From assembly GCF_029392895.1 (NCBI RefSeq), contig NZ_CP114200.1, forward strand, positions 711,501-775,500: 64,000 nt of DNA. The letters are read 5' to 3'. A model generated the notes under the pieces. The model was given only the letters and a program-made list of their open reading frames with translations, was not told the DNA's origin and ran no database searches. Of the stretch, positions 1-64,000 are shown piece by piece (position 1 is the stretch's first letter; the number at the start of each line of letters is the position of its first letter). Made by a program: the position numbers and the translations under genes. The DNA is from Streptomyces sp. 71268 (GTDB taxonomy: Bacteria > Actinomycetota > Actinomycetes > Streptomycetales > Streptomycetaceae).

Positions 1-3000
1 CAGCAGGCCGGCCAACCGGGCCGCGCGGGCGTCGAGTTCGCGGTAGTCGAGCCGGTCGCGGCCGGACAGCAGGGCGGTGCGGTCCGGGGTGCGGGCCGCC
101 TGGGCGGCGACCAAATCGGCGATGCCGGCCGGAGGCACCTGGCGTTCGGCGCCACCGGGCGCGGCCAGCAGCCGGCGTCGCTCGGCCGGGCCCGTGACGT
201 CCATGGTGGCGACGACGGACTCCGGGCGCTCGGTCACCGCGTCCAGCAGCCGCAACAGCGCGGCTACCAGCCGTCGCACGTCGGACGCCTCGAACAGGTC
301 GCTGGCGTACTCGACCTGGCCGCTCGCGCGGCCGGCGGCCACGTCCTCGGTGACCGTGATCTGGAGGTCGAACTTGGCCGTGCCGGTCTCCACCAGACGC
401 GGGCGCCCGTCCTGGCCGGGGAACGGCTCGCCCGCCGCGAACTCCTCGCGGACCGCGAGCAGCACCTGGAACAGCGGGCTCAGCTCCCGGCCACGGGTCG
501 GGTTCAGCTCCTCGACCACGCGCTCGAAGGGCACCTCCTGGTGCGCCATGGCCGCCAGGTCCATCTCCCGCACCTGGGCGAGCAGGTCGAGGAAGGTGGG
601 TTGGCCGCTCAGGTCGACGCGCAGCACCAGGGTGTTGATGAAGAAGCCCACCAGGTCGTCCAGGGCCGCGTCGCCGCGCCCGGCGACCGGCACCCCGACG
701 GGGATGTCCTGGCCCGCGCCGAGCCGGGAGAGGGTGGCGGCCAGCGCGGCGTGCACCACCATGAAGGTGCTGGTACGGGTGCGCAGCGCCAGCTCCCTGA
801 CCCGGGCGTGGACCCGTGGGTCGATGGTGAAGCGCTCCACGTCGCCACGGCCGGTGGGGTGCTGGGGCAGGGGCCGGGCCCACGGCAGGGCCAGCCGCTC
901 CGGGGCGCCGGCCAGCCGCGCGCGCCAGTACGCGAGGGACTCGGCCTGCCGTTCGGCGGCCCCCGCGCGCTGCCACAGCGCGTAGTCGACGTAGCTCACG
1001 GGCAGCGGCGCGGTGGCGGGCGCGGCCCCGGCGAGGCGGGCGCGGTAGCCGGCGGCCAGGTCGCGCAGCAGCGGCGGCAGCGACCACTCGTCGCCGGCGA
1101 TGTGGTGCAGTACGAGCAGCAGGGTGTGCCGTTCGGGGGCGAGCGAGAAGACGTGGGCGCGCAGCGGCAGTTCGCGCTCGATGGCGAAGGGCTGGCGCGC
1201 CGCTTCCGCGACGGCCCGCTCCAACGCGCCGTCGGCGACGCTCGTCACGGTCAACGGGACGGCCTGCGGGGCGGGCAGCACCCGCTGGTACGGCTCGGCG
1301 TCGGCACCGGTCACGGCGGGGAAGACGGTGCGCAGCACCTCGTGCCGCTCGGTCAGGTCGCGCAGGGCGGCGCGCAGCGCGGCCGGGTCGAGCGGGCCGT
1401 TGACGCGCACCGCGAGCGGCACGTTGTAGGTGGCCGTCGGGCCGTCGGCCTGGTGCAGGAACCACAGCCGGCGCTGGCCGGCCGACAGCGGCGGGCGGGC
1501 CGGGCGCGGCTGGACGGTGAGCGGCGCGCGGGCGGCGCGGGCCCGCTCCAGCGCGCCGGCCAGGGCCGCCGCGCTGGGGTGGTCGAACAGGGCGCGTACG
1601 GGCAGCTCCGTGCCGGCCTCGGCACGCAGCGCGGCCACCACCCGGGCGGCGGTCAGCGAGTGGCCGCCCAGGGCGAAGAAGTCGTCGTCGGCGCCGATCT
1701 CGGGCAGCCCAAGCACTCGCGCGAACAGGCCGCACAGCAGACGCTCGGCGTCGGTCGCCGGGGCCCGGCCGGCGGGCCGCGCCCGCGCCCCGGGAGCGGG
1801 CAGGGCGTTGCGGTCGAGCTTCCCGTTGGGGGTGCGGGGCAACCGGGCCAGCGGCACCAGGAGTTCGGGCACGGCGTACCCGGGCAGCGCGCCGGCCAGG
1901 TGCGCCCGCAGCGCCGCGTCGACCTCGGCCGGGGCGGAGCCCCCGGCACCCGCCTTTCCCGCCTGCTCTGCCTGCCCCGTCAGAACGCAGTACGCCACCA
2001 GCGCGAGCGCCGCGCCCTCCTCACGCGCCTCGCCCAGCGGCCTGGCGACCACGGCGGCCTCGCGCACCAGCGGATAGGTGAGGAGGACCGCCTCGATCTC
2101 GCCCGGTTCGACGCGGTGGCCGCGGACCTTGAGCTGCTGGTCCACCCGGCCGCGCAGGTCCAGGGTGCCGTCGGCGCGCCAGCGGGCCAGGTCGCCGGTG
2201 CGGTACATGCGCGAGCCCGCCGGCCCGAACGGGTCGGCCACGAACCGCTCGGCGCTCAGCCCGGGCCGCCCGAGGTAGCCGAGCGCGACGCCGGTGCCCG
2301 CGATGTACAGCTCGCCGGTCGCGTCCGGGGGCAGCGGCGTGAGCGCGGCGTCGAGCACGTACAGGCGGGTGTTCCAGATCGGGCCGCCGGCGTGCGGCGC
2401 GGTCGGCGCGGTGGTCTCGATGCACGGCGTGTGGCTCACCTCGCCCGTGGTGGACCAGATGGTGGTCTCGGTCGGCCCGTACAGGTTGACCACCGACACG
2501 GCCAGCCCGGCCAGCCGCCCGGCGAGGTCCGGCGGCAGCGGCTCGCCGCCGGTCAGCACCCGCAGGCCGACCACGGCCTCGGGCGCGGCGTCGGTCAGGG
2601 CCCGCCACAGCGACGGCGTGGCCTGCATAACCGTCGGCTGGGTGGCGTCGATCAGGTCGCGCAGCAGGAACGGGTCGCGCACCTGCTCGGCGGCGGCCAG
2701 CAGCACGGTGCCGCCGGCCAGCAGCGGGGCGAACAGCTCCAGGGCGGCGATGTCGAAGGAGACGGTGGTCACCGCGAGCAGCCGGTCCTCGGCCGTGAGG
2801 GGCAGCTCCGCGCGCAGGGCGGCCAGCAGGTTGGCCAGCGCGCGCCGGGGCACGACCACGCCCTTGGGCAGGCCGGTGGAGCCGGAGGTGTAGACGACGT
2901 AGGCGGGGTGCTCGCCGTGCGCCGTCACCGCAGGCGCCGCAGGCGCCGCGTCGCCGCCGGGCGCGCGCTGGGGCGCCGGCGCGCCGGGGGTCGGCTCCGG

Positions 3001-4821
3001 GGTCAGCACCGGCCACGGGCCGGCGGCCATCGCCGTGGCGCAGGCCGCGCCCACGGCGTGTGGGTCGCTGACCACGGCGACCGGGGCCGCGTCGCGCAGC
3101 ATGTGCCCGATCCGGTCGGCGGGGTAGTCCGGGTCAACGGGCACGTAGCCGGCGCCGCTGCGCACCACCGCGAGCAGCGCGACCAGCAGGGCGGGCGTCC
3201 TGGGCAGCGCCACGGCCACCAAGCGCCCGGGCCCGGCCCCGTGCACTCGCAGCCGCCGGCTCAACTCGTCGACTCTCCCGTCGAGTTCGGCGTACGTGAC
3301 CACCTGGTCGCCGCCGCGTACGGCCACCGCGTCCGGCCGCTCCCGGGCCCAGGCGGCCAGGGCGGCGTCCAGGTCGGCGCCCGCCTGGCCGCCGGCGCCC
3401 GGGGCGTTGAAGTCGGTGAGCACCCGACGGCGCTCGGCCGGGGCCAGCGTGCCGATCGAACCGGTGGGCGCCGTGGCGTCGGACCGCGCGAGACGTGCAA
3501 GCAGCGCGGTGAAGCGCTCGGTGTGCGCGGCGAGTTCGGCCGCCGAGTACAGCGCGGGGTTGGCGTCCAGGGTGAGCGCGAGGCCGCCGGCGGGCATGCC
3601 GCTGACGGTCAGCGTCAGGTCGTCGACGGCGCCGGCGGCCAGGTAGTGCGTCGTGCCGGTGGCGGCGCCGAAGCGCAGCTCGGGCGGGAAGGGCTTGACG
3701 TTGATCTGCGGCCCGACCAGTCTGCGTCCGGCGCCGAACAGGCCGAGGTCGCGCCTAAGTTGTTCACCCCGGTAGCGCTGGTGGCGGCGCTGGGCACGCA
3801 GCAGTTCGGTCACCCGGCGCACCTGGGCGGCCAGCGGGGCGCCCTCGGTGACGGGGACGCGCAGCGGTACGACGTTGACGGCGGTGGCGGGCACCCGGGC
3901 CAGCGGCGTGCCGGTGCGGTTCATCACCGGCAGCCCGAGCACGACGTCGTGGGTGCCGGTGAGGCGGGCGAGGTAGAGCGCGCTGGCCGCGAACACCGCC
4001 TCGGGCCACGAGGCGCGGCACGCCCTGGCGAAGCGTTCCAGCGCGGCGGCCTGGTCCGCGTCCAGCCGCGCGCGGTGCCGCAGGAAGGTGTGCCCGGGGG
4101 CCGCGGTGCGCTCGGTGAGCGAGGTCGGCCGGGGCCGGTCGGCGAGCAGGTCGTGCCAGAACGCGGCGTCGGCCCGCTGCGCGTCGGAGCCCTCGTACGC
4201 CTGGTCGGCGGCGACCGCGTCGCGGATCGACCCGAAGGGGCTGGCGAGTGGCGTAGCGCCGGCCGCCAACGCCTCGTAGACGGCGGCGACGCGCTGGGCC
4301 AACTGGAAGAAGCCGTAGCCGTCGAGGAGGATGTGGTGGCAGCGGTGGTACCACAACCAGCGCTCCTCACCGACCCACAGCAGCGCGTGCCGCACCAGGT
4401 CGCCGCCCTCCAGGTGGACCGGCGCCGCCCGGTCCGCGTCCATCCACGCCACGGCCGCCGCGTCCGGGTCCGCCTCGCCCCGCAGGTCGACGCGTAGCGG
4501 CGGCGCGGGCGGCACTCCCCCCAGCTCCTGCCAGACCACCGCTCCCCCGGGACCACGAGAGCCGACAGGTAGCTGACTAGACGTCAAATTACGCGCTTGT
4601 CCGACCTCTTCAGGTTCGGCGACGAAGCGCACCGCGAGCCCGTCCGCCTCGGCGATGGTTCGCTCCAGCGCCGCGAGGAACGCCCGCTCGTCCAGCGCGC
4701 CCCGGATCTCGACGTACTCCGCGGTGAGGTAGGCGGGGCTGGCCGGGTCGAGTTGCTGGGCGGACCACAGTCCGAGCTGGGCCGCGGTGAGCGGCAGGCG
4801 GGTGGCGCGGCGTTGACTCAT
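1..4821 (-). CDS. Siderophore-type non-ribosomal peptide synthetase, C-terminally cut by window edge (C-A-T-C-A...)
   Basis: The leftward frame is open for 1607 codons and leaves the window without a stop, so the C-terminus is missing. ATG at 4821 has a GGGAG site about 8 nt upstream. Visible order: condensation (about residues 10-440; HHILLDGYG near 162), adenylation (about 450-1010; [11 protein letters not shown] near 640; NGKLD near 1000), carrier (GGHSL near 1054), second condensation (about 1075-1510; HHIAGDEWS near 1239), then the first part of a second adenylation domain. The first C domain begins like EntF/DhbF ([11 protein letters not shown]), a family that joins an aryl or acyl starter to an amino acid. 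Specificity-pocket residues read by alignment to PheA are D-I-L-Q-L-G-L-I-W, the known glycine code. No epimerase lies between T1 and C2. It lies 156 bp downstream of the multicopper oxidase in the iron-box-controlled operon. The final product is unknown. Confidence 0.93.
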
Positions 4822-4977
4822 GCGGAATCTCCCAGCGGTACAGCTCGTACGGCCATGACGGGGTGGGGCGCGGCGGTGGCCGGGCGCGCGGAGGGAACCG
4901 TCCACCCGGGGGCGGGCGACGGGGTGCGCGGTGGCGCCGTGCGGCGGTGGGTGGACCCGGGGACTTCGAGGCGCGGG

Positions 4978-6984
4978 CTAGTGGCCGTGGGCCGGGCCGG
5001 CGCCGTGGCCGGGCGGCGCGGCGGCGAGCACCTCGGGCGGCATGATGACGAAGGGGCGCATCATCATCATGTCCTCGTGCTCGTAGATGTGACAGTGGTG
5101 CATGAAGCGGCCCGCGGGACCGGTGAACTCGGCGGCCACGTTGACCATTTCGCCGGGTCCGAGGCTGATGACGTCCTTCGGTCCGCGTTCGCCGGGGGTG
5201 AGCGTGCCGCTCCCCTTGCGCTTGAGGGGTGACGTGGTGCCGGCGCCGTAGCCGCCGCCGGGCAGTTCGAAGAACTCGAAGCTGCTGACGTCGTACCGGT
5301 CCCGGCCGAGGGCCTGGAAGGCGACCGCGTGCAGGTGCATCGGGTGCGGGTAGCTGCCCTCGGACTTCTCCAGGCTGAGGAAGCTCCAGCGCTCGGTGGC
5401 GCCGCTGGGCACGGTGAAGCGCACCGGGTCGTCGAAGGTGCTGGAGACCCGCTTGTAGGTGTGCACGGTGCCGTCGGGGTGCTCGAACTGGATCACGCCG
5501 TCGATGGGGAAGGGCCCGTCGGGCGCCTTGACGCGCTCCATCTCCCACAGCTCCGGGTCCTTCGGGTAGACCGGCGTGACCACGACCATGCGTTGGGTGG
5601 CGTCGGCCACGTCCGCCTCGTTGCGCCGGCGGTAGGAGGGCGAGAGGGTCGCGCCCGGCGCGGGGGCGGTGGCGCCGCCGTGGCTGGCGCGCGAGGCGAC
5701 GCGGAACTCCATCATGTCGGGCCTGGCGCCCGGTTCGGGCAGCGCGTTGACCAGCCGCGGCCTGCGCCCGCGCAGCGCGCGGAAGTCCACCAGCAGGTCG
5801 GCGCGTTCGGCCGGGGTGAGGGTGATGCCCTCGCCCAGCGGTACGGGCTTCGGCAGCAGGCCCGCGTCCCCGCCGATCTGCAGGAAGGCGCCCGCCGGGA
5901 TGGGCTTGTCGTCCTCGTCCACGACGCGCAGCCGGTAGGGCCGGTTGTTGGCGGCGTTCAGGACCCGGAAGCGGTACCAGCGGGCCTCGACGTCCAGGTG
6001 TGGCCAGATGACCCCGTTGACGAGGGTGAAGGGGCCGGTGAAGGGCCGGACCAGCTCGTACGGGTCGTCGGCGACGACGATGCCCTTGTAGAGCAGGTCC
6101 CCGGTCAGTTCGCCGCTGTCGTCGGCGTCGAGGTTGCGGTCGTAGAAGACCAGGGGTATCTCGTAGTCGCCCGCCGGCAGGTCCAGGGCGTCCTCCTCCT
6201 CGTCGCGGATGAGGTAGGTGCCGGCGCCGAGCCCGGTCATCACGTTCAGGTGCGTGATGTGCATGGCGTGGTCGTGGTACCAGAAGTGGCCGGCGGGCTG
6301 GTCGTTGGGGTACTCGGCGAGTTGGGCGTGGCCGGGTGAGACCGCGTTCTCGGCCCAGCCGTCGTTGCCACCGCCGGTGACCGCCCCGTGCAGGTGGACC
6401 ACGGCCCACGGTGGGAGCGCGGCGACCTCCTTACGGGGCGCGCCGCCCTCGCGGCCCGGCCGGTCCCACATCAGCGGCTGCTCGGGGTCGTACGCGAAGG
6501 GCACCCGGACCGCGGTCACCGGGAAGTCTCCTTCGAGGTGGTTCTCCCAGGCGACCCGCAGCCGCCGGCCGCGCCGCACCTCGATGGTGGGCCCGAGGTG
6601 GCTGCCGCCGTAGGTCCACAGGTGGGTGGCGGGCAGAGACCGGTGCAGCCGTACCCGGGCCCGCTCCAGCGGCAGTGTGAGCGTCCCGCGCGGGCGCAGC
6701 ACACGCGGGATCGGCAGCGGGTCGAGGAAGGGTCTCAGGGTTCGCGGGGCCGCCGCCCGGGCCGCGTCGGCGCCCGCCGGGCGGGTGGCCGGCAGGTGCG
6801 GCAGGTCCCGTACGGGGGTGCCGAGCGCGGCGGTCATCAGGTCGGGCCGGGGGCCGGCGGCGCGCGCCGCCGAGGCCCCCGGTACCGCCGCCGCGACCCC
6901 GATGGCGAGTCCGCCGACCGCGCCGGCGCCGGCGAGGAAGTGCCGTCTGCCCAGGCCGCTACGGGGCTTTGGCGCGAAGCTCAT
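4978..6984 (-). CDS. Tat-exported multicopper oxidase (CotA/phenoxazinone synthase-like)
   Basis: 668 residues. The N-terminus has a twin-arginine signal ([10 protein letters not shown], about residues 12-21) and an Ala-rich core, so export by Tat is expected. All four copper-binding segments are visible: HLHG (197-200), HFWYHDH (233-239), HPMHLH (about 547) and [14 protein letters not shown] (about 629-642). The last carries the type 1 Cys-His and an axial Met. The family oxidises phenols, metal ions or bilirubin-like substrates with O2. The start is taken as the ATG overlapping the mbtH stop (ATGA, 6981-6984), which implies translational coupling. In an iron-acquisition operon it could oxidise Fe(II) or a catechol siderophore, or protect against copper-catechol chemistry. 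That role is inference; the fold and active sites are clear. Confidence 0.92.
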
Positions 6985-7199
6985 GACGGGTCGTCGGCCA
7001 TGCTCGCGATGAGGCTCTTGGGCCGCAGGTCGGTCCAGTTCTGCTCGATGTAGTCCAGGCACGCCTGCCGGGTGTCCTCGGGGTGGACGACGGTCCAACC
7101 CTCGGGTACGTCAACGAAGTTGGGCCACAGCGAGTGCTGGCCCTCGTCGTTGACGAGCACCAGGTACACACCGTCTTCGTCCTCGAACGGATTGGTCAC
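6981..7199 (-). CDS. MbtH-like NRPS accessory protein
   Basis: 72 residues beginning [10 protein letters not shown] and containing the family pattern SLWP-x5-P-x-GW ([12 protein letters not shown]). MbtH proteins bind and activate adenylation domains of many NRPSs. GTG at 7199 is chosen because a GGAGG site lies 6 nt upstream (7206-7210). The GTG at 7211 would add four residues and swallow that site. It is the first gene of the operon, overlaps the multicopper oxidase by 4 bp and lies 48 bp from the iron box. It should serve the adjacent NRPS. Confidence 0.95.
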
Positions 7200-7247
7200 C
7201 GAAACCTCCACGTCGTCGGCGGGCCCGCAACACCCGGGACCTGCTAT

Positions 7248-7266
7248 TTAGGTAAGCCTAACCTTA
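7248..7266. promoter_or_regulatory. Iron box (IdeR/DmdR1-type operator) for mbtH-oxidase-NRPS operon
   Basis: TTAGGTAAGCCTAACCTTA matches the 19-bp IdeR/DmdR consensus TTAGGTTAGSCTAACCTAA at about 17 positions and is nearly palindromic. It lies 48 bp upstream of the mbtH start in the 122-bp gap before the end of the permease gene, so Fe-bound repressor should block this operon in iron-replete cells. Repression is inferred from the motif. Confidence 0.88.
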
Positions 7267-7321
7267 GTTTTTCGTCCGCTTCAAGAGCCGAAAAGGAGTG
7301 CTGGTTCACATCGCGGAACGG

Positions 7322-8476
7322 CTAACGCCGTCCCTCGCCGCGCCGGTTGAACAGCACCCAGGCGAGATAGAGCCCGCCGAGCACGGCCGTCGTCACCCCC
7401 ACCGGCAACTGGCTGTTGCGCTGACTGTCGTCCACCACCGCGAGCCACGACACCCGGTCCCCCACCCACGCCAGCACGGCGAAGAACTGGTTCGACGCCA
7501 GGTGCGCGGCCGACAGCAGGGCGGCCCCCGTCACCCCCGCAGCGGCCACGCTCACCCCGGGCGACCTGGTCAGCCGGGCGGCGATCTGCGGGGCGGCCAG
7601 GGCTACGAAGGGCACCGGCCCCGCGCTGGCCACCGCCACCCCGCACAGCCCGATGCCGAGCACCGTCAGCGCCAGCCGGGCCCGGTCCACCCGCAGCCCG
7701 AGACCACTGGCCAGTTCGTCCCCCAGCTCCAGCATGCGCAGTTGCCGCCCGAGCAGCACGGTCGCCGGCAGCAGCACGAGCAGCGCGATGACCATCGTCT
7801 GCACCGCGCCCCAGGTCCGGCCGTTGAGCGTGCCGATGAGCCAGATGTGCGCGTTCTGCGCGCTGTTGAGGGTGGAGCGGGTGAGCAGGTACGAGTTGAC
7901 CGATCCGAGCATCGCGGTGACCCCGAGCCCGATCAGCACCAACCGCACCCCGTGCACCCCGCCCTTGCTGGCCAGCAGGTACACCACCAGCGCCGTCAGC
8001 AGCCCGCCGCCGATGGCGCCCGTGGCCACCTGGGCCGCGCTCCCACCGAAGGCGACGATGACCACGATGGCGCCGGTCGCCGCCCCGCTGTTGAAGCCGA
8101 TGACGTCCGGGCTGGCCAGCGGGTTGCGGGACAGGCTCTGGAAGACGGCCCCGCTGATCCCCAGCGCCCCGCCCACCAGGACCGCGAGCAGCGCCTGTGG
8201 CAGCCGCTCCTGGTTGACGAAGTGCACCGCGAGCCGATCGCCGGTGCCGACGAACAGGGCCCGCGCCACGTCGGGCACCGGCACCGGATAGGCCCCCACG
8301 CACAGGCTCACGGTCAGCAGCAACCCGCTGACCAGCAGGCCGACGCCGCACACCCAGGCGGTGCGCGGGTGCGTACGGAAGGAGACCCGGCCCGACCACA
8401 GGCGCACCGGCCGGGTGCCCGCACCGACCTTTCCGGCCCGCTCGCGCGCGGGGGGCGCCACGTCCGTGACCGTCAC
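7322..8476 (-). CDS. FecCD-family ferric siderophore ABC permease (second of pair)
   Basis: 384 residues of a BtuC/FecCD-type permease: about ten hydrophobic segments after a short cytoplasmic N-terminus. Conserved loops include the SLSRNPLASPDVIG stretch and the GPVPFVALAAPQIAARL region typical of siderophore and cobalamin importers. The GTG start overlaps the stop of the upstream permease (GTGA, 8473-8476), so the two are translated together and probably form a heterodimer. The matching ATPase and lipoprotein binding protein are not in this window. It belongs to the formyltransferase operon and ends 122 bp before the mbtH start. Confidence 0.93.
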   Translation of the reverse strand: MTVTDVAPPARERAGKVGAGTRPVRLWSGRVSFRTHPRTAWVCGVGLLVSGLLLTVSLCVGAYPVPVPDVARALFVGTGDRLAVHFVNQERLPQALLAVLVGGALGISGAVFQSLSRNPLASPDVIGFNSGAATGAIVVIVAFGGSAAQVATGAIGGGLLTALVVYLLASKGGVHGVRLVLIGLGVTAMLGSVNSYLLTRSTLNSAQNAHIWLIGTLNGRTWGAVQTMVIALLVLLPATVLLGRQLRMLELGDELASGLGLRVDRARLALTVLGIGLCGVAVASAGPVPFVALAAPQIAARLTRSPGVSVAAAGVTGAALLSAAHLASNQFFAVLAWVGDRVSWLAVVDDSQRNSQLPVGVTTAVLGGLYLAWVLFNRRGEGRR

Positions 8477-9621
8477 AGCGCCACCTCCTTGCGGCGCCGC
8501 ACCATCGCGATGAACACCGGCGCCCCGATCACGGCGGTCACCGCGCCGACCTCCAACTCGCCCCGTGGCAGCACCACGCGCCCCACGATGTCGGCGCCGA
8601 GCAGCAGACAGGGCGCCAGCAGCATCGAGTACGGCAGCACCCAGCGCAGGTCAGGGCCGGTGAACCAGCGCGCGACCAACGGAATGACCAGGCCCACGAA
8701 GCCGATCGGGCCGGCCGCGGCCGTGGCCGTCCCGGTGAGCAGGGTCACCGCGACGACCCCGAGCAGCCGGGTCCGCGCGATCCGCGCGCCCAGCGCCCGC
8801 CCGAGGTCGTCGCCGAGCGCCAGCGCGTTCAGCGGCCGGGCCAACAGCAACGCGATCACCAGCCCCACCACCACGAACGGCAGCATCTGCGGCACCAGGT
8901 CCGAGGACCGCCCCGCGAGCGAGCCGACCATCCAGAACCGCAGGTAGTCGTAGGTGGCCGCGTCGAAGACGGTGAGCCCGGCGATCAGCCCGCTCAGGCT
9001 GGCGCTGATCGCGGCGCCGGCCAGCGCGAGCCGCACCGGCGAGGCGCCACCGCGCCCGGAGGCCCCCAGCACGTAGACGACGACCGTGGTCAGCGCGGCC
9101 CCGACGAAGGAGAACCAGACCAGCGTGGGGTAGCCGCTCACACCGACCACGCCGAGCCCGAAGACCACGGCCGCCGACGCGCCGGCGTTCACCCCCAACA
9201 GACCCGGGTCGGCCAGCGGGTTGCGGGTCAGCGACTGCATGATCGCCCCGGCCGCGCCGAGCCCGGCGCCGGCCATCAGGCCCACCATGGTGCGCGGCAG
9301 CCGCAGCTCCCTGATCACCTCGGTGGCGTACGAGCCGTCGTCGGACCACAGTGCCCGCCACACCTCGGCCAGCGAGGTGTCCTTGGTCCCCACCCACGTG
9401 CTGACCACCGTCAGCAGCAGGAGCAGCCCGCCCAGGACCAGCAGTCCGCCGCCGCGCAGGGCGGCGCGGCCCGCGCCGCCCTCGGACACGGCCTCCCGGC
9501 CGCCGCCGACGCCGGCCCGGGCCCGGTCACGTCCCGGCCCGGGGCTGCCGGTCGTCGACGGCGCGGCCACGGCACCCGGGCCTCGGGCCGGGCCCGACGG
9601 CCCGGCGGTTGACTGTGCCAC
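8473..9621 (-). CDS. FecCD-family ferric siderophore ABC permease (first of pair)
   Basis: 382 residues. A charged, Gly/Pro-rich N-terminal extension of roughly 55 residues precedes the multi-helix FecCD core. The core carries family loops QSLTRNPLADPGLLGVNAG and GPIGFVGLVIPLVAR. The GTG start is 9 bp after the formyltransferase stop and the gene overlaps the next permease by 4 bp. The order formyltransferase, permease, permease resembles the coelichelin cchA/cchC/cchD arrangement. Expected role: uptake of the ferric form of the siderophore made by this locus. Confidence 0.93.
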   Translation of the reverse strand: MAQSTAGPSGPARGPGAVAAPSTTGSPGPGRDRARAGVGGGREAVSEGGAGRAALRGGGLLVLGGLLLLLTVVSTWVGTKDTSLAEVWRALWSDDGSYATEVIRELRLPRTMVGLMAGAGLGAAGAIMQSLTRNPLADPGLLGVNAGASAAVVFGLGVVGVSGYPTLVWFSFVGAALTTVVVYVLGASGRGGASPVRLALAGAAISASLSGLIAGLTVFDAATYDYLRFWMVGSLAGRSSDLVPQMLPFVVVGLVIALLLARPLNALALGDDLGRALGARIARTRLLGVVAVTLLTGTATAAAGPIGFVGLVIPLVARWFTGPDLRWVLPYSMLLAPCLLLGADIVGRVVLPRGELEVGAVTAVIGAPVFIAMVRRRKEVAL

Positions 9622-9630
9622 GGCGGTGAC

Positions 9631-10587
9631 TCACCCAGCCGTCCGCGGCTGGCCGCCCAGGTAGCCACCCATGGTGCGGAAGTAGTCGGTGGCCGCCAAC
9701 TCCGTGCCGTCCTCGGTGCGTACGCGCTTGACCAGCAACCCCCGGCCGCGCCCACGGCGGGCCTCGGAGCCGGCCACGACGACCACGCCGTCACCCTCCT
9801 TGATGAAGATCCGCCCCGGTGTGCCGCCGTACGCGCCCTTCGAGAGCCCCGCGGAGACGATCCGCAGCCGCTGCCCCCGGTGGTAGGTGAAGGCGTTGGG
9901 GTACGGGTCGGACTGGGCCCGCACCAGCCGCTCCAGGTCCTCCGCCGGCCAACTCCAGTCGATCCGGCTGTCTTCGAGCGCCCGCTTGTGGAAGAAGCTG
10001 GCCTTCGAGGGGTCCTGCGGCGTCCACTCCGCCTTGCCCGACTCGATCAGTTCGAGGGCCTCGGTGACGATCGGGGCGATCAGGTCCACCGTGGCGTGGA
10101 AGAGGTCGGTGGCGGTGTCGGTGGGGCCCACCGGCACGGAGCGCTGGAGCAGGATGTCACCGGCGTCCAGGGTGGCGTCCATCCGGTGCGCGGTGACGCC
10201 CACCTCGGGCTCGCCGTTGATGAGCGCCCAGATGATCGGCGAGAAGCCGGCGTAGCCGGGCAGCAGCGAGTCGTGCACGTTCAGGGTGCCGTGCCGGGGC
10301 AGGTCGAAGATCTCCGGCGGTATCCAGGTGCGCCAGTTGTTGGCCACGATCAGGTCGGGGGCCAGCTCGCCAAGGGTCGTGACCAGTTCGGCGTCGGGCC
10401 GGTTGGCCAGTACGACCGGGACCCCGTGCTCGGCCGCCAGGTCGGCCACCGAGTCGTCCCACACCTTCTCGTACACGTGGTCGCTCTTGGGGTGGGTCAC
10501 CACCAGGCATACCTCGTGTCCCGAATCCAGCAGCGCACGCAGCGTGCGGTGCCCCCAGGTCTGGTAGCCGAACATGGCGATCCGCAT
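9631..10587 (-). CDS. N5-hydroxyornithine formyltransferase (CchA-like, methionyl-tRNA formyltransferase fold)
   Basis: 318 residues of the formyltransferase family. The catalytic trio is visible as N103, H105 (NVHDSLLPGYAGFSP) and D144 (DAGD). Length and the SLLPGYAG motif fit CchA-type enzymes, which transfer formyl from N10-formyl-tetrahydrofolate to N5-hydroxyornithine. The ATG at 10587 has GGGAG 8 nt upstream. It leads the operon with two ferric-siderophore permeases and is transcribed away from the ornithine monooxygenase that would make its substrate. A housekeeping Met-tRNA formyltransferase role is unlikely given this context. Confidence 0.92.
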   Translation of the reverse strand: MRIAMFGYQTWGHRTLRALLDSGHEVCLVVTHPKSDHVYEKVWDDSVADLAAEHGVPVVLANRPDAELVTTLGELAPDLIVANNWRTWIPPEIFDLPRHGTLNVHDSLLPGYAGFSPIIWALINGEPEVGVTAHRMDATLDAGDILLQRSVPVGPTDTATDLFHATVDLIAPIVTEALELIESGKAEWTPQDPSKASFFHKRALEDSRIDWSWPAEDLERLVRAQSDPYPNAFTYHRGQRLRIVSAGLSKGAYGGTPGRIFIKEGDGVVVVAGSEARRGRGRGLLVKRVRTEDGTELAATDYFRTMGGYLGGQPRTAG

Positions 10588-10669
10588 ACAGCAGCTCCCT
10601 TGGAATTGGATGACGCTCCGTCATACGCCAGCCGGGACGGTGTGACCTGAACGAGCCACTCCGTCGTTG

Positions 10670-10688
10670 CAAGGCAAGGCTAACCTTA
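10670..10688. promoter_or_regulatory. Iron box between formyltransferase and ornithine monooxygenase
   Basis: CAAGGCAAGGCTAACCTTA keeps the AAGGCTAACCT core of the IdeR/DmdR consensus and matches about 14 of 19 positions. It lies in the 136-bp gap between two divergent genes (starts at 10587 and 10724), so one site could control both. It is weaker than the site at 7248. Confidence 0.78.
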
Positions 10689-10723
10689 CCTAGGATTGCC
10701 CCGGCTAGGGAGGCGATGCTGCG

Positions 10724-12046
10724 TTGAACCATGTCAGCCGCGACACGGAAACCATCCATGACCTGCTAGGAATCGGCTTTGGGCCGTCCAACCTGGCGCT
10801 CGCCATCGCGATTGAGGAGCACAACACTCACGCCGGGACCACGGATCGCATCCACGCCCGATTCCTCGAAAAACAGGCCGCGTTCGGCTGGCACCGGGGA
10901 ATGCTCATCGACGACGCGACCATGCAGGTGTCCTTTCCGAAGGACCTGGTCACCATGCGGGACCCCACCAGCGACTACAGCTTCCTGTGCTACCTCAAGG
11001 AACAGGGGCGCCTGGTGGACTTCCTCAACCAGAAGACCCTCTTTCCGCTCCGTATCGAGTTCCACGACTACTTCGAGTGGGCGGCCGGCCGGCTGGCCCA
11101 CCTGGTGGACTACTCGGCCGAAGTGGTCGCGGTGACACCGGTGACGGTCGACGGCGAGGTGCGCTACTTCGACGTGACCAGCCGCGAGGGTGACACCCTG
11201 CACGTGCGGCGCGCCCGCGACATCTGTCTGGCCACCGGCATGCGACACCGCCTGCCCGAGGGCGCGCCGCTGTCGGACCGCGTCCTGCACAACCGTGATC
11301 TGGTGCCCCGGGTGGCCGAGTTGGCGGGACGACCGATGCGCCGCGTCGTCGTGCTCGGCGCCGGCCAGTCCGCCGCCGAGACCGTCGGCTACCTGCACCG
11401 CGCCTTCCCCGACGCGGAGGTGTGCGCGGTGTTCGCCAAGTACGGCTACACACCGGCCGACGACAGCCCGTTCGCCAACCGGATCTTCGACCCGGAGGCG
11501 GTGGACGCCTACTACCAGGCGCCGACCGAGGTGAAGGAGTCCCTGCTCGGCTACCACCGCAGCACCAACTACTCCGCCGTCGACATCGAGTTGATCGAGA
11601 CCCTCTACCGCACCCAGTACCAGGAGCGCGTCCAGGGCAAGGAGCGGTTGCGGATGCTCAACGTGTCCCGGCTGCGCTCCGTGGAATCCGACGCCGACGG
11701 CCTGCGCGTGACCGTGGAGTTCCTCCCCACCGGCGAGCAACAGGTGCTTGAGGCCGACCTGTTGGTGTACGCCACGGGCTACCAGCCGCCGGACCCCGGC
11801 CCGCTGCTCGGCGAGGCGGGCGCGCTGTGCCTGCGCGACGAGCGGGGCGAGCTGAACGTCACCCGCGACCACCGGGTGGCCGTCGCCGACCACGTGTCGG
11901 CGGGCATCTACCTCCAGGGTTCCACCGAACACACCCACGGCATCACCTCCACCCTGCTGTCCCACACGGCCGTCAGGGTGGGCGAGATACTCGACTCCCT
12001 CCTCAGCCGCCGCCACCGACCAGAGCCGTCCAGACCCCGGGTCTGA
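10724..12046 (+). CDS. L-ornithine/L-lysine N-monooxygenase (CchB/SidA-like flavoprotein)
   Basis: 440 residues. The FAD motif is IGFGPSNLA (17-25), the NADPH motif is LGAGQSAAE (near 210) and the C-terminal ATGY signature is near 350, as in N-hydroxylating monooxygenases that convert ornithine to N5-hydroxyornithine. The start is a rare TTG at 10724, placed 10 nt after a strong GGGAGG (10708-10713). The nearer ATG at 10716 gives only Met-Leu-Arg-stop. The adjacent formyltransferase argues for ornithine rather than lysine. It ends before a strong hairpin shared with the convergent dehydrogenase gene. Confidence 0.94.
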   Translation: MNHVSRDTETIHDLLGIGFGPSNLALAIAIEEHNTHAGTTDRIHARFLEKQAAFGWHRGMLIDDATMQVSFPKDLVTMRDPTSDYSFLCYLKEQGRLVDFLNQKTLFPLRIEFHDYFEWAAGRLAHLVDYSAEVVAVTPVTVDGEVRYFDVTSREGDTLHVRRARDICLATGMRHRLPEGAPLSDRVLHNRDLVPRVAELAGRPMRRVVVLGAGQSAAETVGYLHRAFPDAEVCAVFAKYGYTPADDSPFANRIFDPEAVDAYYQAPTEVKESLLGYHRSTNYSAVDIELIETLYRTQYQERVQGKERLRMLNVSRLRSVESDADGLRVTVEFLPTGEQQVLEADLLVYATGYQPPDPGPLLGEAGALCLRDERGELNVTRDHRVAVADHVSAGIYLQGSTEHTHGITSTLLSHTAVRVGEILDSLLSRRHRPEPSRPRV

Positions 12047-12431
12047 CCCGCCCCCAACGCCCACCGTCCGCCGCTCGCCGTACGACCGAACGGCGACACC
12101 CCCACGCGGCCCGGCGCGCCCCACGCCCCTCTCCCACACGCCGGAGAGGCGGCGGGGCGCGCCGAACCCAAACACGGTGTCAGGTGCGGCTGTTGCCCAC
12201 ACACCTGCGGACGGCCCCGCGCGCGACCATCCCGGCCCACCTCGCGACCCCGCATTCCCTCTCGGTCACAGCCGCGTGCGGGGCGCTGGACAGCGCTCGA
12301 CGTACCACCGTCAACGCCCAACTCGCCGTCACCTGGCTATCCGTAGGGACCCCGAGGCCCTCTCATGGCCGCGTCCGCCTCGGCCGTAACGCTGCCTTGC
12401 CGGTATACGGCCCGGACCGTTCAACGCACCG
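12047..12431. other. Non-coding gap after the monooxygenase
   Basis: About 385 bases between the monooxygenase stop and the terminator hairpin. Reading frames here have no ribosome-binding site or recognisable protein. Nothing else was identified. Confidence 0.6.
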
Positions 12432-12482
12432 CCTGGCCGGGGTACGGACGGCGCCGTCGAGACCGTCCGTACCCCGGCCAGG
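12432..12482. terminator. Bidirectional terminator-type hairpin with a perfect 20-bp stem
   Basis: CCTGGCCGGGGTACGGACGG (12432-12451) is exactly the reverse complement of 12463-12482, with an 11-nt loop. No U-tract follows. It sits between the ends of two convergent genes (12046 and 12490), the usual place for a two-way intrinsic terminator in high-GC genomes. Confidence 0.88.
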
Positions 12483-12489
12483 GAGGGGG

Positions 12490-13542
12490 TCAGCCGATCT
12501 TCAGGAGGATCTTCCCGCCGATCCCGCCACGCAGCGAGCGGAGGGCGTCGAAGACGCCCTCAAGGGGCAGTTCCCGCACCCAACCGGTGGTGTCGTAGAA
12601 CCCGTCGGCCATGGCCGCGATGACCGCGTCGAACTCCGCCGGCCGGTATCCGACCGCGCCGACGATCTCTGTCTCGGCCATCATGAGTTGGGTGGGTTGG
12701 AGTTGTGTCGGGTGCTCGTGCAGCGCGGGAACCACGAGCCGGCCGCCGGGAGCGAGGCCCGCCAGGGCGGAGGAGAGCGCCGGGCCCGCACCCGCGGCGT
12801 CCACCGCGATGTCCACACCGTCACCGCGCGTAAGCGAGGCGACGGCGGCCGGAAGGTCCTCGTTCACCGGGTCCACGACCCGCGCTCCCAGAGCGGACAT
12901 GATGGCCCGGCGGTCCGCGCTCGGCTCGGACACCAGCACCTTGTCCACACCGCGCGCCTTGAGCGCGAACCAGGAGCCGATGCCGATCGGGCCGGCGCCT
13001 GCGATGAGCGCCGTGCCGCCCGGTTCGACGCCGCTGCGCGAGACGGCATGCCAGGCCACCGCCATCGGCTCGACGAGCGCCCCCATCCTCAGGTCCACAC
13101 TGTCCGGCAGCAGGTGCAGCTTGGTGGCATCGAGGGTGACGTACTCCGCCAGGCCGCCGCCGGTGACGTTGGAACCGAGCGAGCCCATCAGCGGGCAGGA
13201 GAAGGGCAGGTTCTTGCGGCACGCCGCGCACGTGCCACAGGAGACCGCGAGCGGGTAGACGGCGCCGCGGTCGCCGACACTCACGTCCGTCACCCCCTCG
13301 CCGACCTCGACGACGGTGCCGGAGAACTCGTGGCCGAGGATCTGCGGCAGCGTGGCGCCAGTCAGGGGATGCGGCTCGTCCAGGGCGAACGGCAGCGACT
13401 CGGGGTAGAAGAAGAAGTGGAGGTCAGAGCCGCAGATGCCGGCGTAGGCGTTGCGCAGCTTCACCTGCCCGGGGCCCGGGGTTGGCTCCGGCACCTCCTC
13501 GATGCGGAGGTCTTCCTTGCCGTAGAACCGGGCTGCCTTCAT
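12490..13542 (-). CDS. Zinc-dependent alcohol dehydrogenase, butanediol/sorbitol dehydrogenase type
   Basis: 350 residues of the medium-chain dehydrogenase family. Catalytic zinc ligands fit C37 (GICGSD) and H71-E72 (LGHEFSG). The four structural-zinc cysteines are C102, C105, C108 and C116. The NAD(P)-binding turn is AGAGPIGIGS. It oxidises or reduces a secondary alcohol; the 2,3-butanediol dehydrogenase group is the closest by feel, but substrate is not determinable. ATG at 13542 has GGAG upstream; an in-frame extension to 13761 lacks family similarity. The divergent SDR gene begins 591 bp away and may share a pathway. Confidence 0.9.
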   Translation of the reverse strand: MKAARFYGKEDLRIEEVPEPTPGPGQVKLRNAYAGICGSDLHFFFYPESLPFALDEPHPLTGATLPQILGHEFSGTVVEVGEGVTDVSVGDRGAVYPLAVSCGTCAACRKNLPFSCPLMGSLGSNVTGGGLAEYVTLDATKLHLLPDSVDLRMGALVEPMAVAWHAVSRSGVEPGGTALIAGAGPIGIGSWFALKARGVDKVLVSEPSADRRAIMSALGARVVDPVNEDLPAAVASLTRGDGVDIAVDAAGAGPALSSALAGLAPGGRLVVPALHEHPTQLQPTQLMMAETEIVGAVGYRPAEFDAVIAAMADGFYDTTGWVRELPLEGVFDALRSLRGGIGGKILLKIG

Positions 13543-14133
13543 TGTGGTGCTCCTTTCCTGACGGTACGGGAATCGCCGGCCACTGTGGTGGGACCGGCGC
13601 GCACCGCCTCGCGCGTTGGGAGGGCGTGCCCCGTTCGGTAGTCGTGGGCTGGTGGCGCACCCTCGTCCGCATACCGCACGTGCGCTGTATCGCGGCCGTG
13701 GGACATCGGACCAGCCGACCGTGTGCGCGCCCGCCGCGCGGTTGCGTTCTCCGTCCGCCATCGTCGCGCGCGCTGATGTCGCGGGCCCACCGCCGGACGC
13801 GGCTGATTCAACGGGTTCTGCCCGCCGTTCGCGCGGTCAGGGGCACGGATGGGTTCGGCGCCTTTCAGGGAACAGGACGCCCATGGGCGGGACTGCCCGC
13901 CGCCGTCAAGCAGCACCGGCCGCGGCACGGCCGCTCGGCTGGCCGCAGCCCCCTGGGCTCGGCCCTCCATGGGGCGGCCCTGGACCCTCGCACCAGGACG
14001 ATGTGCTCGAACGGCGGGTTGATCGGCTGACATCCGCGGCGAACGGCGGTGCCCTGCTCCGGTGCCCCCTGCCCACCATGGACGCGGCTCACCGGCGGAC
14101 TGTGAGCGGTTGGACGAGGTGAAGGGGCACATC
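13543..14133. other. Long divergent intergenic region
   Basis: 591 bases between the divergent dehydrogenase and SDR starts. Open frames on both strands look like high-GC noise: no ribosome-binding sites and no recognised families. No clear palindrome was found. It presumably holds both promoters. Confidence 0.5.
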
Positions 14134-15009
14134 ATGGACTGGCCGGCAGGTGAAGCCGCGTTCGTCACGGGCGGGGCGTCAGGGATTGGCCTCGGCGTCG
14201 CACGGGCGCTCGTGGCCGCGGGCGCGAAGGTCGCGCTGAGCGATGTCGACGAGGGACGGCTCGCCGAGGCAGCCAAGGAACTGACGGACGCGGGCGGAAC
14301 CGTGACGGCCGTACGGCTCGACGTGAGCGACGAGAAGAGCTGGGCGACGGCGGCCGACCGGGCCGAGGAGGCGCTCGGGCCGATCTCGATCCTGTGCAAC
14401 GTCGCCGGCGTGAACGGCGGCGGTCCGATCGAGGAGACGCCGCTCGAAATCTGGCGGTGGGTGCTCGCGGTGAACATCGACGGCCAGTTCCTTGGCGTGT
14501 CGACCTTCCTGCCCCGGTTCAAGGGCCGCGGCACCCGAGCCCACATCCTCAACACGGCCTCGATCTCCGGACTGGTGCCGATGGCCAACGTGGGGGCCTA
14601 CACCGCGTCGAAGTTCGCCAGCGTCGGCTTCACGATGGTGCTGCGCGAGGAACTGTGTGACAGCAACGTCGGAGTCTCCCTGCTCATCCCCGGGACCGTC
14701 GCCACCCGCATCAACTTCACCGCCGGCGAGGCTGAGGCCAGACTGCTCGGAAGGCAGCTGAATCGCGAGGTCACCGAGGCCAACCACGCGGTACTCGCCG
14801 CGGGCGCCGACCCCGACCGCGTCGGCGAACAGGTCGTCGAAGCCATCCAGGGCAACCAGTTCGCCATCGTCACCCACCGTGAGTGGGGAACGCTGGCCCG
14901 CCGTGCGCACGCCGAGATCGAGGACGCCTACGAAGCGTTCGACGGGCGCCACGGACCGGACCCGACCGCTCAGATGCTGGCCGGGGGCACGAACCCGGTG
15001 ACGAGCTGA
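14134..15009 (+). CDS. Short-chain dehydrogenase/reductase
   Basis: 291 residues of the classical SDR fold: cofactor turn TGGASGIG (12-19), NVAG (89-92), and catalytic S143, Y156 and K160 (YTASK). D38 in LSDVDE at the end of beta-2 suggests NAD(H) preference. ATG at 14134 follows GAAGGGG; in-frame sequence upstream is not family-like. It is followed after 228 bp by a PucR-like regulator in the same direction and faces a divergent zinc dehydrogenase. A small alcohol/ketone catabolic module is possible but unproven. Confidence 0.9.
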   Translation: MDWPAGEAAFVTGGASGIGLGVARALVAAGAKVALSDVDEGRLAEAAKELTDAGGTVTAVRLDVSDEKSWATAADRAEEALGPISILCNVAGVNGGGPIEETPLEIWRWVLAVNIDGQFLGVSTFLPRFKGRGTRAHILNTASISGLVPMANVGAYTASKFASVGFTMVLREELCDSNVGVSLLIPGTVATRINFTAGEAEARLLGRQLNREVTEANHAVLAAGADPDRVGEQVVEAIQGNQFAIVTHREWGTLARRAHAEIEDAYEAFDGRHGPDPTAQMLAGGTNPVTS

Positions 15010-15237
15010 GCGGGCCCTGATCGCGGCCGGGCACCGGCGTCGTGATCACTCCCCGCGCTCCGCCCCTCGCCCGCGGGCCCTCTTCGCCGTGACCGCGCCG
15101 TTCACCTGCCCCCAGCTCAGGAACAACCCATGACCGCGCCGTCCCTGGCCACGCGTGGGTCGCAGGCCTGCTGGAGAGCTGATCAGACCGGGGTGAAGAG
15201 GGGGCGGTAGACTGGCTGGCTGAGCGAGGGAGGGCAG

Positions 15238-16239
15238 ATGCAGGAACTCCTCGAACGGCTCACCGCCCTCGACCCCGAGGCCAGCGAGAGCTTCAGGGTC
15301 GTCTCGTACTTCGACACGCTGGTCATCGCGGGGGCCGGTCCCGACGCCCTGCTGCGCGGCGCCGCCGCGCTGTCTGGAGTCGTCGCGGGAGCGGACCGGC
15401 GCGGGCGAATCGACCGCCGTGCCCCCGACGGTCGAACACCCCGGACTGAGTGCCTTGTCCGATCGCCGCAGCGGGCGTGCTCGGTGGGATCGGTATGGCT
15501 GGAGCGTAGCGGCGACCCCCACGCCAACGACGAGATGATCGTCGAACGTCTGGCGTTGTCGCTCGACCTCGTCGAAGCGCGACGCAGCCCCGTCAGCGGC
15601 CTCGAATTCGTCTTCGACCCGGCCCGTACCGTCGCCGAGCGGACCACGATGCTGGCCAAGCTGCGCCTCAAGCCGGGGTCAAGGATCCGGATCGTGGCGA
15701 CGCGACCCGACGCACCCGCCACCACCGCGGCGTCCGCCGTCCTGCCGACCAGGTACGGAATCGTGCGCGCGACCCTGTGCCGCACCGCGCAGGAGCCGCC
15801 GTCGCGGCCCGCGGGGCTCGGCCAGTGGGTGCGAGCCGACCACGCGCCCGACTCGTGGGACGGCGCCGTGATCGCGCTACGGCTCACCGAAGCTTCGGCC
15901 CCGGTCGTGGATGCGACCGACCTTGGCGCACTCCTGCTGCTCGCCCGGGCGCACGATCCGCAAGAGCCGCATGAGGACATCAACTCCCTCGCCCGCCTGG
16001 ACGTCCGCTCCACCCAGGTACTGCGGGCCCTCGTCGAAGCGGACAGCCTCCGGTCCGCGGCCGCCCAGCTCGGTATGCACCACTCCACCCTCCAGGCGCG
16101 GCACGACGCACTCACACGTGAACTCGGATACGACCCGCGCACCGCGTCGGGCAAGGTCCGCTACGCGGCCGCCGAGTTCCTCCTGCGGCTCACCGACCTC
16201 CGCACCACGCCCCGCCCCGCCGGGGCCCGGACCTCGTGA
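15238..16239 (+). CDS. PucR/CdaR-like transcriptional regulator
   Basis: 333 residues. The C-terminal 60 or so residues form the helix-turn-helix found at the end of PucR/CdaR regulators (SLRSAAAQLGMHHSTLQARH). The N-terminal two-thirds look like a sensory region without a named domain. ATG at 15238 has GGGAGG 4 nt upstream. The position next to the SDR and zinc dehydrogenase suggests it controls them. Confidence 0.78.
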   Translation: MQELLERLTALDPEASESFRVVSYFDTLVIAGAGPDALLRGAAALSGVVAGADRRGRIDRRAPDGRTPRTECLVRSPQRACSVGSVWLERSGDPHANDEMIVERLALSLDLVEARRSPVSGLEFVFDPARTVAERTTMLAKLRLKPGSRIRIVATRPDAPATTAASAVLPTRYGIVRATLCRTAQEPPSRPAGLGQWVRADHAPDSWDGAVIALRLTEASAPVVDATDLGALLLLARAHDPQEPHEDINSLARLDVRSTQVLRALVEADSLRSAAAQLGMHHSTLQARHDALTRELGYDPRTASGKVRYAAAEFLLRLTDLRTTPRPAGARTS

Positions 16240-16315
16240 ACGGGAACTGCCGAGGCATCGCCGCCTCCCACGGTTCTCAACTCCTGCTCGGAAGCCGACC
16301 CGCATCCGGGACCAG

Positions 16316-16501
16316 GTGTTCGACTACCTCTACCTGACAGACAAGCGCGACGGCGCGTCCTTCGAGACCGAGGACGAGACGGTGATCGTCACCCTGTACA
16401 GGGCTTGTCGGCAGGAGAAGGCCGACAGGCAGGTGTTCCACACCAGCCGGGCCGCCGCCCTCGCCTGCCACCGCGGACTCACCATGGGAAACAGCCTCTG
16501 A
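16316..16501 (+). CDS. Possible small orphan ORF or gene remnant
   Basis: The 498-base gap between the regulator and the convergent exporter gene holds one frame with protein-like composition. It is a 61-residue GTG-started reading frame with VFDYLYLTDKRDG, ETVIVTLYRA and a Met-Gly-Asn-Ser-Leu end. Its Glu/Asp/Lys/Tyr content is unlike the Arg/Pro/Ala-rich noise around it. The ribosome-binding site is weak (GGGACCAG). It could be the tail of a lost gene. No family is recognised. Confidence 0.25.
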   Translation: MFDYLYLTDKRDGASFETEDETVIVTLYRACRQEKADRQVFHTSRAAALACHRGLTMGNSL

Positions 16502-16737
16502 AGGCGTGCGTGGCCCGGGCTTCCCGGACCGTGCGACGTGAGCCGCGGAAGCGGGACGCTTGGACGGAGTGCGGATGGGGCACCGTCCGTTTCGAGCCCG
16601 ACAGCGGCCGCCACTCATCGGCCACTGCCGGGCTCGTGCACCGCGTCGTTCCCGTCCCCACGGTCCGACGCGGTGCCCGGGGATGCGCGGCGTTCCGCTG
16701 TCGCCGGCATCCCCGGGGTCTTCATGGACTGGACGCG

Positions 16738-18933
16738 TCAGACGCGCGCCGGCTCGCGCTCGGCGTCCGGGTCCTGAGCCTCGGCGTTGAGGTGCCTGGT
16801 CAGGGCCTCGCCCTCCACGTCGACGTTGGGCACGGCCTTGTCCAGCCACTTCGGTAGCCACCAGGCGTGCCTGCCCAGGAGGGCGAGGACGGCCGGGACG
16901 ATGGTCATGCGGACGATGAAGGCGTCCACGAAGACGGCGAAGGCGAGGCCGAAGCCGATCATCTTGACCATGGCGTCGTTGGAGCCCATGAAGCCGGCGA
17001 AGACGCTGATCATGATGATCGCGGCCGCGGTGACGACTCGGGTCCCGTGCTGGAAGCCGGTGACGATCGCCTGCCGGGGGCTCTCGCCGTGGACGTACGC
17101 CTCGCGCATGCGGGTGACCAGGAAGACCTCGTAGTCCATGGCCAGGCCGAAGACGACGCCCACCATGAAGATCGGCATCATGCTCATGATCGGGCTGGTC
17201 TGTTCGACGCCGATGAGGTCGGCGGCCCAGCCCCACTGGAAGACCGCGACGACGGCACCGAGTGCGGCGAGCACCGACAGCAGGAAGCCGAGGGCCGCCT
17301 TGAGCGGGACCAGGATCGAGCGGAACACCAGGATCAACAGGAGGAAGGCGAGGCCGACGACGAGACCCAGGTATGGGACGAGCGCGTCGTTGAGTTTCTC
17401 CGACACGTCGACCTTCATGGCCGTCTGGCCGGTGACCATGACGTTGGAGCCGGTGTGGTCACGGATGTCGGCGAGCAGGTCCTCGGTCCTGGTGCTGTCG
17501 GGTGCGGACTTCGGGACGACCGTCAGGATGGCGGTCTTGCCCGCCTTGTCGTAGGTGGCCGGGGTGACGGCCGCGACGTTCTCCAGACCGGTGATGGTCT
17601 TGCTCACCGCGTTGGCCTCGCTCTTGACAGCGCCGCCGTCGGCCGACGTGTCGACGGTCACGAGCAGGGGGCCGTTGGCACCGGGGCCGAAGCTCTCGGA
17701 GAGCATGTCGTACGCCTTGCGCTGGGTGGTGCTGGTGGGCTGCTCGCCGTCGCCGGGCAGGCCCATCTTGAGGCTGGCGACGGGCACGGCGATCACGCCG
17801 AGGGCGACCACGGCGGTGAGCAGGACCGTGACCGGCCGGCGCAGGACGAAGCGGGCCCAGCGGGTGCCCATGTTCGGCTTGCCGGCCTCGGGGGCCGTGT
17901 TCGGTGAGTGGAGTCGGGCCTTGCGACCCAGGACGCGCTGGCCGGCGAAGCCGAGGAGTGCCGGGATGAGGGTGAGCGCGATGATCACCGCGATGGTGAC
18001 GGTGCCGGCGGCTGCCAGGCCCATCTTGGTGAGCATCGGGATGTCGACGACGGTCAGCCCGGCGAGCGCGATCACCACGGTCAGGCCGGCGAAGACCACC
18101 GCGGAGCCGGCGGTGCCGGTCGCGAGGCCGGCCGCTTCCTCCCGGTCGCGGCCCTCGGCGAGTTCGGAGCGGTAGCGGGAGACGATGAACAGGGCGTAGT
18201 CGATACCGACCGCGAGGCCGATCATCGAGGCGAGGGTGCTCGTCGTGCTGGAGAGGTCGAGGACCTCGGTGAGCGCCATGATCGAGGCGACCCCGATACC
18301 GACCCCGATGACCGCGGTGAGCAGGGGTAGGCCGGCGGCGACGAGCGAGCCGAAGGTGATCACCAGGGTGAGGGCGGCCAGGGCGAGGCCGATGATCTCG
18401 GCGGAGCCGGTCTCTGGCATCTCGGCCATGGCCGGGCCGCCGGCCTCCACGGTCAGTCCGGCGTCCCGGCCTTCCTCGAGGACCTGGTCGAGCGTGTCCT
18501 TGGAGGCGTCGGACATGTCGTTGAACTGCACGGTGTAGGAGACCGACACGTAGGCCGTGGTGCCGTCCTCACTGACGGCGCCGGCCGCGAACGGGTCGAC
18601 AACGGTGGCGACCTGCTTGTTGCCGTCCCCGAGTGCACTCACGGCCGCCTCGACGACCCGCTTGTTGTCCGACGCGGTGATCTTCTCGTCGCTCGGGGCG
18701 CGGAAGACGATGTTCGCCTGGGCGCCGTCCGCGTGCATGGCGGGGAACCGCTGGTCCAGCAGGTCGAACGCCTTCTGCGCCTCGGTGCCGGGGATGGAGA
18801 AGCTGTTGTTGCCGGTGGTGTTGGCGCTCGCCGCGCCCACCCCGACGACGGCGAGCAGGGCCACCCACAGGAGGGCGACGAGCCGTCGGCGGCGGAAGGA
18901 GAACCGTCCGATTTTGTAGAGGAATGTAGCCAC
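16738..18933 (-). CDS. MMPL-family RND exporter
   Basis: 731 residues with two MMPL halves. Each has one helix, a large extracytoplasmic domain, then five or six helices. The first half begins RFSFRRRRLVALLWVALLAV; the second half includes the GWAADLIGVEQTSPIMSMMPIFMVGVVFGLAMDYEVF region typical of the family. Such proteins export lipids, drugs or siderophores using the proton gradient. GTG at 18933 (VATFLYKIG) is preferred, with GGGAG about 9 nt upstream. An in-frame extension to 19074 is Arg-rich and not family-like. The TetR gene lies just upstream in the same direction, so substrate-responsive derepression is likely. Confidence 0.92.
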   Translation of the reverse strand: MATFLYKIGRFSFRRRRLVALLWVALLAVVGVGAASANTTGNNSFSIPGTEAQKAFDLLDQRFPAMHADGAQANIVFRAPSDEKITASDNKRVVEAAVSALGDGNKQVATVVDPFAAGAVSEDGTTAYVSVSYTVQFNDMSDASKDTLDQVLEEGRDAGLTVEAGGPAMAEMPETGSAEIIGLALAALTLVITFGSLVAAGLPLLTAVIGVGIGVASIMALTEVLDLSSTTSTLASMIGLAVGIDYALFIVSRYRSELAEGRDREEAAGLATGTAGSAVVFAGLTVVIALAGLTVVDIPMLTKMGLAAAGTVTIAVIIALTLIPALLGFAGQRVLGRKARLHSPNTAPEAGKPNMGTRWARFVLRRPVTVLLTAVVALGVIAVPVASLKMGLPGDGEQPTSTTQRKAYDMLSESFGPGANGPLLVTVDTSADGGAVKSEANAVSKTITGLENVAAVTPATYDKAGKTAILTVVPKSAPDSTRTEDLLADIRDHTGSNVMVTGQTAMKVDVSEKLNDALVPYLGLVVGLAFLLLILVFRSILVPLKAALGFLLSVLAALGAVVAVFQWGWAADLIGVEQTSPIMSMMPIFMVGVVFGLAMDYEVFLVTRMREAYVHGESPRQAIVTGFQHGTRVVTAAAIIMISVFAGFMGSNDAMVKMIGFGLAFAVFVDAFIVRMTIVPAVLALLGRHAWWLPKWLDKAVPNVDVEGEALTRHLNAEAQDPDAEREPARV

Positions 18934-19066
18934 GGGGAACTGCTCCCAGTCAGGTCGTGGATGTGCGAAAGGGCGTGGTGAACGAGCCCGACGACGAGAG
19001 CGGTACGCGTCAGGTGAGGTTGGGGGAACGGTGTGGGTGCGGTGTCGTACGACGCTGTACGAACAG

Positions 19067-19687
19067 TCAGGCACCGAGGGCGGGGAAGACCACGGCGTCG
19101 ATGTAGTGGGTGAGGAAGGCCCGGTCGGCCGTCTCGTCCTCGATGAGCTGACGGGTGATCAGCGCGCCCAGCAACATGTGCGGCACGAAGGGCAGCGCGG
19201 GCGAGTCCGCGGCGATCTCACCCCGCTCCACCGCCCGCGCGAGCAGCGCGTCGAGGCCGGTCAGCTCAGGGTCCACGAGGAGGTCACGCAGGGCCTGGAG
19301 CAGTTCGGGATGGGTGTGCACGGCCTGGAAGAGGCCGCGCATGAGCAAGGCGTCCTTGACCATCTGCCGGTCGTCCATCTGCGCCACCATCGTCCGGAAG
19401 TCGCCCCGAAGGGTTCCGGTGTCGATCTCGGCGAGGGCGGCGGGCTGCTGATGGCGCAGCGCCACGGCGACCAGCTCCGCCTTGCCCGCCCACAGGCGGT
19501 AGAGGGTGGCCTTGCTGCACTGGGCCCGGGCGGCCACGGCATGCATGGTCAGGGCCTCGTAGCCGAACTCCCGCAGCAGGTCGAGAACGGCCGTGTACAG
19601 CTCCGCCTCGCGCTGCGGCGTCAACCGGCTGCGCCGGCCCGGCCCCGCCGAGGCCGCTGATGTCTCTCGCGTGGTCGTCGTCGCCAT
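19067..19687 (-). CDS. TetR-family repressor of the MMPL exporter
   Basis: 206 residues with an N-terminal TetR helix-turn-helix (TMHAVAARAQCSKATLYRLWAGKAEL) and a helical ligand domain. ATG at 19687 is chosen because GGAGG lies about 6 nt upstream. The ATG at 19699 would place that site inside the gene. Two copies of a GAAAC-C-GTTTC palindrome lie 18-75 bp upstream. It is encoded directly before the exporter, fitting local autoregulation and control of efflux. Confidence 0.9.
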   Translation of the reverse strand: MATTTTRETSAASAGPGRRSRLTPQREAELYTAVLDLLREFGYEALTMHAVAARAQCSKATLYRLWAGKAELVAVALRHQQPAALAEIDTGTLRGDFRTMVAQMDDRQMVKDALLMRGLFQAVHTHPELLQALRDLLVDPELTGLDALLARAVERGEIAADSPALPFVPHMLLGALITRQLIEDETADRAFLTHYIDAVVFPALGA

Positions 19688-19704
19688 CAGCGCCTCCATC
19701 GAAC

Positions 19705-19762
19705 GGAACCGTTTCGTACACAAGGAGGCTATCCCCGACACTCATAAATACGAAACCGTTTC
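19705..19762. promoter_or_regulatory. Paired palindromic operators between two TetR genes
   Basis: GAAACCGTTTC is a perfect 5-1-5 palindrome at 19752-19762. GGAACCGTTTC at 19705-19715 is a one-mismatch copy, 47 bp away centre to centre. Both lie between the divergent TetR starts at 19687 and 19870. They fit TetR dimer sites controlling the exporter operon, and perhaps the second regulator. Confidence 0.75.
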
Positions 19763-19869
19763 GGTAGTGAAATGAGTCACGGGTGGGCCCGTCGCCGACG
19801 GAGCGGGGGTCGGCGCCTGCGCGCACGGCCTGGGAAACTGGGGGGCGAGCAGATCTGGAAGGGGCATAC

Positions 19870-20493
19870 ATGGCCAGCACCTCGCCGACCGCCGCGAAAC
19901 CGGGGCGTCCCCGCGACCCGGGCGCGGACGCCCGGATTCTGCGCGCGGTCGTGGACGAACTCGCCGAGGTCGGCATCGCCGGCTTCCGCATCAACTCCGT
20001 AGCCGCGCGCGCCAAGGTCGCCAAGCGGACCCTCTACTCCCGCTGGCCCGAACGCGACGACCTGATCCTGGCGGGCCTGTCCACCTTGTCCGTACAGCTG
20101 GAGCCGCCCCGCACGGGCAGCCTCGCGAAGGACATACGGCTCCTGTACGAGACCCTCGCCGAGGCCCTGGACAGCCCCCGCTGGCTGATCGGGGCCCGCT
20201 GCTCCTTCGAGCTTCCCGACCACCCCGAGCTGTACGCGACATTCCACCGTGACTGCATCGACCAGCCGCTGGCCGTTATCGAAGACGCCCTCTTCGATGC
20301 CCAACGACGCGGTGAACTCCGCGCGGACGTCGACCGATCCGTGGCCGCGGAGTCCCTCGCCGCGTCAATCGCCATGTTCAGCTCGCACATCGCCCGCATG
20401 CGTGGTGTGAACGCGCACGAGGTTCGCGACCGGTATCTCGACGTGTTCCTGCACGGGTTGTGCGCCAAGGGGGAACGCCCTGGGTCGGACTAG
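19870..20493 (+). CDS. TetR-family transcriptional regulator
   Basis: 207 residues. A Pro/Arg-rich start (KPGRPRDPGAD) is followed by the TetR helix-turn-helix (RINSVAARAKVAKRTLYSRWPERDDL) and a C-terminal domain of the TetR_C type. ATG at 19870 follows GGAAGGGG. It is divergent from the exporter's own TetR gene with the two palindromes between them. Its target is unknown. Confidence 0.88.
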   Translation: MASTSPTAAKPGRPRDPGADARILRAVVDELAEVGIAGFRINSVAARAKVAKRTLYSRWPERDDLILAGLSTLSVQLEPPRTGSLAKDIRLLYETLAEALDSPRWLIGARCSFELPDHPELYATFHRDCIDQPLAVIEDALFDAQRRGELRADVDRSVAAESLAASIAMFSSHIARMRGVNAHEVRDRYLDVFLHGLCAKGERPGSD

Positions 20494-20502
20494 GACACCA
20501 CT

Positions 20503-20688
20503 TCAGTTGACGTGATCTCGCGGCAGTCCGGGATGATGACCGCCGCGCTTGTTGAGCGGATGGCGCCGGAGGACTGGTGTGAACTGTTCCAGCGGAAGGT
20601 CCCACCATCTCCGGAACGACCGCGGGCCAGGGACGGCGCCGGCGATGTCACCGAAGAGTTCCGGGCCGGCCTTCGCGCGCCAGCACAC
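20503..20688 (-). pseudogene. Possible C-terminal remnant of an unidentified protein
   Basis: This 300-base gap after the TetR gene contains a leftward frame ending at 20503. It has a protein-like composition: GPELFGDIAGAVPG, then RRWWDLPLEQFTPVLRRHP, then a His/Arg-rich end. The frame begins without a convincing start or ribosome-binding site; the text upstream reads as noise. It could be the tail of a degraded gene. The opposite-strand frame looks like its shadow. Confidence 0.3.
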
Positions 20689-20793
20689 GCCATGCCCGTA
20701 CTGAGTTGGTGCCGAGTCCAGCGGTTGGAGCCTCGCACCAGCCCGGCCGCCCCTCCCCGCGCCGTCCCGACGCGCGGCTGGGCGGACTTGACC

Positions 20794-21276
20794 TCACCCC
20801 TCGCCGAGACCCTCGAACCAGGCCGGGCCCTCGCTCAGTGCCATCTTGATCCGTGAGGTGGCGAACTCCTCCAACTCCGGCAGGGCGTCCAGCTCGAACC
20901 AGCCGACCTCCAGGTTCTCGTCGTCGTTCACGCGTGCCTCGCCACCGACGGCGCGGCAGCGCAGGCAGATGTCCATGAACTGGCAGATGTCGCCGTTGGG
21001 GTAGGTGATCGGCTTCTCCTGGCTCTGCACCAGGACCAGGCGTTCGGGCACGCAGTGCACCGCCGTCTCCTCGTACACCTCCCGCACCGCCGTGCGCGCC
21101 GGTTGTTCGCCCGGCTCGGAGATGCCACCGATGATCGACCAGCGGCCGTTGTCCACCCGGCGGGCGAGGAGCACCCGGCCCTCGTCGTCGAAGACGATGG
21201 CGCTGACAGCGGGCAGGAAGAGCAACTGCTGGCCGATGCTGGCCCGCAACGTGCGGATGAAGTCAGGGGTAGCCAT
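20794..21276 (-). CDS. Nudix hydrolase
   Basis: 160 residues. The Nudix box lies at 51-73: G-x5-E-x7-REVYEE, with Thr-Ala-Val in place of the usual final Gly-hydrophobic pair. The family cleaves nucleoside diphosphate derivatives with Mg2+. ATG at 21276 (MATPDFIRTLR) is the natural start; upstream in-frame residues are Arg/Pro noise. It has no obvious operon partners, so the substrate is not predictable. Confidence 0.9.
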   Translation of the reverse strand: MATPDFIRTLRASIGQQLLFLPAVSAIVFDDEGRVLLARRVDNGRWSIIGGISEPGEQPARTAVREVYEETAVHCVPERLVLVQSQEKPITYPNGDICQFMDICLRCRAVGGEARVNDDENLEVGWFELDALPELEEFATSRIKMALSEGPAWFEGLGEG

Positions 21277-21604
21277 GGGCCGAGCGTATGCCCTCGGCCG
21301 GCCTGTCCGGACGCGGGGTGATCCTCCCGCACCCGCGCTACGCGGGGGGCCGCGTCCTCGCTCGGGCCACGGCCCGGGCGGCGCCGCCCCGGCAACCCGC
21401 GGCGCGCGATAACGCGGCGCGTGCGGCGCTCGTGGGACTCGCGCGCCGGCCTCGGTGCGCGGGCGCGCGCACCGGCGCCGCATCGTTTCTGCGCAGGATG
21501 TCCACAACCTCCCCCGCACCCGCTACGGTGGGCCAAAGTCCTTGCCCGCAGGCGACGTTCGTCCCGCCGCGCGGTGCCCGCTTCGACTCGGGGGGGTCGA
21601 CGGG

Positions 21605-22636
21605 ATGGTCTCTTCAGCCGTGTCTCCTGTGCTCACGACGCGCCATCGGTCCGACCGCGCCGGCGTGGTGGTCCTCGGCTTATGCGCCGCCTGGGCGCTG
21701 TTGTGCGCGGCCGGTCGCCCCGCGCGGCCGGAGGGCGTGCTGCTCGCCGTCCTCGCGGTGGCGGCGGGGTACGCGGGCGGCCGGATCGTCGGGGCGCTGT
21801 TGCCGGTGGTCGCGCCCGCGGCGGCGGCCGTGGTCGGCCTGGGGCTCGTGCTGGCGACCCCGCACTCGGGGGAGCCCGGCACACCGGGACCCGCGGGGCT
21901 GCTCGTCGCGTACACCGCGCTCGCCGTCGGCGCAGCCTGCTGCGCGGCCTGGGCCAGCACGTCCACGCCGGCGCGCGTCGGCGCTGCCCTGCTCGCGCTC
22001 GCCGTCGTGGCCGCCGCCTTCGGCGTGGGCTCGGTACCCGGCGGCCTGGCCGGGACGGCGATCGCGCTCTTCTCGTGGGTGGCGCGGCGGCCCCGGCGGC
22101 TGCTGGGCCTCGTCGGGTTCGCCCTGTGCGCCGCGCTGGCCGTGGGCACCTCCTGGGCCACCGCCGAGCGCGCGCTGCCCGCCGGCCTGTCCACCTCGCT
22201 CCAGGGCCAGCTCACCGAGGAGCGGGTGCACCTGTGGCAGGACGCGATCGACATCGCCGCGAGCCATCCGGGGCGCGGCGCGGGCCCCGGCCGGTTCGCC
22301 GAGCTGAGCCCCACCGCTCGGCAGACGGCCGAGCCGGCCAGCCGCCCGTACTCCGCGCCGTTCCAGCAGGCCGCCGAGCAGGGCGTGCCGGGCGTCGCGC
22401 TGCTCGCCGCCGCCTTCGGCTGGATGCTGTACGCGCTGCGCTGCTCGTCCCGTACGACCCCGGTGGTGCTCACCGCGGGGGCGGCGCTGACCGCGCTCGC
22501 GGTGGCGGCGGCCGTCGGCAACGTGCTGAGCTTCTCCGAGGTCACCGCGGGCGCCGGTTTGCTGGCCGGGGTGGCCACGGCGCACCTGGTCAGCGAGGAC
22601 GCGAGTGCGCGCAGGGAGTGCGCGGCCCACGCCTGA
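21605..22636 (+). CDS. O-antigen ligase/polymerase-like integral membrane protein
   Basis: 343 residues, mostly hydrophobic with about nine or ten predicted helices. A hydrophilic loop near residues 200-255 contains ERVHLWQDAIDIAASHPGRGAGPGRF, resembling the Wzy_C/WaaL loop of O-antigen ligase-like proteins (W-x-DA...P-GxGxG-F). ATG at 21605 follows a GGGGGGG tract. No glycan cluster surrounds it apart from an HpnB-like glycosyltransferase 1.8 kb away, so the substrate is unknown. Confidence 0.75.
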   Translation: MVSSAVSPVLTTRHRSDRAGVVVLGLCAAWALLCAAGRPARPEGVLLAVLAVAAGYAGGRIVGALLPVVAPAAAAVVGLGLVLATPHSGEPGTPGPAGLLVAYTALAVGAACCAAWASTSTPARVGAALLALAVVAAAFGVGSVPGGLAGTAIALFSWVARRPRRLLGLVGFALCAALAVGTSWATAERALPAGLSTSLQGQLTEERVHLWQDAIDIAASHPGRGAGPGRFAELSPTARQTAEPASRPYSAPFQQAAEQGVPGVALLAAAFGWMLYALRCSSRTTPVVLTAGAALTALAVAAAVGNVLSFSEVTAGAGLLAGVATAHLVSEDASARRECAAHA

Positions 22637-22684
22637 CGGCTCGGCGGCTCGGCAACGACCCGGGCGGCGGCGGGGCGGCGGAGG

Positions 22685-23254
22685 CTAGGCCGGTGAGGGG
22701 TGGCCGGGGTGGCCGTCGCGCAGCCGGAGGCGGGCGCGGATGACGCGTACGGCGGCCTCCGCGTCGTCGACGGTCACCGTGAAGGTGCGGCCGTCACCGA
22801 GCCTGAGCACCAGCCCCTCGCCGCGCCGGACGACGACGGCGGTGCCCTGGTCGGGCCGCCAGCGGTAGCCCCAGCCGCCCCAGTGGCACGGGGTGACCCG
22901 GGGCGCGAACTCGGCGCCGATCACCTGTTCCAGCGGGATGCGGCAGCGCGGCAGCCCGATGTGCCCGCAGCGCACCTCCAGGGCCTCGGCGTCGACGCGG
23001 ACGGCGACGTGGACGAAGGCGAGGGTGCCGAAGAGCATGAGAAGTCCGGCGGCGACGCAGCCGATCACCGACATCAGCAGCGGGGCCAGGCCGGAGGTCC
23101 ACGCGGAGTCGACGGCCAGTTGGATGCCGAGGGCCACGCAGGCCGCACCGACGGCGGCCAGCGCCCACTGGAGCCGGTTGGTCGCGCGCCCGGTCCATAC
23201 CTCGGCGTGCTGCCCGGCTGCCCGCGGCGGCTCGTCCTTGGAGTGGTGCCTCAT
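22685..23254 (-). CDS. Two-helix membrane protein with PH-like C-terminus, unknown function
   Basis: 189 residues: a short cytoplasmic start, two hydrophobic helices (about 30-80), then a soluble region rich in beta-strand pattern. It contains GWGYRWRPDQGTAVVVRRGEGLVLRLGDGRTFTV-like text, resembling bacterial PH-type membrane proteins common in Streptomyces. It converges with the O-antigen-ligase-like gene at a 48-bp spacing. Function unknown. Confidence 0.72.
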   Translation of the reverse strand: MRHHSKDEPPRAAGQHAEVWTGRATNRLQWALAAVGAACVALGIQLAVDSAWTSGLAPLLMSVIGCVAAGLLMLFGTLAFVHVAVRVDAEALEVRCGHIGLPRCRIPLEQVIGAEFAPRVTPCHWGGWGYRWRPDQGTAVVVRRGEGLVLRLGDGRTFTVTVDDAEAAVRVIRARLRLRDGHPGHPSPA

Positions 23255-23383
23255 GCTGTGCAGCCTACGCTCGGCGCCGCGCGCGGGCAGAGAGGTCGAG
23301 TCCCTGACGCCGCCCGCGCCGCCGGCGTGCCGCAGGCGCGTTACCGGGCCCGGCAGCGCTCTCCCGCCCAGGTCAGGCCCAGG

Positions 23384-24166
23384 TCAGACGGCCCCCACGC
23401 GCACGAGCTGGCCGCCCTCGGGATAGGCCAGCGCCTCGGCCGGCAGCGCCGACTCGCGCCCACTGAGCAGCACCGTCAGGGCCCCGGTGGGGGCCGCGTC
23501 CGGGGCGGGCTGCGCGCCGATGCGGCGCAGCGCCTGCGCGGCCACCGCGGCGGCGGAACCGAAGAGCGTCACCGGCTCGGCGGCCTTGGCCTGGACGGCG
23601 GTCCGGATGCGGTCGGCCAGCAGCTCGTAGTGGGTGCAGCCGAGCACGACGGCGCGTACGCCCGGTGGAGTGAGTCCGGCCGCCGCGCCGACGGCGGCGT
23701 CGATGCCCTGCTCGTCGGCGTACTGCACGGCGTCGGCGAGGCCGGGGCAGGGCACTTCGGTGACGCTGACCTGGGCGGCGAACTCGCGGATCAACCGGGT
23801 CTGGTACGGGCTCCCGGTGGTCGCCGGTGTGGCCCAGATGGCCACCGGGCCGCCGCCGACGGCGGCCGGCTTGATGGCCGGCACGGTGCCGATCACCGGG
23901 AGCGCGGGCTCCAGCTCGGCGCGGAGGGTGGGCAGCGCGTGCACGGACGCGGTGTTGCAGGCGACGATCAGCGCGTCGGGGCGGTGCGCGGCGGCGGCCC
24001 TGGCGCAGGCCAGCGCGTGCGCCGTGATGTCGTCGGGGGTGCGGGGGCCCCAGGGCATGCCGGCGGGGTCGCTGGACAGGACGAGATCGGCGTCCGGGCG
24101 CAGCCGGTGCACGGCGGCGGCCGCCGCCAGCAGGCCGAGGCCGGAGTCCATGAGCGCGATCTTCAC
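23384..24166 (-). CDS. Aspartate/glutamate racemase family protein
   Basis: 260 residues of the MurI/Asp racemase fold. The two catalytic cysteines fit C70 (VACNTAS) and C177 (LGCTHYEL), with the N-terminal MDSGLG loop. GTG at 24166 is used; the in-frame extension to 24268 is noise. The N-terminal loop differs from canonical MurI (DSGVGG), so this may be a paralogue rather than the cell-wall glutamate racemase. No wall-synthesis genes adjoin it. Confidence 0.85.
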   Translation of the reverse strand: MKIALMDSGLGLLAAAAAVHRLRPDADLVLSSDPAGMPWGPRTPDDITAHALACARAAAAHRPDALIVACNTASVHALPTLRAELEPALPVIGTVPAIKPAAVGGGPVAIWATPATTGSPYQTRLIREFAAQVSVTEVPCPGLADAVQYADEQGIDAAVGAAAGLTPPGVRAVVLGCTHYELLADRIRTAVQAKAAEPVTLFGSAAAVAAQALRRIGAQPAPDAAPTGALTVLLSGRESALPAEALAYPEGGQLVRVGAV

Positions 24167-24458
24167 TGCCGTACCGCCTCGCCTACCGGTCCGTCGCTGG
24201 GTGGGCCCGGCCGCTGTCGCGGGCGGCGGCGCGTGGGCCCCGTGCGGCACGCCACCTGAGCGCGGCACCCGGTCACTTTAGTCGATGGGCCACCCCGCCC
24301 CGCCGGCGGACGCGGGCCGGGCCACGCGCCGGACGCCGGCCGGACACGTCGGGACACGTCCGGACACCGGCCCCCGCTCGGTCCGCGCTGGCACACCGGC
24401 GCACCGGATCGCGGGCGATGCCCCCGTACACGGCGTTCACTGGGGCAGACTGCGAGGG

Positions 24459-25700
24459 GTGAGCGCGCTTACCTGGATCGCCCTGGCCTCGCTGGCCGCC
24501 TGGGCGTGGCTGCTGCTGGGGCAGGGTCTCTTCTGGCGTACGGACATCAGGCTGCCACCGCGTGGCGCGCCGGCGGACGGGGCCTGGCCCACCGTCGCCA
24601 TCGTCGTCCCCGCGCGGGACGAGGCGCAGGTACTGCCGATGAGCCTGCCGTCCCTACTGGAGCAGGACTATCCGGGCCGGGCCGTGGTCTTCCTGATCGA
24701 CGACGGCAGCACCGACGGCACCGCGAAGACCGCGCGCGTGCTGGCCGCCAACTGCGAGCGGGGGCTGCCGCTGGTGGTGGCCTCGCCCGGGGCGCTGGAG
24801 CCGGGGTGGACCGGCAAGCTGTGGGCGGTGCGGCACGGCATCACCCTGGCCAGGGCCCAGCTCGCGCCGGAGTACCTGTTGCTGACCGACGCGGACATCG
24901 CGCACGAGCCGGACAGCCTGCGCGAGTTGGTGTGCGCGGCTCGCTCGCGCGACCTCGACCTGGTCTCGCAGATGGCGCGGCTGCGGGTGGAGACGGTCTG
25001 GGAGCGGCTGATCGTGCCGGCCTTCGTGTACTTCTTCGCCCAGCTCTACCCGTTCCGCTGGGTCAACCGGCCCGGGGCGCGGACGGCCGCGGCGGCCGGT
25101 GGCTGCGTGCTGTTGCGCGCCGACGCGGCCGAGCGGGCGCGCGTTCCGGAGAGCATTCGCCAGTCGGTGATCGACGACGTGGCCCTGGCGCGCGCGGTCA
25201 AGCGCGCCGGGCGGGGCCCGGCGCCGCACGGCGCGGGGGCGTCGGCGGTCGAGCCGGGCGCGCGCGGGGCCGGTGGGCGCGTGTGGCTCGGCCTCGCGGA
25301 GCGGGTGGACAGCGTGCGGCCGTATCCGCACCCGCGCGAGCTGTGGCGGATGGTCTCGCGCAGCGCGTACGCCCAACTGCGGTACAACCCGGCGCTGCTG
25401 GTGGTGACGGTGGTCGGGCTGGCGGTGATCTACCTCGCTCCCCCGGTGGCGGTGGGCGTGGGGATCGGGCCGGGCGGGCGCGTGCTGTGGCTGGCCGGAG
25501 GGCTGGCGTGGGCGGTGATGGCCGGCACGTTCGTGCCCATGCTGCGCTACTACCGGCAGTCGCTGTGGTGGGCGCCGCTGCTGCCGCTCATCGCGGCGCT
25601 GTACCTGCTCATGACGGTGGACTCGGCGATCCAGCACTACCGGGGCCGGGGCGCGGCCTGGAAGGGGCGCACCTACGCCCGTCCCGAGGCCGCGCCGTGA
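24459..25700 (+). CDS. Family 2 glycosyltransferase, HpnB-like membrane enzyme
   Basis: 413 residues. An N-terminal helix precedes a GT-A domain with VAIVVPARDEA, the DDGSTDGT loop, the LTDADIAHEP metal site and a late QSVIDDVALARAVKR region. Three or four C-terminal helices follow. The layout matches hopene-associated glycosyltransferase HpnB. An unusual Gly/Ala/Pro-rich insert of about 20 residues follows VKRAG, before RVWLGLAERV. The only reasonable start is GTG at 24459; its ribosome-binding site is poor, with GAGGGG abutting it. It is followed directly by a strong hairpin. No hopanoid genes are in view. Confidence 0.85.
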   Translation: MSALTWIALASLAAWAWLLLGQGLFWRTDIRLPPRGAPADGAWPTVAIVVPARDEAQVLPMSLPSLLEQDYPGRAVVFLIDDGSTDGTAKTARVLAANCERGLPLVVASPGALEPGWTGKLWAVRHGITLARAQLAPEYLLLTDADIAHEPDSLRELVCAARSRDLDLVSQMARLRVETVWERLIVPAFVYFFAQLYPFRWVNRPGARTAAAAGGCVLLRADAAERARVPESIRQSVIDDVALARAVKRAGRGPAPHGAGASAVEPGARGAGGRVWLGLAERVDSVRPYPHPRELWRMVSRSAYAQLRYNPALLVVTVVGLAVIYLAPPVAVGVGIGPGGRVLWLAGGLAWAVMAGTFVPMLRYYRQSLWWAPLLPLIAALYLLMTVDSAIQHYRGRGAAWKGRTYARPEAAP

Positions 25701-25733
25701 GCGCGGCGGGGCGCTGGAAGCGCCGCCCCGCGC
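25701..25733. terminator. Terminator hairpin between convergent genes
   Basis: GCGCGGCGGGGCGCT (25701-25715) pairs with AGCGCCGCCCCGCGC (25719-25733) over 15 positions with two mismatches and a 3-nt loop. It begins right after the glycosyltransferase stop codon and 19 bp before the end of the convergent TerD gene. Confidence 0.8.
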
Positions 25734-25751
25734 ACCCGTCCGGGCCTGGTG

Positions 25752-27080
25752 TCACTTGCGGCCCGGCGTCCAGTTCATGCCCCAGCCGTACGCGCGGTCC
25801 AGGGTGCGCTGCGGGCTGACGCCCCGGTCGGGCACCAGGTAGCGGGCCTCGCGCTGGACGACGAGGTCGCCGTTGTTGTTGGTGATCAACGCGAGCGCGC
25901 AGACGTTGGAGGGCACGGTGCACTCGTCGAGCGAGAAGTCCACCGGCGCGCCGTGCTGCGGGCTGAGGGTGACGGTGGCGTTGAGGTTGGCGAAGCTGCG
26001 GGCGCCCTCGTAGATCGTGACGAAGACCAGGATGCGGCGGAAGAGGTCCTTGGCGTCGAGGTTGATCGTCAGGTTCTCGCCCTCGCTGCGCGCGCCGGTG
26101 CGGTCGTCCGCGTCGAGGTGGATGAAGGGCGGCTGGTGCAGGGCGCCGAAGGAGTTGCCCAGTGCCTGTACGACGCCCTTGCTGCCGTCCGCCAGCTCGA
26201 AGAAGGCACCGAGGTCCAGGTCGAGGTCGGAGTGCAGGGCCATCACCTTGCCCAGCTTCTGGCCCCAGCTCTTGAACTGCTTGTGCTCCTGCCAGTTGAG
26301 GTTGACCCGCATCGAGCCCGAGGTGCCGCCCTGCTTGGTGAGCGAGACGGTGGGCGCGTCCTTGGTCAGCGTGACCTTGGTGAGCCGTACGGGCCCGCCG
26401 GCGGGGGCCGGGGCCGCGGGTGCGGCGGGCGGCGCGGGCGCGGCCGGGGCGGTGGGCGGGGGCGGCAGCGGGGCGGCGGGCGCGGTGGGCGGCGGGGGCG
26501 GGGCGGTCACGGGCGCCGCGGCGGGGGCGGGGGTCGCGGCGTCGGCGGGGCCGGGCTGCGGCTCGTCGACGGTGATGCCGTAGTCGGTGGCCAGGCCGCC
26601 GAGGCCGGTGTCGTAGCCCTGGCCGACGGCGCGGAACTTCCACGCGCCCTGGCGCCGGTAGAGCTCGCCGAGGACGAACGCGGTCTCCACGGAGGCGTCG
26701 TCGCTGTCGAACCGGGCCAGTTCGGCCCCGCCGGCGGCGTCCAGCACTCTGATGTGCAGCCCGGGCACCTGCCCGAACGTCCCGCCGTCGGCGGACGCGG
26801 CCAGCACGATGGTCTCGATGGCCGGCTCGACCTGGCCCAGGTTCACCGACAGGCTGTCGGTGACCTCGGCGCCGGTGCGCTTGCCCTCGTGCCGCACGGC
26901 GCCGGAGCTGTGCTCAGCCTGGTTGTAGAAGACGAAGTCCGCGTCGGAGCGGACCTTTCCGCCGGCCAGCAGCAGGGCCGACGCGTCCACGTCAGGCACT
27001 CCCGCCCCGCCGCGCCAGCTCAGTTCGATCCGTACCGCCGAGGCCGGCACGGGCACGTTCATGCCCTTGCGCATCGTCAT
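25752..27080 (-). CDS. Two-domain TerD-family protein
   Basis: 442 residues. The first TerD domain (about 1-185) carries the [10 protein letters not shown] and [16 protein letters not shown] segments that bind calcium and start strand pairs in tellurite-resistance TerD/TerZ proteins. An Ala/Pro-rich linker (about 188-240) joins a second, more divergent TerD-like domain (ITKDAP-type start, [19 protein letters not shown]). ATG at 27080 has AAAGGAAAG about 9 nt upstream; a second in-frame ATG at 27074 is possible. TerD proteins act in stress and membrane-linked responses. Its partner genes (TerB, TerC, TerF) are absent here. Confidence 0.9.
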
Positions 27081-27293
27081 GTTCCCCCACTTTCCTTTCA
27101 CTCACCGGACGCCAAGACACAGGACAACTGCCGGCAACCCGTCCAGAACGCGCTCTTTACAGGATCTCAACGTACCCCGGCGACCGATTTTCCCGAATTC
27201 ACGCGGATTGGGAACCACGGCCGGCCGGAACACACGTAACAAGCTTCTTATCCGACTCCCCAACCGGCACATGGTGGGCTTAACTTAAGGGCT

Positions 27294-27753
27294 ATGACCC
27301 TCCCCCGCAGCGGCTACGGCGGCGGCTACTACCCCGCGCCGAACTTCCCTGACACCCCGATCTACGACAGCCTTGTCGCCGAGCGGGGCACACCACAGAT
27401 CGCCCCCATCCGCGTCCCGTCGCCCTACGACGCGGGCGGCCACTTCCCCCCGGCCCTGCCGTCGGCGCTCCCCGCGCTCCCGGCCGGCCCCCTCGCAGCA
27501 CACCCCGCCGCCCTACGGCCAGCAGGGTCCGCCGCAGCCCGCCCTCCAGCAGGCGCCCGCACCCTACATCCCGCCGCAGGCGGGCGGCCCGCGCGGCTAC
27601 CCGGGCCCGCAGCAGGCCCAGCAGCCGCGCCCGGCGGCTCCGAACGGGTACGAGGCCATGCGCCCGATCGCGGCCCGGCCCGCGGCCCCGCGCCCCAACC
27701 CGGCGCCCTACCCGGAGCAGTACGGCCGCCAGCACCCCGGCCAGGGCTACTGA
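27294..27753 (+). pseudogene. Conserved Pro/Gln-rich small protein, frameshifted
   Basis: The ATG at 27294 has AAGGG upstream and opens a frame (MTLPRSGYGGGYYPAPNFP...) that resembles a protein widely conserved in Streptomyces, with Tyr/Pro-rich low-complexity content. At the C5 run 27488-27492 the sensible sequence jumps to the next frame: PALPAGP continues as SQHTPPPYGQQ and ends GRQHPGQGY at 27753. Removing one C restores a single 152-residue protein. Without that, the first frame reads on into noise. This is either a real +1 mutation or a homopolymer sequencing error. Function unknown. Confidence 0.7.
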
Positions 27754-27996
27754 GCCAGCCCGCCACCCGGCGCGGGCCCGCTCCGCACCCATCCGATCGC
27801 ACCGCCGCTACGGTCGGCATCGCCCGCGGTCACGCCGCGGGCGATGCGGGGAACCGAGGGACCTACCGCCGGCCCGGCCGCCGCCGACGGGCCGAGCGCG
27901 GGCCGCCACGCGCCACGTGTCGTACGCCACGTACGCGGGCCACCCACCGGCCCCACCGGCTGCCGGGCCGACGGGGCCGGCTGGCAAGATGGGGCC

Positions 27997-28827
27997 ATGT
28001 CCGAAGCTCAGCTCAGCGCGGTCCACGTCTACCCCGTCAAGTCCGTGGGCGGGTGCGCACTCGGTGAAGCCGCCGTCGAGCCATGGGGATTGGCCGGCGA
28101 CCGGCGCTGGTTGCTCGTCAAGCCCGACGGCACCTTTCTGACGCAGCGACACCTGCCGCGCATGGCGCTGGGCACCGCTGAGCCACTACCGGACGGCGGC
28201 ATCGCCCTCAGCGCGGCCGGCCTTGAACCCCTGACGGTGCCGGTGCCCGACCCGCACGCGAACCGCGTCTCCACCGTGCGCGTCTTCCAGGACCCGGTCG
28301 AACTGGTGTGGACCGAGGGCGCGGGCAGCGCCTGGTTCAGCGAACTCCTCGGCCGCGAGGTCTTCCTCGCCCACCTCGACGACCCCGCGCGGCGGCGCCC
28401 GATCAACCCCCGGTACGCGCGCCCCGGCGAGACGGTCTCCCTCGCCGACAGCATGCCCTTCCTGGTCACCACGACCGCCTCGCTCGCGGACCTCAACTCC
28501 CTGATCGCCGAGGGGGACCACCCGCACGAGGGCCCGCTGCCGATGAACCGCTTCCGCCCCAACCTCGTCGTGGACGGCGTCGAGCCCTGGGCCGAGGACG
28601 GCTGGCGCAAGCTGTTGATCGGCGACGTCGCCTTCCGCGTGGCCAAGCCCAGTACCCGCTGCGTGATCACCACCACCGACCAGCGGACGGCCGAGCGCGG
28701 CAAGGAGCCACTGCGCACGCTGGCCCAACACCACCGGATCGACAACAAGGTGGTCTTCGGGCAGAACCTCATTCCCGAACACACCGGGACCGTACGAGTG
28801 GGCGACCCAGTCAAGATCCTTGAGTAG
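27997..28827 (+). CDS. MOSC-domain protein (YcbX/mARC-like)
   Basis: 276 residues: an N-terminal MOSC beta-barrel (about 1-120; SAVHVYPVKSVGGCAL) and a MOSC domain (about 130-276). The conserved molybdenum-ligand cysteine lies in STRCVITTTDQ. Family members transfer or use the Moco sulfur and reduce N-hydroxylated compounds such as hydroxamates and hydroxylamines. No C-terminal ferredoxin domain is present, so it needs a separate reductase. ATG at 27997 follows GATGGGGCC. It is transcribed alone. Confidence 0.88.
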   Translation: MSEAQLSAVHVYPVKSVGGCALGEAAVEPWGLAGDRRWLLVKPDGTFLTQRHLPRMALGTAEPLPDGGIALSAAGLEPLTVPVPDPHANRVSTVRVFQDPVELVWTEGAGSAWFSELLGREVFLAHLDDPARRRPINPRYARPGETVSLADSMPFLVTTTASLADLNSLIAEGDHPHEGPLPMNRFRPNLVVDGVEPWAEDGWRKLLIGDVAFRVAKPSTRCVITTTDQRTAERGKEPLRTLAQHHRIDNKVVFGQNLIPEHTGTVRVGDPVKILE

Positions 28828-28968
28828 TGACCAGTTTTGGGCAATTTAGATCAGAACAAGGGCGCATCGTCCCGTACGCCGTAGTGTCAGCTCTCGCTGA
28901 GAGCGCCCCCGCGGGCGCCGCGACGCCATCAGCAGCGCTGCCGACGCCGACAGGGGGCCGAGAGACCG

Positions 28969-29850
28969 ATGCCTGCCTCGGAGGTGGAGGGCAGCCGCCT
29001 GATGCCCGTGCACCACATGCGACCTGGAGACCATGCCTTCGTGAGTTACGGAGACGGCGAGTCCCGTTCGCAGATCATGGCGACCTACGCCTGGCTCGGT
29101 GTCGCGCGCGGCGAGAAGGTGACGGTCTACGCCGACCCCCGCCTCGACGAGCGGGAGATGCGGCACGCGGTGCACGCCCGTGGCCCGTCCATGGCCCCCG
29201 CGCTCGGCCGCGGCCAGGTGGAGTTCAGCACGATGCGGGCGCTGCTCAGCCCGGACCGCGAGTTCACCGTCCGGCGCCAGCAGTCGCGACTGGCCGAGGA
29301 GACCGAGCGCGCCCTCCACCAGGGGTACACCGGCTTCCGCGCCTTCATCGACATGGCCTGGGTGGCCGACCTGAACGCCGACGTCGCGGTGGTCGTCCAC
29401 CGCGAGACCCACGCCGACCACCTGTTCGCCGACGGCCACTACAGCGAGATCTGCGCCTACGACCGGCGCTGGTTCGCCCGGGACGTGCTCGACCGGATGG
29501 CCGAGGCCCACCCCTGCCGGCTGCTCGACCGGCTCGGGCTGCTCAGCATCACCACGGCCGACGACACGCTGCTGGTGGTCGGCGAGGCCGACGTCAGCGG
29601 GCGGGCGCGCTTCACCGGAGGCGTGCGGGCCGCGCTCGCGCGCACCGACCGGTCGGCCCTGCTCACGGTCGACCTGTCGCGACTGCACTTCCTGTCGCTG
29701 GGGTGCGCGACCGACCTGTTGGCGCTCGCGGCCGTGAGCGGCCCGCGGATGTCGGTGGCCTGCACGCCGCTCGTGGCGCGCACGCTGCGCCGGCTCGGCT
29801 CCGATGCCCTCCCCCAGCTCGCGTTGATCGAGGTGAGCCGTCAGTGCTAG
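28969..29850 (+). CDS. MEDS-STAS sensory/anti-anti-sigma protein
   Basis: 293 residues. The N-terminal MEDS domain (about 15-190; GDHAFVSYGDGES, then FRAFIDMAWV) is a sensor type seen in DcmR. A C-terminal STAS domain (about 200-290; LTVDLSRLHFLSLGCATDLL) is of the anti-sigma-antagonist type. A phosphorylatable serine occurs at the expected turn (FLSLG). It overlaps the next gene by 7 bp, giving a sensor plus ATPase pair that should control a sigma factor encoded elsewhere. An inverted repeat, GCTCTC-N3-GAGAGC at 28890-28904, lies in its leader. Confidence 0.85.
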   Translation: MPASEVEGSRLMPVHHMRPGDHAFVSYGDGESRSQIMATYAWLGVARGEKVTVYADPRLDEREMRHAVHARGPSMAPALGRGQVEFSTMRALLSPDREFTVRRQQSRLAEETERALHQGYTGFRAFIDMAWVADLNADVAVVVHRETHADHLFADGHYSEICAYDRRWFARDVLDRMAEAHPCRLLDRLGLLSITTADDTLLVVGEADVSGRARFTGGVRAALARTDRSALLTVDLSRLHFLSLGCATDLLALAAVSGPRMSVACTPLVARTLRRLGSDALPQLALIEVSRQC

Positions 29851-30269
29851 CCGATTTCCGCCGCCCCTCCCACGGCGAGGCGGACGGACGCCTGCTGGAC
29901 CGTCACTTCACCGCGCGCGACCTGCCGTTGCTGCGGGTCCTGGTGGAGGAGCGCGCCGCGTGGGCCGGGCTGCCCGAGGCCCGCCGAGGGGACTTCGTGC
30001 TGGCCGTGGACGAGATCGCCACCAACGCGATCGAGCACGCGGGCGGCCGGGGCCACCTGGTGCTGCGCCGCGTCGACGGCGAACTGGAGTGCACCATCAG
30101 CGACAGCGGCCCCGGCTTCAGCGAGGAGGTCATCCCGGACGTGCTCCCCGGGCTCGACGGGGCGCACAGCGGGCGCGGCCTGTGGCTGACCCGACTCGTC
30201 TCGGACCGGCTCGCGGTCAGGGCGGGGAGCGTCGGCTCCATCGTCACGCTGGCGATGCGCGTGCGCTAG
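29844..30269 (+). CDS. RsbW-like ATP-binding anti-sigma factor
   Basis: 141 residues of the HATPase_c_2 type: N-box DEIATNAIEHAG, G1-like DSGPGFS, and the GRGLWLTRLVSD lid. GTG at 29844 lies inside the end of the MEDS-STAS gene (stop at 29848-29850), with GAGGTGA 7 nt upstream, so it is translationally coupled. It likely binds a sigma factor until released by the partner STAS domain. No sigma factor gene is in view. Confidence 0.88.
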   Translation: MLADFRRPSHGEADGRLLDRHFTARDLPLLRVLVEERAAWAGLPEARRGDFVLAVDEIATNAIEHAGGRGHLVLRRVDGELECTISDSGPGFSEEVIPDVLPGLDGAHSGRGLWLTRLVSDRLAVRAGSVGSIVTLAMRVR

Positions 30270-30567
30270 CCCCGTCGCCGCTCGCGCGGAAACGCGCGCA
30301 CGCCTCGACGTACGCGAGCCGCGCGGAGCCGGCGAACGCACCCGGTCCGAGGGGCGCCGACGGTGGCGCGGGCGGCGCGTGGCGGCGCACCGAGGGCGCG
30401 CTGAAGCAGGGTGCCGCCGAGGGCGAGTCGGCCCGGATCGGGGCATGCCGGGCACCGGCTGCGCACTGGTCAACTCCCCCACACGGCGCACGCTACGGTG
30501 GTCCTTCCGGTACACCACACGGCCGTACCCGGTCGACGCACGCACGAGGTGGGGGCACGACAACACC
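30270..30567. other. Gap without recognised gene
   Basis: About 298 bases between the anti-sigma gene and the beta-helix/AAA gene. Open frames lack ribosome-binding sites and family-like text. It probably contains the promoter for the downstream gene. Confidence 0.5.
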
Positions 30568-33000
30568 ATGGCTCAGGGCTCGGTCCAGGTGACGCACAGC
30601 GGCACGTCGCGGTGGCGGCGGCGCACGGGAGAGTACGCCTCGCTCACGGCGGCCCTGGAGGCCGCGGGGGACGGCGACCTGCTCACCGTGGCCCCGGGCA
30701 CGTACCGGGAGAACGTGGTGCTGACGCGGGCCGTCACGCTGCGCGGCCCAGAGGGGGCGCGGGGCGCGGTGCGGATCGCCCCCACCGAGGGTGTCGCACT
30801 GACGGTGCGCGCATCGGCGGTCGTACGGGACGTGCACATCGAGGGTCAGGACTCCGCGGCCCCGGCCCTGCTGGTCGAGGACGGCTCGCCGGACCTGGCG
30901 GACGTGCGGGTGGCCACGCGCTCGGCGGTGGGCATCGAGGTGCGCGGCACCGCCCGGCCCACGGTGCGCCGCTGCACGGTGGACAACCCGGCGGGGATCG
31001 GTCTGAGCGTCTTGGACGGCGCGGCCGGGATCTTCGAGGAGTGCGAGGTGGTCGCGGCCGGCCAGTCGGGCGTCGCGGTGCGCGGCGGCGCCCATCCGCG
31101 CCTGGAGCGCTGCCGGGTGCACCACGCCAGCGGTGCCGGGCTCTCCGTCACCGGCGAGGGCAGCACGCTGGAGGCCGTGGGCTGCGAGGTGTACGAGATC
31201 AAGGGCTCGGGCGTGCAGGTCTCCGCCCGCGCCACCGCCCTGCTGACGGACTGCCAGGTCCACCGCACCACGGCCGACGGGGTCAACCTCGACACGGACG
31301 CGGTGCTCACGCTGGCCGACTGCGACCTGCACGACGTACCGGAGAACGCGATCGACCTGCGCTCGCGCTCGGTCCTCACGCTGACCCGCTCCACGGTGCG
31401 GCGCTTCGGGCGCAACGGGCTCTCGGTGTGGGACCCGGGCACCCGGGTGGACGCCTACCAGTGCGAGATCCACGACAGTACGGGCGACTACCCCGCGGTG
31501 TGGGTGAGCGACGGGGCGGCCGCGGTGCTGGACGGGTGCCGGGTGCACGACGTGCCGGACGCGCTGTTCGTCCTCGACCGCGGCTCCCGCGTCGACGTCG
31601 TGGACAGCGACCTCTCGCAGGTACGCAACACCGCCGTGTCGGTCAGCGACGGCGCCAGCGCGCAGCTCGACGACTGCCGGATACGCGAGGCGGCGACCGG
31701 TGCCTGGTTCCGCGACCACGGCAGCGGCGGCACCCTGTCCGGCTGCACCATCGACTCCGTCTCGACCGGGGTGATCGTCACCAAGGGCGCCGACCCGGCG
31801 ATCGAGCGCTGCACCGTCACCTCGCCGTCCGAGGCCGGGTTCTACGTCTCGGCCGAGGGCCGGGGCTCCTTCCACAACTGCCGGGTGACCGGCAGCGGCG
31901 GCTACGGCTTCCACGTCATCGACGGCTGCCGCGCCACGCTGACCCGCTGCCGTACGGAGCGCTGCGCGCGCGGCGGGTACGAGTTCGCCGAGCCCGGGCC
32001 CACCAGCGAGGACTGCACCAGCGACGAGAGCGCCACGCACGCCCCACCGCCGCCCACCCCCGGTGGCGGCGCCGGCCCGACCGGCGCGCTCGGGCAGCCC
32101 GCCGTGCAGACGGTCGGACTCCTCGGCGGTGTGCCGAGCCAGTCCGCGGCGGCCCCGCAGACGGCCCCCGTGCCGGCGCCCGAGCCGGTCAGGGCCTCCG
32201 ACGACGTGCTGGGCGAACTCGACACGCTGGTCGGCCTGGAGAGCGTCAAGCGCGAGGTGCGGGCGCTGATCGACATGATCGAGGTGGGGCGGCGGCGCCA
32301 GCAGGCCGGACTCAAGGCCGCCTCCGCGCGCCGGCACCTGGTCTTCACCGGCTCCCCCGGTACGGGCAAGACCACCGTGGCCCGGCTCTACGGGGAGATC
32401 CTGGCCTCGCTCGGGGTGCTGGAGCGCGGGCACCTGGTCGAGGTCTCCCGCGTCGACCTGGTCGGCGAGCACATCGGCTCCACGGCGATCCGTACCCAGG
32501 AGGCGTTCGAGCGGGCTCGCGGCGGGGTGCTGTTCATCGACGAGGCGTACGCCCTCTCGCCCGAGGACTCCGGGCGGGACTTCGGGCGCGAGGCCATCGA
32601 CACGCTGGTGAAGCTGATGGAGGACCACCGGGACGCGGTGGTGGTCATCGTCGCCGGGTACACCGAGGAGATGGCCCGGTTCCTGTCCGTCAACCCCGGC
32701 GTGGCCTCGCGGTTCTCCCGGACCATCAGGTTCGGCGACTACGGGCCCGAGGAGTTGTTGCGCATCGTGGAGCAGCAGTCGCGGGAGCACGAGTACCGGC
32801 TGGCCGAGGGCACGGCCGAGTCGCTGCTCAAGTACTTCACGGCCTTTCCCAAGGACGCGGCGTTCGGCAACGGGCGCACCGCGCGGCAGACGTTCGAGGC
32901 GATGGTCGAGCGGCACGCGGGCCGGGTGGCGCAGCACCCGAACCCGAGCACCGACGAACTCACCCTGCTGTACCCGGAGGACCTGCCGGAGCTGCCGTAG
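30568..33000 (+). CDS. Right-handed beta-helix protein fused to an EccA/CbxX-type AAA+ ATPase
   Basis: 810 residues. Residues about 40-480 contain many 20-25-residue parallel beta-helix repeats of the NosD/pectate-lyase type (patterns such as VRRCTVDNPAGIGLSV and AVLDGCRVHDVPDALFVL). A Pro/Ala-rich linker (about 490-545) follows, then an AAA+ module with Walker A GSPGTGKTT (K601), Walker B VLFIDEAYAL (D658-E659) and an arginine-finger region. The ATPase half resembles CbxX/CfxQ and EccA of type VII secretion. ATG at 30568 follows GAGGTGGGGG at a longish distance. It probably remodels protein complexes, with the beta-helix as substrate-binding part. The convergent membrane-hydrolase gene ends 12 bp away. 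Confidence 0.88.
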   Translation: MAQGSVQVTHSGTSRWRRRTGEYASLTAALEAAGDGDLLTVAPGTYRENVVLTRAVTLRGPEGARGAVRIAPTEGVALTVRASAVVRDVHIEGQDSAAPALLVEDGSPDLADVRVATRSAVGIEVRGTARPTVRRCTVDNPAGIGLSVLDGAAGIFEECEVVAAGQSGVAVRGGAHPRLERCRVHHASGAGLSVTGEGSTLEAVGCEVYEIKGSGVQVSARATALLTDCQVHRTTADGVNLDTDAVLTLADCDLHDVPENAIDLRSRSVLTLTRSTVRRFGRNGLSVWDPGTRVDAYQCEIHDSTGDYPAVWVSDGAAAVLDGCRVHDVPDALFVLDRGSRVDVVDSDLSQVRNTAVSVSDGASAQLDDCRIREAATGAWFRDHGSGGTLSGCTIDSVSTGVIVTKGADPAIERCTVTSPSEAGFYVSAEGRGSFHNCRVTGSGGYGFHVIDGCRATLTRCRTERCARGGYEFAEPGPTSEDCTSDESATHAPPPPTPGGGAGPTGALGQPAVQTVGLLGGVPSQSAAAPQTAPVPAPEPVRASDDVLGELDTLVGLESVKREVRALIDMIEVGRRRQQAGLKAASARRHLVFTGSPGTGKTTVARLYGEILASLGVLERGHLVEVSRVDLVGEHIGSTAIRTQEAFERARGGVLFIDEAYALSPEDSGRDFGREAIDTLVKLMEDHRDAVVVIVAGYTEEMARFLSVNPGVASRFSRTIRFGDYGPEELLRIVEQQSREHEYRLAEGTAESLLKYFTAFPKDAAFGNGRTARQTFEAMVERHAGRVAQHPNPSTDELTLLYPEDLPELP

Positions 33001-33012
33001 CCCCCGGGCGGG

Positions 33013-35613
33013 TCACGGCGCGGGCGCCGCGCCGCGGCCTGCCGCCGGGTCGCCGGTCGCCGCGCCCGGCGCCGCGCGTCCGGCCGCCTTCGTCCTCGGG
33101 CGGGGCACTCCGTCGCCGGCGAGCCGGGCCAGCAGTCCGGCGCGCTCCTGGGCGAACGCCGGGTCGGCCTGGTAGTCGGAGTGGCCGAGGATCGGCGCGG
33201 GCAGCGGGTGTTCGGCGGTGCGGCCGTAGGCCAGCGGGTCCTTGAGCGCGCCCCGGTCGATGGGTGGTCGGCCGTCGCCGGGGCGGGCGTCGCCCAGGCC
33301 GGGGGGCTCGATGGGCCCGCCGATCGGGTCGGTGTACCGCCACAGGTTGCGCCAGCAGTGCAGCTCCCGGTGGAGGGCCGACAACTGTGCGGGCCCGAAG
33401 TACGCGGGGAACCAGCGCCCGTACAGCCGCTCCAGCGGTGATCCGTAGGTGAGCAGGGCGACGCGGCCCCGGGTGCGCCGGTCGAGTTGCCACACCGCCG
33501 CGGCGGCCAGCACGCTGCCCTGCGAATGGCCGGAGATCACCAGGCGGCCACCGGTCGTCGCGGTCCAGGTCTGCATGCGCCAGGTGAGGTCCGGTACGGC
33601 CCGCTCGGCGTAGCAGGGCGGCGCGAACGGGTGCGCGGCGCGCGGCCAGAAGGTGCCGACGTCCCACAGGATGCCCACCGTACGGCGGGCCCCCTGGTCC
33701 CGGTAGGCGCGTCGGCCCGAGGCGAGGAGGACGGCGAAGGCCACGCCCACCAGCCAGGAGCCCATCGCCTGGGCGGCCTGCGCGGCGGCGTCGATGACCG
33801 CTGGCGCGCCGTCGGCGGCCCGCCCCGGCACCTCGCCGGTGCCCCAGGCCCCGGCCACCGCGAGGCAGCCGAGGAGCAGGGTCAGCGCGGCGACGGGGCC
33901 GATGATCCAGGGCACGGAGTCGGTGAGGCCGGCGCGGGCGATGGTGCCCGCGATCTTCCTGGTGCGTACGGTGTCGGGGCGCTCGTCCGGGTAGCCGTCG
34001 GGCACGGTGCGCTCCAGGCCCGTACGCACCCGGTTGACGCGCCATCCGAAGGCCAGGAGCAGCAGCAACAGGATGACCAGCAGCGGGGGGATCACGGCGG
34101 CCTGCCAGGACAGCAGGATCGGCGGCCCGGCGATCGGGCCGTCGCCCATGCCGGGGGTGGCGCCGCCGTCCAGCCAGTCCGCGAAGCGCTGGGCCACGCC
34201 GCCGGTGAGCACGCCGGCGATGGCGCAGGCGAGGACCGCGACGGCGGGGCCGGCGAGCCCGGCGAGCGGTGTGCGCACCCGTGCGGGCGGGATCGGCTCG
34301 TGTCCCTGCCGTGGGTCGAGCCCGCCGGTGTGGCCGTCGCGGGCGGCCGAGCGGTAGAGCGCCACGGCGACCACGGCGAGCGCCAGGATCAGGGCGACCT
34401 GGGTGAGGGCGATGACGCCGAACGCCGGGTCGCCCGGCAGCCGTCCGCTCGACGTCCAGTCCGGACGCGACCACCCCGCGTGCAGCACGGACAGCGCCAG
34501 CAGGACGAGCGAGGTGGCGGGCACCACCTTGTCGGTGACGCGGTCCAGCGTGCGGTCGAGGGTGGTCTCGCTGCGGCCCCTGCGGCACACCGCGTACAGC
34601 ACCGCGAGGCCGCTCGCCTGGATCGCCACGAGCAGCGCCCAGCCGGTGGCGTCGAGCACCGCGGAGCCGCCGGGCGCCCGGTCGTGGCGGGTGGCGGCGG
34701 CCGTCAGGACGGCGGCGACGGTGAGGAAGCCGGCGGCCGTGTGGACGGCGCGCAGCCGGGCCACGAGCCGGCGGCCGTACCAGAAGCCGGGCAGGTGCAG
34801 GGCGGGTCGGTGGGCGGCCGACGGATCGTCCTCGTTGAGCGGGCGCTCGACGGGCGGGGCGGACTCGTACGCGCTCCAGGTGCGCGTGGACAGCAACCAC
34901 AGCAGCGCGATGACGGCCAGTGGGGCCACGGCGGCCAGTGCGATCCGGCGGCCGGGCTGGCTCCACCAGCCGCCGCCGGTCGGCGAGGCGAAGCCCAGCC
35001 AGGACCGGCCGTCGGCGCAGGCGGCCGACCCGGCGCACTGCCAGGCCGTCAGGTCGAGCGCCACCTCGCAGACGGCGGCGACGAACAGGATCGTCAGGGT
35101 GAGCGCGATGAGCCGCACCAGCACGCCGTACAGCCGTACGGTGCGCTCGCGGCGGTCGGCGGCGGGGCGGGACCAGTGCGCGAGGTTGATGACCATGAAC
35201 GGGAGCAGCAGCAGCCACAGCGCGCGGCTGCCGTCGCCCGAGGTCAGGCCGGACCAGCAGTACGCCTCGGGCACCGGGCGGTCGCGGTAGTCGGCGGGAC
35301 GCGCCTCCGCGTCGGCGTCCTCGGTGCAGCGGTAGACGCCCGCGGTCTCGTCGCCGGTGACCCGGTGCACGCGCGGGTCGTCGTCGAGCATCTTGGACGG
35401 GGTGGCGCCGCCGACGCCGTGCACGAGCAGTTCGAGCGCGAGCGCCTCGGAGGGGAGCGCCGCGTCCGGCCCGGGTGCGGCGGCGGGCCCGGCCGGGACG
35501 GGGGGCGGCGCGGCATGGGCCGCGGGAAGTGGCGGCGCCGCGGTGCCGGCCTGAGCCGGCGCGTGCGCACGGGTTGGGTTGGTCTCGTCGTCGGGCCGCT
35601 TCGTTGGCGCCAC
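33013..35613 (-). CDS. Polytopic membrane protein with C-terminal serine-hydrolase (GHSQG) domain
   Basis: 866 residues. A Pro/Ala-rich start is followed by a soluble stretch containing LELLVHGVGG (about 60-70), the beta1-strand and oxyanion-type motif of alpha/beta hydrolases. About ten or more membrane helices spread over residues 120-620. The C-terminal region has VISGHSQGSVLAAAAVWQL with the nucleophile at S697, followed by LLTYGSPLERLYG. The hydrolase fold thus seems to be split by the membrane region. The GTG start has a GGGGGA site. Lipase or esterase activity is inferred. It lies beside the beta-helix/AAA gene (convergent) and a divergent DeoR gene. Confidence 0.75.
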   Translation of the reverse strand: MAPTKRPDDETNPTRAHAPAQAGTAAPPLPAAHAAPPPVPAGPAAAPGPDAALPSEALALELLVHGVGGATPSKMLDDDPRVHRVTGDETAGVYRCTEDADAEARPADYRDRPVPEAYCWSGLTSGDGSRALWLLLLPFMVINLAHWSRPAADRRERTVRLYGVLVRLIALTLTILFVAAVCEVALDLTAWQCAGSAACADGRSWLGFASPTGGGWWSQPGRRIALAAVAPLAVIALLWLLSTRTWSAYESAPPVERPLNEDDPSAAHRPALHLPGFWYGRRLVARLRAVHTAAGFLTVAAVLTAAATRHDRAPGGSAVLDATGWALLVAIQASGLAVLYAVCRRGRSETTLDRTLDRVTDKVVPATSLVLLALSVLHAGWSRPDWTSSGRLPGDPAFGVIALTQVALILALAVVAVALYRSAARDGHTGGLDPRQGHEPIPPARVRTPLAGLAGPAVAVLACAIAGVLTGGVAQRFADWLDGGATPGMGDGPIAGPPILLSWQAAVIPPLLVILLLLLLAFGWRVNRVRTGLERTVPDGYPDERPDTVRTRKIAGTIARAGLTDSVPWIIGPVAALTLLLGCLAVAGAWGTGEVPGRAADGAPAVIDAAAQAAQAMGSWLVGVAFAVLLASGRRAYRDQGARRTVGILWDVGTFWPRAAHPFAPPCYAERAVPDLTWRMQTWTATTGGRLVISGHSQGSVLAAAAVWQLDRRTRGRVALLTYGSPLERLYGRWFPAYFGPAQLSALHRELHCWRNLWRYTDPIGGPIEPPGLGDARPGDGRPPIDRGALKDPLAYGRTAEHPLPAPILGHSDYQADPAFAQERAGLLARLAGDGVPRPRTKAAGRAAPGAATGDPAAGRGAAPAP

Positions 35614-35813
35614 CGTGTCCCCCGATCCGGTGTTGGTGCGGGAATAGCCGCGCTCGATGGGACGCCGCGGCGGGCGGCGGCGGTTGCGGTACGGAGCCGC
35701 TGACCGGGCCCGCGGGTAGTCCCGCTGAGGCGATTGTGCCCGCTCCGGGGGTCGCGTACCCGCGTGCGAAGATGTGCGCGGACATCGGCGGCTGGGCGGA
35801 AGGGACGGGCGGG

Positions 35814-36653
35814 GTGAGCGAGAATCAGAACCTCCTCGCGGAGCAGCGACGTGCCCTGATTCTCGATGAGGTCAGGCGGCACGGCGGGGCGCGGGTCAAC
35901 GAACTCACGCGCAAGCTCAAGGTGTCGGACATGACGGTGCGCCGCGACCTGGACGCGCTGGCGCGGCTCGGGGTGGTGGAGAAGGTGCACGGCGGGGCCG
36001 TGCCGATCGCCGAGGCCAGCACGCACGAGCCGGGGTTCGAGGCGAAGTCCGGGATGGAGCTCAGCGCGAAGGAGGACATCGCGCGCGCGGCGGCTCCGCT
36101 CGCGGTGCCGGGCTCGGCCATCGCGCTCTCCGGTGGCACGACGACCCACGCGCTGGCGCAGCACCTGGTGGACGTGCCGGGGCTGACGGTGGTGACCAAC
36201 TCCATGCGGATCGCGGACGTGTTCCACAGCGCGCGGCGGGCGGCCGACGCCGCGTCGGAGGGGGCCGGCGGCCGGGAGCGGTCCTTCGGCGCGGCGACCG
36301 TGGTGCTCACGGGTGGGGTGCGCACGCCGTCGGACGCGCTGGTCGGCCCGGTGGCGGACGCGGCGATCCGCTCGCTCCACTTCGACGTGCTCTTTCTCGG
36401 GGTGCACGGCGTGTCGGCCGAGGCCGGGCTGTCGACGCCGAACCTGGCCGAGGCCGAGACCAACCGCCACTTCCTGCGGTCCGCGCGCCGGGTGGTCGTG
36501 GTGGCCGACCACACCAAGTGGGGCAAGGTGGGCCTGAGTTCGTTCGCCGCGCTGAGCGAGGTGGACGTGCTCGTCACCGACGCGGGGCTGCCGCGCGCGG
36601 CGCGCGAGGAGATGGCGGAGCACCTGCGCGAACTGGTGCTGGCCGGCGCGTAG
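35814..36653 (+). CDS. DeoR-family transcriptional repressor
   Basis: 279 residues. The N-terminal DeoR helix-turn-helix (VNELTRKLKVSDMTVRRDLDALARLGVV, about 25-55) precedes a DeoRC sugar-phosphate sensor with LSGGTTTHALAQHL and LGVHGVSAEAGLSTPN. GTG at 35814 has GGAAGGGA about 8 nt upstream. An ATG at 35772 would add 14 residues but has a weak site. It is divergent from the membrane hydrolase. The carbohydrate it senses cannot be read. Confidence 0.9.
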   Translation: MSENQNLLAEQRRALILDEVRRHGGARVNELTRKLKVSDMTVRRDLDALARLGVVEKVHGGAVPIAEASTHEPGFEAKSGMELSAKEDIARAAAPLAVPGSAIALSGGTTTHALAQHLVDVPGLTVVTNSMRIADVFHSARRAADAASEGAGGRERSFGAATVVLTGGVRTPSDALVGPVADAAIRSLHFDVLFLGVHGVSAEAGLSTPNLAEAETNRHFLRSARRVVVVADHTKWGKVGLSSFAALSEVDVLVTDAGLPRAAREEMAEHLRELVLAGA

Positions 36654-36659
36654 GAGCCC

Positions 36660-36708
36660 CACCGGCCGGCGTCCCCATTGGCGCGCGCCTCCACCGGCCG
36701 GCGTCCCC
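36660..36708. repeat. Short direct repeat, two 17-bp copies
   Basis: CACCGGCCGGCGTCCCC occurs at 36660-36676 and again at 36692-36708, 32 bp apart, just after the DeoR gene. It is within the 161-base convergent gap. Meaning unknown; possibly a duplication scar. Confidence 0.6.
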
Positions 36709-36814
36709 GGCGCGCACGGCGCACGCGGCTCAGGCGACCTGTGGGGGTATACGGGTCACGGCCCGGCCGCGTGACGCGCGGTCGCGGTGGAAGGGGCTCG
36801 GTCGGGGTGGTGGT

Positions 36815-37375
36815 TCAGCGGCTGGCGGCCTCGGCGGGGTGACGCTCCAGCGGCGGTCTGGGGTAGGCGCCCAGCGTCGCCGCCGCGGTCGGCCGATCAC
36901 CCTCCGGGCCGGTGCTGGGCGGGCCCAGCGGCACGGCCGCCCGTTGGGCCGAGCGCCGCGTCGGGCGCGGGTCGGCCTGGGCGGCGGGCAGCGTGAACCA
37001 CACGGTCTTGCCGCCGCCGTCGGCGGTGCCGCGCACGCCCCAGCTCTGGCTGAGCGCGGCGATCAGGGCGAGGCCGCGCCCGTGTGTGCCCAGTGGGTCG
37101 AGGGTGGGCGCCGCGGGCTCGCGCGTGTCGCGGTCGCGGACGGAGACGGTGAGCCCGTCGAGCGCCCACTCCAGGTCCACGGTGCAGCGCTTGTCGGGTT
37201 CGGCGTGCAGGTAGACGTTGGTCAACAGCTCGGAGACGCCGAGGACCGCCGACTCGATGAGCGCTTCCAAGTGCCAGTGGCGCAACTGCGCCGATACGAT
37301 CCTGCGGACCTGGCCGATCCGCTCCGGGAGAGCCTGGAGCTCCACGGTGCAATGCCTGCTCGGGCTGCTGATCAC
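36815..37375 (-). CDS. RsbW-like ATP-binding regulatory protein
   Basis: 186 residues. The HATPase_c_2 domain (about 1-130) has the N-box SELLTNVYLHAE and the G-box GTHGRGLALI. A disordered Pro/Arg-rich tail of about 50 residues follows. The GTG start at 37375 has GGGAG about 9 nt upstream. Streptomyces encode many such kinases, acting as anti-sigma factors or in undefined signalling. No STAS partner adjoins it. Confidence 0.88.
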   Translation of the reverse strand: MISSPSRHCTVELQALPERIGQVRRIVSAQLRHWHLEALIESAVLGVSELLTNVYLHAEPDKRCTVDLEWALDGLTVSVRDRDTREPAAPTLDPLGTHGRGLALIAALSQSWGVRGTADGGGKTVWFTLPAAQADPRPTRRSAQRAAVPLGPPSTGPEGDRPTAAATLGAYPRPPLERHPAEAASR

Positions 37376-37555
37376 GGCCGCAACTCCCTGGAAAAGTAGG
37401 GCTAGCCTGCATCAGGTGTGAGCGGGAGTGGGGCGCGCGGGACTACCCTCCGCGCCCGACCAGCGCGCTGGCTCGCAGCGTAACCACTGGTGAACTCTCG
37501 GTGACACCGATGCGCGTCCAGCGTCCCGCCATCGGCGCGACCGCGCAACTCGCGA

Positions 37556-37882
37556 TCAGCTCGTGCGGGGCTCGCCCTGCGCCGAGCGGATCACGTCCAG
37601 GAAGCGCCGCGCGGCGGCCGGACCGTCCGTGGCCCCCGACTCGCGCTGACCGAGCGTCAGCACGTACCGGGTCCCGTTGACGATGGCGCGCGCCTGGTCG
37701 CGGGCGGCGAACCAGGGCTTGCCCGCCTGCACCGAGCGCAGCGGAGCGCTGTCGATCTCGCTGCCGTAGCTGGTCAACAGCTTCAGTCTGCCGTCCTTGA
37801 TCAGCACCTGTCCGGCGCGGGTCACCGAGCGCAGCGAGCGCTCGATCCGTACCCCGGTCGCGTTGAACTCGGTATCCGCCAC
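37556..37882 (-). CDS. Conserved hypothetical protein, small
   Basis: 108 residues with regular beta-strand alternation ([41 protein letters not shown]). The GTG start has a strong GGGAGG about 8 nt upstream and gene-like composition, so it is very likely real. The pattern suggests a PH-like or small barrel fold. Function unknown; it is divergent from the Cds1-like gene. Confidence 0.75.
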
Positions 37883-38061
37883 GATTCACGCCTCCCCATC
37901 GCCCGGGCGCCCGCGCCCGCCGGCCATCCGCTCATCGGCATCGCCGTCACCCTACGTCCAAGGGGCAGTTTGCCTGCCGTACGAGCCGGGCACCAGAGCC
38001 GCTTTATGATCGAAATCGGGTCAGGTCCACCACCGGTCCCGGGAACAGCACGAGGAGTGGC

Positions 38062-39165
38062 ATGGACAGCACCGAGACGATCGACGTGGACCGCACCGAC
38101 CCGCACTACCGCGCCTGGCTGGGCGACGCCGTGCGCAAGGTCCAGGCCGATGCCAACCGTTCGGCCGACACCCATCTGCTGCGCTTCCCGCTGCCCGAGC
38201 GGTGGGGCATCGACCTCTACCTCAAGGACGAGTCCACGCACATCACGGGCAGCCTCAAGCACCGGCTGGCGCGGTCGCTGTTCCTGTACGGGCTGTGCAA
38301 CGGCTGGATCCGCCCGGGCAAGCCCGTCATCGAGGCGTCCAGCGGTTCGACGGCCGTCTCCGAGGCGTACTTCGCCAGCCTGATCGGGGTGCCGTTCATC
38401 GCCGTGATGCCGCGGACGACCAGTCGTGAGAAGTGCCGTCTGATCGAGTTCCACGGCGGCCGGTGCCACTTCGTGGACGACCCCCGGACGATGTACGCGG
38501 AGTCCGCCGCGCTCGCCACGGAAACCGGCGGGCACTACATGGACCAGTTCACCTACGCCGAACGGGCCACCGACTGGCGGGGCAACAACAACATCGCCGA
38601 GTCGATCTACCAGCAGCTTCGGCTGGAGCGCTACCCGGAGCCGAGCTGGATCGTGGCCACCGCCGGCACCGGCGGCACCTCGGCGACGATCGGCCGGTAC
38701 GTGCGCTACATGCAGCACCGCACGCTGGTGTGTGTCGCCGACCCGGAGAACTCGTGCTTCTTCGACGGCTGGGTCACCGGCGACCGGGACGCGCACGTCG
38801 AGCGGAGTTCACGGATCGAGGGCATCGGCCGCCCACGGATGGAGCCCAGCTTCGTGCCCGGCGCGATCGACCGGATGATGAAGGTGCCGGACGCGGCGAG
38901 CGTGGCGGCCGTGCGCGCCCTGGAGAAGGCCATCGGCCGCAAGGCGGGTGGCTCGACCGGCACCGGGCTGTGGAGCGCGCTGCGGATCGTCGCGGAGATG
39001 GTCGCGGACCAGCGCACCGGCAGCGTCGTCACCCTGCTGTGCGACCCGGGCGACCGCTACCTGGACAAGTACTACTCCGACGGCTGGCTCGCCGAGCAGG
39101 GCCTGGACATCACGCCGTACGCCGCCACCCTCGACCGCTTCCTGGCGGAGGGCGTCTGGCGGTGA
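38062..39165 (+). CDS. PLP-dependent cysteine synthase-fold enzyme, Cds1-like
   Basis: 367 residues of fold-type II PLP enzymes. PLP lysine is K66 (GSLKHRLA), the substrate loop is [10 protein letters not shown], and the glycine-rich phosphate cup is TAGTGGTS. The sequence resembles actinobacterial Cds1, an L-cysteine desulfhydrase that makes H2S, pyruvate and ammonia; cysteine synthase activity is the alternative. ATG at 38062 has GAGGAG 7 nt upstream. Its 3' end abuts the truncated end of a decayed ABC permease on the other strand, suggesting a deletion boundary there. Confidence 0.88.
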
Positions 39166-39199
39166 CGGCGCGCGCCACCCGGCGTGCGCTGTCACCCGC

Positions 39200-39434
39200 G
39201 CGGGCGCGAGGCCGGGGCTGAGCCCGGAGCCGCCGCCGCCGAACGCCGGGACGCTGACCGCGACGTCGCCGGCGAAGGTCCGCGACACGGTGTCGTCGAG
39301 GGTCGACTTCAGTGAGGCGGCGAAGACGGTGAACAGCGACACCACGCACACGCCGATCGTCAGCGCGGTGGCGGCCGTCCGCCTCGTTGGCCCGGCGACC
39401 TGGCCATCGGCAGGACGGCGCGGTCACCGCTCAT
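39200..39434 (-). pseudogene. Decayed MacB/FtsX-type ABC permease
   Basis: The start remains: ATG at 39434 overlaps the ATPase stop (ATGA) and gives [12 protein letters not shown] before the frame breaks after about 24 residues. In another frame, from about 39385, a clear permease fragment reads RTAATALTIGVCVVSLFTVF and continues to about 39205 (DVAVSVPAFGGGGSG). Such text normally lies at the start of the second FtsX half, several hundred residues in. The middle of the gene has been deleted, and its 3' end is lost next to the Cds1-like gene. Confidence 0.8.
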
Positions 39435-39885
39435 GGCGCCGCCCTCCCCCGGGCGCCCGTCCCGTGGTCGAGCGCTGCCAGCCGGTCGAGTACGCGCTCC
39501 GCGGTCGGCTCGGCCAGCCGGTCCACCAGGCGGCCGTCGGCCAGCATGACCACCTCGTCGGCGTGCGCGGCGGCGACCGGGTCGTGGGTGACCATGACGA
39601 CGGTACGTCCCATGGTGCGCACGGCCCGGCCGAGCAGCCCGAGGACCTCGTCGCCCGAGCGGGAGTCGAGGTTGCCGGTGGGTTCGTCGGGCCGGAGCCG
39701 GACGGGCCCATGATCGCGTTGAACCGCCCGACGGGGAAGCCGACGCTCACCCCGTCCAGGGCCCGCACCTCGGTCTCGCCCACCCCGTGGACCTTGACGG
39801 CGTCGCGGACGCGGGCGGCGCAGGCGGTGTCGTCGGCCGCGGCACGGTGCGCGGCGGCCGACGCGGCGGTGGGGAGGGTGTTCAC
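39431..39885 (-). pseudogene. Decayed ABC transporter ATPase with internal deletion
   Basis: GTG at 39885 has GGAG upstream and opens a normal lipoprotein-type ABC ATPase start ([20 protein letters not shown]). The Walker A reads GPSGSG, but the next bases jump straight to Walker B ([19 protein letters not shown]) in a different frame, near position 39690. Walker A lysine, Q-loop and signature are missing, about 110-120 codons. The rest, through the H-loop (VMVTHDP), is intact to the stop at 39431. The protein cannot be functional. It overlaps the SHOCT gene by 4 bp, so it was once a coupled operon. Confidence 0.85.
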
Positions 39886-40175
39886 GCCGTACCACTCCGG
39901 GGGCCGAACTCCTCGCTCAGGACGGAGAGTCGGCGCCAGTACTCGTCCTCGTCGATCTCCCCGGCGGCGAACCTGCGGCCGAGGATGGTCAGCGGCGAGT
40001 GCGCCCCGGGCGCGGCCGGCGCCGAGGCCCGGCCCCACGGCCCGCGGCCACGCCAGACGGTGCGCCGCACGAGGGCGACGCCGCCCCCGATGACCAGGGC
40101 CCAGACGAGGGGGAACAGCAGGATCCAGGGGCCGGGTCCCCCGCCGTCGCCCCAGCCGTGCGCGAGCGTGTTCAT
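39882..40175 (-). CDS. Small SHOCT-domain membrane protein
   Basis: 97 residues: a short start, one hydrophobic helix (about 17-37), a basic stretch and a C-terminal SHOCT motif ([22 protein letters not shown]). ATG at 40175 has AGGAG about 10 nt upstream. Its stop overlaps the start of the broken ABC ATPase (GTGA). SHOCT segments mediate oligomerisation. It may now be an orphan of the lost transporter. Confidence 0.82.
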
Positions 40176-40430
40176 CGTGATCGGACTCCTCGGTGGATGG
40201 GCTGTGCCTGTCACGACCGAGCCTGCTGCGCGGTGGCCCTCCCGTCGTCGTACGGTCAGCGGCACCTGACGTACCCCGTGGGGAGTACGCGTGCGGTGCA
40301 CGGCTACCGCGCCGGGTGACAAAGGGGTGATCCGGAGGGTCCGGGCCGGGGGCGTCGTGGCCTGAAGAGGGTGATCGCGGGCGGTCAGCGCGTTGTACGG
40401 TGAGTGTTCTGGCTTGAGGGGAGCGACGGC

Positions 40431-40736
40431 ATGGGCACGGAGATCGGGCTCGCGCGGGCCATCCGCGGACTGCGGGCGGAGTTGGCGGAGGCGATGGCCG
40501 ACGGCGAGGACGAGGCGATCAGGTTCCGTATCGAGTCCATCAGTCTCGATCTCCAGGTGGCCGTGGAGAACGCGCGCGAGGGACACGCGGGGCTCAGGTT
40601 CTGGGTCGTGTCGGCCGACGGTGGCGCCTCCTCGTCCACCGCCACCACCCACTCCCTGTCGTTGCAGCTCGCCGCCGAGATGGCCACCGGAGGTCACGTG
40701 CGGATCGCCGCCGCGCCCGAACGGCGGCCTGACTGA
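40431..40736 (+). CDS. Trypco2-family protein (trypsin co-occurring domain)
   Basis: 101 residues matching the Trypco2 pattern: an N-terminal helix ([17 protein letters not shown]), a beta-strand ([16 protein letters not shown]), then [25 protein letters not shown]. This small domain is known for sitting beside or fused to trypsin-like peptidases in proposed biological conflict systems. ATG at 40431 has GAGGGGAG about 8 nt upstream. The trypsin-STAND gene starts 2 bp after its stop, so the two form a coupled unit. It probably acts as adaptor or sensor; that is inference. Confidence 0.85.
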
Positions 40737-40738
40737 CG

Positions 40739-43700
40739 GTGGTTGGCGACGGCGATGGCGTGCGGGACCTGCCGGACCGGGCCGTCGAGGTGGTGCGGGT
40801 CAGCCGTACGGACGGCGGCGTGCACTACGGCGGCTCCGGCTTCCTGCTGACCGGCGAACTCGTGTTGACCGCCCGCCACGTGGTGGACGACGGGGCGTAC
40901 GCGTACCGCGTGTTGCGGCCCGCGCCACGTCGGGGCGCGGGCGCGGCCGAGGTCGAGTTGGTGGTGCCACACGGGGAACTCGACCTGGCGCTGCTGGTCC
41001 TGGACGAGGCGGTGGACGCGCTGGCGCCGATGCGCTTCGGGCGCCTGCCGCACGCGCTGGACACGGTGCCCTTCCACGCCATGGGCTTCCCCCGGTACGC
41101 GCGCGAGGACGGGCAGCCGCGGCGACGGCAGGCGACCGGCACCATCCAGCTCGCGTCCCGGCCGGACGCGGGCGGCCTCGACCTGTGGCACGAGAGCGCG
41201 CAGCCCGCGGACGTCCCGGGGGCCGGCTCGCCGTGGGAGGGGTTCTCCGGGGCGGCGGTGCTCGTCCCGCGCGGGCCCGGTCCGCGCGCGGAACACCTGG
41301 TCGTCGGCGTGTACGCCGCCCACCTCACCCCGGCCGGCGCCCGCTCCACCATCGCCACCCGCGTCGAATCGCTGGCCGACGCCGGCAAGTTCACCCGCTA
41401 CCTGCGCGCCCACGAGGTCACCCCGGAGCCGGTGGACGTCCCGCTGCCCGGTGGGGCGCCGCGCGGTCTGCCCAGCAACGTGCGCACCCACGAGAGCGTG
41501 TTGGCCAGGTTGCGCGGCACGCGCAGCTACCTGTTGCCCGAGCACCTGCCCTTCGTCAGCCCGGGCCCGGGCAGCGAGGCCGCGCCGCGCCGCCTCCTGG
41601 AGCGGCTGGTCGACTCCGAGCGGGGGCGCGGGGTGCTGCTGGTGGGCGCGGCGGGCACGGGCAAGACCCGTACCTGCTTCGAGGTGGCCCAGGCGGCGCA
41701 CGACGACGGCTGGCACGTCCTGCACGTACGCACCGACCGGCAGCGCTCGCTGACCGTGGCCCACCTCGAACAGGCCGTCTTCGACGCCGGCCGGTCGCGG
41801 GTGCTGCTGGTGCTGGACTACCTCGACACGTGCGCGCAGCTCGATCTCGGCGCGCTCGCCGACGAGTTCATGCTCGGCGCGGCCGAGCGCGGCATCCGGG
41901 TCGCCTGCGTGGCGTCGACCCGCCCCGGCACGCTGCCCGTACTGCGCAAGCGCGGCGTACGCCAGCACTTCGACGAGGTGGCGCTGCGTCAGGACAGCGG
42001 TCACCAGGGTGCCGTGATCGACGCGATGCTGCCGGTGGTCGCCCCGCACGCCCTCGACGGCCTGGGGCGGGCCGCGCTGCGGGCGGCGTGCGGCAACCGG
42101 CCGATCATCGCGCTCCTGGTCGCCGCCCAGATCGAGCGCCGCTACCTGGCCCGCCAGGACCTCCCGCACCTGACCGGCTGGCGCAGCGACGACCTGCTGG
42201 CCTGGCTCGACCCCCGGCTCCAGGAGGACCGGCTGCGGCCCCCGGAGGCCACCGACTGGGACGCCGACGCGGACGGCGGCGCCCCGCGTCCGCCCAGCGA
42301 CCGGCAACTGGCCGCGACCGTGGCCGCCTACGCCTGCCCGCAGCCACGGGACGCCGTCGTCGCCACGGTGGACGCCTTCCTCGAAGGCCGGGACAGCGGG
42401 CTCGACGGCGAGTACGTCGTGCGCAGCCTGACCGAACTCGGCTGGCTTGAGGAGCCGCACGAGGACCAACTCATGGTGGTCCACGACATCGTCACCGACG
42501 AACTCGTACGGCAACTGCTGCTGCCCGCGGGGCCGGTGCACCCGGACTCGCTGCACGCCGTGTTCTCCACCTCGCTGACCAGCGCCCGCACCTTCGGTGG
42601 CTTCGCCGGCCACCTGGCGCGGCTGGCCGCCGACCTCGACGACGCGGACGGCCGCCAGGTGGCCCGCCTTGGCGGCGAGTGGCTGCGGGCCGCCGCGCCC
42701 CGCGTCGGCGCGCTGCTCAAGCGGGCCGGCGAGGACGGCCGGCAGGCGCTGCTCACGCTGCTCAGCCGGCGCCCCTGGCAGGCGTCGGTGGACGGGGTCT
42801 GGGACGAGGTGGCGCAGCCGTGGCTGGTGCGCGAGAAGGACTCGCCCACCGCGCGGACCCTGCTGGCCCAGGCCGTGGAGTCGGCCAGCGGACCGGTGCC
42901 GGAGCGGCTGGTCGAGGCGGCTCTGACCTGGCTGTACCGGGGCGGGCCCGAGGCGGAGACCTCGCACCACGTGATCCACGCCCTGCTGGAGCGCCGCGAT
43001 CTGAGCGCGCGGGACGAGGTACGCGTCACGGACTACGCGCTGGCCTGGCTGGGGCTGTGGAAGCGGCACCGCTCGGCCCGGTTCGTGATCGGCGCGCTGC
43101 TGCGCGAGGACCGGGCCCTGGACACGCGGCGGCTGACGGCGGCCGTCCAGTACGCCTTCAGTTGGCTGCACGTACACGCCACCACGGACGCCGCCCACGT
43201 GCTGCACCGGCTGCTGGCGCGCGCGGACGTGGACCGTGCCGTCGCGCGGCGGACCGTGTCGGCGGCACTGACCTGGATCGGACACGGCCACGGCACGCAA
43301 CGCGTCGCCAGCCTCGTGCTGGCCCCACTGGCCGCCCATCCGGAACTCAGCCGCCAGCAGCAGAAGCAGACCGCCGGGCTCGCGCTGACCTGGCTGGCGC
43401 ACAACGAGGCGGAGCCGGTGGCCCGGTTCGTGCTGCGGGCGCTGCTGCGCCGCGGCGACCTGGCCGCGTTGCGCGCGGGGCGCGCCGTGGACCAGGCCGT
43501 GCTCTGGCTCCGGCACGGGCACGCCGCCACGCTCGCGGCGGCCCAGGTGTTCGGACCCCTGCTGCCGCACCCCGCCCTGGCCGGCGAGCAGCGCGCCCTG
43601 GTGGTCGAGATGGCGTGGGAGTGGGTGGGCGGTTACGGCGACTCGCTCGCCGCGGGGGACGTGCTGGGCTCCCTGTTGGCCGACGCCGCCGGTCTGGGCG

Positions 43701-45808
43701 AGCGCGCGGCCGACCTGGCCGAGCGCGCGCTGGCCTGGGCACAGGCCCACCCGCGGGCGCCGGAGGCCCCGGCGGTGCTGAGCGCGCTGCTCGGCGGCGC
43801 GGCCCCGGGCGACCGGCTGCACCGCAGCGCCGACTTCGCCCTGCACTGGCTTGAGTCGTACGGCGCCGAGGCCGACGGCGCCGCCGTGCACCGGGCCGCC
43901 CTCGCCTGTCGGGAGATGCGCCGCGACCAGGTCCGCCGCGCCGCCGACGCGGCCCTGGACTGGCTGCGGGCGCACACGCCGGCGCGGCCACCCGACGATC
44001 TCGATGTCGGCGCGCCCCCGGTGGGGGCGGCGTGCTCGGCCGCGACGCCGGCCGCCGGGCCCGAGGGAGACACGGCGGATCTGTGCGCGGAAGTCGGGCT
44101 AAAAGGAGCGGAGTTGGGAGGCGACGAGTCGGCCGAGGGGCTGGCGCATGGCGGGCTGGTGGACGAGGTGGGGGTGACGCTGCGCCTGTTGCTGGGCACG
44201 CCCGAGCTGCTCCCGGCGCAGGAGGCGCGCGCGCTGGAGCACGCGGCGGACTGGCTCGGCCTCCCCCGGCGCCACCGCGACCGCGGGTACCTGTGGCTGC
44301 GGGTGTTGCGGGCGCGCGGCTGGAGCGGCGGCAACCGTGGCTGGCCCCAGGGCAACGGGCCGCTGCCCGCGCCGGACCTGAGCGACCTCGCCGCGCTGCT
44401 GGGCCAACCGGACCTGACGGCGGCCGAGGCGACCCACCTGGCCGACCGGGCACTGGCCCTGAGCGCCGAGGAGGGCGCGCCCATCCGCGCGGTGCGCGCC
44501 GCCGTCGCCGCCGTGCTGCGCCTGCCGCGGCTCACCGCGCGGCAGGAGGCGGGCGCCGTGGAGCTGGCGACCCGTCTGGTGGCGGCGGAGCCCTCCGGCG
44601 GGACGCTGGACCCGCTGCTCGCGCTGCTCGACCGCCCGCTGGAGGAGGCCGCCCACGCGCGGGCGACGGCCCTCGGGTTCGGCTGGCTGGCCGCGTGTGA
44701 GCGGCTCGCCGACGCGCCCCGGGCGCTGTTCGCGCTCGCCGGGCGGCCGGGGCTGGCCGATGACCAGCGGCGCGCGCTCAACGCCCACGCGCTGAACTGG
44801 TACGCGGTCAACTCCGAGCACCCGTGGGCCCCGGAGGTCCGCGCCTTCCTCACCGATCACGGGGACGACGGTTTCGGCGCCTGGTTACGCGGTGTGGAGG
44901 AGACCCGGGCCTGGTTGCTGGCGCACCCGGACGACCCGGAGCGCGGCGCGGTGCTGCTGCGCCTGCTGGCACGGCCCGACGAGGCCCACCCCGCCGCCGC
45001 GCCGCCCGCCCGGCCCGGGGGTGCGAGCGACGCGGCGCGGGGCCCCGGCGATGGGCCGCCGGGCGGCGGGGCACTGGACCGGCGCCTCATGCTGTCCGCC
45101 GTGCACGCCGCGCTGGCCACCGTGTTGAGCTGGCGGGACTTCGTCGCGCTGCTGGAGAACGAGGACCTGCGGCCCGAGCAGCGGCGAGCGGTGGCCGGAC
45201 AGGCGCTGGCCTACCTGCGGTCGCCGGCAGCGGTCAAGACCCGGCTGGTGATCATCGCGCTGCTACGCACCGCGGACCTCACCGCCGAGCAGCGGTGGGA
45301 CGCGGCCGAGGAGGCGTTCGCGCTGCTGACCCGGACCAGCGGCCGGACGTTCAAGACCCGCCCGGTGCTGCTGGCCCTGCTGCGCCACCGGGAGCTGGCC
45401 CACGAGCACGAACAGGCCGCGATCGAACGGGCCCTGCGGCAGGTCGACGGGGCCGAGACCAGCGAGGCCAAGCCACTGCTGCGGCTGGTGCTGGGCAAGC
45501 GGCTGACCGGTGAGCAGGCGGCGCGCGCCATCGGCCACGGCCTGGACTGGCTACTGGGGCGCGAGCCGACGGGCGGCGTCGGCTCGGTGGTGGAGGCGCT
45601 GCTCGGACGCGCGGAGTGCTCCCCTGACCAGCGGCGGCACGCCGTCGCGTACGCCCGGCGCTGGCTCGCGGCCAATCCGGAGCACACCGTGGCCGAGCGC
45701 GTCGCCGCGCACCTGGCCGCCCACCCCGAGGAACCGTGCCCCGCCCCGGGCCCGCAGCGCACGGCGCCGGCACCAGCACCGGACGCGGTCTCCCCGACCG
45801 GCGGCTGA
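40739..45808 (+). CDS. Trypsin-like peptidase / STAND NTPase / helical-repeat protein
   Basis: 1689 residues. The trypsin-like domain (about 10-225) has the complete triad: H47 (LTARHVV), D82 (LDLALL) and S170 (EGFSGAAV). An NTPase module (about 245-600) carries Walker A VGAAGTGKT (K309), Walker B VLLVLDYLD (D360) and a VASTRPG sensor strand, as in STAND/NACHT proteins. From about 650 to 1660 lie roughly 20 helical repeats of about 36-40 residues with an AL-x-WL and VL-x2-LL-x-R-x-DL pattern. A disordered insert occurs near 1080-1130. There is no signal peptide, so it is cytoplasmic. The GTG start lacks a good ribosome-binding site and probably depends on coupling to the Trypco2 gene. The architecture fits a sensor-switch-effector protein of phage defence or self-killing: repeats sense, NTPase switches, protease cuts. 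Confidence 0.9.
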   Translation: MVGDGDGVRDLPDRAVEVVRVSRTDGGVHYGGSGFLLTGELVLTARHVVDDGAYAYRVLRPAPRRGAGAAEVELVVPHGELDLALLVLDEAVDALAPMRFGRLPHALDTVPFHAMGFPRYAREDGQPRRRQATGTIQLASRPDAGGLDLWHESAQPADVPGAGSPWEGFSGAAVLVPRGPGPRAEHLVVGVYAAHLTPAGARSTIATRVESLADAGKFTRYLRAHEVTPEPVDVPLPGGAPRGLPSNVRTHESVLARLRGTRSYLLPEHLPFVSPGPGSEAAPRRLLERLVDSERGRGVLLVGAAGTGKTRTCFEVAQAAHDDGWHVLHVRTDRQRSLTVAHLEQAVFDAGRSRVLLVLDYLDTCAQLDLGALADEFMLGAAERGIRVACVASTRPGTLPVLRKRGVRQHFDEVALRQDSGHQGAVIDAMLPVVAPHALDGLGRAALRAACGNRPIIALLVAAQIERRYLARQDLPHLTGWRSDDLLAWLDPRLQEDRLRPPEATDWDADADGGAPRPPSDRQLAATVAAYACPQPRDAVVATVDAFLEGRDSGLDGEYVVRSLTELGWLEEPHEDQLMVVHDIVTDELVRQLLLPAGPVHPDSLHAVFSTSLTSARTFGGFAGHLARLAADLDDADGRQVARLGGEWLRAAAPRVGALLKRAGEDGRQALLTLLSRRPWQASVDGVWDEVAQPWLVREKDSPTARTLLAQAVESASGPVPERLVEAALTWLYRGGPEAETSHHVIHALLERRDLSARDEVRVTDYALAWLGLWKRHRSARFVIGALLREDRALDTRRLTAAVQYAFSWLHVHATTDAAHVLHRLLARADVDRAVARRTVSAALTWIGHGHGTQRVASLVLAPLAAHPELSRQQQKQTAGLALTWLAHNEAEPVARFVLRALLRRGDLAALRAGRAVDQAVLWLRHGHAATLAAAQVFGPLLPHPALAGEQRALVVEMAWEWVGGYGDSLAAGDVLGSLLADAAGLGERAADLAERALAWAQAHPRAPEAPAVLSALLGGAAPGDRLHRSADFALHWLESYGAEADGAAVHRAALACREMRRDQVRRAADAALDWLRAHTPARPPDDLDVGAPPVGAACSAATPAAGPEGDTADLCAEVGLKGAELGGDESAEGLAHGGLVDEVGVTLRLLLGTPELLPAQEARALEHAADWLGLPRRHRDRGYLWLRVLRARGWSGGNRGWPQGNGPLPAPDLSDLAALLGQPDLTAAEATHLADRALALSAEEGAPIRAVRAAVAAVLRLPRLTARQEAGAVELATRLVAAEPSGGTLDPLLALLDRPLEEAAHARATALGFGWLAACERLADAPRALFALAGRPGLADDQRRALNAHALNWYAVNSEHPWAPEVRAFLTDHGDDGFGAWLRGVEETRAWLLAHPDDPERGAVLLRLLARPDEAHPAAAPPARPGGASDAARGPGDGPPGGGALDRRLMLSAVHAALATVLSWRDFVALLENEDLRPEQRRAVAGQALAYLRSPAAVKTRLVIIALLRTADLTAEQRWDAAEEAFALLTRTSGRTFKTRPVLLALLRHRELAHEHEQAAIERALRQVDGAETSEAKPLLRLVLGKRLTGEQAARAIGHGLDWLLGREPTGGVGSVVEALLGRAECSPDQRRHAVAYARRWLAANPEHTVAERVAAHLAAHPEEPCPAPGPQRTAPAPAPDAVSPTGG

Positions 45809-46170
45809 CTCCCCCTCACCCGCGATCGCTCCGGCCGGCGGCTGTCGCCCACGCCGGCAACCACTCCGACTGGACACCGGCCATGACCGGGCCACCTGGC
45901 GCACGCCGGCTCGCTGGTACGCCGACACGGCACAACCCGGCGCGCCTCCACGCTGGTACGCCGACACGGCACCACCCGGCGCGCCTCCACGCTGGTACGC
46001 CGACACGGCACCACCCGGCGCGCCTCCGCGCTGGTACGCCGACACGAGCCAGCCGGGCCGGCCGTGCCCGCCGGCGTACGACCCACGTCGCGCCCCGCAA
46101 CCGCGCACCCGGCGTGCGCGGGCGCCCGACGCGCGGCACCGAGTGGCGGCACCCGCCCGTGGTGGTCGCC
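45809..46170. other. Gap between peptidase-NTPase gene and ROK regulator
   Basis: 362 bases between the two convergent genes. Apart from the 39-bp tandem array there is no gene-like frame with a ribosome-binding site. No classic terminator hairpin was found. Confidence 0.6.
45912..46063. repeat. 39-bp tandem repeat, about 3.8 copies
   Basis: Units start at 45912, 45951, 45990 and 46029, each beginning CGCTGGTACGCCGACACG. The first three differ by one base from copy to copy; the fourth diverges after 20 bases. 39 is divisible by 3, so rightward frames give 13-residue peptides (RWYADTAxPGAPP in one frame). None has a convincing start or ribosome-binding site. No spacers are present, so it is not CRISPR. 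Confidence 0.85.
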
Positions 46171-47445
46171 TCAGGCGCTGAGCGCCCGCAGCGGGTCGTC
46201 GAGGACCGGCTGCCAGGCGAGTTCGGCCGCGCCCACCAGGCTGTTGTAGTCGAGTGTGCAGGGCAGCAACGGCACCCCACCGCTGCGGCCCCACAGGCTG
46301 CGCTCCGCGACGACCGCGCGCAGCCGCTCCGGGTCGGCGTCGAGCAGGTCGCGGTGGAGCCCGCCGAGGATGATCCGGTCCGGGTTGAGGATGTTGACCA
46401 GGCCGGCAAGGCCGCGGCCGAGCCGGTCGATGAGCAGGTGGGCCGCGGCGCGGACGGAGGGGTCGGCGTACTCGTCGCGGAGCAGGTCGCGCGCCTGCTG
46501 GAGGAGGGACACCTCGGGGCCGGGCTCGCGGCCGGCCGCGGTCAGGAAGGCCAGCGGGTCGGCCTCGACGTCGAGGCATCCACGGCTGCCGCAGTGGCAG
46601 GCACGCCCCTCCTCGTGCACCGTCAGGTGCCCGACCTCCAGGGCGAGCCCCGAGCTACCGGTATGCAGCCGCCCGTCGAGCACCAGCGCGCCGCCCACGC
46701 CACGGTGCCCGGTGGCCACACACAGCAGTTGCCGGGCGCCACGGCCCGCTCCGTGGCGGTACTCGGCCAGCGCCGCGAGGTTGACGTCGTTGCCGGTCTG
46801 CCCGATCGGCGCGCCGGGCGCGGAGTCGGTCGCCGAGGGGACAGCGGGCACGACCGTGGCCGTGGCATCGCCGGGTCCGGGGACGCCCGCGCGGGCGAGG
46901 CTGCGCCGGAACAGTTCCCGTACCGGCGCGCCGGCCTGCCAGGCGACGTGCAGCGGGTTGAGCGCCGTGCCCTCCGGTTCGGCGACGGCCGATGGCACGG
47001 CGAGTCCCGCGCCCAGGCAGCGGCGCCCGCTGGCGCGCAGCAGCTCGGCCCCGGCCGCGACGACGGCGTCCAGCACCGCCGCGGGGTCGGCGGGCACCGT
47101 CATGCAGCCCGGTGCCGTGGCCACGATCCGGCCACCGAGGCCGACCAGCGCCGCCCGGAACCCGTCCACGTGCACCTGCGCGGCGAGCACGACGGGACCG
47201 TCCGGGGCGACGGTGAGCCGGTGCGAGGGGCGGCCCTGGGTGCCGGCGGCCGCGCCCGGCCGCGAGTCCACCCGGATCAGGCCGAGCGCCTCCAGTTCGG
47301 CGGCGACGGCACCCGCGGTCGCGCGGGTCACGCCGAGCTCCGCCGTCAGCACCGCGCGCGTGGGGGCGCGACCTGTGTGTACGAGCTCCAGCGCCGGGCC
47401 GAGTGCTCCGCGGCCCCGCTCCAGTCTTGTCCGTGTCTGGGTCAC
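46171..47445 (-). CDS. ROK-family transcriptional regulator
   Basis: 424 residues: an N-terminal winged helix (LTAELGVTRATAGAVAAELEAL) then a ROK sugar-kinase-like fold with the zinc motif CHCGSRGCLD and ATGHRGVGGAL. It resembles NagC/XylR-type repressors. The GTG start at 47445 lies 17 bp from the divergent MFS start, so the regulator probably controls the transporter. AGGGG lies 3 nt before the GTG, which is too close for a normal ribosome-binding site. Confidence 0.9.
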   Translation of the reverse strand: MTQTRTRLERGRGALGPALELVHTGRAPTRAVLTAELGVTRATAGAVAAELEALGLIRVDSRPGAAAGTQGRPSHRLTVAPDGPVVLAAQVHVDGFRAALVGLGGRIVATAPGCMTVPADPAAVLDAVVAAGAELLRASGRRCLGAGLAVPSAVAEPEGTALNPLHVAWQAGAPVRELFRRSLARAGVPGPGDATATVVPAVPSATDSAPGAPIGQTGNDVNLAALAEYRHGAGRGARQLLCVATGHRGVGGALVLDGRLHTGSSGLALEVGHLTVHEEGRACHCGSRGCLDVEADPLAFLTAAGREPGPEVSLLQQARDLLRDEYADPSVRAAAHLLIDRLGRGLAGLVNILNPDRIILGGLHRDLLDADPERLRAVVAERSLWGRSGGVPLLPCTLDYNSLVGAAELAWQPVLDDPLRALSA

Positions 47446-47463
47446 GCCCCTATTCTGGCTTTG
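47427..47463 (+). promoter_or_regulatory. Putative leaderless promoter for the MFS gene
   Basis: TTGTCC (47427-47432), an 18-bp spacer and TATTCT (47451-47456) fit a sigma-70-type promoter. Six bases further on is the GTG start at 47463, so the transcript would begin at or next to the start codon. The -35 box lies inside the divergent ROK gene. The opposite strand has CAGAAT at a similar distance from the ROK start. Confidence 0.5.
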
Positions 47464-48794
47464 TGCCGACGCTGAACAAAATACGGACGGCCACTCCGTG
47501 GGGGCGGAGCAACGCCACCGTAGACCCCGCCATCCGTCGCCTGCGGGCGGCGCTCACCCTCTTCTTCGCCCTGGACGGCTTCATCTTCGCCGGCTGGGTC
47601 GTGCGCATTCCCGCCATCAAGCAACAAACCGGCGCCTCGACCGGCGCCCTCGGGCTCGCCCTGCTCGGCGTCTCCGCGGGCGCGGTGGCCACCATGATGG
47701 TCACCGGCCGGCTCTGCCAACGGTTCGGGCACCAGCCCATGACCGTCGTCGCCGCCGTCGTGATGTCCCTGAGCGTCGCGCTGCCGGCGCACACCCACTC
47801 GGCGCTCGCCCTCGGCCTGGTACTCCTCGTCTTCGGCGCGGGCTACGGCGGCCTCAACGTCGCGATGAACAGCGCGGCGGTGGACCTGGTGGCCGCGCTG
47901 CGCCGACCGGTCATGCCCACGTTCCACGCCGCCTTCAGCCTCGGCGGCATGCTCGGGGCGGGCCTCGGTGGCCTGGTCGCGGGGCGGCTGTCGGCCACCA
48001 CACACCTGACCGCCCTCACCGTGTGCGGGCTCGCCCTCACGGCCTTCGCCGGCCGCGCGCTCCTGACCCACCCGGTTCCACGGCGACAGCACGAGCGGCC
48101 GGCCACGCCCACGGCGCCCCGCCGCCGCCCGTCACGACCCGAGGCGACCGACCCCGCCCACCACCCGTCGTCGACCCGGGCCGAGCCCGGCGGGCGGTTC
48201 GAACCCGTCGGGGAGGCCGCGGGCCGGGGCGCGGCCCGGCGTACCCGGCGACTGGTCGCCGTCTTCGGGCTGATCGCCCTGTGTACGGCCTACGGCGAGG
48301 GCGCGTTGGCCGACTGGGGCGCGCTCCACCTGGAGCAGGACCTCGACGCGCACCCGGGCGTCGCGGCGGCCGGCTACTCGGTCTTCGCCGCCACGATGAC
48401 CATCGGCCGGCTGTCCGGAACGGCGCTCCTGGAACGCCTCGGCCAGACCCGCGCCCTGGTGGCGGGCGGCGCGACGGCCGCCACCGGCATGCTCGTCGGC
48501 TCCCTGGCCCCCACGGTCTGGCTGGCCCTGCTCGGCTTCGCGGTCACGGGTCTCGGGCTGGCCAACATCTTCCCGATCGCCATCGAACGCGCCGGCGCCC
48601 TGAACGGCCCGAGCGGCGTCGCCACCGCCTCCACCTTCGGCTACGGCGGCATGCTCTGCGGCCCGCCGGCGATCGGTTTCGTCGCCGACTGGTTCTCGCT
48701 GCCGACGGCGCTGACGACCGTCGCCCTACTCGCGGCAATCGCGGCAGCCGTCGCCTACGCCAGCCGCAACGCGCTCCGCCCACCCGCAAGTTGA
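47463..48794 (+). CDS. MFS transporter (sugar/drug type)
   Basis: 443 residues with about 12 helices in two halves and a long, Pro/Arg/His-rich cytoplasmic loop (about 205-265). MFS motif A-like text is weak (GRLCQRFGHQPM), and GYGGLNVAMNSAAVDL is typical of the YbjJ/FucP-like group. GTG at 47463 is chosen by homology of the following segment; there is no ribosome-binding site, consistent with leaderless expression. The divergent ROK regulator suggests a sugar-linked inducer. Confidence 0.86.
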   Translation: MPTLNKIRTATPWGRSNATVDPAIRRLRAALTLFFALDGFIFAGWVVRIPAIKQQTGASTGALGLALLGVSAGAVATMMVTGRLCQRFGHQPMTVVAAVVMSLSVALPAHTHSALALGLVLLVFGAGYGGLNVAMNSAAVDLVAALRRPVMPTFHAAFSLGGMLGAGLGGLVAGRLSATTHLTALTVCGLALTAFAGRALLTHPVPRRQHERPATPTAPRRRPSRPEATDPAHHPSSTRAEPGGRFEPVGEAAGRGAARRTRRLVAVFGLIALCTAYGEGALADWGALHLEQDLDAHPGVAAAGYSVFAATMTIGRLSGTALLERLGQTRALVAGGATAATGMLVGSLAPTVWLALLGFAVTGLGLANIFPIAIERAGALNGPSGVATASTFGYGGMLCGPPAIGFVADWFSLPTALTTVALLAAIAAAVAYASRNALRPPAS

Positions 48795-48918
48795 CCGCGT
48801 CCGCGCACGGGGCCGCTCGCCCGCGCGTTCCCCGGGCCAGCCGGAACCCAGTGGGCCGCCGCACGTGTAATCTGACGAACCGCTACGACATATAGATGAC
48901 CGGTGAACCTCTGAGGAT

Positions 48919-49554
48919 ATGGTGCTGACTACGCCGCGTTTCGGCTCCGACGTCCTCGACGCCGCCGACGAGCTCACCGACGCGTACGTCGACGTCTTCA
49001 CCGCCCCGCCCTGGGAGAGCCGCGACGCGCAGGCGACCCGGGCGGAGTTCCGGGAGCGGCTCGCGACGGACGCGCACCGCCCGGGGTTTCGGGCCGTACT
49101 GGCCACGTCGGACGACGGCAGGGTGCAGGGCTTCGTCACGGGTTGGACCACTCAGGCCCCGTTCCGCACTGACCGTGCCTACGGGAAGGTGACCACGCGA
49201 CTCGGCGCCGAGCGGGTGGACGAGTTGCTGGTGGGCGCCTTCGAGGTCGACGAGCTGGGGGTGCGGCCAGACGCCCGCGGTACCGGTTTGGGGCGGCGGC
49301 TGCTCTCCGCCCTTGTCGACACCGCGCCCGGTGGCCGGGCGTGGCTGCTGACCTGGGATCAGGCGCACGAGACGCTCGCGTTCTACCGCCGCATCGGTTG
49401 GCAGGAACCCGAGCCCCTACCGGGCAACGAGACGGACGTCGTCGTGTTCCTCTCACCGGGCAGGCCCGGTGACCTCTCCGTGACCACGGACGGGGACCGC
49501 CACGACCTCAACACCGACCAGATTTCGGGAACCCGCCGAGGCCCGGGCAGCTGA
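48919..49554 (+). CDS. GNAT-family N-acetyltransferase
   Basis: 211 residues. The acetyl-CoA-binding segment is DELGVRPDARGTGLGRRLL (about 111-130), with a C-terminal AFYRRIGW strand. The last 40 residues are a charged tail outside the domain. ATG at 48919 follows GAGG. Substrate unknown; it is transcribed alone after the MFS gene. Confidence 0.87.
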   Translation: MVLTTPRFGSDVLDAADELTDAYVDVFTAPPWESRDAQATRAEFRERLATDAHRPGFRAVLATSDDGRVQGFVTGWTTQAPFRTDRAYGKVTTRLGAERVDELLVGAFEVDELGVRPDARGTGLGRRLLSALVDTAPGGRAWLLTWDQAHETLAFYRRIGWQEPEPLPGNETDVVVFLSPGRPGDLSVTTDGDRHDLNTDQISGTRRGPGS

Positions 49555-49641
49555 CGCCCGAGCCGCCTCCCCCGCCTCGTCCGCCCTCGGGCTGGCAGTC
49601 GCGCCGGAGCGATGTCAGGGGCGGCTGGCACACTCCCGGAC

Positions 49642-49887
49642 ATGAAGTACGGGAAGCTGACCGAGGTCGTCGCCCCCGAGGGGACGCCGCTCGCCGCCGG
49701 AGACCGGTTCCGGGCCCACGTACCGGCCGAGCGGAACCGAGACGGGGCTCCGCGCGGCGCGGCGCACACCGTACGAGAGGACGGGCTCGCGTCGTCGCAC
49801 GACCGCAGTGACCGTAGCGGCACCTCGACCGTTCGCCGGTGCCCACGCCCACGCCACGGCGACCAGGGGCCCGGCCATGACCGATGA
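49642..49887 (+). CDS. Possible short ORF of unknown function
   Basis: The 322-base gap after the GNAT gene contains an 81-residue frame from ATG 49642. Its first 35 codons look gene-like (MKYGKLTEVVAPEGTPLAAGDRF), but later residues are Arg/Ser-rich. It overlaps the next start by 11 bp. There is no clear ribosome-binding site. It may be a truncated gene or noise. Confidence 0.25.
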   Translation: MKYGKLTEVVAPEGTPLAAGDRFRAHVPAERNRDGAPRGAAHTVREDGLASSHDRSDRSGTSTVRRCPRPRHGDQGPGHDR

Positions 49888-50818
49888 CCGCGTGCCGCGC
49901 GAGCCGCGATCCGGAGACTCCGGCTGGCGGTGTGCGGGGCTGCGCTGGAGCCCGGCAGCTGAGCCCGCCCTGCTCTGGCGCCACCCCGTGCGCGGCGAGC
50001 GCGCCTCCGCCCTGTCCCCCGGCCGACCCGTGGCCTTCACCACGGGCGCGGCCCGGCGCTGCGTCGGGGTGCGCAGGGGCGACCGACACACCGCCTGCCC
50101 GACCGAAGCGGTGATCCCCCCGGCGGGGGTGTCCGCCCAGTGCCCCGAGTGCGCGCGGCTCGACCGGTCGTACTCCGTGGCGGCCGACACCCGCGCCGAC
50201 GACCCGCGCCCCTACGACGTGTACCTCGCCTGGTTCGGGCCCGGCTGGATCAAGGTGGGCATCACCGCGACCGAGCGCGAGGGGGCCCGGCTGCTCGAAC
50301 AGGCCGCGCTCTCCTACGTGCTGCTCGGGCGCGGCCCCCTGATGGCCGCCCGCCGTGCCGAGGCCGTACTCGGGGCGGCCCTGGCCGTACCCGACCGGAT
50401 TCCGTACGCGGCCAAGCGGGCGGCCCGGGACGCCGCGCCGCCTCCGCCGGAGCGAGCGGCCGAGCTGGCCGAGCTGCACGCCCGGGCCCGCGCGCTGCAC
50501 GCGCTGCCGGAGTCGCTCCAGGTCCTGCCGTGCGCCCCGGTCCACCACGACGCGGCCTTCGCGCTCGGCCGGCCCCGGCCACCGGGGCCGGCCGGCCTCG
50601 TACAACTCGCCCCGCACAGCACGGTGGTGGGCACCGTCGAGGCCGTCGCGGGCCCCGACGTCTCGCTCCGCGACACGGACGGCCGCGCCCTGATCCTCGA
50701 CACCCGTCAACTGGCGGGGTGGCCGCTCGCCACGGCCGACCCGTCCGCCCCCACCACCGCGCCCGTACGCCCGACCGAGCCCCCGCCCTCGCCGCCGACC
50801 CCTGAGCCCCTGTTCTGA
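49877..50818 (+). CDS. DUF2797-type protein with GIY-YIG-like core
   Basis: 313 residues. Cysteines at CVGVRRGDRHTACP and QCPEC suggest zinc binding. The central YLAWFGPGWIKVGITATEREGARLLEQAA matches DUF2797 and recalls the GIY-YIG strand-strand pattern. A C-terminal OB-like segment and a Pro-rich tail follow. ATG at 49877 follows CAGGGGCC. Function unknown; a nucleic-acid role is inferred only from the fold resemblance. Confidence 0.78.
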   Translation: MTDDRVPREPRSGDSGWRCAGLRWSPAAEPALLWRHPVRGERASALSPGRPVAFTTGAARRCVGVRRGDRHTACPTEAVIPPAGVSAQCPECARLDRSYSVAADTRADDPRPYDVYLAWFGPGWIKVGITATEREGARLLEQAALSYVLLGRGPLMAARRAEAVLGAALAVPDRIPYAAKRAARDAAPPPPERAAELAELHARARALHALPESLQVLPCAPVHHDAAFALGRPRPPGPAGLVQLAPHSTVVGTVEAVAGPDVSLRDTDGRALILDTRQLAGWPLATADPSAPTTAPVRPTEPPPSPPTPEPLF

Positions 50819-50950
50819 GCGACGCCGATCCCGAACCGCCAGGTACTCATCCGCCCCGGGCCTCACACTCCGCCACCGGGCTGGTGGTCCCGCTCGGTCC
50901 ACATCGCCCGGTCCGGCACACACGGCGGGCAGCGACGCCGTTCAGCCCGC

Positions 50951-51613
50951 TCAGCCCAGCCAACCCGGGCGCACGAGCCCCGACTCGTACGCGAGGACGA
51001 CGAGTTGGGCCCGGTCGCGGGCGCCGAGCTTGACCATGGCGCGGCTGACATGCGTCTTGGCCGTGAGCGGGCTGACGACCAGGCGCCGGGCGATCTCCTC
51101 GTTCGACAGGCCGATGCCCACCAGCGCCATCACCTCGCGCTCGCGGTCGGTGAGTTCCGTGAGGCCGACGGCGGCGGGTTCCTTGGAGCGGGCCGCGAAC
51201 TCCGCGATCAGACGGCGCGTGACGCCGGGCGACAGCAGCGCGTCGCCCTCCACGACGGCCCGCACGGCGCGCAGCAGCTCGTCCGGCTCGGTGTCCTTGA
51301 CGAGAAAGCCCGAGGCTCCGCAACGGATCGCCTCGAAGACGTACTCGTCCAGCTCGAAGGTGGTCAGCATGACCACCCGGACGTCGCCGAGCGCCGGGTC
51401 CTCGGTGATCCGCCGCGTGGCGGCGAGGCCGTCGAGCACCGGCATTCGAATGTCCATGAGGACGACATCGGGCCGCAGTTCGCGGACCTGGCGCACGGTG
51501 TGCTCGCCGTCGGCGGCCTCGGCGACCACCTCGATGTCGGGCTGGGCCGCGAGCAGCGCCCGGAAACCGGCGCGGACCAGCAGTTGGTTGTCGGCGAGTA
51601 CGACGCGGATCAC
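50951..51613 (-). CDS. NarL/FixJ-type response regulator
   Basis: 220 residues. The receiver domain has phospho-acceptor D54 (LMDIRMP) and the FLVKD lysine near 105. The LuxR-type helix-turn-helix (LTDREREVMALVGIGLSNEEIARRL) lies at about 155-215. Its start overlaps the kinase stop (ATGA, 51610-51613). With the kinase it forms a DesR/LiaR-like system; target genes are not evident. Confidence 0.94.
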   Translation of the reverse strand: MIRVVLADNQLLVRAGFRALLAAQPDIEVVAEAADGEHTVRQVRELRPDVVLMDIRMPVLDGLAATRRITEDPALGDVRVVMLTTFELDEYVFEAIRCGASGFLVKDTEPDELLRAVRAVVEGDALLSPGVTRRLIAEFAARSKEPAAVGLTELTDREREVMALVGIGLSNEEIARRLVVSPLTAKTHVSRAMVKLGARDRAQLVVLAYESGLVRPGWLG

Positions 51614-52863
51614 GGTGTCTCCTCGGGTGGCAGGGGGATGTGGGCCAGGACGCGGAACCCACCGTCGGGGCGCGGCCCCGCCTGGACGGTGCCGCCGAAC
51701 GCGGCGGCCCGCTCCCGCATGCCGACCAGCCCGTTACCGCCGGACAGGGTGTCCGCGCGCCCGCCACCGGCAGCGGAGCTGGCCGGGCCGTCGTCGTCGA
51801 TCGCCACGTGCAGGGCGTTCGCGTCGTGGCGCAGCAGGACGCGCGCGCCGCGCGCCTCCGAGTGGCGGATGACGTTGGTCAGGGCCTCCTGGACGATGCG
51901 GAAGGCGGCGAGGTCGGCGCCGGGCGGCAGGTTCGCCCGGTGGCCCTCGGTGCGCACCTCGACCCGGAGGCCGGCCGCGGCCGCCTGCTCGGTGAGTTCG
52001 GGTACGCGGTCGAGTCCGGGGGCCGGCGAGCGGGGCGCGCTACCCGGCGTGCGCAAGCTGTCGAGCACCTGCCGGACCTCGCCCAGCGCCTCCTTGCTGG
52101 CTCCCTTGATGGTGGTCAGCGCGGTCCGTGCCTGTTCCGGGTCCTGGTCGAGCAGCGCGAGGCCGACGCCCGCCTGAACGTTGATCACCGAGATGCTGTG
52201 CGCCAGGACGTCGTGCAGTTCGCGGGCGATGCGGAGCCGCTCCTCGTCGGCGCGGCGCCGCTCGGCCTCCTCCCGCTCGACGCGCTCGCGGACCAGTTGT
52301 TCCCGGCGCGACCGGGCGAGTTCGGACAGCGCGAGGATCACCAGCACCCAGGCGGCGATGCCCATCTCCTGCCACCAGCCCGCCGCCGCGTCGCCGCCCG
52401 GCGGGAGCCACCGGTAGAGCCAGTGCGTCACCAGGGCGTGCGCCAGCCAGGCCAGGCCGACCGCGCTCCAGGCGGCCCGCCGATGGCCCGAGATGACGGC
52501 GGAGAAACAGGCCAGGACCACGCTCAGGAAGATCGGCCCGTACGGGTAACCGGCCGCCAGGTAGGCCGTGACCACGGCACAGGTGCCGAAGACGGTGACG
52601 CGCGGGTAGCGGTGTCGGCCCACGAGGAGCGCGGGGCCCAGCACCAGCAGCGACCAGGCCAGCGGGTCCAGATCGACCCGGTCAGCCTGCCGGTGGGAGG
52701 CGAAGGTGGTGCCGACGCACTGGAAGACCGCGACGGCCAGCGAGGACAGCCACGGAAGGCGCCCGGAGGGCGCGGCAGCCCAACGGCGCCACGGTGGCCC
52801 CGGGCTCGTCCACCGGTCGGGCGCCCGTTCCTCGCCCACGCGGTGGACTCGTTCCGTGCTCAT
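51610..52863 (-). CDS. Sensor histidine kinase (HisKA_3 family)
   Basis: 417 residues with five or six N-terminal helices (about 40-180), then a coiled segment. The HisKA_3 motif RIARELHDVLAHSISVI has its phospho-acceptor at H217. The HATPase has EALTNVIRHS and GNGLVGMRERAAAFGG. The lack of an extracytoplasmic domain points to a membrane or cell-wall signal. ATG at 52863 has only a weak ribosome-binding site. It is coupled to the response regulator. Confidence 0.93.
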   Translation of the reverse strand: MSTERVHRVGEERAPDRWTSPGPPWRRWAAAPSGRLPWLSSLAVAVFQCVGTTFASHRQADRVDLDPLAWSLLVLGPALLVGRHRYPRVTVFGTCAVVTAYLAAGYPYGPIFLSVVLACFSAVISGHRRAAWSAVGLAWLAHALVTHWLYRWLPPGGDAAAGWWQEMGIAAWVLVILALSELARSRREQLVRERVEREEAERRRADEERLRIARELHDVLAHSISVINVQAGVGLALLDQDPEQARTALTTIKGASKEALGEVRQVLDSLRTPGSAPRSPAPGLDRVPELTEQAAAAGLRVEVRTEGHRANLPPGADLAAFRIVQEALTNVIRHSEARGARVLLRHDANALHVAIDDDGPASSAAGGGRADTLSGGNGLVGMRERAAAFGGTVQAGPRPDGGFRVLAHIPLPPEETP

Positions 52864-52920
52864 GCCGCAACGCTAGACCGCGCCACGACGCCGCGCGTCA
52901 GCCCGACGCGGTGCGCGCGG

Positions 52921-53625
52921 CTACTCCCCGGGGAGTAGGCCGACCTGGCGGGCCAGCCCGGCGGCGGCCTGGTCGAAGAACTCGTCCCGCGCCTCGACGA
53001 CGTGGTTGAACTGCCCGAACACCTCGAAGTTGACCAGCCCGAACAGTTGCGCCCAGGTCGCGGTGAGGCCCGCCAGCGCCGGTGCGGGCAGGTCGACGCC
53101 GAGTTCGTCACCGAGTCGCCGCGCGTCCTCCTGCACCGGCGCGGGCGCCGCCGCCGCGTCCGTCGGGCGCAGCTCCCCCGCCTCGTGCGCGTCGCGGAGT
53201 ACGGCTATGAGGGCGAGGCCGACGCGGGCGGCGGGGCCCGTGGTGTCGCTGGGGGCGGTGTAGCCGGGCACGGGCGTGCCGTAGATCAACGCGTACTCGT
53301 GCGGATGCGCGAGCGCCCACTCGCGCACGGCACGGCAGACGGCCGTCCACCGCCGGTCCGGAGAGCCCCCGCTGGCCGCGGCGAGCGCGTCCTCGGCGGC
53401 GGCGCCCAGCGCGTCGTACGCGTCGATGATCAGCGCGGTGAGCAGGTCGTCCCGGCTCGGGAAGTAGCGGTAGAGCGCGGAGGAGACCATGCCCAGCTCG
53501 CGGGCGACCGCCCGGAGCGACAGTTTGGCGGCGCCCTCGCGGGCGAGTTGCCGCCGCGCCTCTTCCTTGATCGCGGCGGTCACTTCGTCACGGGCCCGCT
53601 CTCTGGCCCCCTTGATCGCACTCAT
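52921..53625 (-). CDS. TetR-family regulator with WHG-type C-terminal domain
   Basis: 234 residues with an N-terminal TetR helix-turn-helix (LSLRAVARELGMVSSALYRYFPSRDDL) and a C-terminal domain of the type common in actinobacterial TetR proteins (WALAHPHEYALIYGTPVPGY). ATG at 53625 is preferred over 53658. The divergent F420-type nitroreductase gene starts 165 bp away with two palindromes between, so this regulator probably represses both. Confidence 0.9.
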   Translation of the reverse strand: MSAIKGARERARDEVTAAIKEEARRQLAREGAAKLSLRAVARELGMVSSALYRYFPSRDDLLTALIIDAYDALGAAAEDALAAASGGSPDRRWTAVCRAVREWALAHPHEYALIYGTPVPGYTAPSDTTGPAARVGLALIAVLRDAHEAGELRPTDAAAAPAPVQEDARRLGDELGVDLPAPALAGLTATWAQLFGLVNFEVFGQFNHVVEARDEFFDQAAAGLARQVGLLPGE

Positions 53626-53667
53626 GCGGGCCAGTGTGCCACCGAAGCGGAGCACCAACCAGAAAAG

Positions 53668-53734
53668 AGAGCACTGCTCTTGTTTCGGGTCGCCGATTCG
53701 TGCACACTGATCCCAAGCGAGAGCACCGCTCTCG
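53668..53734. promoter_or_regulatory. Paired palindromic operators for TetR/nitroreductase promoter
   Basis: CGAGAGC-ACC-GCTCTCG (53718-53734) has perfect 7-bp arms. AGAGC-ACT-GCTCT (53668-53680) repeats the same core 52 bp away. Both lie between divergent starts at 53625 and 53790, in the position expected for TetR binding. Confidence 0.8.
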
Positions 53735-53789
53735 AAAATGGCTCCGAGGCCCTGCCGCGCGAGCCCGTCTCTCCTACGAAAGGCCCACC

Positions 53790-54374
53790 ATGACGCACTA
53801 CGCGAAGCCCAGCTGGTTCGAGGCCCGGGTGATCGGTGGCGGGATCGCCTGGCTGGCCCGGCGCGGCGTCTCGCTGTACGGCAGCGCGGAGCTGTCGGTG
53901 CGCGGCCGGACCACCGGTGAATGGCGCAGCGTGCCGGTCAACCCGCTCCACCTCGACGGGGCGCACTATCTGGTGGCGGCCCGGGGCACCACGCAGTGGG
54001 TGCGCAACATGCGGGCGGCGGGTGGCGGCCAGCTCAGAAAGGGGCGCACCGTGCGGCCGTTCCGCGCGATAGAGCTGCCCGAGGGCGCGGAGAAGACCCG
54101 GGTGCTCCGGGCCTACCTCAAGCGCTGGGGCTTCGAGGTGGGCAGGTTCTTCGACGGCGCCACGGGCACGTCGAGCGACGAGAAGCTGGCCGAGGTCGCC
54201 CGGCAGCACCCGATCTTCACGTTGACCTACGCGGACGATGAGGCATGGACAGCACACTCTCCCCGGCGCGAGCCCGCCGCGGGTTCAGGGCCGAGCGCCC
54301 CGACCGACGCCAGCGACGCTGCAGGACACGCCACCCAGGCCATCCCCGAGCCGCTGAGCACCGCACGCCCCTGA
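53790..54374 (+). CDS. F420-dependent nitroreductase family protein (Ddn-like)
   Basis: 194 residues. The N-terminal two-thirds match the deazaflavin-dependent nitroreductase fold (split beta-barrel): LSVRGRTTGEWRSVPVNPL and YLVAARGTTQWVRNMRAAG. The last 40 residues are a disordered Ala/Ser/Pro tail. The family reduces quinones, nitro compounds or other acceptors with F420H2. ATG at 53790 follows GAAAGG. Control by the adjacent TetR is likely, fitting a detoxification role. Confidence 0.87.
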   Translation: MTHYAKPSWFEARVIGGGIAWLARRGVSLYGSAELSVRGRTTGEWRSVPVNPLHLDGAHYLVAARGTTQWVRNMRAAGGGQLRKGRTVRPFRAIELPEGAEKTRVLRAYLKRWGFEVGRFFDGATGTSSDEKLAEVARQHPIFTLTYADDEAWTAHSPRREPAAGSGPSAPTDASDAAGHATQAIPEPLSTARP

Positions 54375-54745
54375 CGGCCCGGCGACGCACTCGCGACGCG
54401 GCACCATACTCCCGAACGCCCCTGCCCACGGCCACCCAGCAAACTCGCTGGGCCGCCGCCACTCACCGACCCAGCACCCGCCAGGCACTCGCCGCTCTCG
54501 TCCACGCCGCCGCGCACGCGCTGAGACTGAGGCCGCGCCGCCGCCTCGCTCTCGTGCCCTGGCGCGACCGGCTCACCGGCGGGCGAGGCGGCGCGACCCG
54601 CACCCGCCACGGCCCGCCGCCCAGCGACGGAGCCAGCCGGCCACCGGCCGTCGCGGCGGAAGCCCGCCCGGGTCGCGCCTGGGGCATCGGGCCGACGCGG
54701 CACGGCGCCCCGCGGCCTTCCCGACGACGGAGCGGGGTCGGCGCG
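54375..54745. other. Gap between convergent genes
   Basis: 371 bases after the nitroreductase and before the end of the flavoprotein gene. Frames here are Arg/Pro/Ala-rich noise without ribosome-binding sites. No hairpin with more than short arms was noted. Confidence 0.5.
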
Positions 54746-55984
54746 TCAGCCGCGGTCGAGCACCATCATCAGGCGACGTGCGGAGGGGTGGGTGCGGACG
54801 ATCTCGGCAAGCGTGGTGGTACCGCGCGTGATCTTCGCGAAGGCCCGCCAGGCCGGACGCAGACCCGTGATCGCCGCGTGCACCATGCCCGGTCGCCGCT
54901 CGTAGGCCAACAGCAGACGGCGCCCCACACCCATCTCCACGCCGAGGCCCGACTTGATGGCGAAGGCGTAGTTCAGCGCCTGCCGCCGCGCGTCCACCGC
55001 GTCGTGCGCCTCCGCTATGCGCACGGCCCACTCCCCCGCCAGCCGGCCGGAGCGCAGCGCGAAGGAGATCCCCTCCCGGGTCCACGGCTCCAGCAGCCCC
55101 GCGGCGTCGCCACAGACGAGTACGCGACCGCGCGAGAGCGGCGAGTCATCGGAGCGGCAGCGCGTCAGGTGGCCGGAGGAGATGCTCGGCTCGAACCCCG
55201 CGAGGCCCAGGCGCGCGATGAAGTCCTGGAGGTAGCGCTTGGTCTCGGCGCCCTCGCCGCGCGCCGAGATGACGCCCACGGTCAGGGTGTCGCCCTTGGG
55301 GAAGACCCAGCCGTAACTGCCGGGAATCGGTCCCCAGTCGATCTGCACCCGGCCCGCCCAGTCCTCGGCGACGGTCGGCGGCACCGGGATCTCCGCCTCC
55401 AGGCCGAGGTCCACCTGCTCGACCTTGACACCCACGTGTCCCGCTATCCGACTGGCGCTGCCGTCCGCCCCGACGACGGCCCGGGCGAGCACGGTCTCCC
55501 CGTCGCTGAGCACGACGGCGACGGTGCGCCGGTCGGGCACGGAAGGGCCGTGCTGCTCGACCCGGGAGACGGTCACGCCGGTGCGCAGGATGGCCCCGGC
55601 GGCCGTGGCCGACTCCACCAGCGCGGCGTCGAACTCGGGCCGGTTGATCAACCCGAAGAGCATCTGCTTGGACCGCCGGGTGCGCGAGAGCTTGCCGTTG
55701 AGCGAGAAGGTCACGGCGTGCACGCGGTCCCGCAGCGGCATCTCGAAGCCCGGTGGCAGGGCCTCGCGCGAGGGCCCGATGATCCCGCCACCGCAGGTCT
55801 TGTAGCGGGGCAGCTCCGCCTTCTCCAGGAGCAGCACCCTGCGGCCCGCGCAGGCCGCGGCGTGCGCGGCGGAGGCGCCCGCCGGGCCCGCCCCGACGAC
55901 CACGACGTCCCACACCGACTCGCTGTCGTCGGCCGCGTCGTCGCCGCCGTGCAGACCCATCTCGCCGCTGTTGTCGCTGCTCAC
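54746..55984 (-). CDS. Geranylgeranyl-reductase-family FAD flavoprotein
   Basis: 412 residues. FAD-binding VVVGAGPAGASAA (about 28-40), LLLEKAELPRYKTCGGG (the PxxKxCGGG motif of the GGR family) and the late GDAAGLLEPWTREGISFAL motif are all present. These enzymes reduce prenyl chains of menaquinone, lipids or isoprenoids. The GTG start at 55984 has GGAG about 12 nt upstream. It is divergent from the M20 peptidase with 145 bp between. Menaquinone or lipid prenyl reduction is the likely role. Confidence 0.9.
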   Translation of the reverse strand: MSSDNSGEMGLHGGDDAADDSESVWDVVVVGAGPAGASAAHAAACAGRRVLLLEKAELPRYKTCGGGIIGPSREALPPGFEMPLRDRVHAVTFSLNGKLSRTRRSKQMLFGLINRPEFDAALVESATAAGAILRTGVTVSRVEQHGPSVPDRRTVAVVLSDGETVLARAVVGADGSASRIAGHVGVKVEQVDLGLEAEIPVPPTVAEDWAGRVQIDWGPIPGSYGWVFPKGDTLTVGVISARGEGAETKRYLQDFIARLGLAGFEPSISSGHLTRCRSDDSPLSRGRVLVCGDAAGLLEPWTREGISFALRSGRLAGEWAVRIAEAHDAVDARRQALNYAFAIKSGLGVEMGVGRRLLLAYERRPGMVHAAITGLRPAWRAFAKITRGTTTLAEIVRTHPSARRLMMVLDRG

Positions 55985-56129
55985 GATGTACTTCTACTCC
56001 CGCTCGACCACTCGCTTCGGCTACCGCTCGCATCCTACGGCGCGCCGCTCGGCGGCCCCGCTGTGGGAAGATCGGTGCACCCTTCGCCCGTACGTACGGA
56101 CATAACGCCGCGCCCACAAGGAGCGTTCC

Positions 56130-57518
56130 ATGGAGCAAGCCTCCGTCAGCCAGTCCGACCACGCCACGCTCGCCCAGGCCGTGGCCGCACTCCAGCCCCG
56201 GGCTCGTGCGGAGCTGACCGAACTGGTCGCGTTCAAGTCGGTCGCCGACCCAGCCCAGTTCCCCAGGAGCGAGTGCGAGGCCGCCGCGAACTGGGTGGCG
56301 GACGCGCTGCGGGGCGAGGGCTTCCAGGACGTCGCCCTGCTCGACACCCCGGACGGCACACAGTCGGTCTACGGCTTCCTCCCCGGCCCCGAAGGCGCTC
56401 CGACGGTCCTGCTGTACGCGCACTACGACGTGCAGCCCCCGCTGGACGAGGCCGCCTGGCTGTCGCCGCCCTTCGAGCTGACCGAGCGCGACGGCCGCTG
56501 GTACGGACGCGGGGCCGCCGACTGCAAGGGTGGCCTGATCATGCACCTGACGGCGCTGCGGGCCCTCAAGGAGAACGGCGGGATACCCGTTCACGTCAAG
56601 GTGATCTGCGAGGGCTCCGAGGAGCAGGGCACCGGGGGGCTTGAGCGTTACGCCGAGGCCCACCCGGAGCTGCTGGCGGCGGACACCATCGTCATCGGGG
56701 ACGCGGGCAACTTCCGGGTGGGGCTGCCGACGGCCACGGCGACCCTGCGCGGGATGACGCTGATGCGCGTGCAGGTGGACACGTTGGGCGGCAACCTGCA
56801 CTCGGGCCAGTTCGGCGGCGCCGCCCCGGACGCGCTGGCAGCGCTGATCAGGGCGCTGGACTCGCTGCGCGCCGAGGACGGTTCGACCACGGTCCAGGGC
56901 CTGGCGTCCGACGCGAGCTGGGAGGGGCTGCAGTACGAGGAGGAGGAGTTCCGCAAGGACGCCAAGGTGCTCGACGGAGTGGAGCTCATCGGCTCCGGCA
57001 CCGTCGCGGACCGGATCTGGGCCCGCCCCGCGGTGACCGTGCTCGGCATCGACTGCCCGCCGGTCGTCGGCGCCACCCCCTCGGTGCAGGCGAGCGCCGG
57101 CGCGCTGGTGAGCCTGCGCGTGCCGCCGGGCGTGGACGCCGCCGAGGCGACCGACCTGCTCGCCGCGCACCTGAAGGCGAACACCCCGTGGGGCGCGAAG
57201 ATCGCCGTGGAGCAGGTGGGCCAGGGCCAGCCGTTCCGCGCCGACACCAGCAGCCCGGCGTACGCGTCGATGGCCAAGGCCATGCGCCTGGCCTACGACG
57301 GCCAGGAGATGCAGATCTCGGGCATGGGCGGCTCGATCCCGCTGTGCAACACCCTGGCGTCGCTCTACCCGGAGGCCGAGATCCTGCTGATCGGGCTGAG
57401 CGAGCCGGAGGCCCAGATCCACGCGGTCAACGAGAGCGTGTCGCCGCAGGAGCTGGAGCGGCTCTCGCTCGCGGAGGCCCTGTTCCTGGTCGAGTACGCG
57501 GCAGCCAACGCGGCCTGA
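56130..57518 (+). CDS. M20-family dipeptidase
   Basis: 462 residues of the M20/M28 metallopeptidase fold. Metal ligands fit H98 and D100 (AHYDVQP), D131 (GRGAADCKGG), catalytic E164 and metal E165 (EGSEEQGT), plus a later Asp (IGDAGNF). A lid domain with the GGNLHSGQFGG segment is present. ATG at 56130 has AAGGAG upstream. Length and motifs match cytosolic dipeptidases such as carnosinase-like enzymes that recycle peptides. Confidence 0.93.
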   Translation: MEQASVSQSDHATLAQAVAALQPRARAELTELVAFKSVADPAQFPRSECEAAANWVADALRGEGFQDVALLDTPDGTQSVYGFLPGPEGAPTVLLYAHYDVQPPLDEAAWLSPPFELTERDGRWYGRGAADCKGGLIMHLTALRALKENGGIPVHVKVICEGSEEQGTGGLERYAEAHPELLAADTIVIGDAGNFRVGLPTATATLRGMTLMRVQVDTLGGNLHSGQFGGAAPDALAALIRALDSLRAEDGSTTVQGLASDASWEGLQYEEEEFRKDAKVLDGVELIGSGTVADRIWARPAVTVLGIDCPPVVGATPSVQASAGALVSLRVPPGVDAAEATDLLAAHLKANTPWGAKIAVEQVGQGQPFRADTSSPAYASMAKAMRLAYDGQEMQISGMGGSIPLCNTLASLYPEAEILLIGLSEPEAQIHAVNESVSPQELERLSLAEALFLVEYAAANAA

Positions 57519-57874
57519 CACGACCACCACCCCCAACCGACGACACCCCCACCCCCACCTCTGCCGCAGCGCTCAGCCAAGCGCGGCGGCGGGGCGGGGG
57601 CGACAGGGCGCACTGCGCCTTGCGAGGCCCGTAACCACGGCACCCCGGGGGGCCGTCGGTCGGTCGCACGGCTCGACCCACCGGAGCCGCCGCACCGGCG
57701 GACGGGCGGGCGGGCGAGCCGGCGGACCCATCTCGTGCGCCCCGCGCCGGGTGCCACCGGCACCCGGCCAGGCGACGGTGCGGCACGATGCCGGGCGGTA
57801 CGGAGCCAGTGTGCTGCGGTGCGGTGACCGACGTCGCGCGGGGCGCACGGGGATGCGGCGGGGCGCGCGGGGGT
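57519..57874. other. Gap between convergent genes
   Basis: 356 bases after the dipeptidase and before the end of the TmrB-Nudix gene. It has C-rich runs near 57530-57560 and GGGCGGGCGGGCG near 57701-57716 but no gene-like frame. No clear terminator was found. Confidence 0.5.
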
Positions 57875-58909
57875 TCAGGTGACGGGGAGGCCCTGCTCCA
57901 GGTTGATGGGGCAGCCGCGCTCGCGGGCGCGGAGGGCCCAGCGCAGTCGGTGCCAGCGGTGCGGGGGCAGTAGGTCGGCCGCCTCGTCCTCCGTGACGAA
58001 GCGCCAGCCACGGAGTTCGTCCGCGGGGAGCAGCAACTCCCCCGCCTGACTCTCGCTGAGCCGGCCGCCGTCGAAGAGCAGGCGCAGTCCGCCGTATCCC
58101 GGCGGGTTCGGCGCCTCCCAGTCCACGACCAGCAGCCGCAGCGGGTCGGCGAGGCGCATGCCCAACTCCTCGGCCACCTCGCGGACCCCGGCGCGGGTGG
58201 GGGGCTCGCCGGGCTCCACCACACCGCCGGGGAACTCCCAGCCGGGCTTGTAGGTGGGATCGACGAGCAGTACACGGTCGTCTTCGTCGAAGAGCAGTAC
58301 CCCCGAGGCCACCGTCTCCGCCGTGGGGCGCGGCGTCTGCACCACCGTGCAGGCGCCCGCGCCGCCCCGTATCGCGTCGGCCACCCGCTCCGCGGCCTGG
58401 CCCGCGGTGAGTTGGTCGGTGCGGATGACGTGTGCGTCGGCGGTGAGCCAGGACAGTGCCCCGCGGTAGGGCTCAAGGTGGTCCAGGCACCACTTTCGGA
58501 TCGCCGCGTCGGCCTCGGGCTGGTCGGGGACGAGCGCCCGATCCTCGATCCGCTCGCGAAGGATCGTTTCCTCCGCGTGGAGCAGGATGTGCTGCACGGG
58601 GATGCGGCGGGACGCCAGGCCACCGAAGATCTCGTCCCGGTAGTCCTGCCGCAGCAGCGTCATGGGCGTCACCAGCACCCCGCCCACCTCCGCGAGGAGT
58701 GCCGCCGCCGTGTCCACCACCAGCCGCCGCCAGGAGGGCAGGTCCTGGTAGTCGCCCACCTCCGCGAGGCGCTTGCTCGGCAACATCGTGCGCAGGCCGC
58801 CGCCGATCAGTTCGGGGTCGAAGAACGTGCTGTCGGGCAGCAGTTCACACACCTCACGCGCCGTGCTGGTCTTCCCCACACCGAACGTGCCGTTCAGCCA
58901 GACGATCAC
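57875..58909 (-). CDS. TmrB-like P-loop kinase fused to a Nudix hydrolase
   Basis: 344 residues. The N-terminal half (1-180) has Walker A GTFGVGKT (7-14), DPELIGGGLRTMLP and LVTPMTLLRQDYRDEIF. This pattern closely resembles tunicamycin-resistance protein TmrB and related small ATP-binding proteins. The C-terminal half (190-344) is Nudix with the box GGVVEPGEPPTRAGVREVAEELG (228-250). GTG at 58909 has GAGGGGGAAC just upstream; a longer in-frame reading to 59413 is noise. The fusion suggests coupled phosphorylation and pyrophosphate cleavage of a nucleotide-like compound, or nucleotide-drug tolerance. That is inference. Confidence 0.85.
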   Translation of the reverse strand: MIVWLNGTFGVGKTSTAREVCELLPDSTFFDPELIGGGLRTMLPSKRLAEVGDYQDLPSWRRLVVDTAAALLAEVGGVLVTPMTLLRQDYRDEIFGGLASRRIPVQHILLHAEETILRERIEDRALVPDQPEADAAIRKWCLDHLEPYRGALSWLTADAHVIRTDQLTAGQAAERVADAIRGGAGACTVVQTPRPTAETVASGVLLFDEDDRVLLVDPTYKPGWEFPGGVVEPGEPPTRAGVREVAEELGMRLADPLRLLVVDWEAPNPPGYGGLRLLFDGGRLSESQAGELLLPADELRGWRFVTEDEAADLLPPHRWHRLRWALRARERGCPINLEQGLPVT

Positions 58910-59655
58910 GGGTTCCCCCTCCTCCGTAGCCCCCAGACAGTTGCCCGCATCACCGTGCCACGAAAACGTGTGCGGTTCGGAGGGGGCGCGCCCGGGCCCA
59001 CGGCGGGCCGCCGGGCGGGAAGCGGGGGCCGGCGACGGGGCCTTCGGGCCCGTCGCCGGCGCCTCGGGCACCGGCCGGGTCGGGCCGACCGGTCGCGAAC
59101 CCCTGGCGGCACCGCCGTCCCACCGACCCCCGGGAAACCGCCGGTCACGCCGCAGTCGGCGGTGGTCGGGGCGGGATTCGTGGCGGCATCGTTCGGCGCC
59201 ACCGCGCGGGTCACGCGAGGGCACGCCCGGGCCGAAGCGCGGCCCGCCGACGCGCGCCGTGCGCCGCCGCGCGAGCCACGCGGCGCCGTGGCGCGGGGCA
59301 GGCGGGCGCGCCATCGCGCCGAGGCTCCGGCAGGCCCGGGCAGCGGTCATCCGCCCAGGCCCGCGCGCCTGCGCTCCTCCGTACGCGCCCCTGCGCTCCG
59401 CGCCTGCACCCACGCGCCCGACACCGCGCCACTTCGCCGTGTCGCATTCCCGCCGTCAGACACCGCCACGGGACGGAACCGACCCCGGGCGGCTCGGCTC
59501 CGAGTCGGCGGCCGACACCGGGGCCGCCGTCGCCGCCGGAGCCGCACCGGGAGCAGCTCCCAGCCGCGTTCAGAGCCAGGCCGGGTTCAGAGCCAGAGCG
59601 GATCAGAGCCAGAGCGGGCCAAGTCCAGGGCCAGGGCCAGGTCGGCGCGGGGCGG
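58910..59655. other. Long gene-free stretch
   Basis: 746 bases between two leftward genes (kinase end at 59656, TmrB-Nudix start at 58909). Frames on both strands are Arg/Pro/Ala-rich and lack ribosome-binding sites. The only structure seen is a short degenerate direct repeat near 59569-59619 (three copies of TCAGAGCCAG at a 16-17 bp period). Confidence 0.5.
59569..59619. repeat. Degenerate short tandem repeat
   Basis: TCAGAGCCAG occurs at about 59570, 59587 and 59603, giving three imperfect 16-17-bp units just beyond the 3' end of the Ser/Thr kinase gene. Meaning unknown. Confidence 0.55.
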
Positions 59656-61839
59656 TCAACAGACGGGCAGTCCCGGGACGGGTTGGTCGTTGGCCCCGCC
59701 CTTGACGTAGACGACGCTGACGTACACACCGGCGTTGCCGCTGTCGTCGTCGGTCTTGGCCCACCACACGTTGGTCCAGGCGCCCGACGTCTCGCGGCGG
59801 CCCAGGTTCTCCTGGCAGAAGAAGTAGTTGGTGCCCTGGTTCAGGGTTCCCACCTGCGCGCCGTCGCGGGTGTAGGAGGAGGCGGACTTCCAGACCGTGC
59901 AGTCGTGTTTGCCGGCGCCGGCTCCCGACGGGTGGCACACCGGCGCCGGGGCCTGGGTCGAGGCGCCGGGCCCGGGCTCGGACGCGCTCGGCCGGTCCCG
60001 GCCCTCGCGCTCCTCCCCCGCCGCGTCCCGGTCCGCGTCCTTCGCGCCGTCCCCGTCGCCCTTGCCACTCTCGTCGGCGTCGCCCTTGCCGGGCTCGTCG
60101 TCGCCCCGCTCCGTGGGCCCGCCCGAGTCCGTGGGCGTCGGCGACGCGCCGGCCCCCGGTCCGCGCTTGCCCTTGGCGCCGCCCTGTTCCGGCTCGCCCG
60201 CCCCGCCGTTCGGGTCGACGGCACCCGGCTCGGCGCCGTCGGTGGGGTGCCCGGAGGACCCGCCGCCCGCTCGCGTCTCGTCGCCGCCGTCCCGGTCCAT
60301 CAGCACGTACGTCAGGCCGCCACCCACCAGCACGGTGGCCGCCGTCACTGCGGCCAGCGTGCCGCGTCGGGCACGCCGGCGGGCGGGCAGCCGCCGCGTG
60401 GCCCGACCACCGCCGGCCACCAGCACCTCCCCGGCGCCCTCGCCGTGCCCACCGCGCCCGGCCACTCCACCGGCCCCACCGGCCCCCAGTGCGTGCGGCA
60501 TCGCCCCGACCGCGCCGGAAGCCCCCGCCGTACCAGCGGTCCCCGCCACCCCGGGCGCCCCCGACACCGCACCCACGCCCGCATGGGCGCCCGACGCACC
60601 GGAACCCCCAACCGCCCCCGGCACGCCAGCGACTCCCGGCCCACCCGCGTCCCCAGCCACGCCCGAACCACCAAACCCACCCACCGCACCGCCCGCACCC
60701 ACCACGCCGTCCGCGCCCACCGGGCCATGCGCCGAGCCCGCACCGTGCGCCGGGCCCGCGCCGTACGCGCCCGCCCCGCTCCCCTGGGCCGGCGCGCCGA
60801 AGACGCCGGGGTCGGGCGCCTGCTGGCCGGCGCCGGCGGGCCGTTGGCCCCAGTCGCCGCCCGATCCGTGCGCCGGAGCACCCGGAGCCCCGTAAGCGCC
60901 GTTAGCCCCGTACGCGCCGCCCGGGCCCCCGGCCAGCGGTGGGGCGTGCCCCGCGGCCACCGCGTCGAGCATCGCGGCGGCCTGAGCCGCCGTCGGGCGG
61001 GCCGCCGGATCCTTGGCCATCAGGGCCCACAACACCGGGGTCAGCGGCCCCGCGCGGCGCGGCTCGGGCAGCGGCTCGGTCACGATGGCGGTCAGCGTCG
61101 ACCACACCGAGGTGCGACGGAACGGGGAGGAGCCCTCGACGGCCGCGTACAGCGTCATGCCCAGCGCCCACACGTCGGACCCCGGCCCCGGTTCGTGTCC
61201 CTGGGCGCGTTCGGGGGCCAGATAGTCGAGTGAGCCGATGAGTTCGCCGCTGCGGGTGAGCTTGGTCGCCGCTCCGTCGTCGGGGGCGTCCATGGTGGCG
61301 ATGCCGAAGTCCGTGAGGACGACCCGGCCGGCGCCGAGTTGGGCCGACGTGCCGTACGCCCCCCGTGTACTCGCGCGGTCGAGCAGCACGTTGCCCGGCT
61401 TGACGTCGCGGTGCAGCACGCCCACCTCGTGGCCGGCGCCCAGCGCCTCGGCGACCCGCGCCCCGATGGCCGCGGCCCGCGCCGGGTCCAGCACGCCCTC
61501 GGCCGTCAACACGTCGTCCAGCGAGGGCCCGTCGATCAGCTCCATCACGATGACGGGCAGCCCGTTCTCCTCCGCGACGTCGTGCACGGTGATCACGCCG
61601 GAGTGCCGGATACGGGCCGCCGCGCGCGCCTCGCGGCGCATCCGGGTCCGCAGGTCCGCCAGTTCGGCCGGCCCGGCGTCGGTGAAGGCGCGGAGCACCT
61701 TGACCGCGACCTCACGGCCGAGCACCTCGTCCACGGCCGCGCAGACCACGCCCATGCCGCCGCGCCCGAGTTGCCGTGTGACCCGGTATCTTCCGCCCAG
61801 CACCCTGCCGGTCAGGTCCGCGCCGTCCCCCGTACTCAC
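59656..61839 (-). CDS. Membrane Ser/Thr protein kinase with Gly/Ala-rich spacer
   Basis: 727 residues. The kinase domain (about 15-280) has GRGGMG, K47, E70, the HRDVKPGN catalytic loop (D145), TDFGIA (D177) and APE-type LAPERAQG. A collagen-like Gly/Ala/Pro-rich region (about 300-480) leads to a single helix (about 505-525, AVTAATVLVGGGLTYVLM). The outside part has a charged Gly/Asp/Glu linker and a C-terminal SH3-like domain with cysteines (CHPSG, CTVW, FFCQ, final PVC). GTG at 61839 is favoured by AGGGGAAG about 8 nt upstream. The C-terminal domain could bind wall or peptide ligands and signal through phosphorylation. Confidence 0.9.
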   Translation of the reverse strand: MSTGDGADLTGRVLGGRYRVTRQLGRGGMGVVCAAVDEVLGREVAVKVLRAFTDAGPAELADLRTRMRREARAAARIRHSGVITVHDVAEENGLPVIVMELIDGPSLDDVLTAEGVLDPARAAAIGARVAEALGAGHEVGVLHRDVKPGNVLLDRASTRGAYGTSAQLGAGRVVLTDFGIATMDAPDDGAATKLTRSGELIGSLDYLAPERAQGHEPGPGSDVWALGMTLYAAVEGSSPFRRTSVWSTLTAIVTEPLPEPRRAGPLTPVLWALMAKDPAARPTAAQAAAMLDAVAAGHAPPLAGGPGGAYGANGAYGAPGAPAHGSGGDWGQRPAGAGQQAPDPGVFGAPAQGSGAGAYGAGPAHGAGSAHGPVGADGVVGAGGAVGGFGGSGVAGDAGGPGVAGVPGAVGGSGASGAHAGVGAVSGAPGVAGTAGTAGASGAVGAMPHALGAGGAGGVAGRGGHGEGAGEVLVAGGGRATRRLPARRRARRGTLAAVTAATVLVGGGLTYVLMDRDGGDETRAGGGSSGHPTDGAEPGAVDPNGGAGEPEQGGAKGKRGPGAGASPTPTDSGGPTERGDDEPGKGDADESGKGDGDGAKDADRDAAGEEREGRDRPSASEPGPGASTQAPAPVCHPSGAGAGKHDCTVWKSASSYTRDGAQVGTLNQGTNYFFCQENLGRRETSGAWTNVWWAKTDDDSGNAGVYVSVVYVKGGANDQPVPGLPVC

Positions 61840-61967
61840 GTGCCGTCTTCCCCTCACGCACTCGTGCCGCGCCCTGGTCCCTGCCGCGCGTCCCGCGCGC
61901 GGTGGCGCCTCGCGCGGGCGTGCTGGCGCCGCGTGGGCTCAGCTTAGGCCCCGGCCCGTCGCGGGCC

Positions 61968-62951
61968 TTACGGCCCCACGCGCTGCCCGGAGCGCGCCCC
62001 GGCCGCGGTGCCGAAGCCGGCGACGTCACTGGCCCGCGCGGCGGCCGCGGCCGCGCCGACCAGGCCGGCGTCGGTGCCCATCTGAGCTGGCACGACGGAC
62101 AGTTCCCGGACGAAGGACAGCCGCGCGTAGTCGCGCAGGGCGCGGCGTAGCGGGGCGAACAGCACCTCGCCGGCGCCCGCGACGCCGCCGCCGATGACCG
62201 CGAGTTCGACCTCCACCAGGGTGGCGGTGGCCGCGATGCCGGCCGCAAGCGCCTGTGCGGCGCGCTCGTACGAGGCGCGGGCGACGGCGTCGCCGGCCCG
62301 GGCGGCGGCGGCCACGGCGGCGGCTCCCGCCCCCTCGGGCCCCGCCCGCCAGCCGCCCGCGGCGGCCCTCGAGGCGATGTTGGGACCGCTGGCGATGCGC
62401 TCGACGCAGCCCTGGCTGCCACAGGGGCACGGGTCGCCGTCGAGATCGACGCTGATGTGCCCGATGTGCCCGGCGTTGCCGGTGGGGCCGAGGTGGGGTC
62501 GACCGTCGAGGATCAGGCCGCCGCCGACGCCGGTGGACACGACCATGCACAGCGCGTTGGCGCGGCCGCGCGCCGCGCCCTGCCAGTGCTCGGCCGCCGC
62601 CATCGCGACGCCGTCGCCCACCAGCGTGACCGGCAGCCCGCCCACGGCCTGGCGCACCTGGTCAACCAGCGGGTACTCGCGCCAGCCGGGGATGTTGACC
62701 GGGCTGACGGTGCCCACCGAGGCGTCCACGGGGCCCGCGCTGCCGATGCCGACGGCGACCACCCGCGACCACTGGGGGCTCGCGGCCAACTCGTCGAGCA
62801 CGGCGCGCACCTCGGCCATGACGGTGGGCCCGGATGCGCGTGCCGGCGTGGCCCGTCGTGCCCGTACGGTCAGCGCGCCGGTCCCCCGTACGAGCGCGCC
62901 CGCGATTTTGGTGCCGCCGATGTCCAGCGCGGCGACGAGCTCATCTGACAT
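61968..62951 (-). CDS. ROK-family sugar kinase (glucokinase-like)
   Basis: 327 residues: phosphate-1 loop LDIGGTKIAGAL (9-20), phosphate-2 STGVGGGLILDG, and the ROK zinc motif CPCGSQGCVE. There is no helix-turn-helix, so it is an enzyme rather than a repressor. It phosphorylates glucose or another hexose with ATP. ATG at 62951 has AGGAG about 8 nt upstream. It is divergent from the LacI regulator with a palindromic operator between. Confidence 0.92.
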   Translation of the reverse strand: MSDELVAALDIGGTKIAGALVRGTGALTVRARRATPARASGPTVMAEVRAVLDELAASPQWSRVVAVGIGSAGPVDASVGTVSPVNIPGWREYPLVDQVRQAVGGLPVTLVGDGVAMAAAEHWQGAARGRANALCMVVSTGVGGGLILDGRPHLGPTGNAGHIGHISVDLDGDPCPCGSQGCVERIASGPNIASRAAAGGWRAGPEGAGAAAVAAAARAGDAVARASYERAAQALAAGIAATATLVEVELAVIGGGVAGAGEVLFAPLRRALRDYARLSFVRELSVVPAQMGTDAGLVGAAAAAARASDVAGFGTAAGARSGQRVGP

Positions 62952-63095
62952 GGGGCGGTCTCCTGACAGGCGGTGAGGGGCCGGTTGGCGTGCCCGGAAC
63001 GGTCCCGTGGGGCGGGCGGGAGCCGAATGTACGCGGCCCGGCGGCGGGGCGTGGGCGCGCGCACCCCGGTTCCGGTCATAGTCTCCGCCGAATTT

Positions 63096-63107
63096 GACAA
63101 CGTTGTC
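63096..63107. promoter_or_regulatory. LacI-type palindromic operator
   Basis: GACAACGTTGTC is a perfect 12-bp palindrome, of the TTGACAACGTTGTC form often bound by actinobacterial LacI proteins. TTGACA (63094-63099) overlaps it and could be a -35 element, with TATGCT at 63115-63120 as -10 at a short 15-bp spacing. It lies between the divergent sugar kinase and lacI-type genes. Confidence 0.82.
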
Positions 63108-63167
63108 TAGAGGCTATGCTCGACCCGACGCCGCCAACAGACAATCCAGCGACAGGACGAGCGCACC

Positions 63168-64000
63168 GTGACTGACCCGGCCCGGGGCACCACACAACGC
63201 AACGGCACCACCTCTCCTCGCTACGGCAACAGGCCCACCATGAAGGACGTCGCGGCCCGCGCGGGGGTCGGCCTGAAGACGGTCTCCCGCGTGGTGAACA
63301 GCGAGCCCGGGGTGACGCCCGACACCGAACGCCGCGTACAGGAAGCGATCACCGCCCTCGGCTTCCGCCGCAACGACAGCGCCCGCATCCTTCGCAAGGG
63401 CCGCACCGCGAGCGTCGGCCTGGTCCTCGAAGACCTGGCCGACCCCTTCTACGGGCCGCTCAGCCGCGCCGTCGAGGAGGTCGCCCGGGACCACGGGGCG
63501 CTGCTCATCAACGGTTCGAGCGCCGAAGACCCGGCCCGCGAACAGGAGTTGGTCCTCGCGCTGTGCGCGCGCCGGGTGGACGGCCTGGTGGTCATCCCGG
63601 CCGGCGACGACCACCGCTACCTGGAGCCGGAGATCTCGGCCGGCGTCGCCACCGTCTTCGTGGACCGCCCGGCCGGCCGGATCAACTGCGACGCGGTGCT
63701 CTCCGACAGCTTCGGCGGCGCCCGGGACGCGGTGGCCCACCTGATCGCGCACGGGCACCGGCGCATCGGCTTCATCGGCGACCAACCCCGCATCCACACC
63801 GCCATCGAGCGGCTGCGCGGCTACCGGGCGGCGATGTCCGCCGCCGGCCTGCCCGTGAACGAGGCGTGGATGTCGCTGGGAGCCACCGACCCGAGCCGGG
63901 TGCTGGCCGCGACCGAGGCGATGCTGTCCGGACCGGAGCCGGTGACCGCGCTGTTCGCGGGGAACAACCGGGTCACGGTCACGGCCGTACGCGTGCTGGC
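63168..64000 (+). CDS. LacI-family transcriptional regulator, cut by window edge
   Basis: 277 codons visible, no stop. The helix-turn-helix reads TMKDVAARAGVGLKTVSRVVN (about 24-44) after a 23-residue leader, followed by the periplasmic-binding-protein-like domain (VGLVLEDLADPFYGPL, FVDRPAG, GHRRIGFIGD). The GTG start has AGGACGAG upstream. It likely represses itself and the divergent sugar kinase through the palindrome at 63096. Confidence 0.93.
   Translation, partial: MTDPARGTTQRNGTTSPRYGNRPTMKDVAARAGVGLKTVSRVVNSEPGVTPDTERRVQEAITALGFRRNDSARILRKGRTASVGLVLEDLADPFYGPLSRAVEEVARDHGALLINGSSAEDPAREQELVLALCARRVDGLVVIPAGDDHRYLEPEISAGVATVFVDRPAGRINCDAVLSDSFGGARDAVAHLIAHGHRRIGFIGDQPRIHTAIERLRGYRAAMSAAGLPVNEAWMSLGATDPSRVLAATEAMLSGPEPVTALFAGNNRVTVTAVRVL

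What the first reader, a model, noticed from the sequence alone, without database searches (positions are those of the whole stretch)
40431..45808. Trypco2 plus trypsin-STAND-repeat pair: candidate conflict/defence system
Seen: a 101-residue Trypco2 protein 2 bp upstream of a 1689-residue protein joining a complete trypsin triad (H47, D82, S170), a P-loop NTPase (K309, D360) and about 20 helical repeats of 36-40 residues. Known: trypsin-like peptidases with STAND modules and small co-occurring domains are proposed NTP-dependent conflict systems in multicellular bacteria. Inference: the repeats recognise an invader product, the NTPase oligomerises and the peptidase is freed to cleave a host or phage protein. 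The repeat tail with a conserved Trp-Leu step is not one I can name.
Basis: partly seen in the sequence, partly recalled or inferred. Interest (0 to 1): 0.9.

Follow-up and report, generated by a model that had tools for sequence, protein, structure and literature searches.

The report
Protease-armed bacterial receptor with dedicated partner
This Streptomyces gene pair looks like an intracellular alarm protein (a protease joined to a molecular switch and a long repeat tail that probably senses invaders) plus a small partner protein that belongs to the protease, and the same switch-and-tail body is found elsewhere carrying other weapons.

Summary
The 101-aa protein is Trypco2 (87.6 bits). The 1689-aa protein has an intact trypsin triad, a P-loop NTPase and 18 HMM-detected helical repeats; the unit is 38 residues and matched no Pfam family. 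One correction: the large gene probably starts at GTG 40760, a 23-nt gap.

Trypco2 is tied to the peptidase. In 49 of 62 Streptomyces Trypco2 places a trypsin domain begins within 300 nt downstream. Of 28 loci with the window's NTPase-repeat body, 21 of 23 trypsin versions have Trypco2 upstream, two have Trypco1, and five of five caspase versions have EACC1. Trypco2 distances follow the trypsin domain (partial rank correlation 0.74) more than the NTPase (0.23). Of 120 database proteins with the repeats, 33 carry a PD-(D/E)xK-like nuclease instead. Some arrays are nearly identical internally.

Best reading: an NLR-like receptor; repeats sense, the STAND NTPase assembles, the peptidase fires, and Trypco2 is its dedicated gate or substrate. 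Defence, target and Trypco2's action are inferred. The kind is known (Kaur 2020; AVAST-like); the partner-follows-peptidase swap and the 38-residue arrays are new here.

The parts
40431..40736 (+). Trypco2 gene, 101 aa; predicted N-terminal helix (4-24) and five strands
   Evidence: Pfam PF19631 87.6 bits; AF2 pLDDT 72; dN/dS 0.20-0.22
40739..45808 (+). trypsin-STAND-repeat gene, 1689 aa as given; probable start GTG 40760 (1682 aa)
40832..41263 (+). trypsin-like peptidase core (residues 32-175), triad H47/D82/S170
41594..41839 (+). core of the STAND-type P-loop NTPase (Pfam match residues 286-367; K309, D360)
   Evidence: PF25199 31.8 bits, under cut-off 34; K309 and D360 in 46 of 46
42407..42520 (+). 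winged-helix-like element (residues 557-594)
   Evidence: helix-strand-strand-helix in AF2 model; naming is inference
42845..45715 (+). array of 38-residue two-helix repeats (about residues 703-1659); the model has low confidence at 1084-1139
   Evidence: repeat HMM, 18 hits from 633 to 1659; AF2 helix pairs to residue 1192; residues past 1200 not modelled
45912..46046 (.). 39-bp tandem repeat just downstream; relation to the pair unknown
   Evidence: 3.5 copies, 97% matches

Best explanation
The pair is an NLR-like, protease-armed two-gene conflict system. SHOWN: a trypsin-like peptidase with intact triad, a STAND-type P-loop NTPase with intact Walker residues and a long 38-residue-repeat helical array in one chain; a small upstream partner (Trypco2) that keeps company with, and evolves with, the peptidase rather than the NTPase; exchange of the peptidase for a caspase or a nuclease on the same body. 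INFERRED: the repeat array binds an invader-derived or invader-altered ligand; binding lets the NTPase exchange nucleotide and assemble; assembly activates the trypsin domains; Trypco2 sits on its own peptidase as a dedicated gate (holding it off, and released or cut on activation); the freed peptidase cleaves proteins so that the infected hyphal compartment stops growing or dies.
For: Unbiased pairing: 49 of 62 Trypco2 places have a trypsin domain starting within 300 nt downstream. Partner follows peptidase: of 28 loci of this NTPase clade, 21 of 23 trypsin loci have Trypco2, 2 have Trypco1 and 5 of 5 caspase loci have EACC1 (EACC1 by Pfam in 4, the fifth read by eye); trypsin versus caspase against Trypco2 presence, Fisher p 2e-4, loci not independent. 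The NTPase tree needs 4 trypsin/caspase changes, at least 3 forced by starred branches. Distance correlation in 16 non-redundant clade loci: Trypco2-trypsin 0.82, partial 0.74, reached in 0 of 5000 permutations; Trypco2-NTPase 0.58, partial 0.23, reached in 488 of 5000. In 51 non-redundant loci of mixed NTPase types: partial 0.47 (0 of 2000) versus 0.07 (229 of 2000). N-termini of 120 listed repeat proteins: 54 trypsin, 16 caspase, 33 PD-(D/E)xK-like nuclease, 9 unclassed, 5 short, 3 without NTPase match. Patchy: the NTPase clade is in 26 of 295 Streptomyces genomes. Near-identical arrays in some members, e.g. eight 111-bp copies at 94% in L161. No third gene family found across unrelated loci. 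Precedent for oligomerisation-driven fused trypsins in AVAST and Hachiman (PMC12799240, passages).
Against: No functional datum of any kind. No defence island: ten neighbours examined are metabolic, regulatory or transport genes, one without a Pfam hit. The pair sits at the same place in S. buecherae and S. zagrosensis, i.e. inherited in this group rather than freshly acquired. No plasmid or phage copy found. The window's own array is old and diverse (16 units, mean identity 28%), without the turnover seen in relatives. PF25199 is below its cut-off. 13 of 62 Trypco2 places have no trypsin within 2.5 kb on the same strand, two of them beside VMAP-EAD2 proteins, so Trypco2 is not strictly a trypsin partner.
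Confidence: 0.55

Rival explanations
1. Trypco2 is the peptidase's substrate: a small pro-effector released by cleavage, standing where the pro-nuclease (Avs1a, HamM) stands in AVAST type 1 and Hachiman, upstream of the fused trypsin.
For: Same gene order as the pro-nuclease-trypsin pairs (PMC12799240, passages); co-evolution with the peptidase; no third gene family across loci that could be the substrate.
Confidence: 0.27
2. A regulated protease for the host's own programme (development, stress, protein quality) rather than defence, with the repeats reading a host signal.
For: Conserved chromosomal position in related species; ordinary neighbours; HtrA/Deg-like peptidase fold; nine Trypco2-trypsin loci of other NTPase types share one chromosomal site beside a gene I read as clpC (name by eye).
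Against: Patchy occurrence (26 of 295 genomes), effector exchange including a nuclease, and array turnover in some relatives are more typical of conflict systems.
Confidence: 0.25
3. Trypco2 is only a folding helper or neutral operon companion of the peptidase, with no regulatory role.
For: Small, upstream, close to or overlapping the peptidase gene in many loci; purifying selection.
Against: Exchange for unrelated Trypco1 or EACC1 with the peptidase type argues for a peptidase-specific activity.
Confidence: 0.12

Closest known systems
Trypco2/trypsin modules of VMAP (MoxR-vWA) ternary conflict systems (Kaur et al. 2020, PMC7159879, passages read)
   Same: Trypco1 or Trypco2 as mutually exclusive neighbours of a trypsin-like peptidase; multicellular actinobacteria; NTPase-linked.
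   Different: No MoxR, vWA or VMAP domain found here; the peptidase is fused to a STAND NTPase and a 38-residue repeat array instead. In our sample 2 of the 40 proteins scanned had VMAP-C, whereas 21 had NACHT and 14 nSTAND_NTPase5.
EACC1-caspase two-gene systems (Kaur et al. 2020)
   Same: 5' small constant component plus 3' peptidase with variable C-terminus; five caspase relatives share this very NTPase-repeat body.
   Different: The window has Trypco2 and trypsin; the partner is predicted soluble, EACC1 is described as a one-TM protein.
AVAST type 1 (Avs1a/Avs1b)
   Same: Upstream partner plus trypsin fused to STAND NTPase and repeats.
   Different: Avs1b model matches only the trypsin part (NCBIfam 18.5 bits, cut-off 1500); upstream gene is Trypco2, not an MBL-fold pro-nuclease.
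Fungal NLRs with highly internally conserved repeats (Dyrka et al. 2014, PMC4986451, passages read)
   Same: Effector-NTPase-repeat order, exchangeable N-terminal effectors, some arrays nearly identical internally and variable in copy number.
   Different: Repeat type (38-residue two-helix unit without a Pfam family) and effectors; the window's own array is diverged.
SAMD9-family STAND-like NTPases (PMC5445408, passages read) and STAND-TPR protein 6mfv
   Same: Long-span Foldseek matches of the NTPase-helical-repeat part: 9zjs 839 columns, E 1.3e-5; 6mfv 868 columns, E 3.3e-5.
   Different: TM-scores are low (0.22 and 0.17 by query) and rmsd high, so only a general arrangement; different N-terminal domains.

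Membership tests
Trypco2 (PF19631) | profile match above curated cut-off | tested here: met
   87.6 bits against 24.2, residues 5-81
Trypco2 (PF19631) | neighbour of a trypsin-like peptidase | tested here: met
   window pair; 49 of 62 places in the Streptomyces sample
trypsin-like (S1) peptidase | His-Asp-Ser triad and fold | tested here: met
trypsin-like (S1) peptidase | proteolytic activity | not testable with these tools
   needs protein
STAND NTPase (nSTAND_NTPase5) | profile above curated cut-off | tested here: inconclusive
   31.8 bits against 34; the database's precomputed list gives PF25199.2 for the same protein (P0003)
STAND NTPase (nSTAND_NTPase5) | Walker A and B residues | tested here: met
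   K309 and D360 in 46 of 46
STAND NTPase (nSTAND_NTPase5) | ligand-triggered oligomerisation | not testable with these tools
   needs protein
VMAP/MoxR-vWA ternary system | VMAP, MoxR and vWA components | tested here: not met
   no VMAP hit in the protein; none among ten neighbours scanned
AVAST type 1 | full-length Avs1b profile and upstream MBL nuclease | tested here: not met
   18.5 bits against 1500, residues 28-176 only; upstream gene is Trypco2
EACC1-caspase system | EACC1 gene and caspase domain | tested here: not met
   window has Trypco2 and trypsin; relatives with the same body do have them
TPR or other known helical repeat | profile match of the repeat tail | tested here: inconclusive
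   no TPR or HEAT family listed at E up to 1; the tail was not modelled and searched alone
anti-phage defence system | protects against phage | not testable with these tools
   no experiment; PADLOC gives only partial trypsin-part matches

The most novel reading that the evidence does not exclude
This body (nSTAND5-like NTPase plus 38-residue arrays) is a bacterial receptor chassis on which weapons are swapped as cassettes, and every protease cassette brings its own unrelated gatekeeper: Trypco2 or Trypco1 for trypsin, EACC1 for caspase. The small proteins are then convergent, peptidase-specific safety catches, and the repeat arrays, some near-identical and variable in length, are a fast-changing recognition surface like that of fungal NLRs.
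Probability: 0.35. Interest if true: 0.8.

Novelty: new variant of a known kind. Interest (0 to 1): 0.57.

Why it matters
Trypco1, Trypco2 and EACC1 were named for their company; their job is unknown in the passages I read. The same NTPase-repeat body with exchanged peptidases isolates the question: the partner changes with the peptidase, so the peptidase is what it serves. That turns 'what is Trypco2 for' into a direct test (delete it, or swap peptidase and partner together or apart). It also offers a named, searchable 38-residue repeat family as the likely sensor of a group of bacterial NLR-like proteins, some with arrays that look recently amplified.

Tried and rejected
Genome-wide searches with the full 1689-aa protein gave no answer; shorter NTPase queries worked. 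A phylum search (296 genomes) for the nuclease version matched only the window's own NTPase, so the neighbourhoods of nuclease versions remain unknown and 'nuclease versions need no partner' was not tested. Plasmid and phage collections: no match. Trypco1-Trypco2 homology: hhalign probability 0.3%. Trypco2 fold: nothing convincing in the PDB. PDB sequence search with P0009 for the repeats: only weak P-loop matches, E 0.28 or worse; in VIA-align the trypsin domain filled the list, so the repeat fold was not tested alone. A defence-island reading was dropped. A cis-encoded third component was looked for in 51 loci (511 ORFs by a home-made GC3 gene finder): of the 20 families listed, several of the largest come from one shared site, and I saw no candidate effector. 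Nuclease count: my first pattern (34) wrongly took in P0058 and P0089, which are trypsin versions; rebuilt without them it is 33. In one search the histidine column of the 60-locus set was off by one; corrected (His, Asp, Ser each 60 of 60). The trees are 'quick' or FastTree, with long-branch warnings. The 60-of-63 pairing figure is biased by how loci were chosen; 49 of 62 is used instead. Of about 72 Trypco2 places, ten were not fetched.

Full report

The repeat. In relatives P0009 and P0011 the unit recurs every 38 residues almost without exception. A self-built HMM finds 18 copies in the window protein and 10-37 in each of the 35 homologues searched. Pfam lists no TPR or HEAT family for the window protein at E up to 1. 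A search with the array of P0011 gave 242 proteins at E up to 1e-10, the best 120 listed; named sources include Micromonospora, Nonomuraea, Catellatospora, Saccharothrix, Catenulispora and Rhodospira besides Streptomyces. Within-array identity is 28% in the window (16 units) but 50% or more in 5 of the 62 proteins tabulated (L161 75%, P0009 64%, P0011 54%, P0012 52%, L049 50%); in L161 eight 111-bp copies agree at 94%. I read this as recent amplification in some lineages. The window's array is not of that sort.

Weapons on one body. Of the 120 listed repeat proteins, 54 have a trypsin N-terminus, 16 a caspase, 33 a PD-(D/E)xK-like nuclease (conserved D-G-x-I-D and E-C-K; my reading, with Pfam giving only a weak Mrr_cat match at E 0.14 for one of three scanned), 9 are unclassed, 5 have under 60 residues before the NTPase and 3 have no NTPase match. 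On a quick tree of 63 NTPase domains (46 trypsin, 14 caspase, 3 other) the trypsin/caspase label needs four changes, at least three forced by starred branches; several long branches meet, so details are unsure.

The partner follows the peptidase. A 213-residue NTPase query found 27 places in 26 of 295 Streptomyces genomes (E up to 1e-8). With S. zagrosensis added there are 28 loci; the S. philanthi locus was left out because it lacks the NTPase. Twenty-three have trypsin: 21 with Trypco2 directly upstream, two (L148, L162) with Trypco1. Five have caspase: all five with EACC1 (four by Pfam, the fifth read by eye) and none with Trypco2. Independently of the NTPase, 62 of about 72 Trypco2 places from 61 Streptomyces genomes were examined: 49 have a trypsin domain beginning within 300 nt downstream, 13 do not. 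All 60 Trypco2-linked trypsins aligned keep the triad. In 30 Trypco1 loci of about 3 kb, none held a Trypco2 and 20 held a same-strand trypsin. In the 16 non-redundant clade loci Trypco2 distances correlate with trypsin distances at 0.82 and with NTPase distances at 0.58; partial values are 0.74 (0 of 5000 permutations as high) and 0.23 (488 of 5000). Over 51 loci with mixed NTPase types the partial values are 0.47 and 0.07, the latter weakened by poor alignability of unlike NTPases.

Surroundings and history. The ten neighbouring genes scanned are ordinary (PLP enzyme, SHOCT protein, ROK, MFS, acetyltransferase, regulators and so on; one has no Pfam hit). The pair lies at the same place in S. 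buecherae and S. zagrosensis, and S. philanthi has lost Trypco2 and the first half of the big gene through a deletion. dN/dS is 0.20-0.22 for Trypco2, 0.09-0.17 for residues 236-470, 0.27-0.40 for the peptidase and 0.27-0.65 for the repeat segments. The same genome has a second Trypco2 gene at 7.025 Mb, upstream of a 1563-residue trypsin (23.7 bits, under cut-off) / nSTAND_NTPase5 / TPR protein, and one copy only of the window's big protein.

How it most likely works. Sensor (repeat array), switch (STAND NTPase), weapon (trypsin) in one chain, as in NLRs; this order is shown, the mechanics are inferred from AVAST, Hachiman and NLR precedents (PMC12799240 and PMC4986451, passages). The partner data say that Trypco2 acts with the peptidase. 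Two readings remain: a gate that holds the peptidase until the switch assembles, or the peptidase's substrate, as the pro-nuclease is in AVAST type 1 and Hachiman. I favour the gate slightly, because Trypco2 is a small domain without a recognisable effector fold and is replaced by unrelated small proteins, but the substrate reading is close behind. The wider claim, conflict rather than housekeeping, rests on patchiness, weapon exchange and array turnover in relatives; the quiet chromosomal setting speaks against it.

Known or new. Trypco1/2 and trypsin pairing, their mutual exclusivity and EACC1-caspase pairing are in Kaur et al. 2020 (PMC7159879, passages), there described for VMAP and EACC1 systems. 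The word Trypco2 occurs in two papers of the library searched. In the passages read and searches made I saw no account of a STAND body on which peptidase and partner change together, nor of this 38-residue repeat; supplements were not read and subscription papers are not held. I file it as a new variant of a known kind.

Noticed in passing
L041, L043, L044, L056, L061, L064, L067, L071, L074: Nine Trypco2-trypsin loci share one chromosomal site, convergent with a gene I read by eye as clpC, with an lsr2-like gene in eight of them beyond it.
   Followed up: partly
L006 (S. philanthi), window equivalents about 36689-43108: Deletion of about 6.4 kb has removed Trypco2, the peptidase and the NTPase, leaving a repeat-tail remnant.
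   Followed up: partly
L158 and L163: The reading frame is broken in or before the repeat array: in L158 repeats run on in other frames (4, 11 and 10 copies), in L163 the first frame ends after 460 residues. Real change or assembly error unknown.
   Followed up: no
window 45912-46046: 39-bp tandem repeat, 3.5 copies, 97% matches, just downstream of the pair.
   Followed up: no
L040, L055, L062, L063, L077, L081: Trypco2 proteins without a trypsin neighbour that share Gly in place of Trp58, a possible separate subfamily.
   Followed up: partly
L007 (own genome, 7.025 Mb): Second Trypco2-trypsin-STAND system in the same genome, with TPRs in place of the 38-residue repeats.
   Followed up: partly
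P0039, P0043, P0082 and 30 others: Nuclease-armed versions of the same body, mostly from metagenomes; neighbourhoods unseen.
   Followed up: partly
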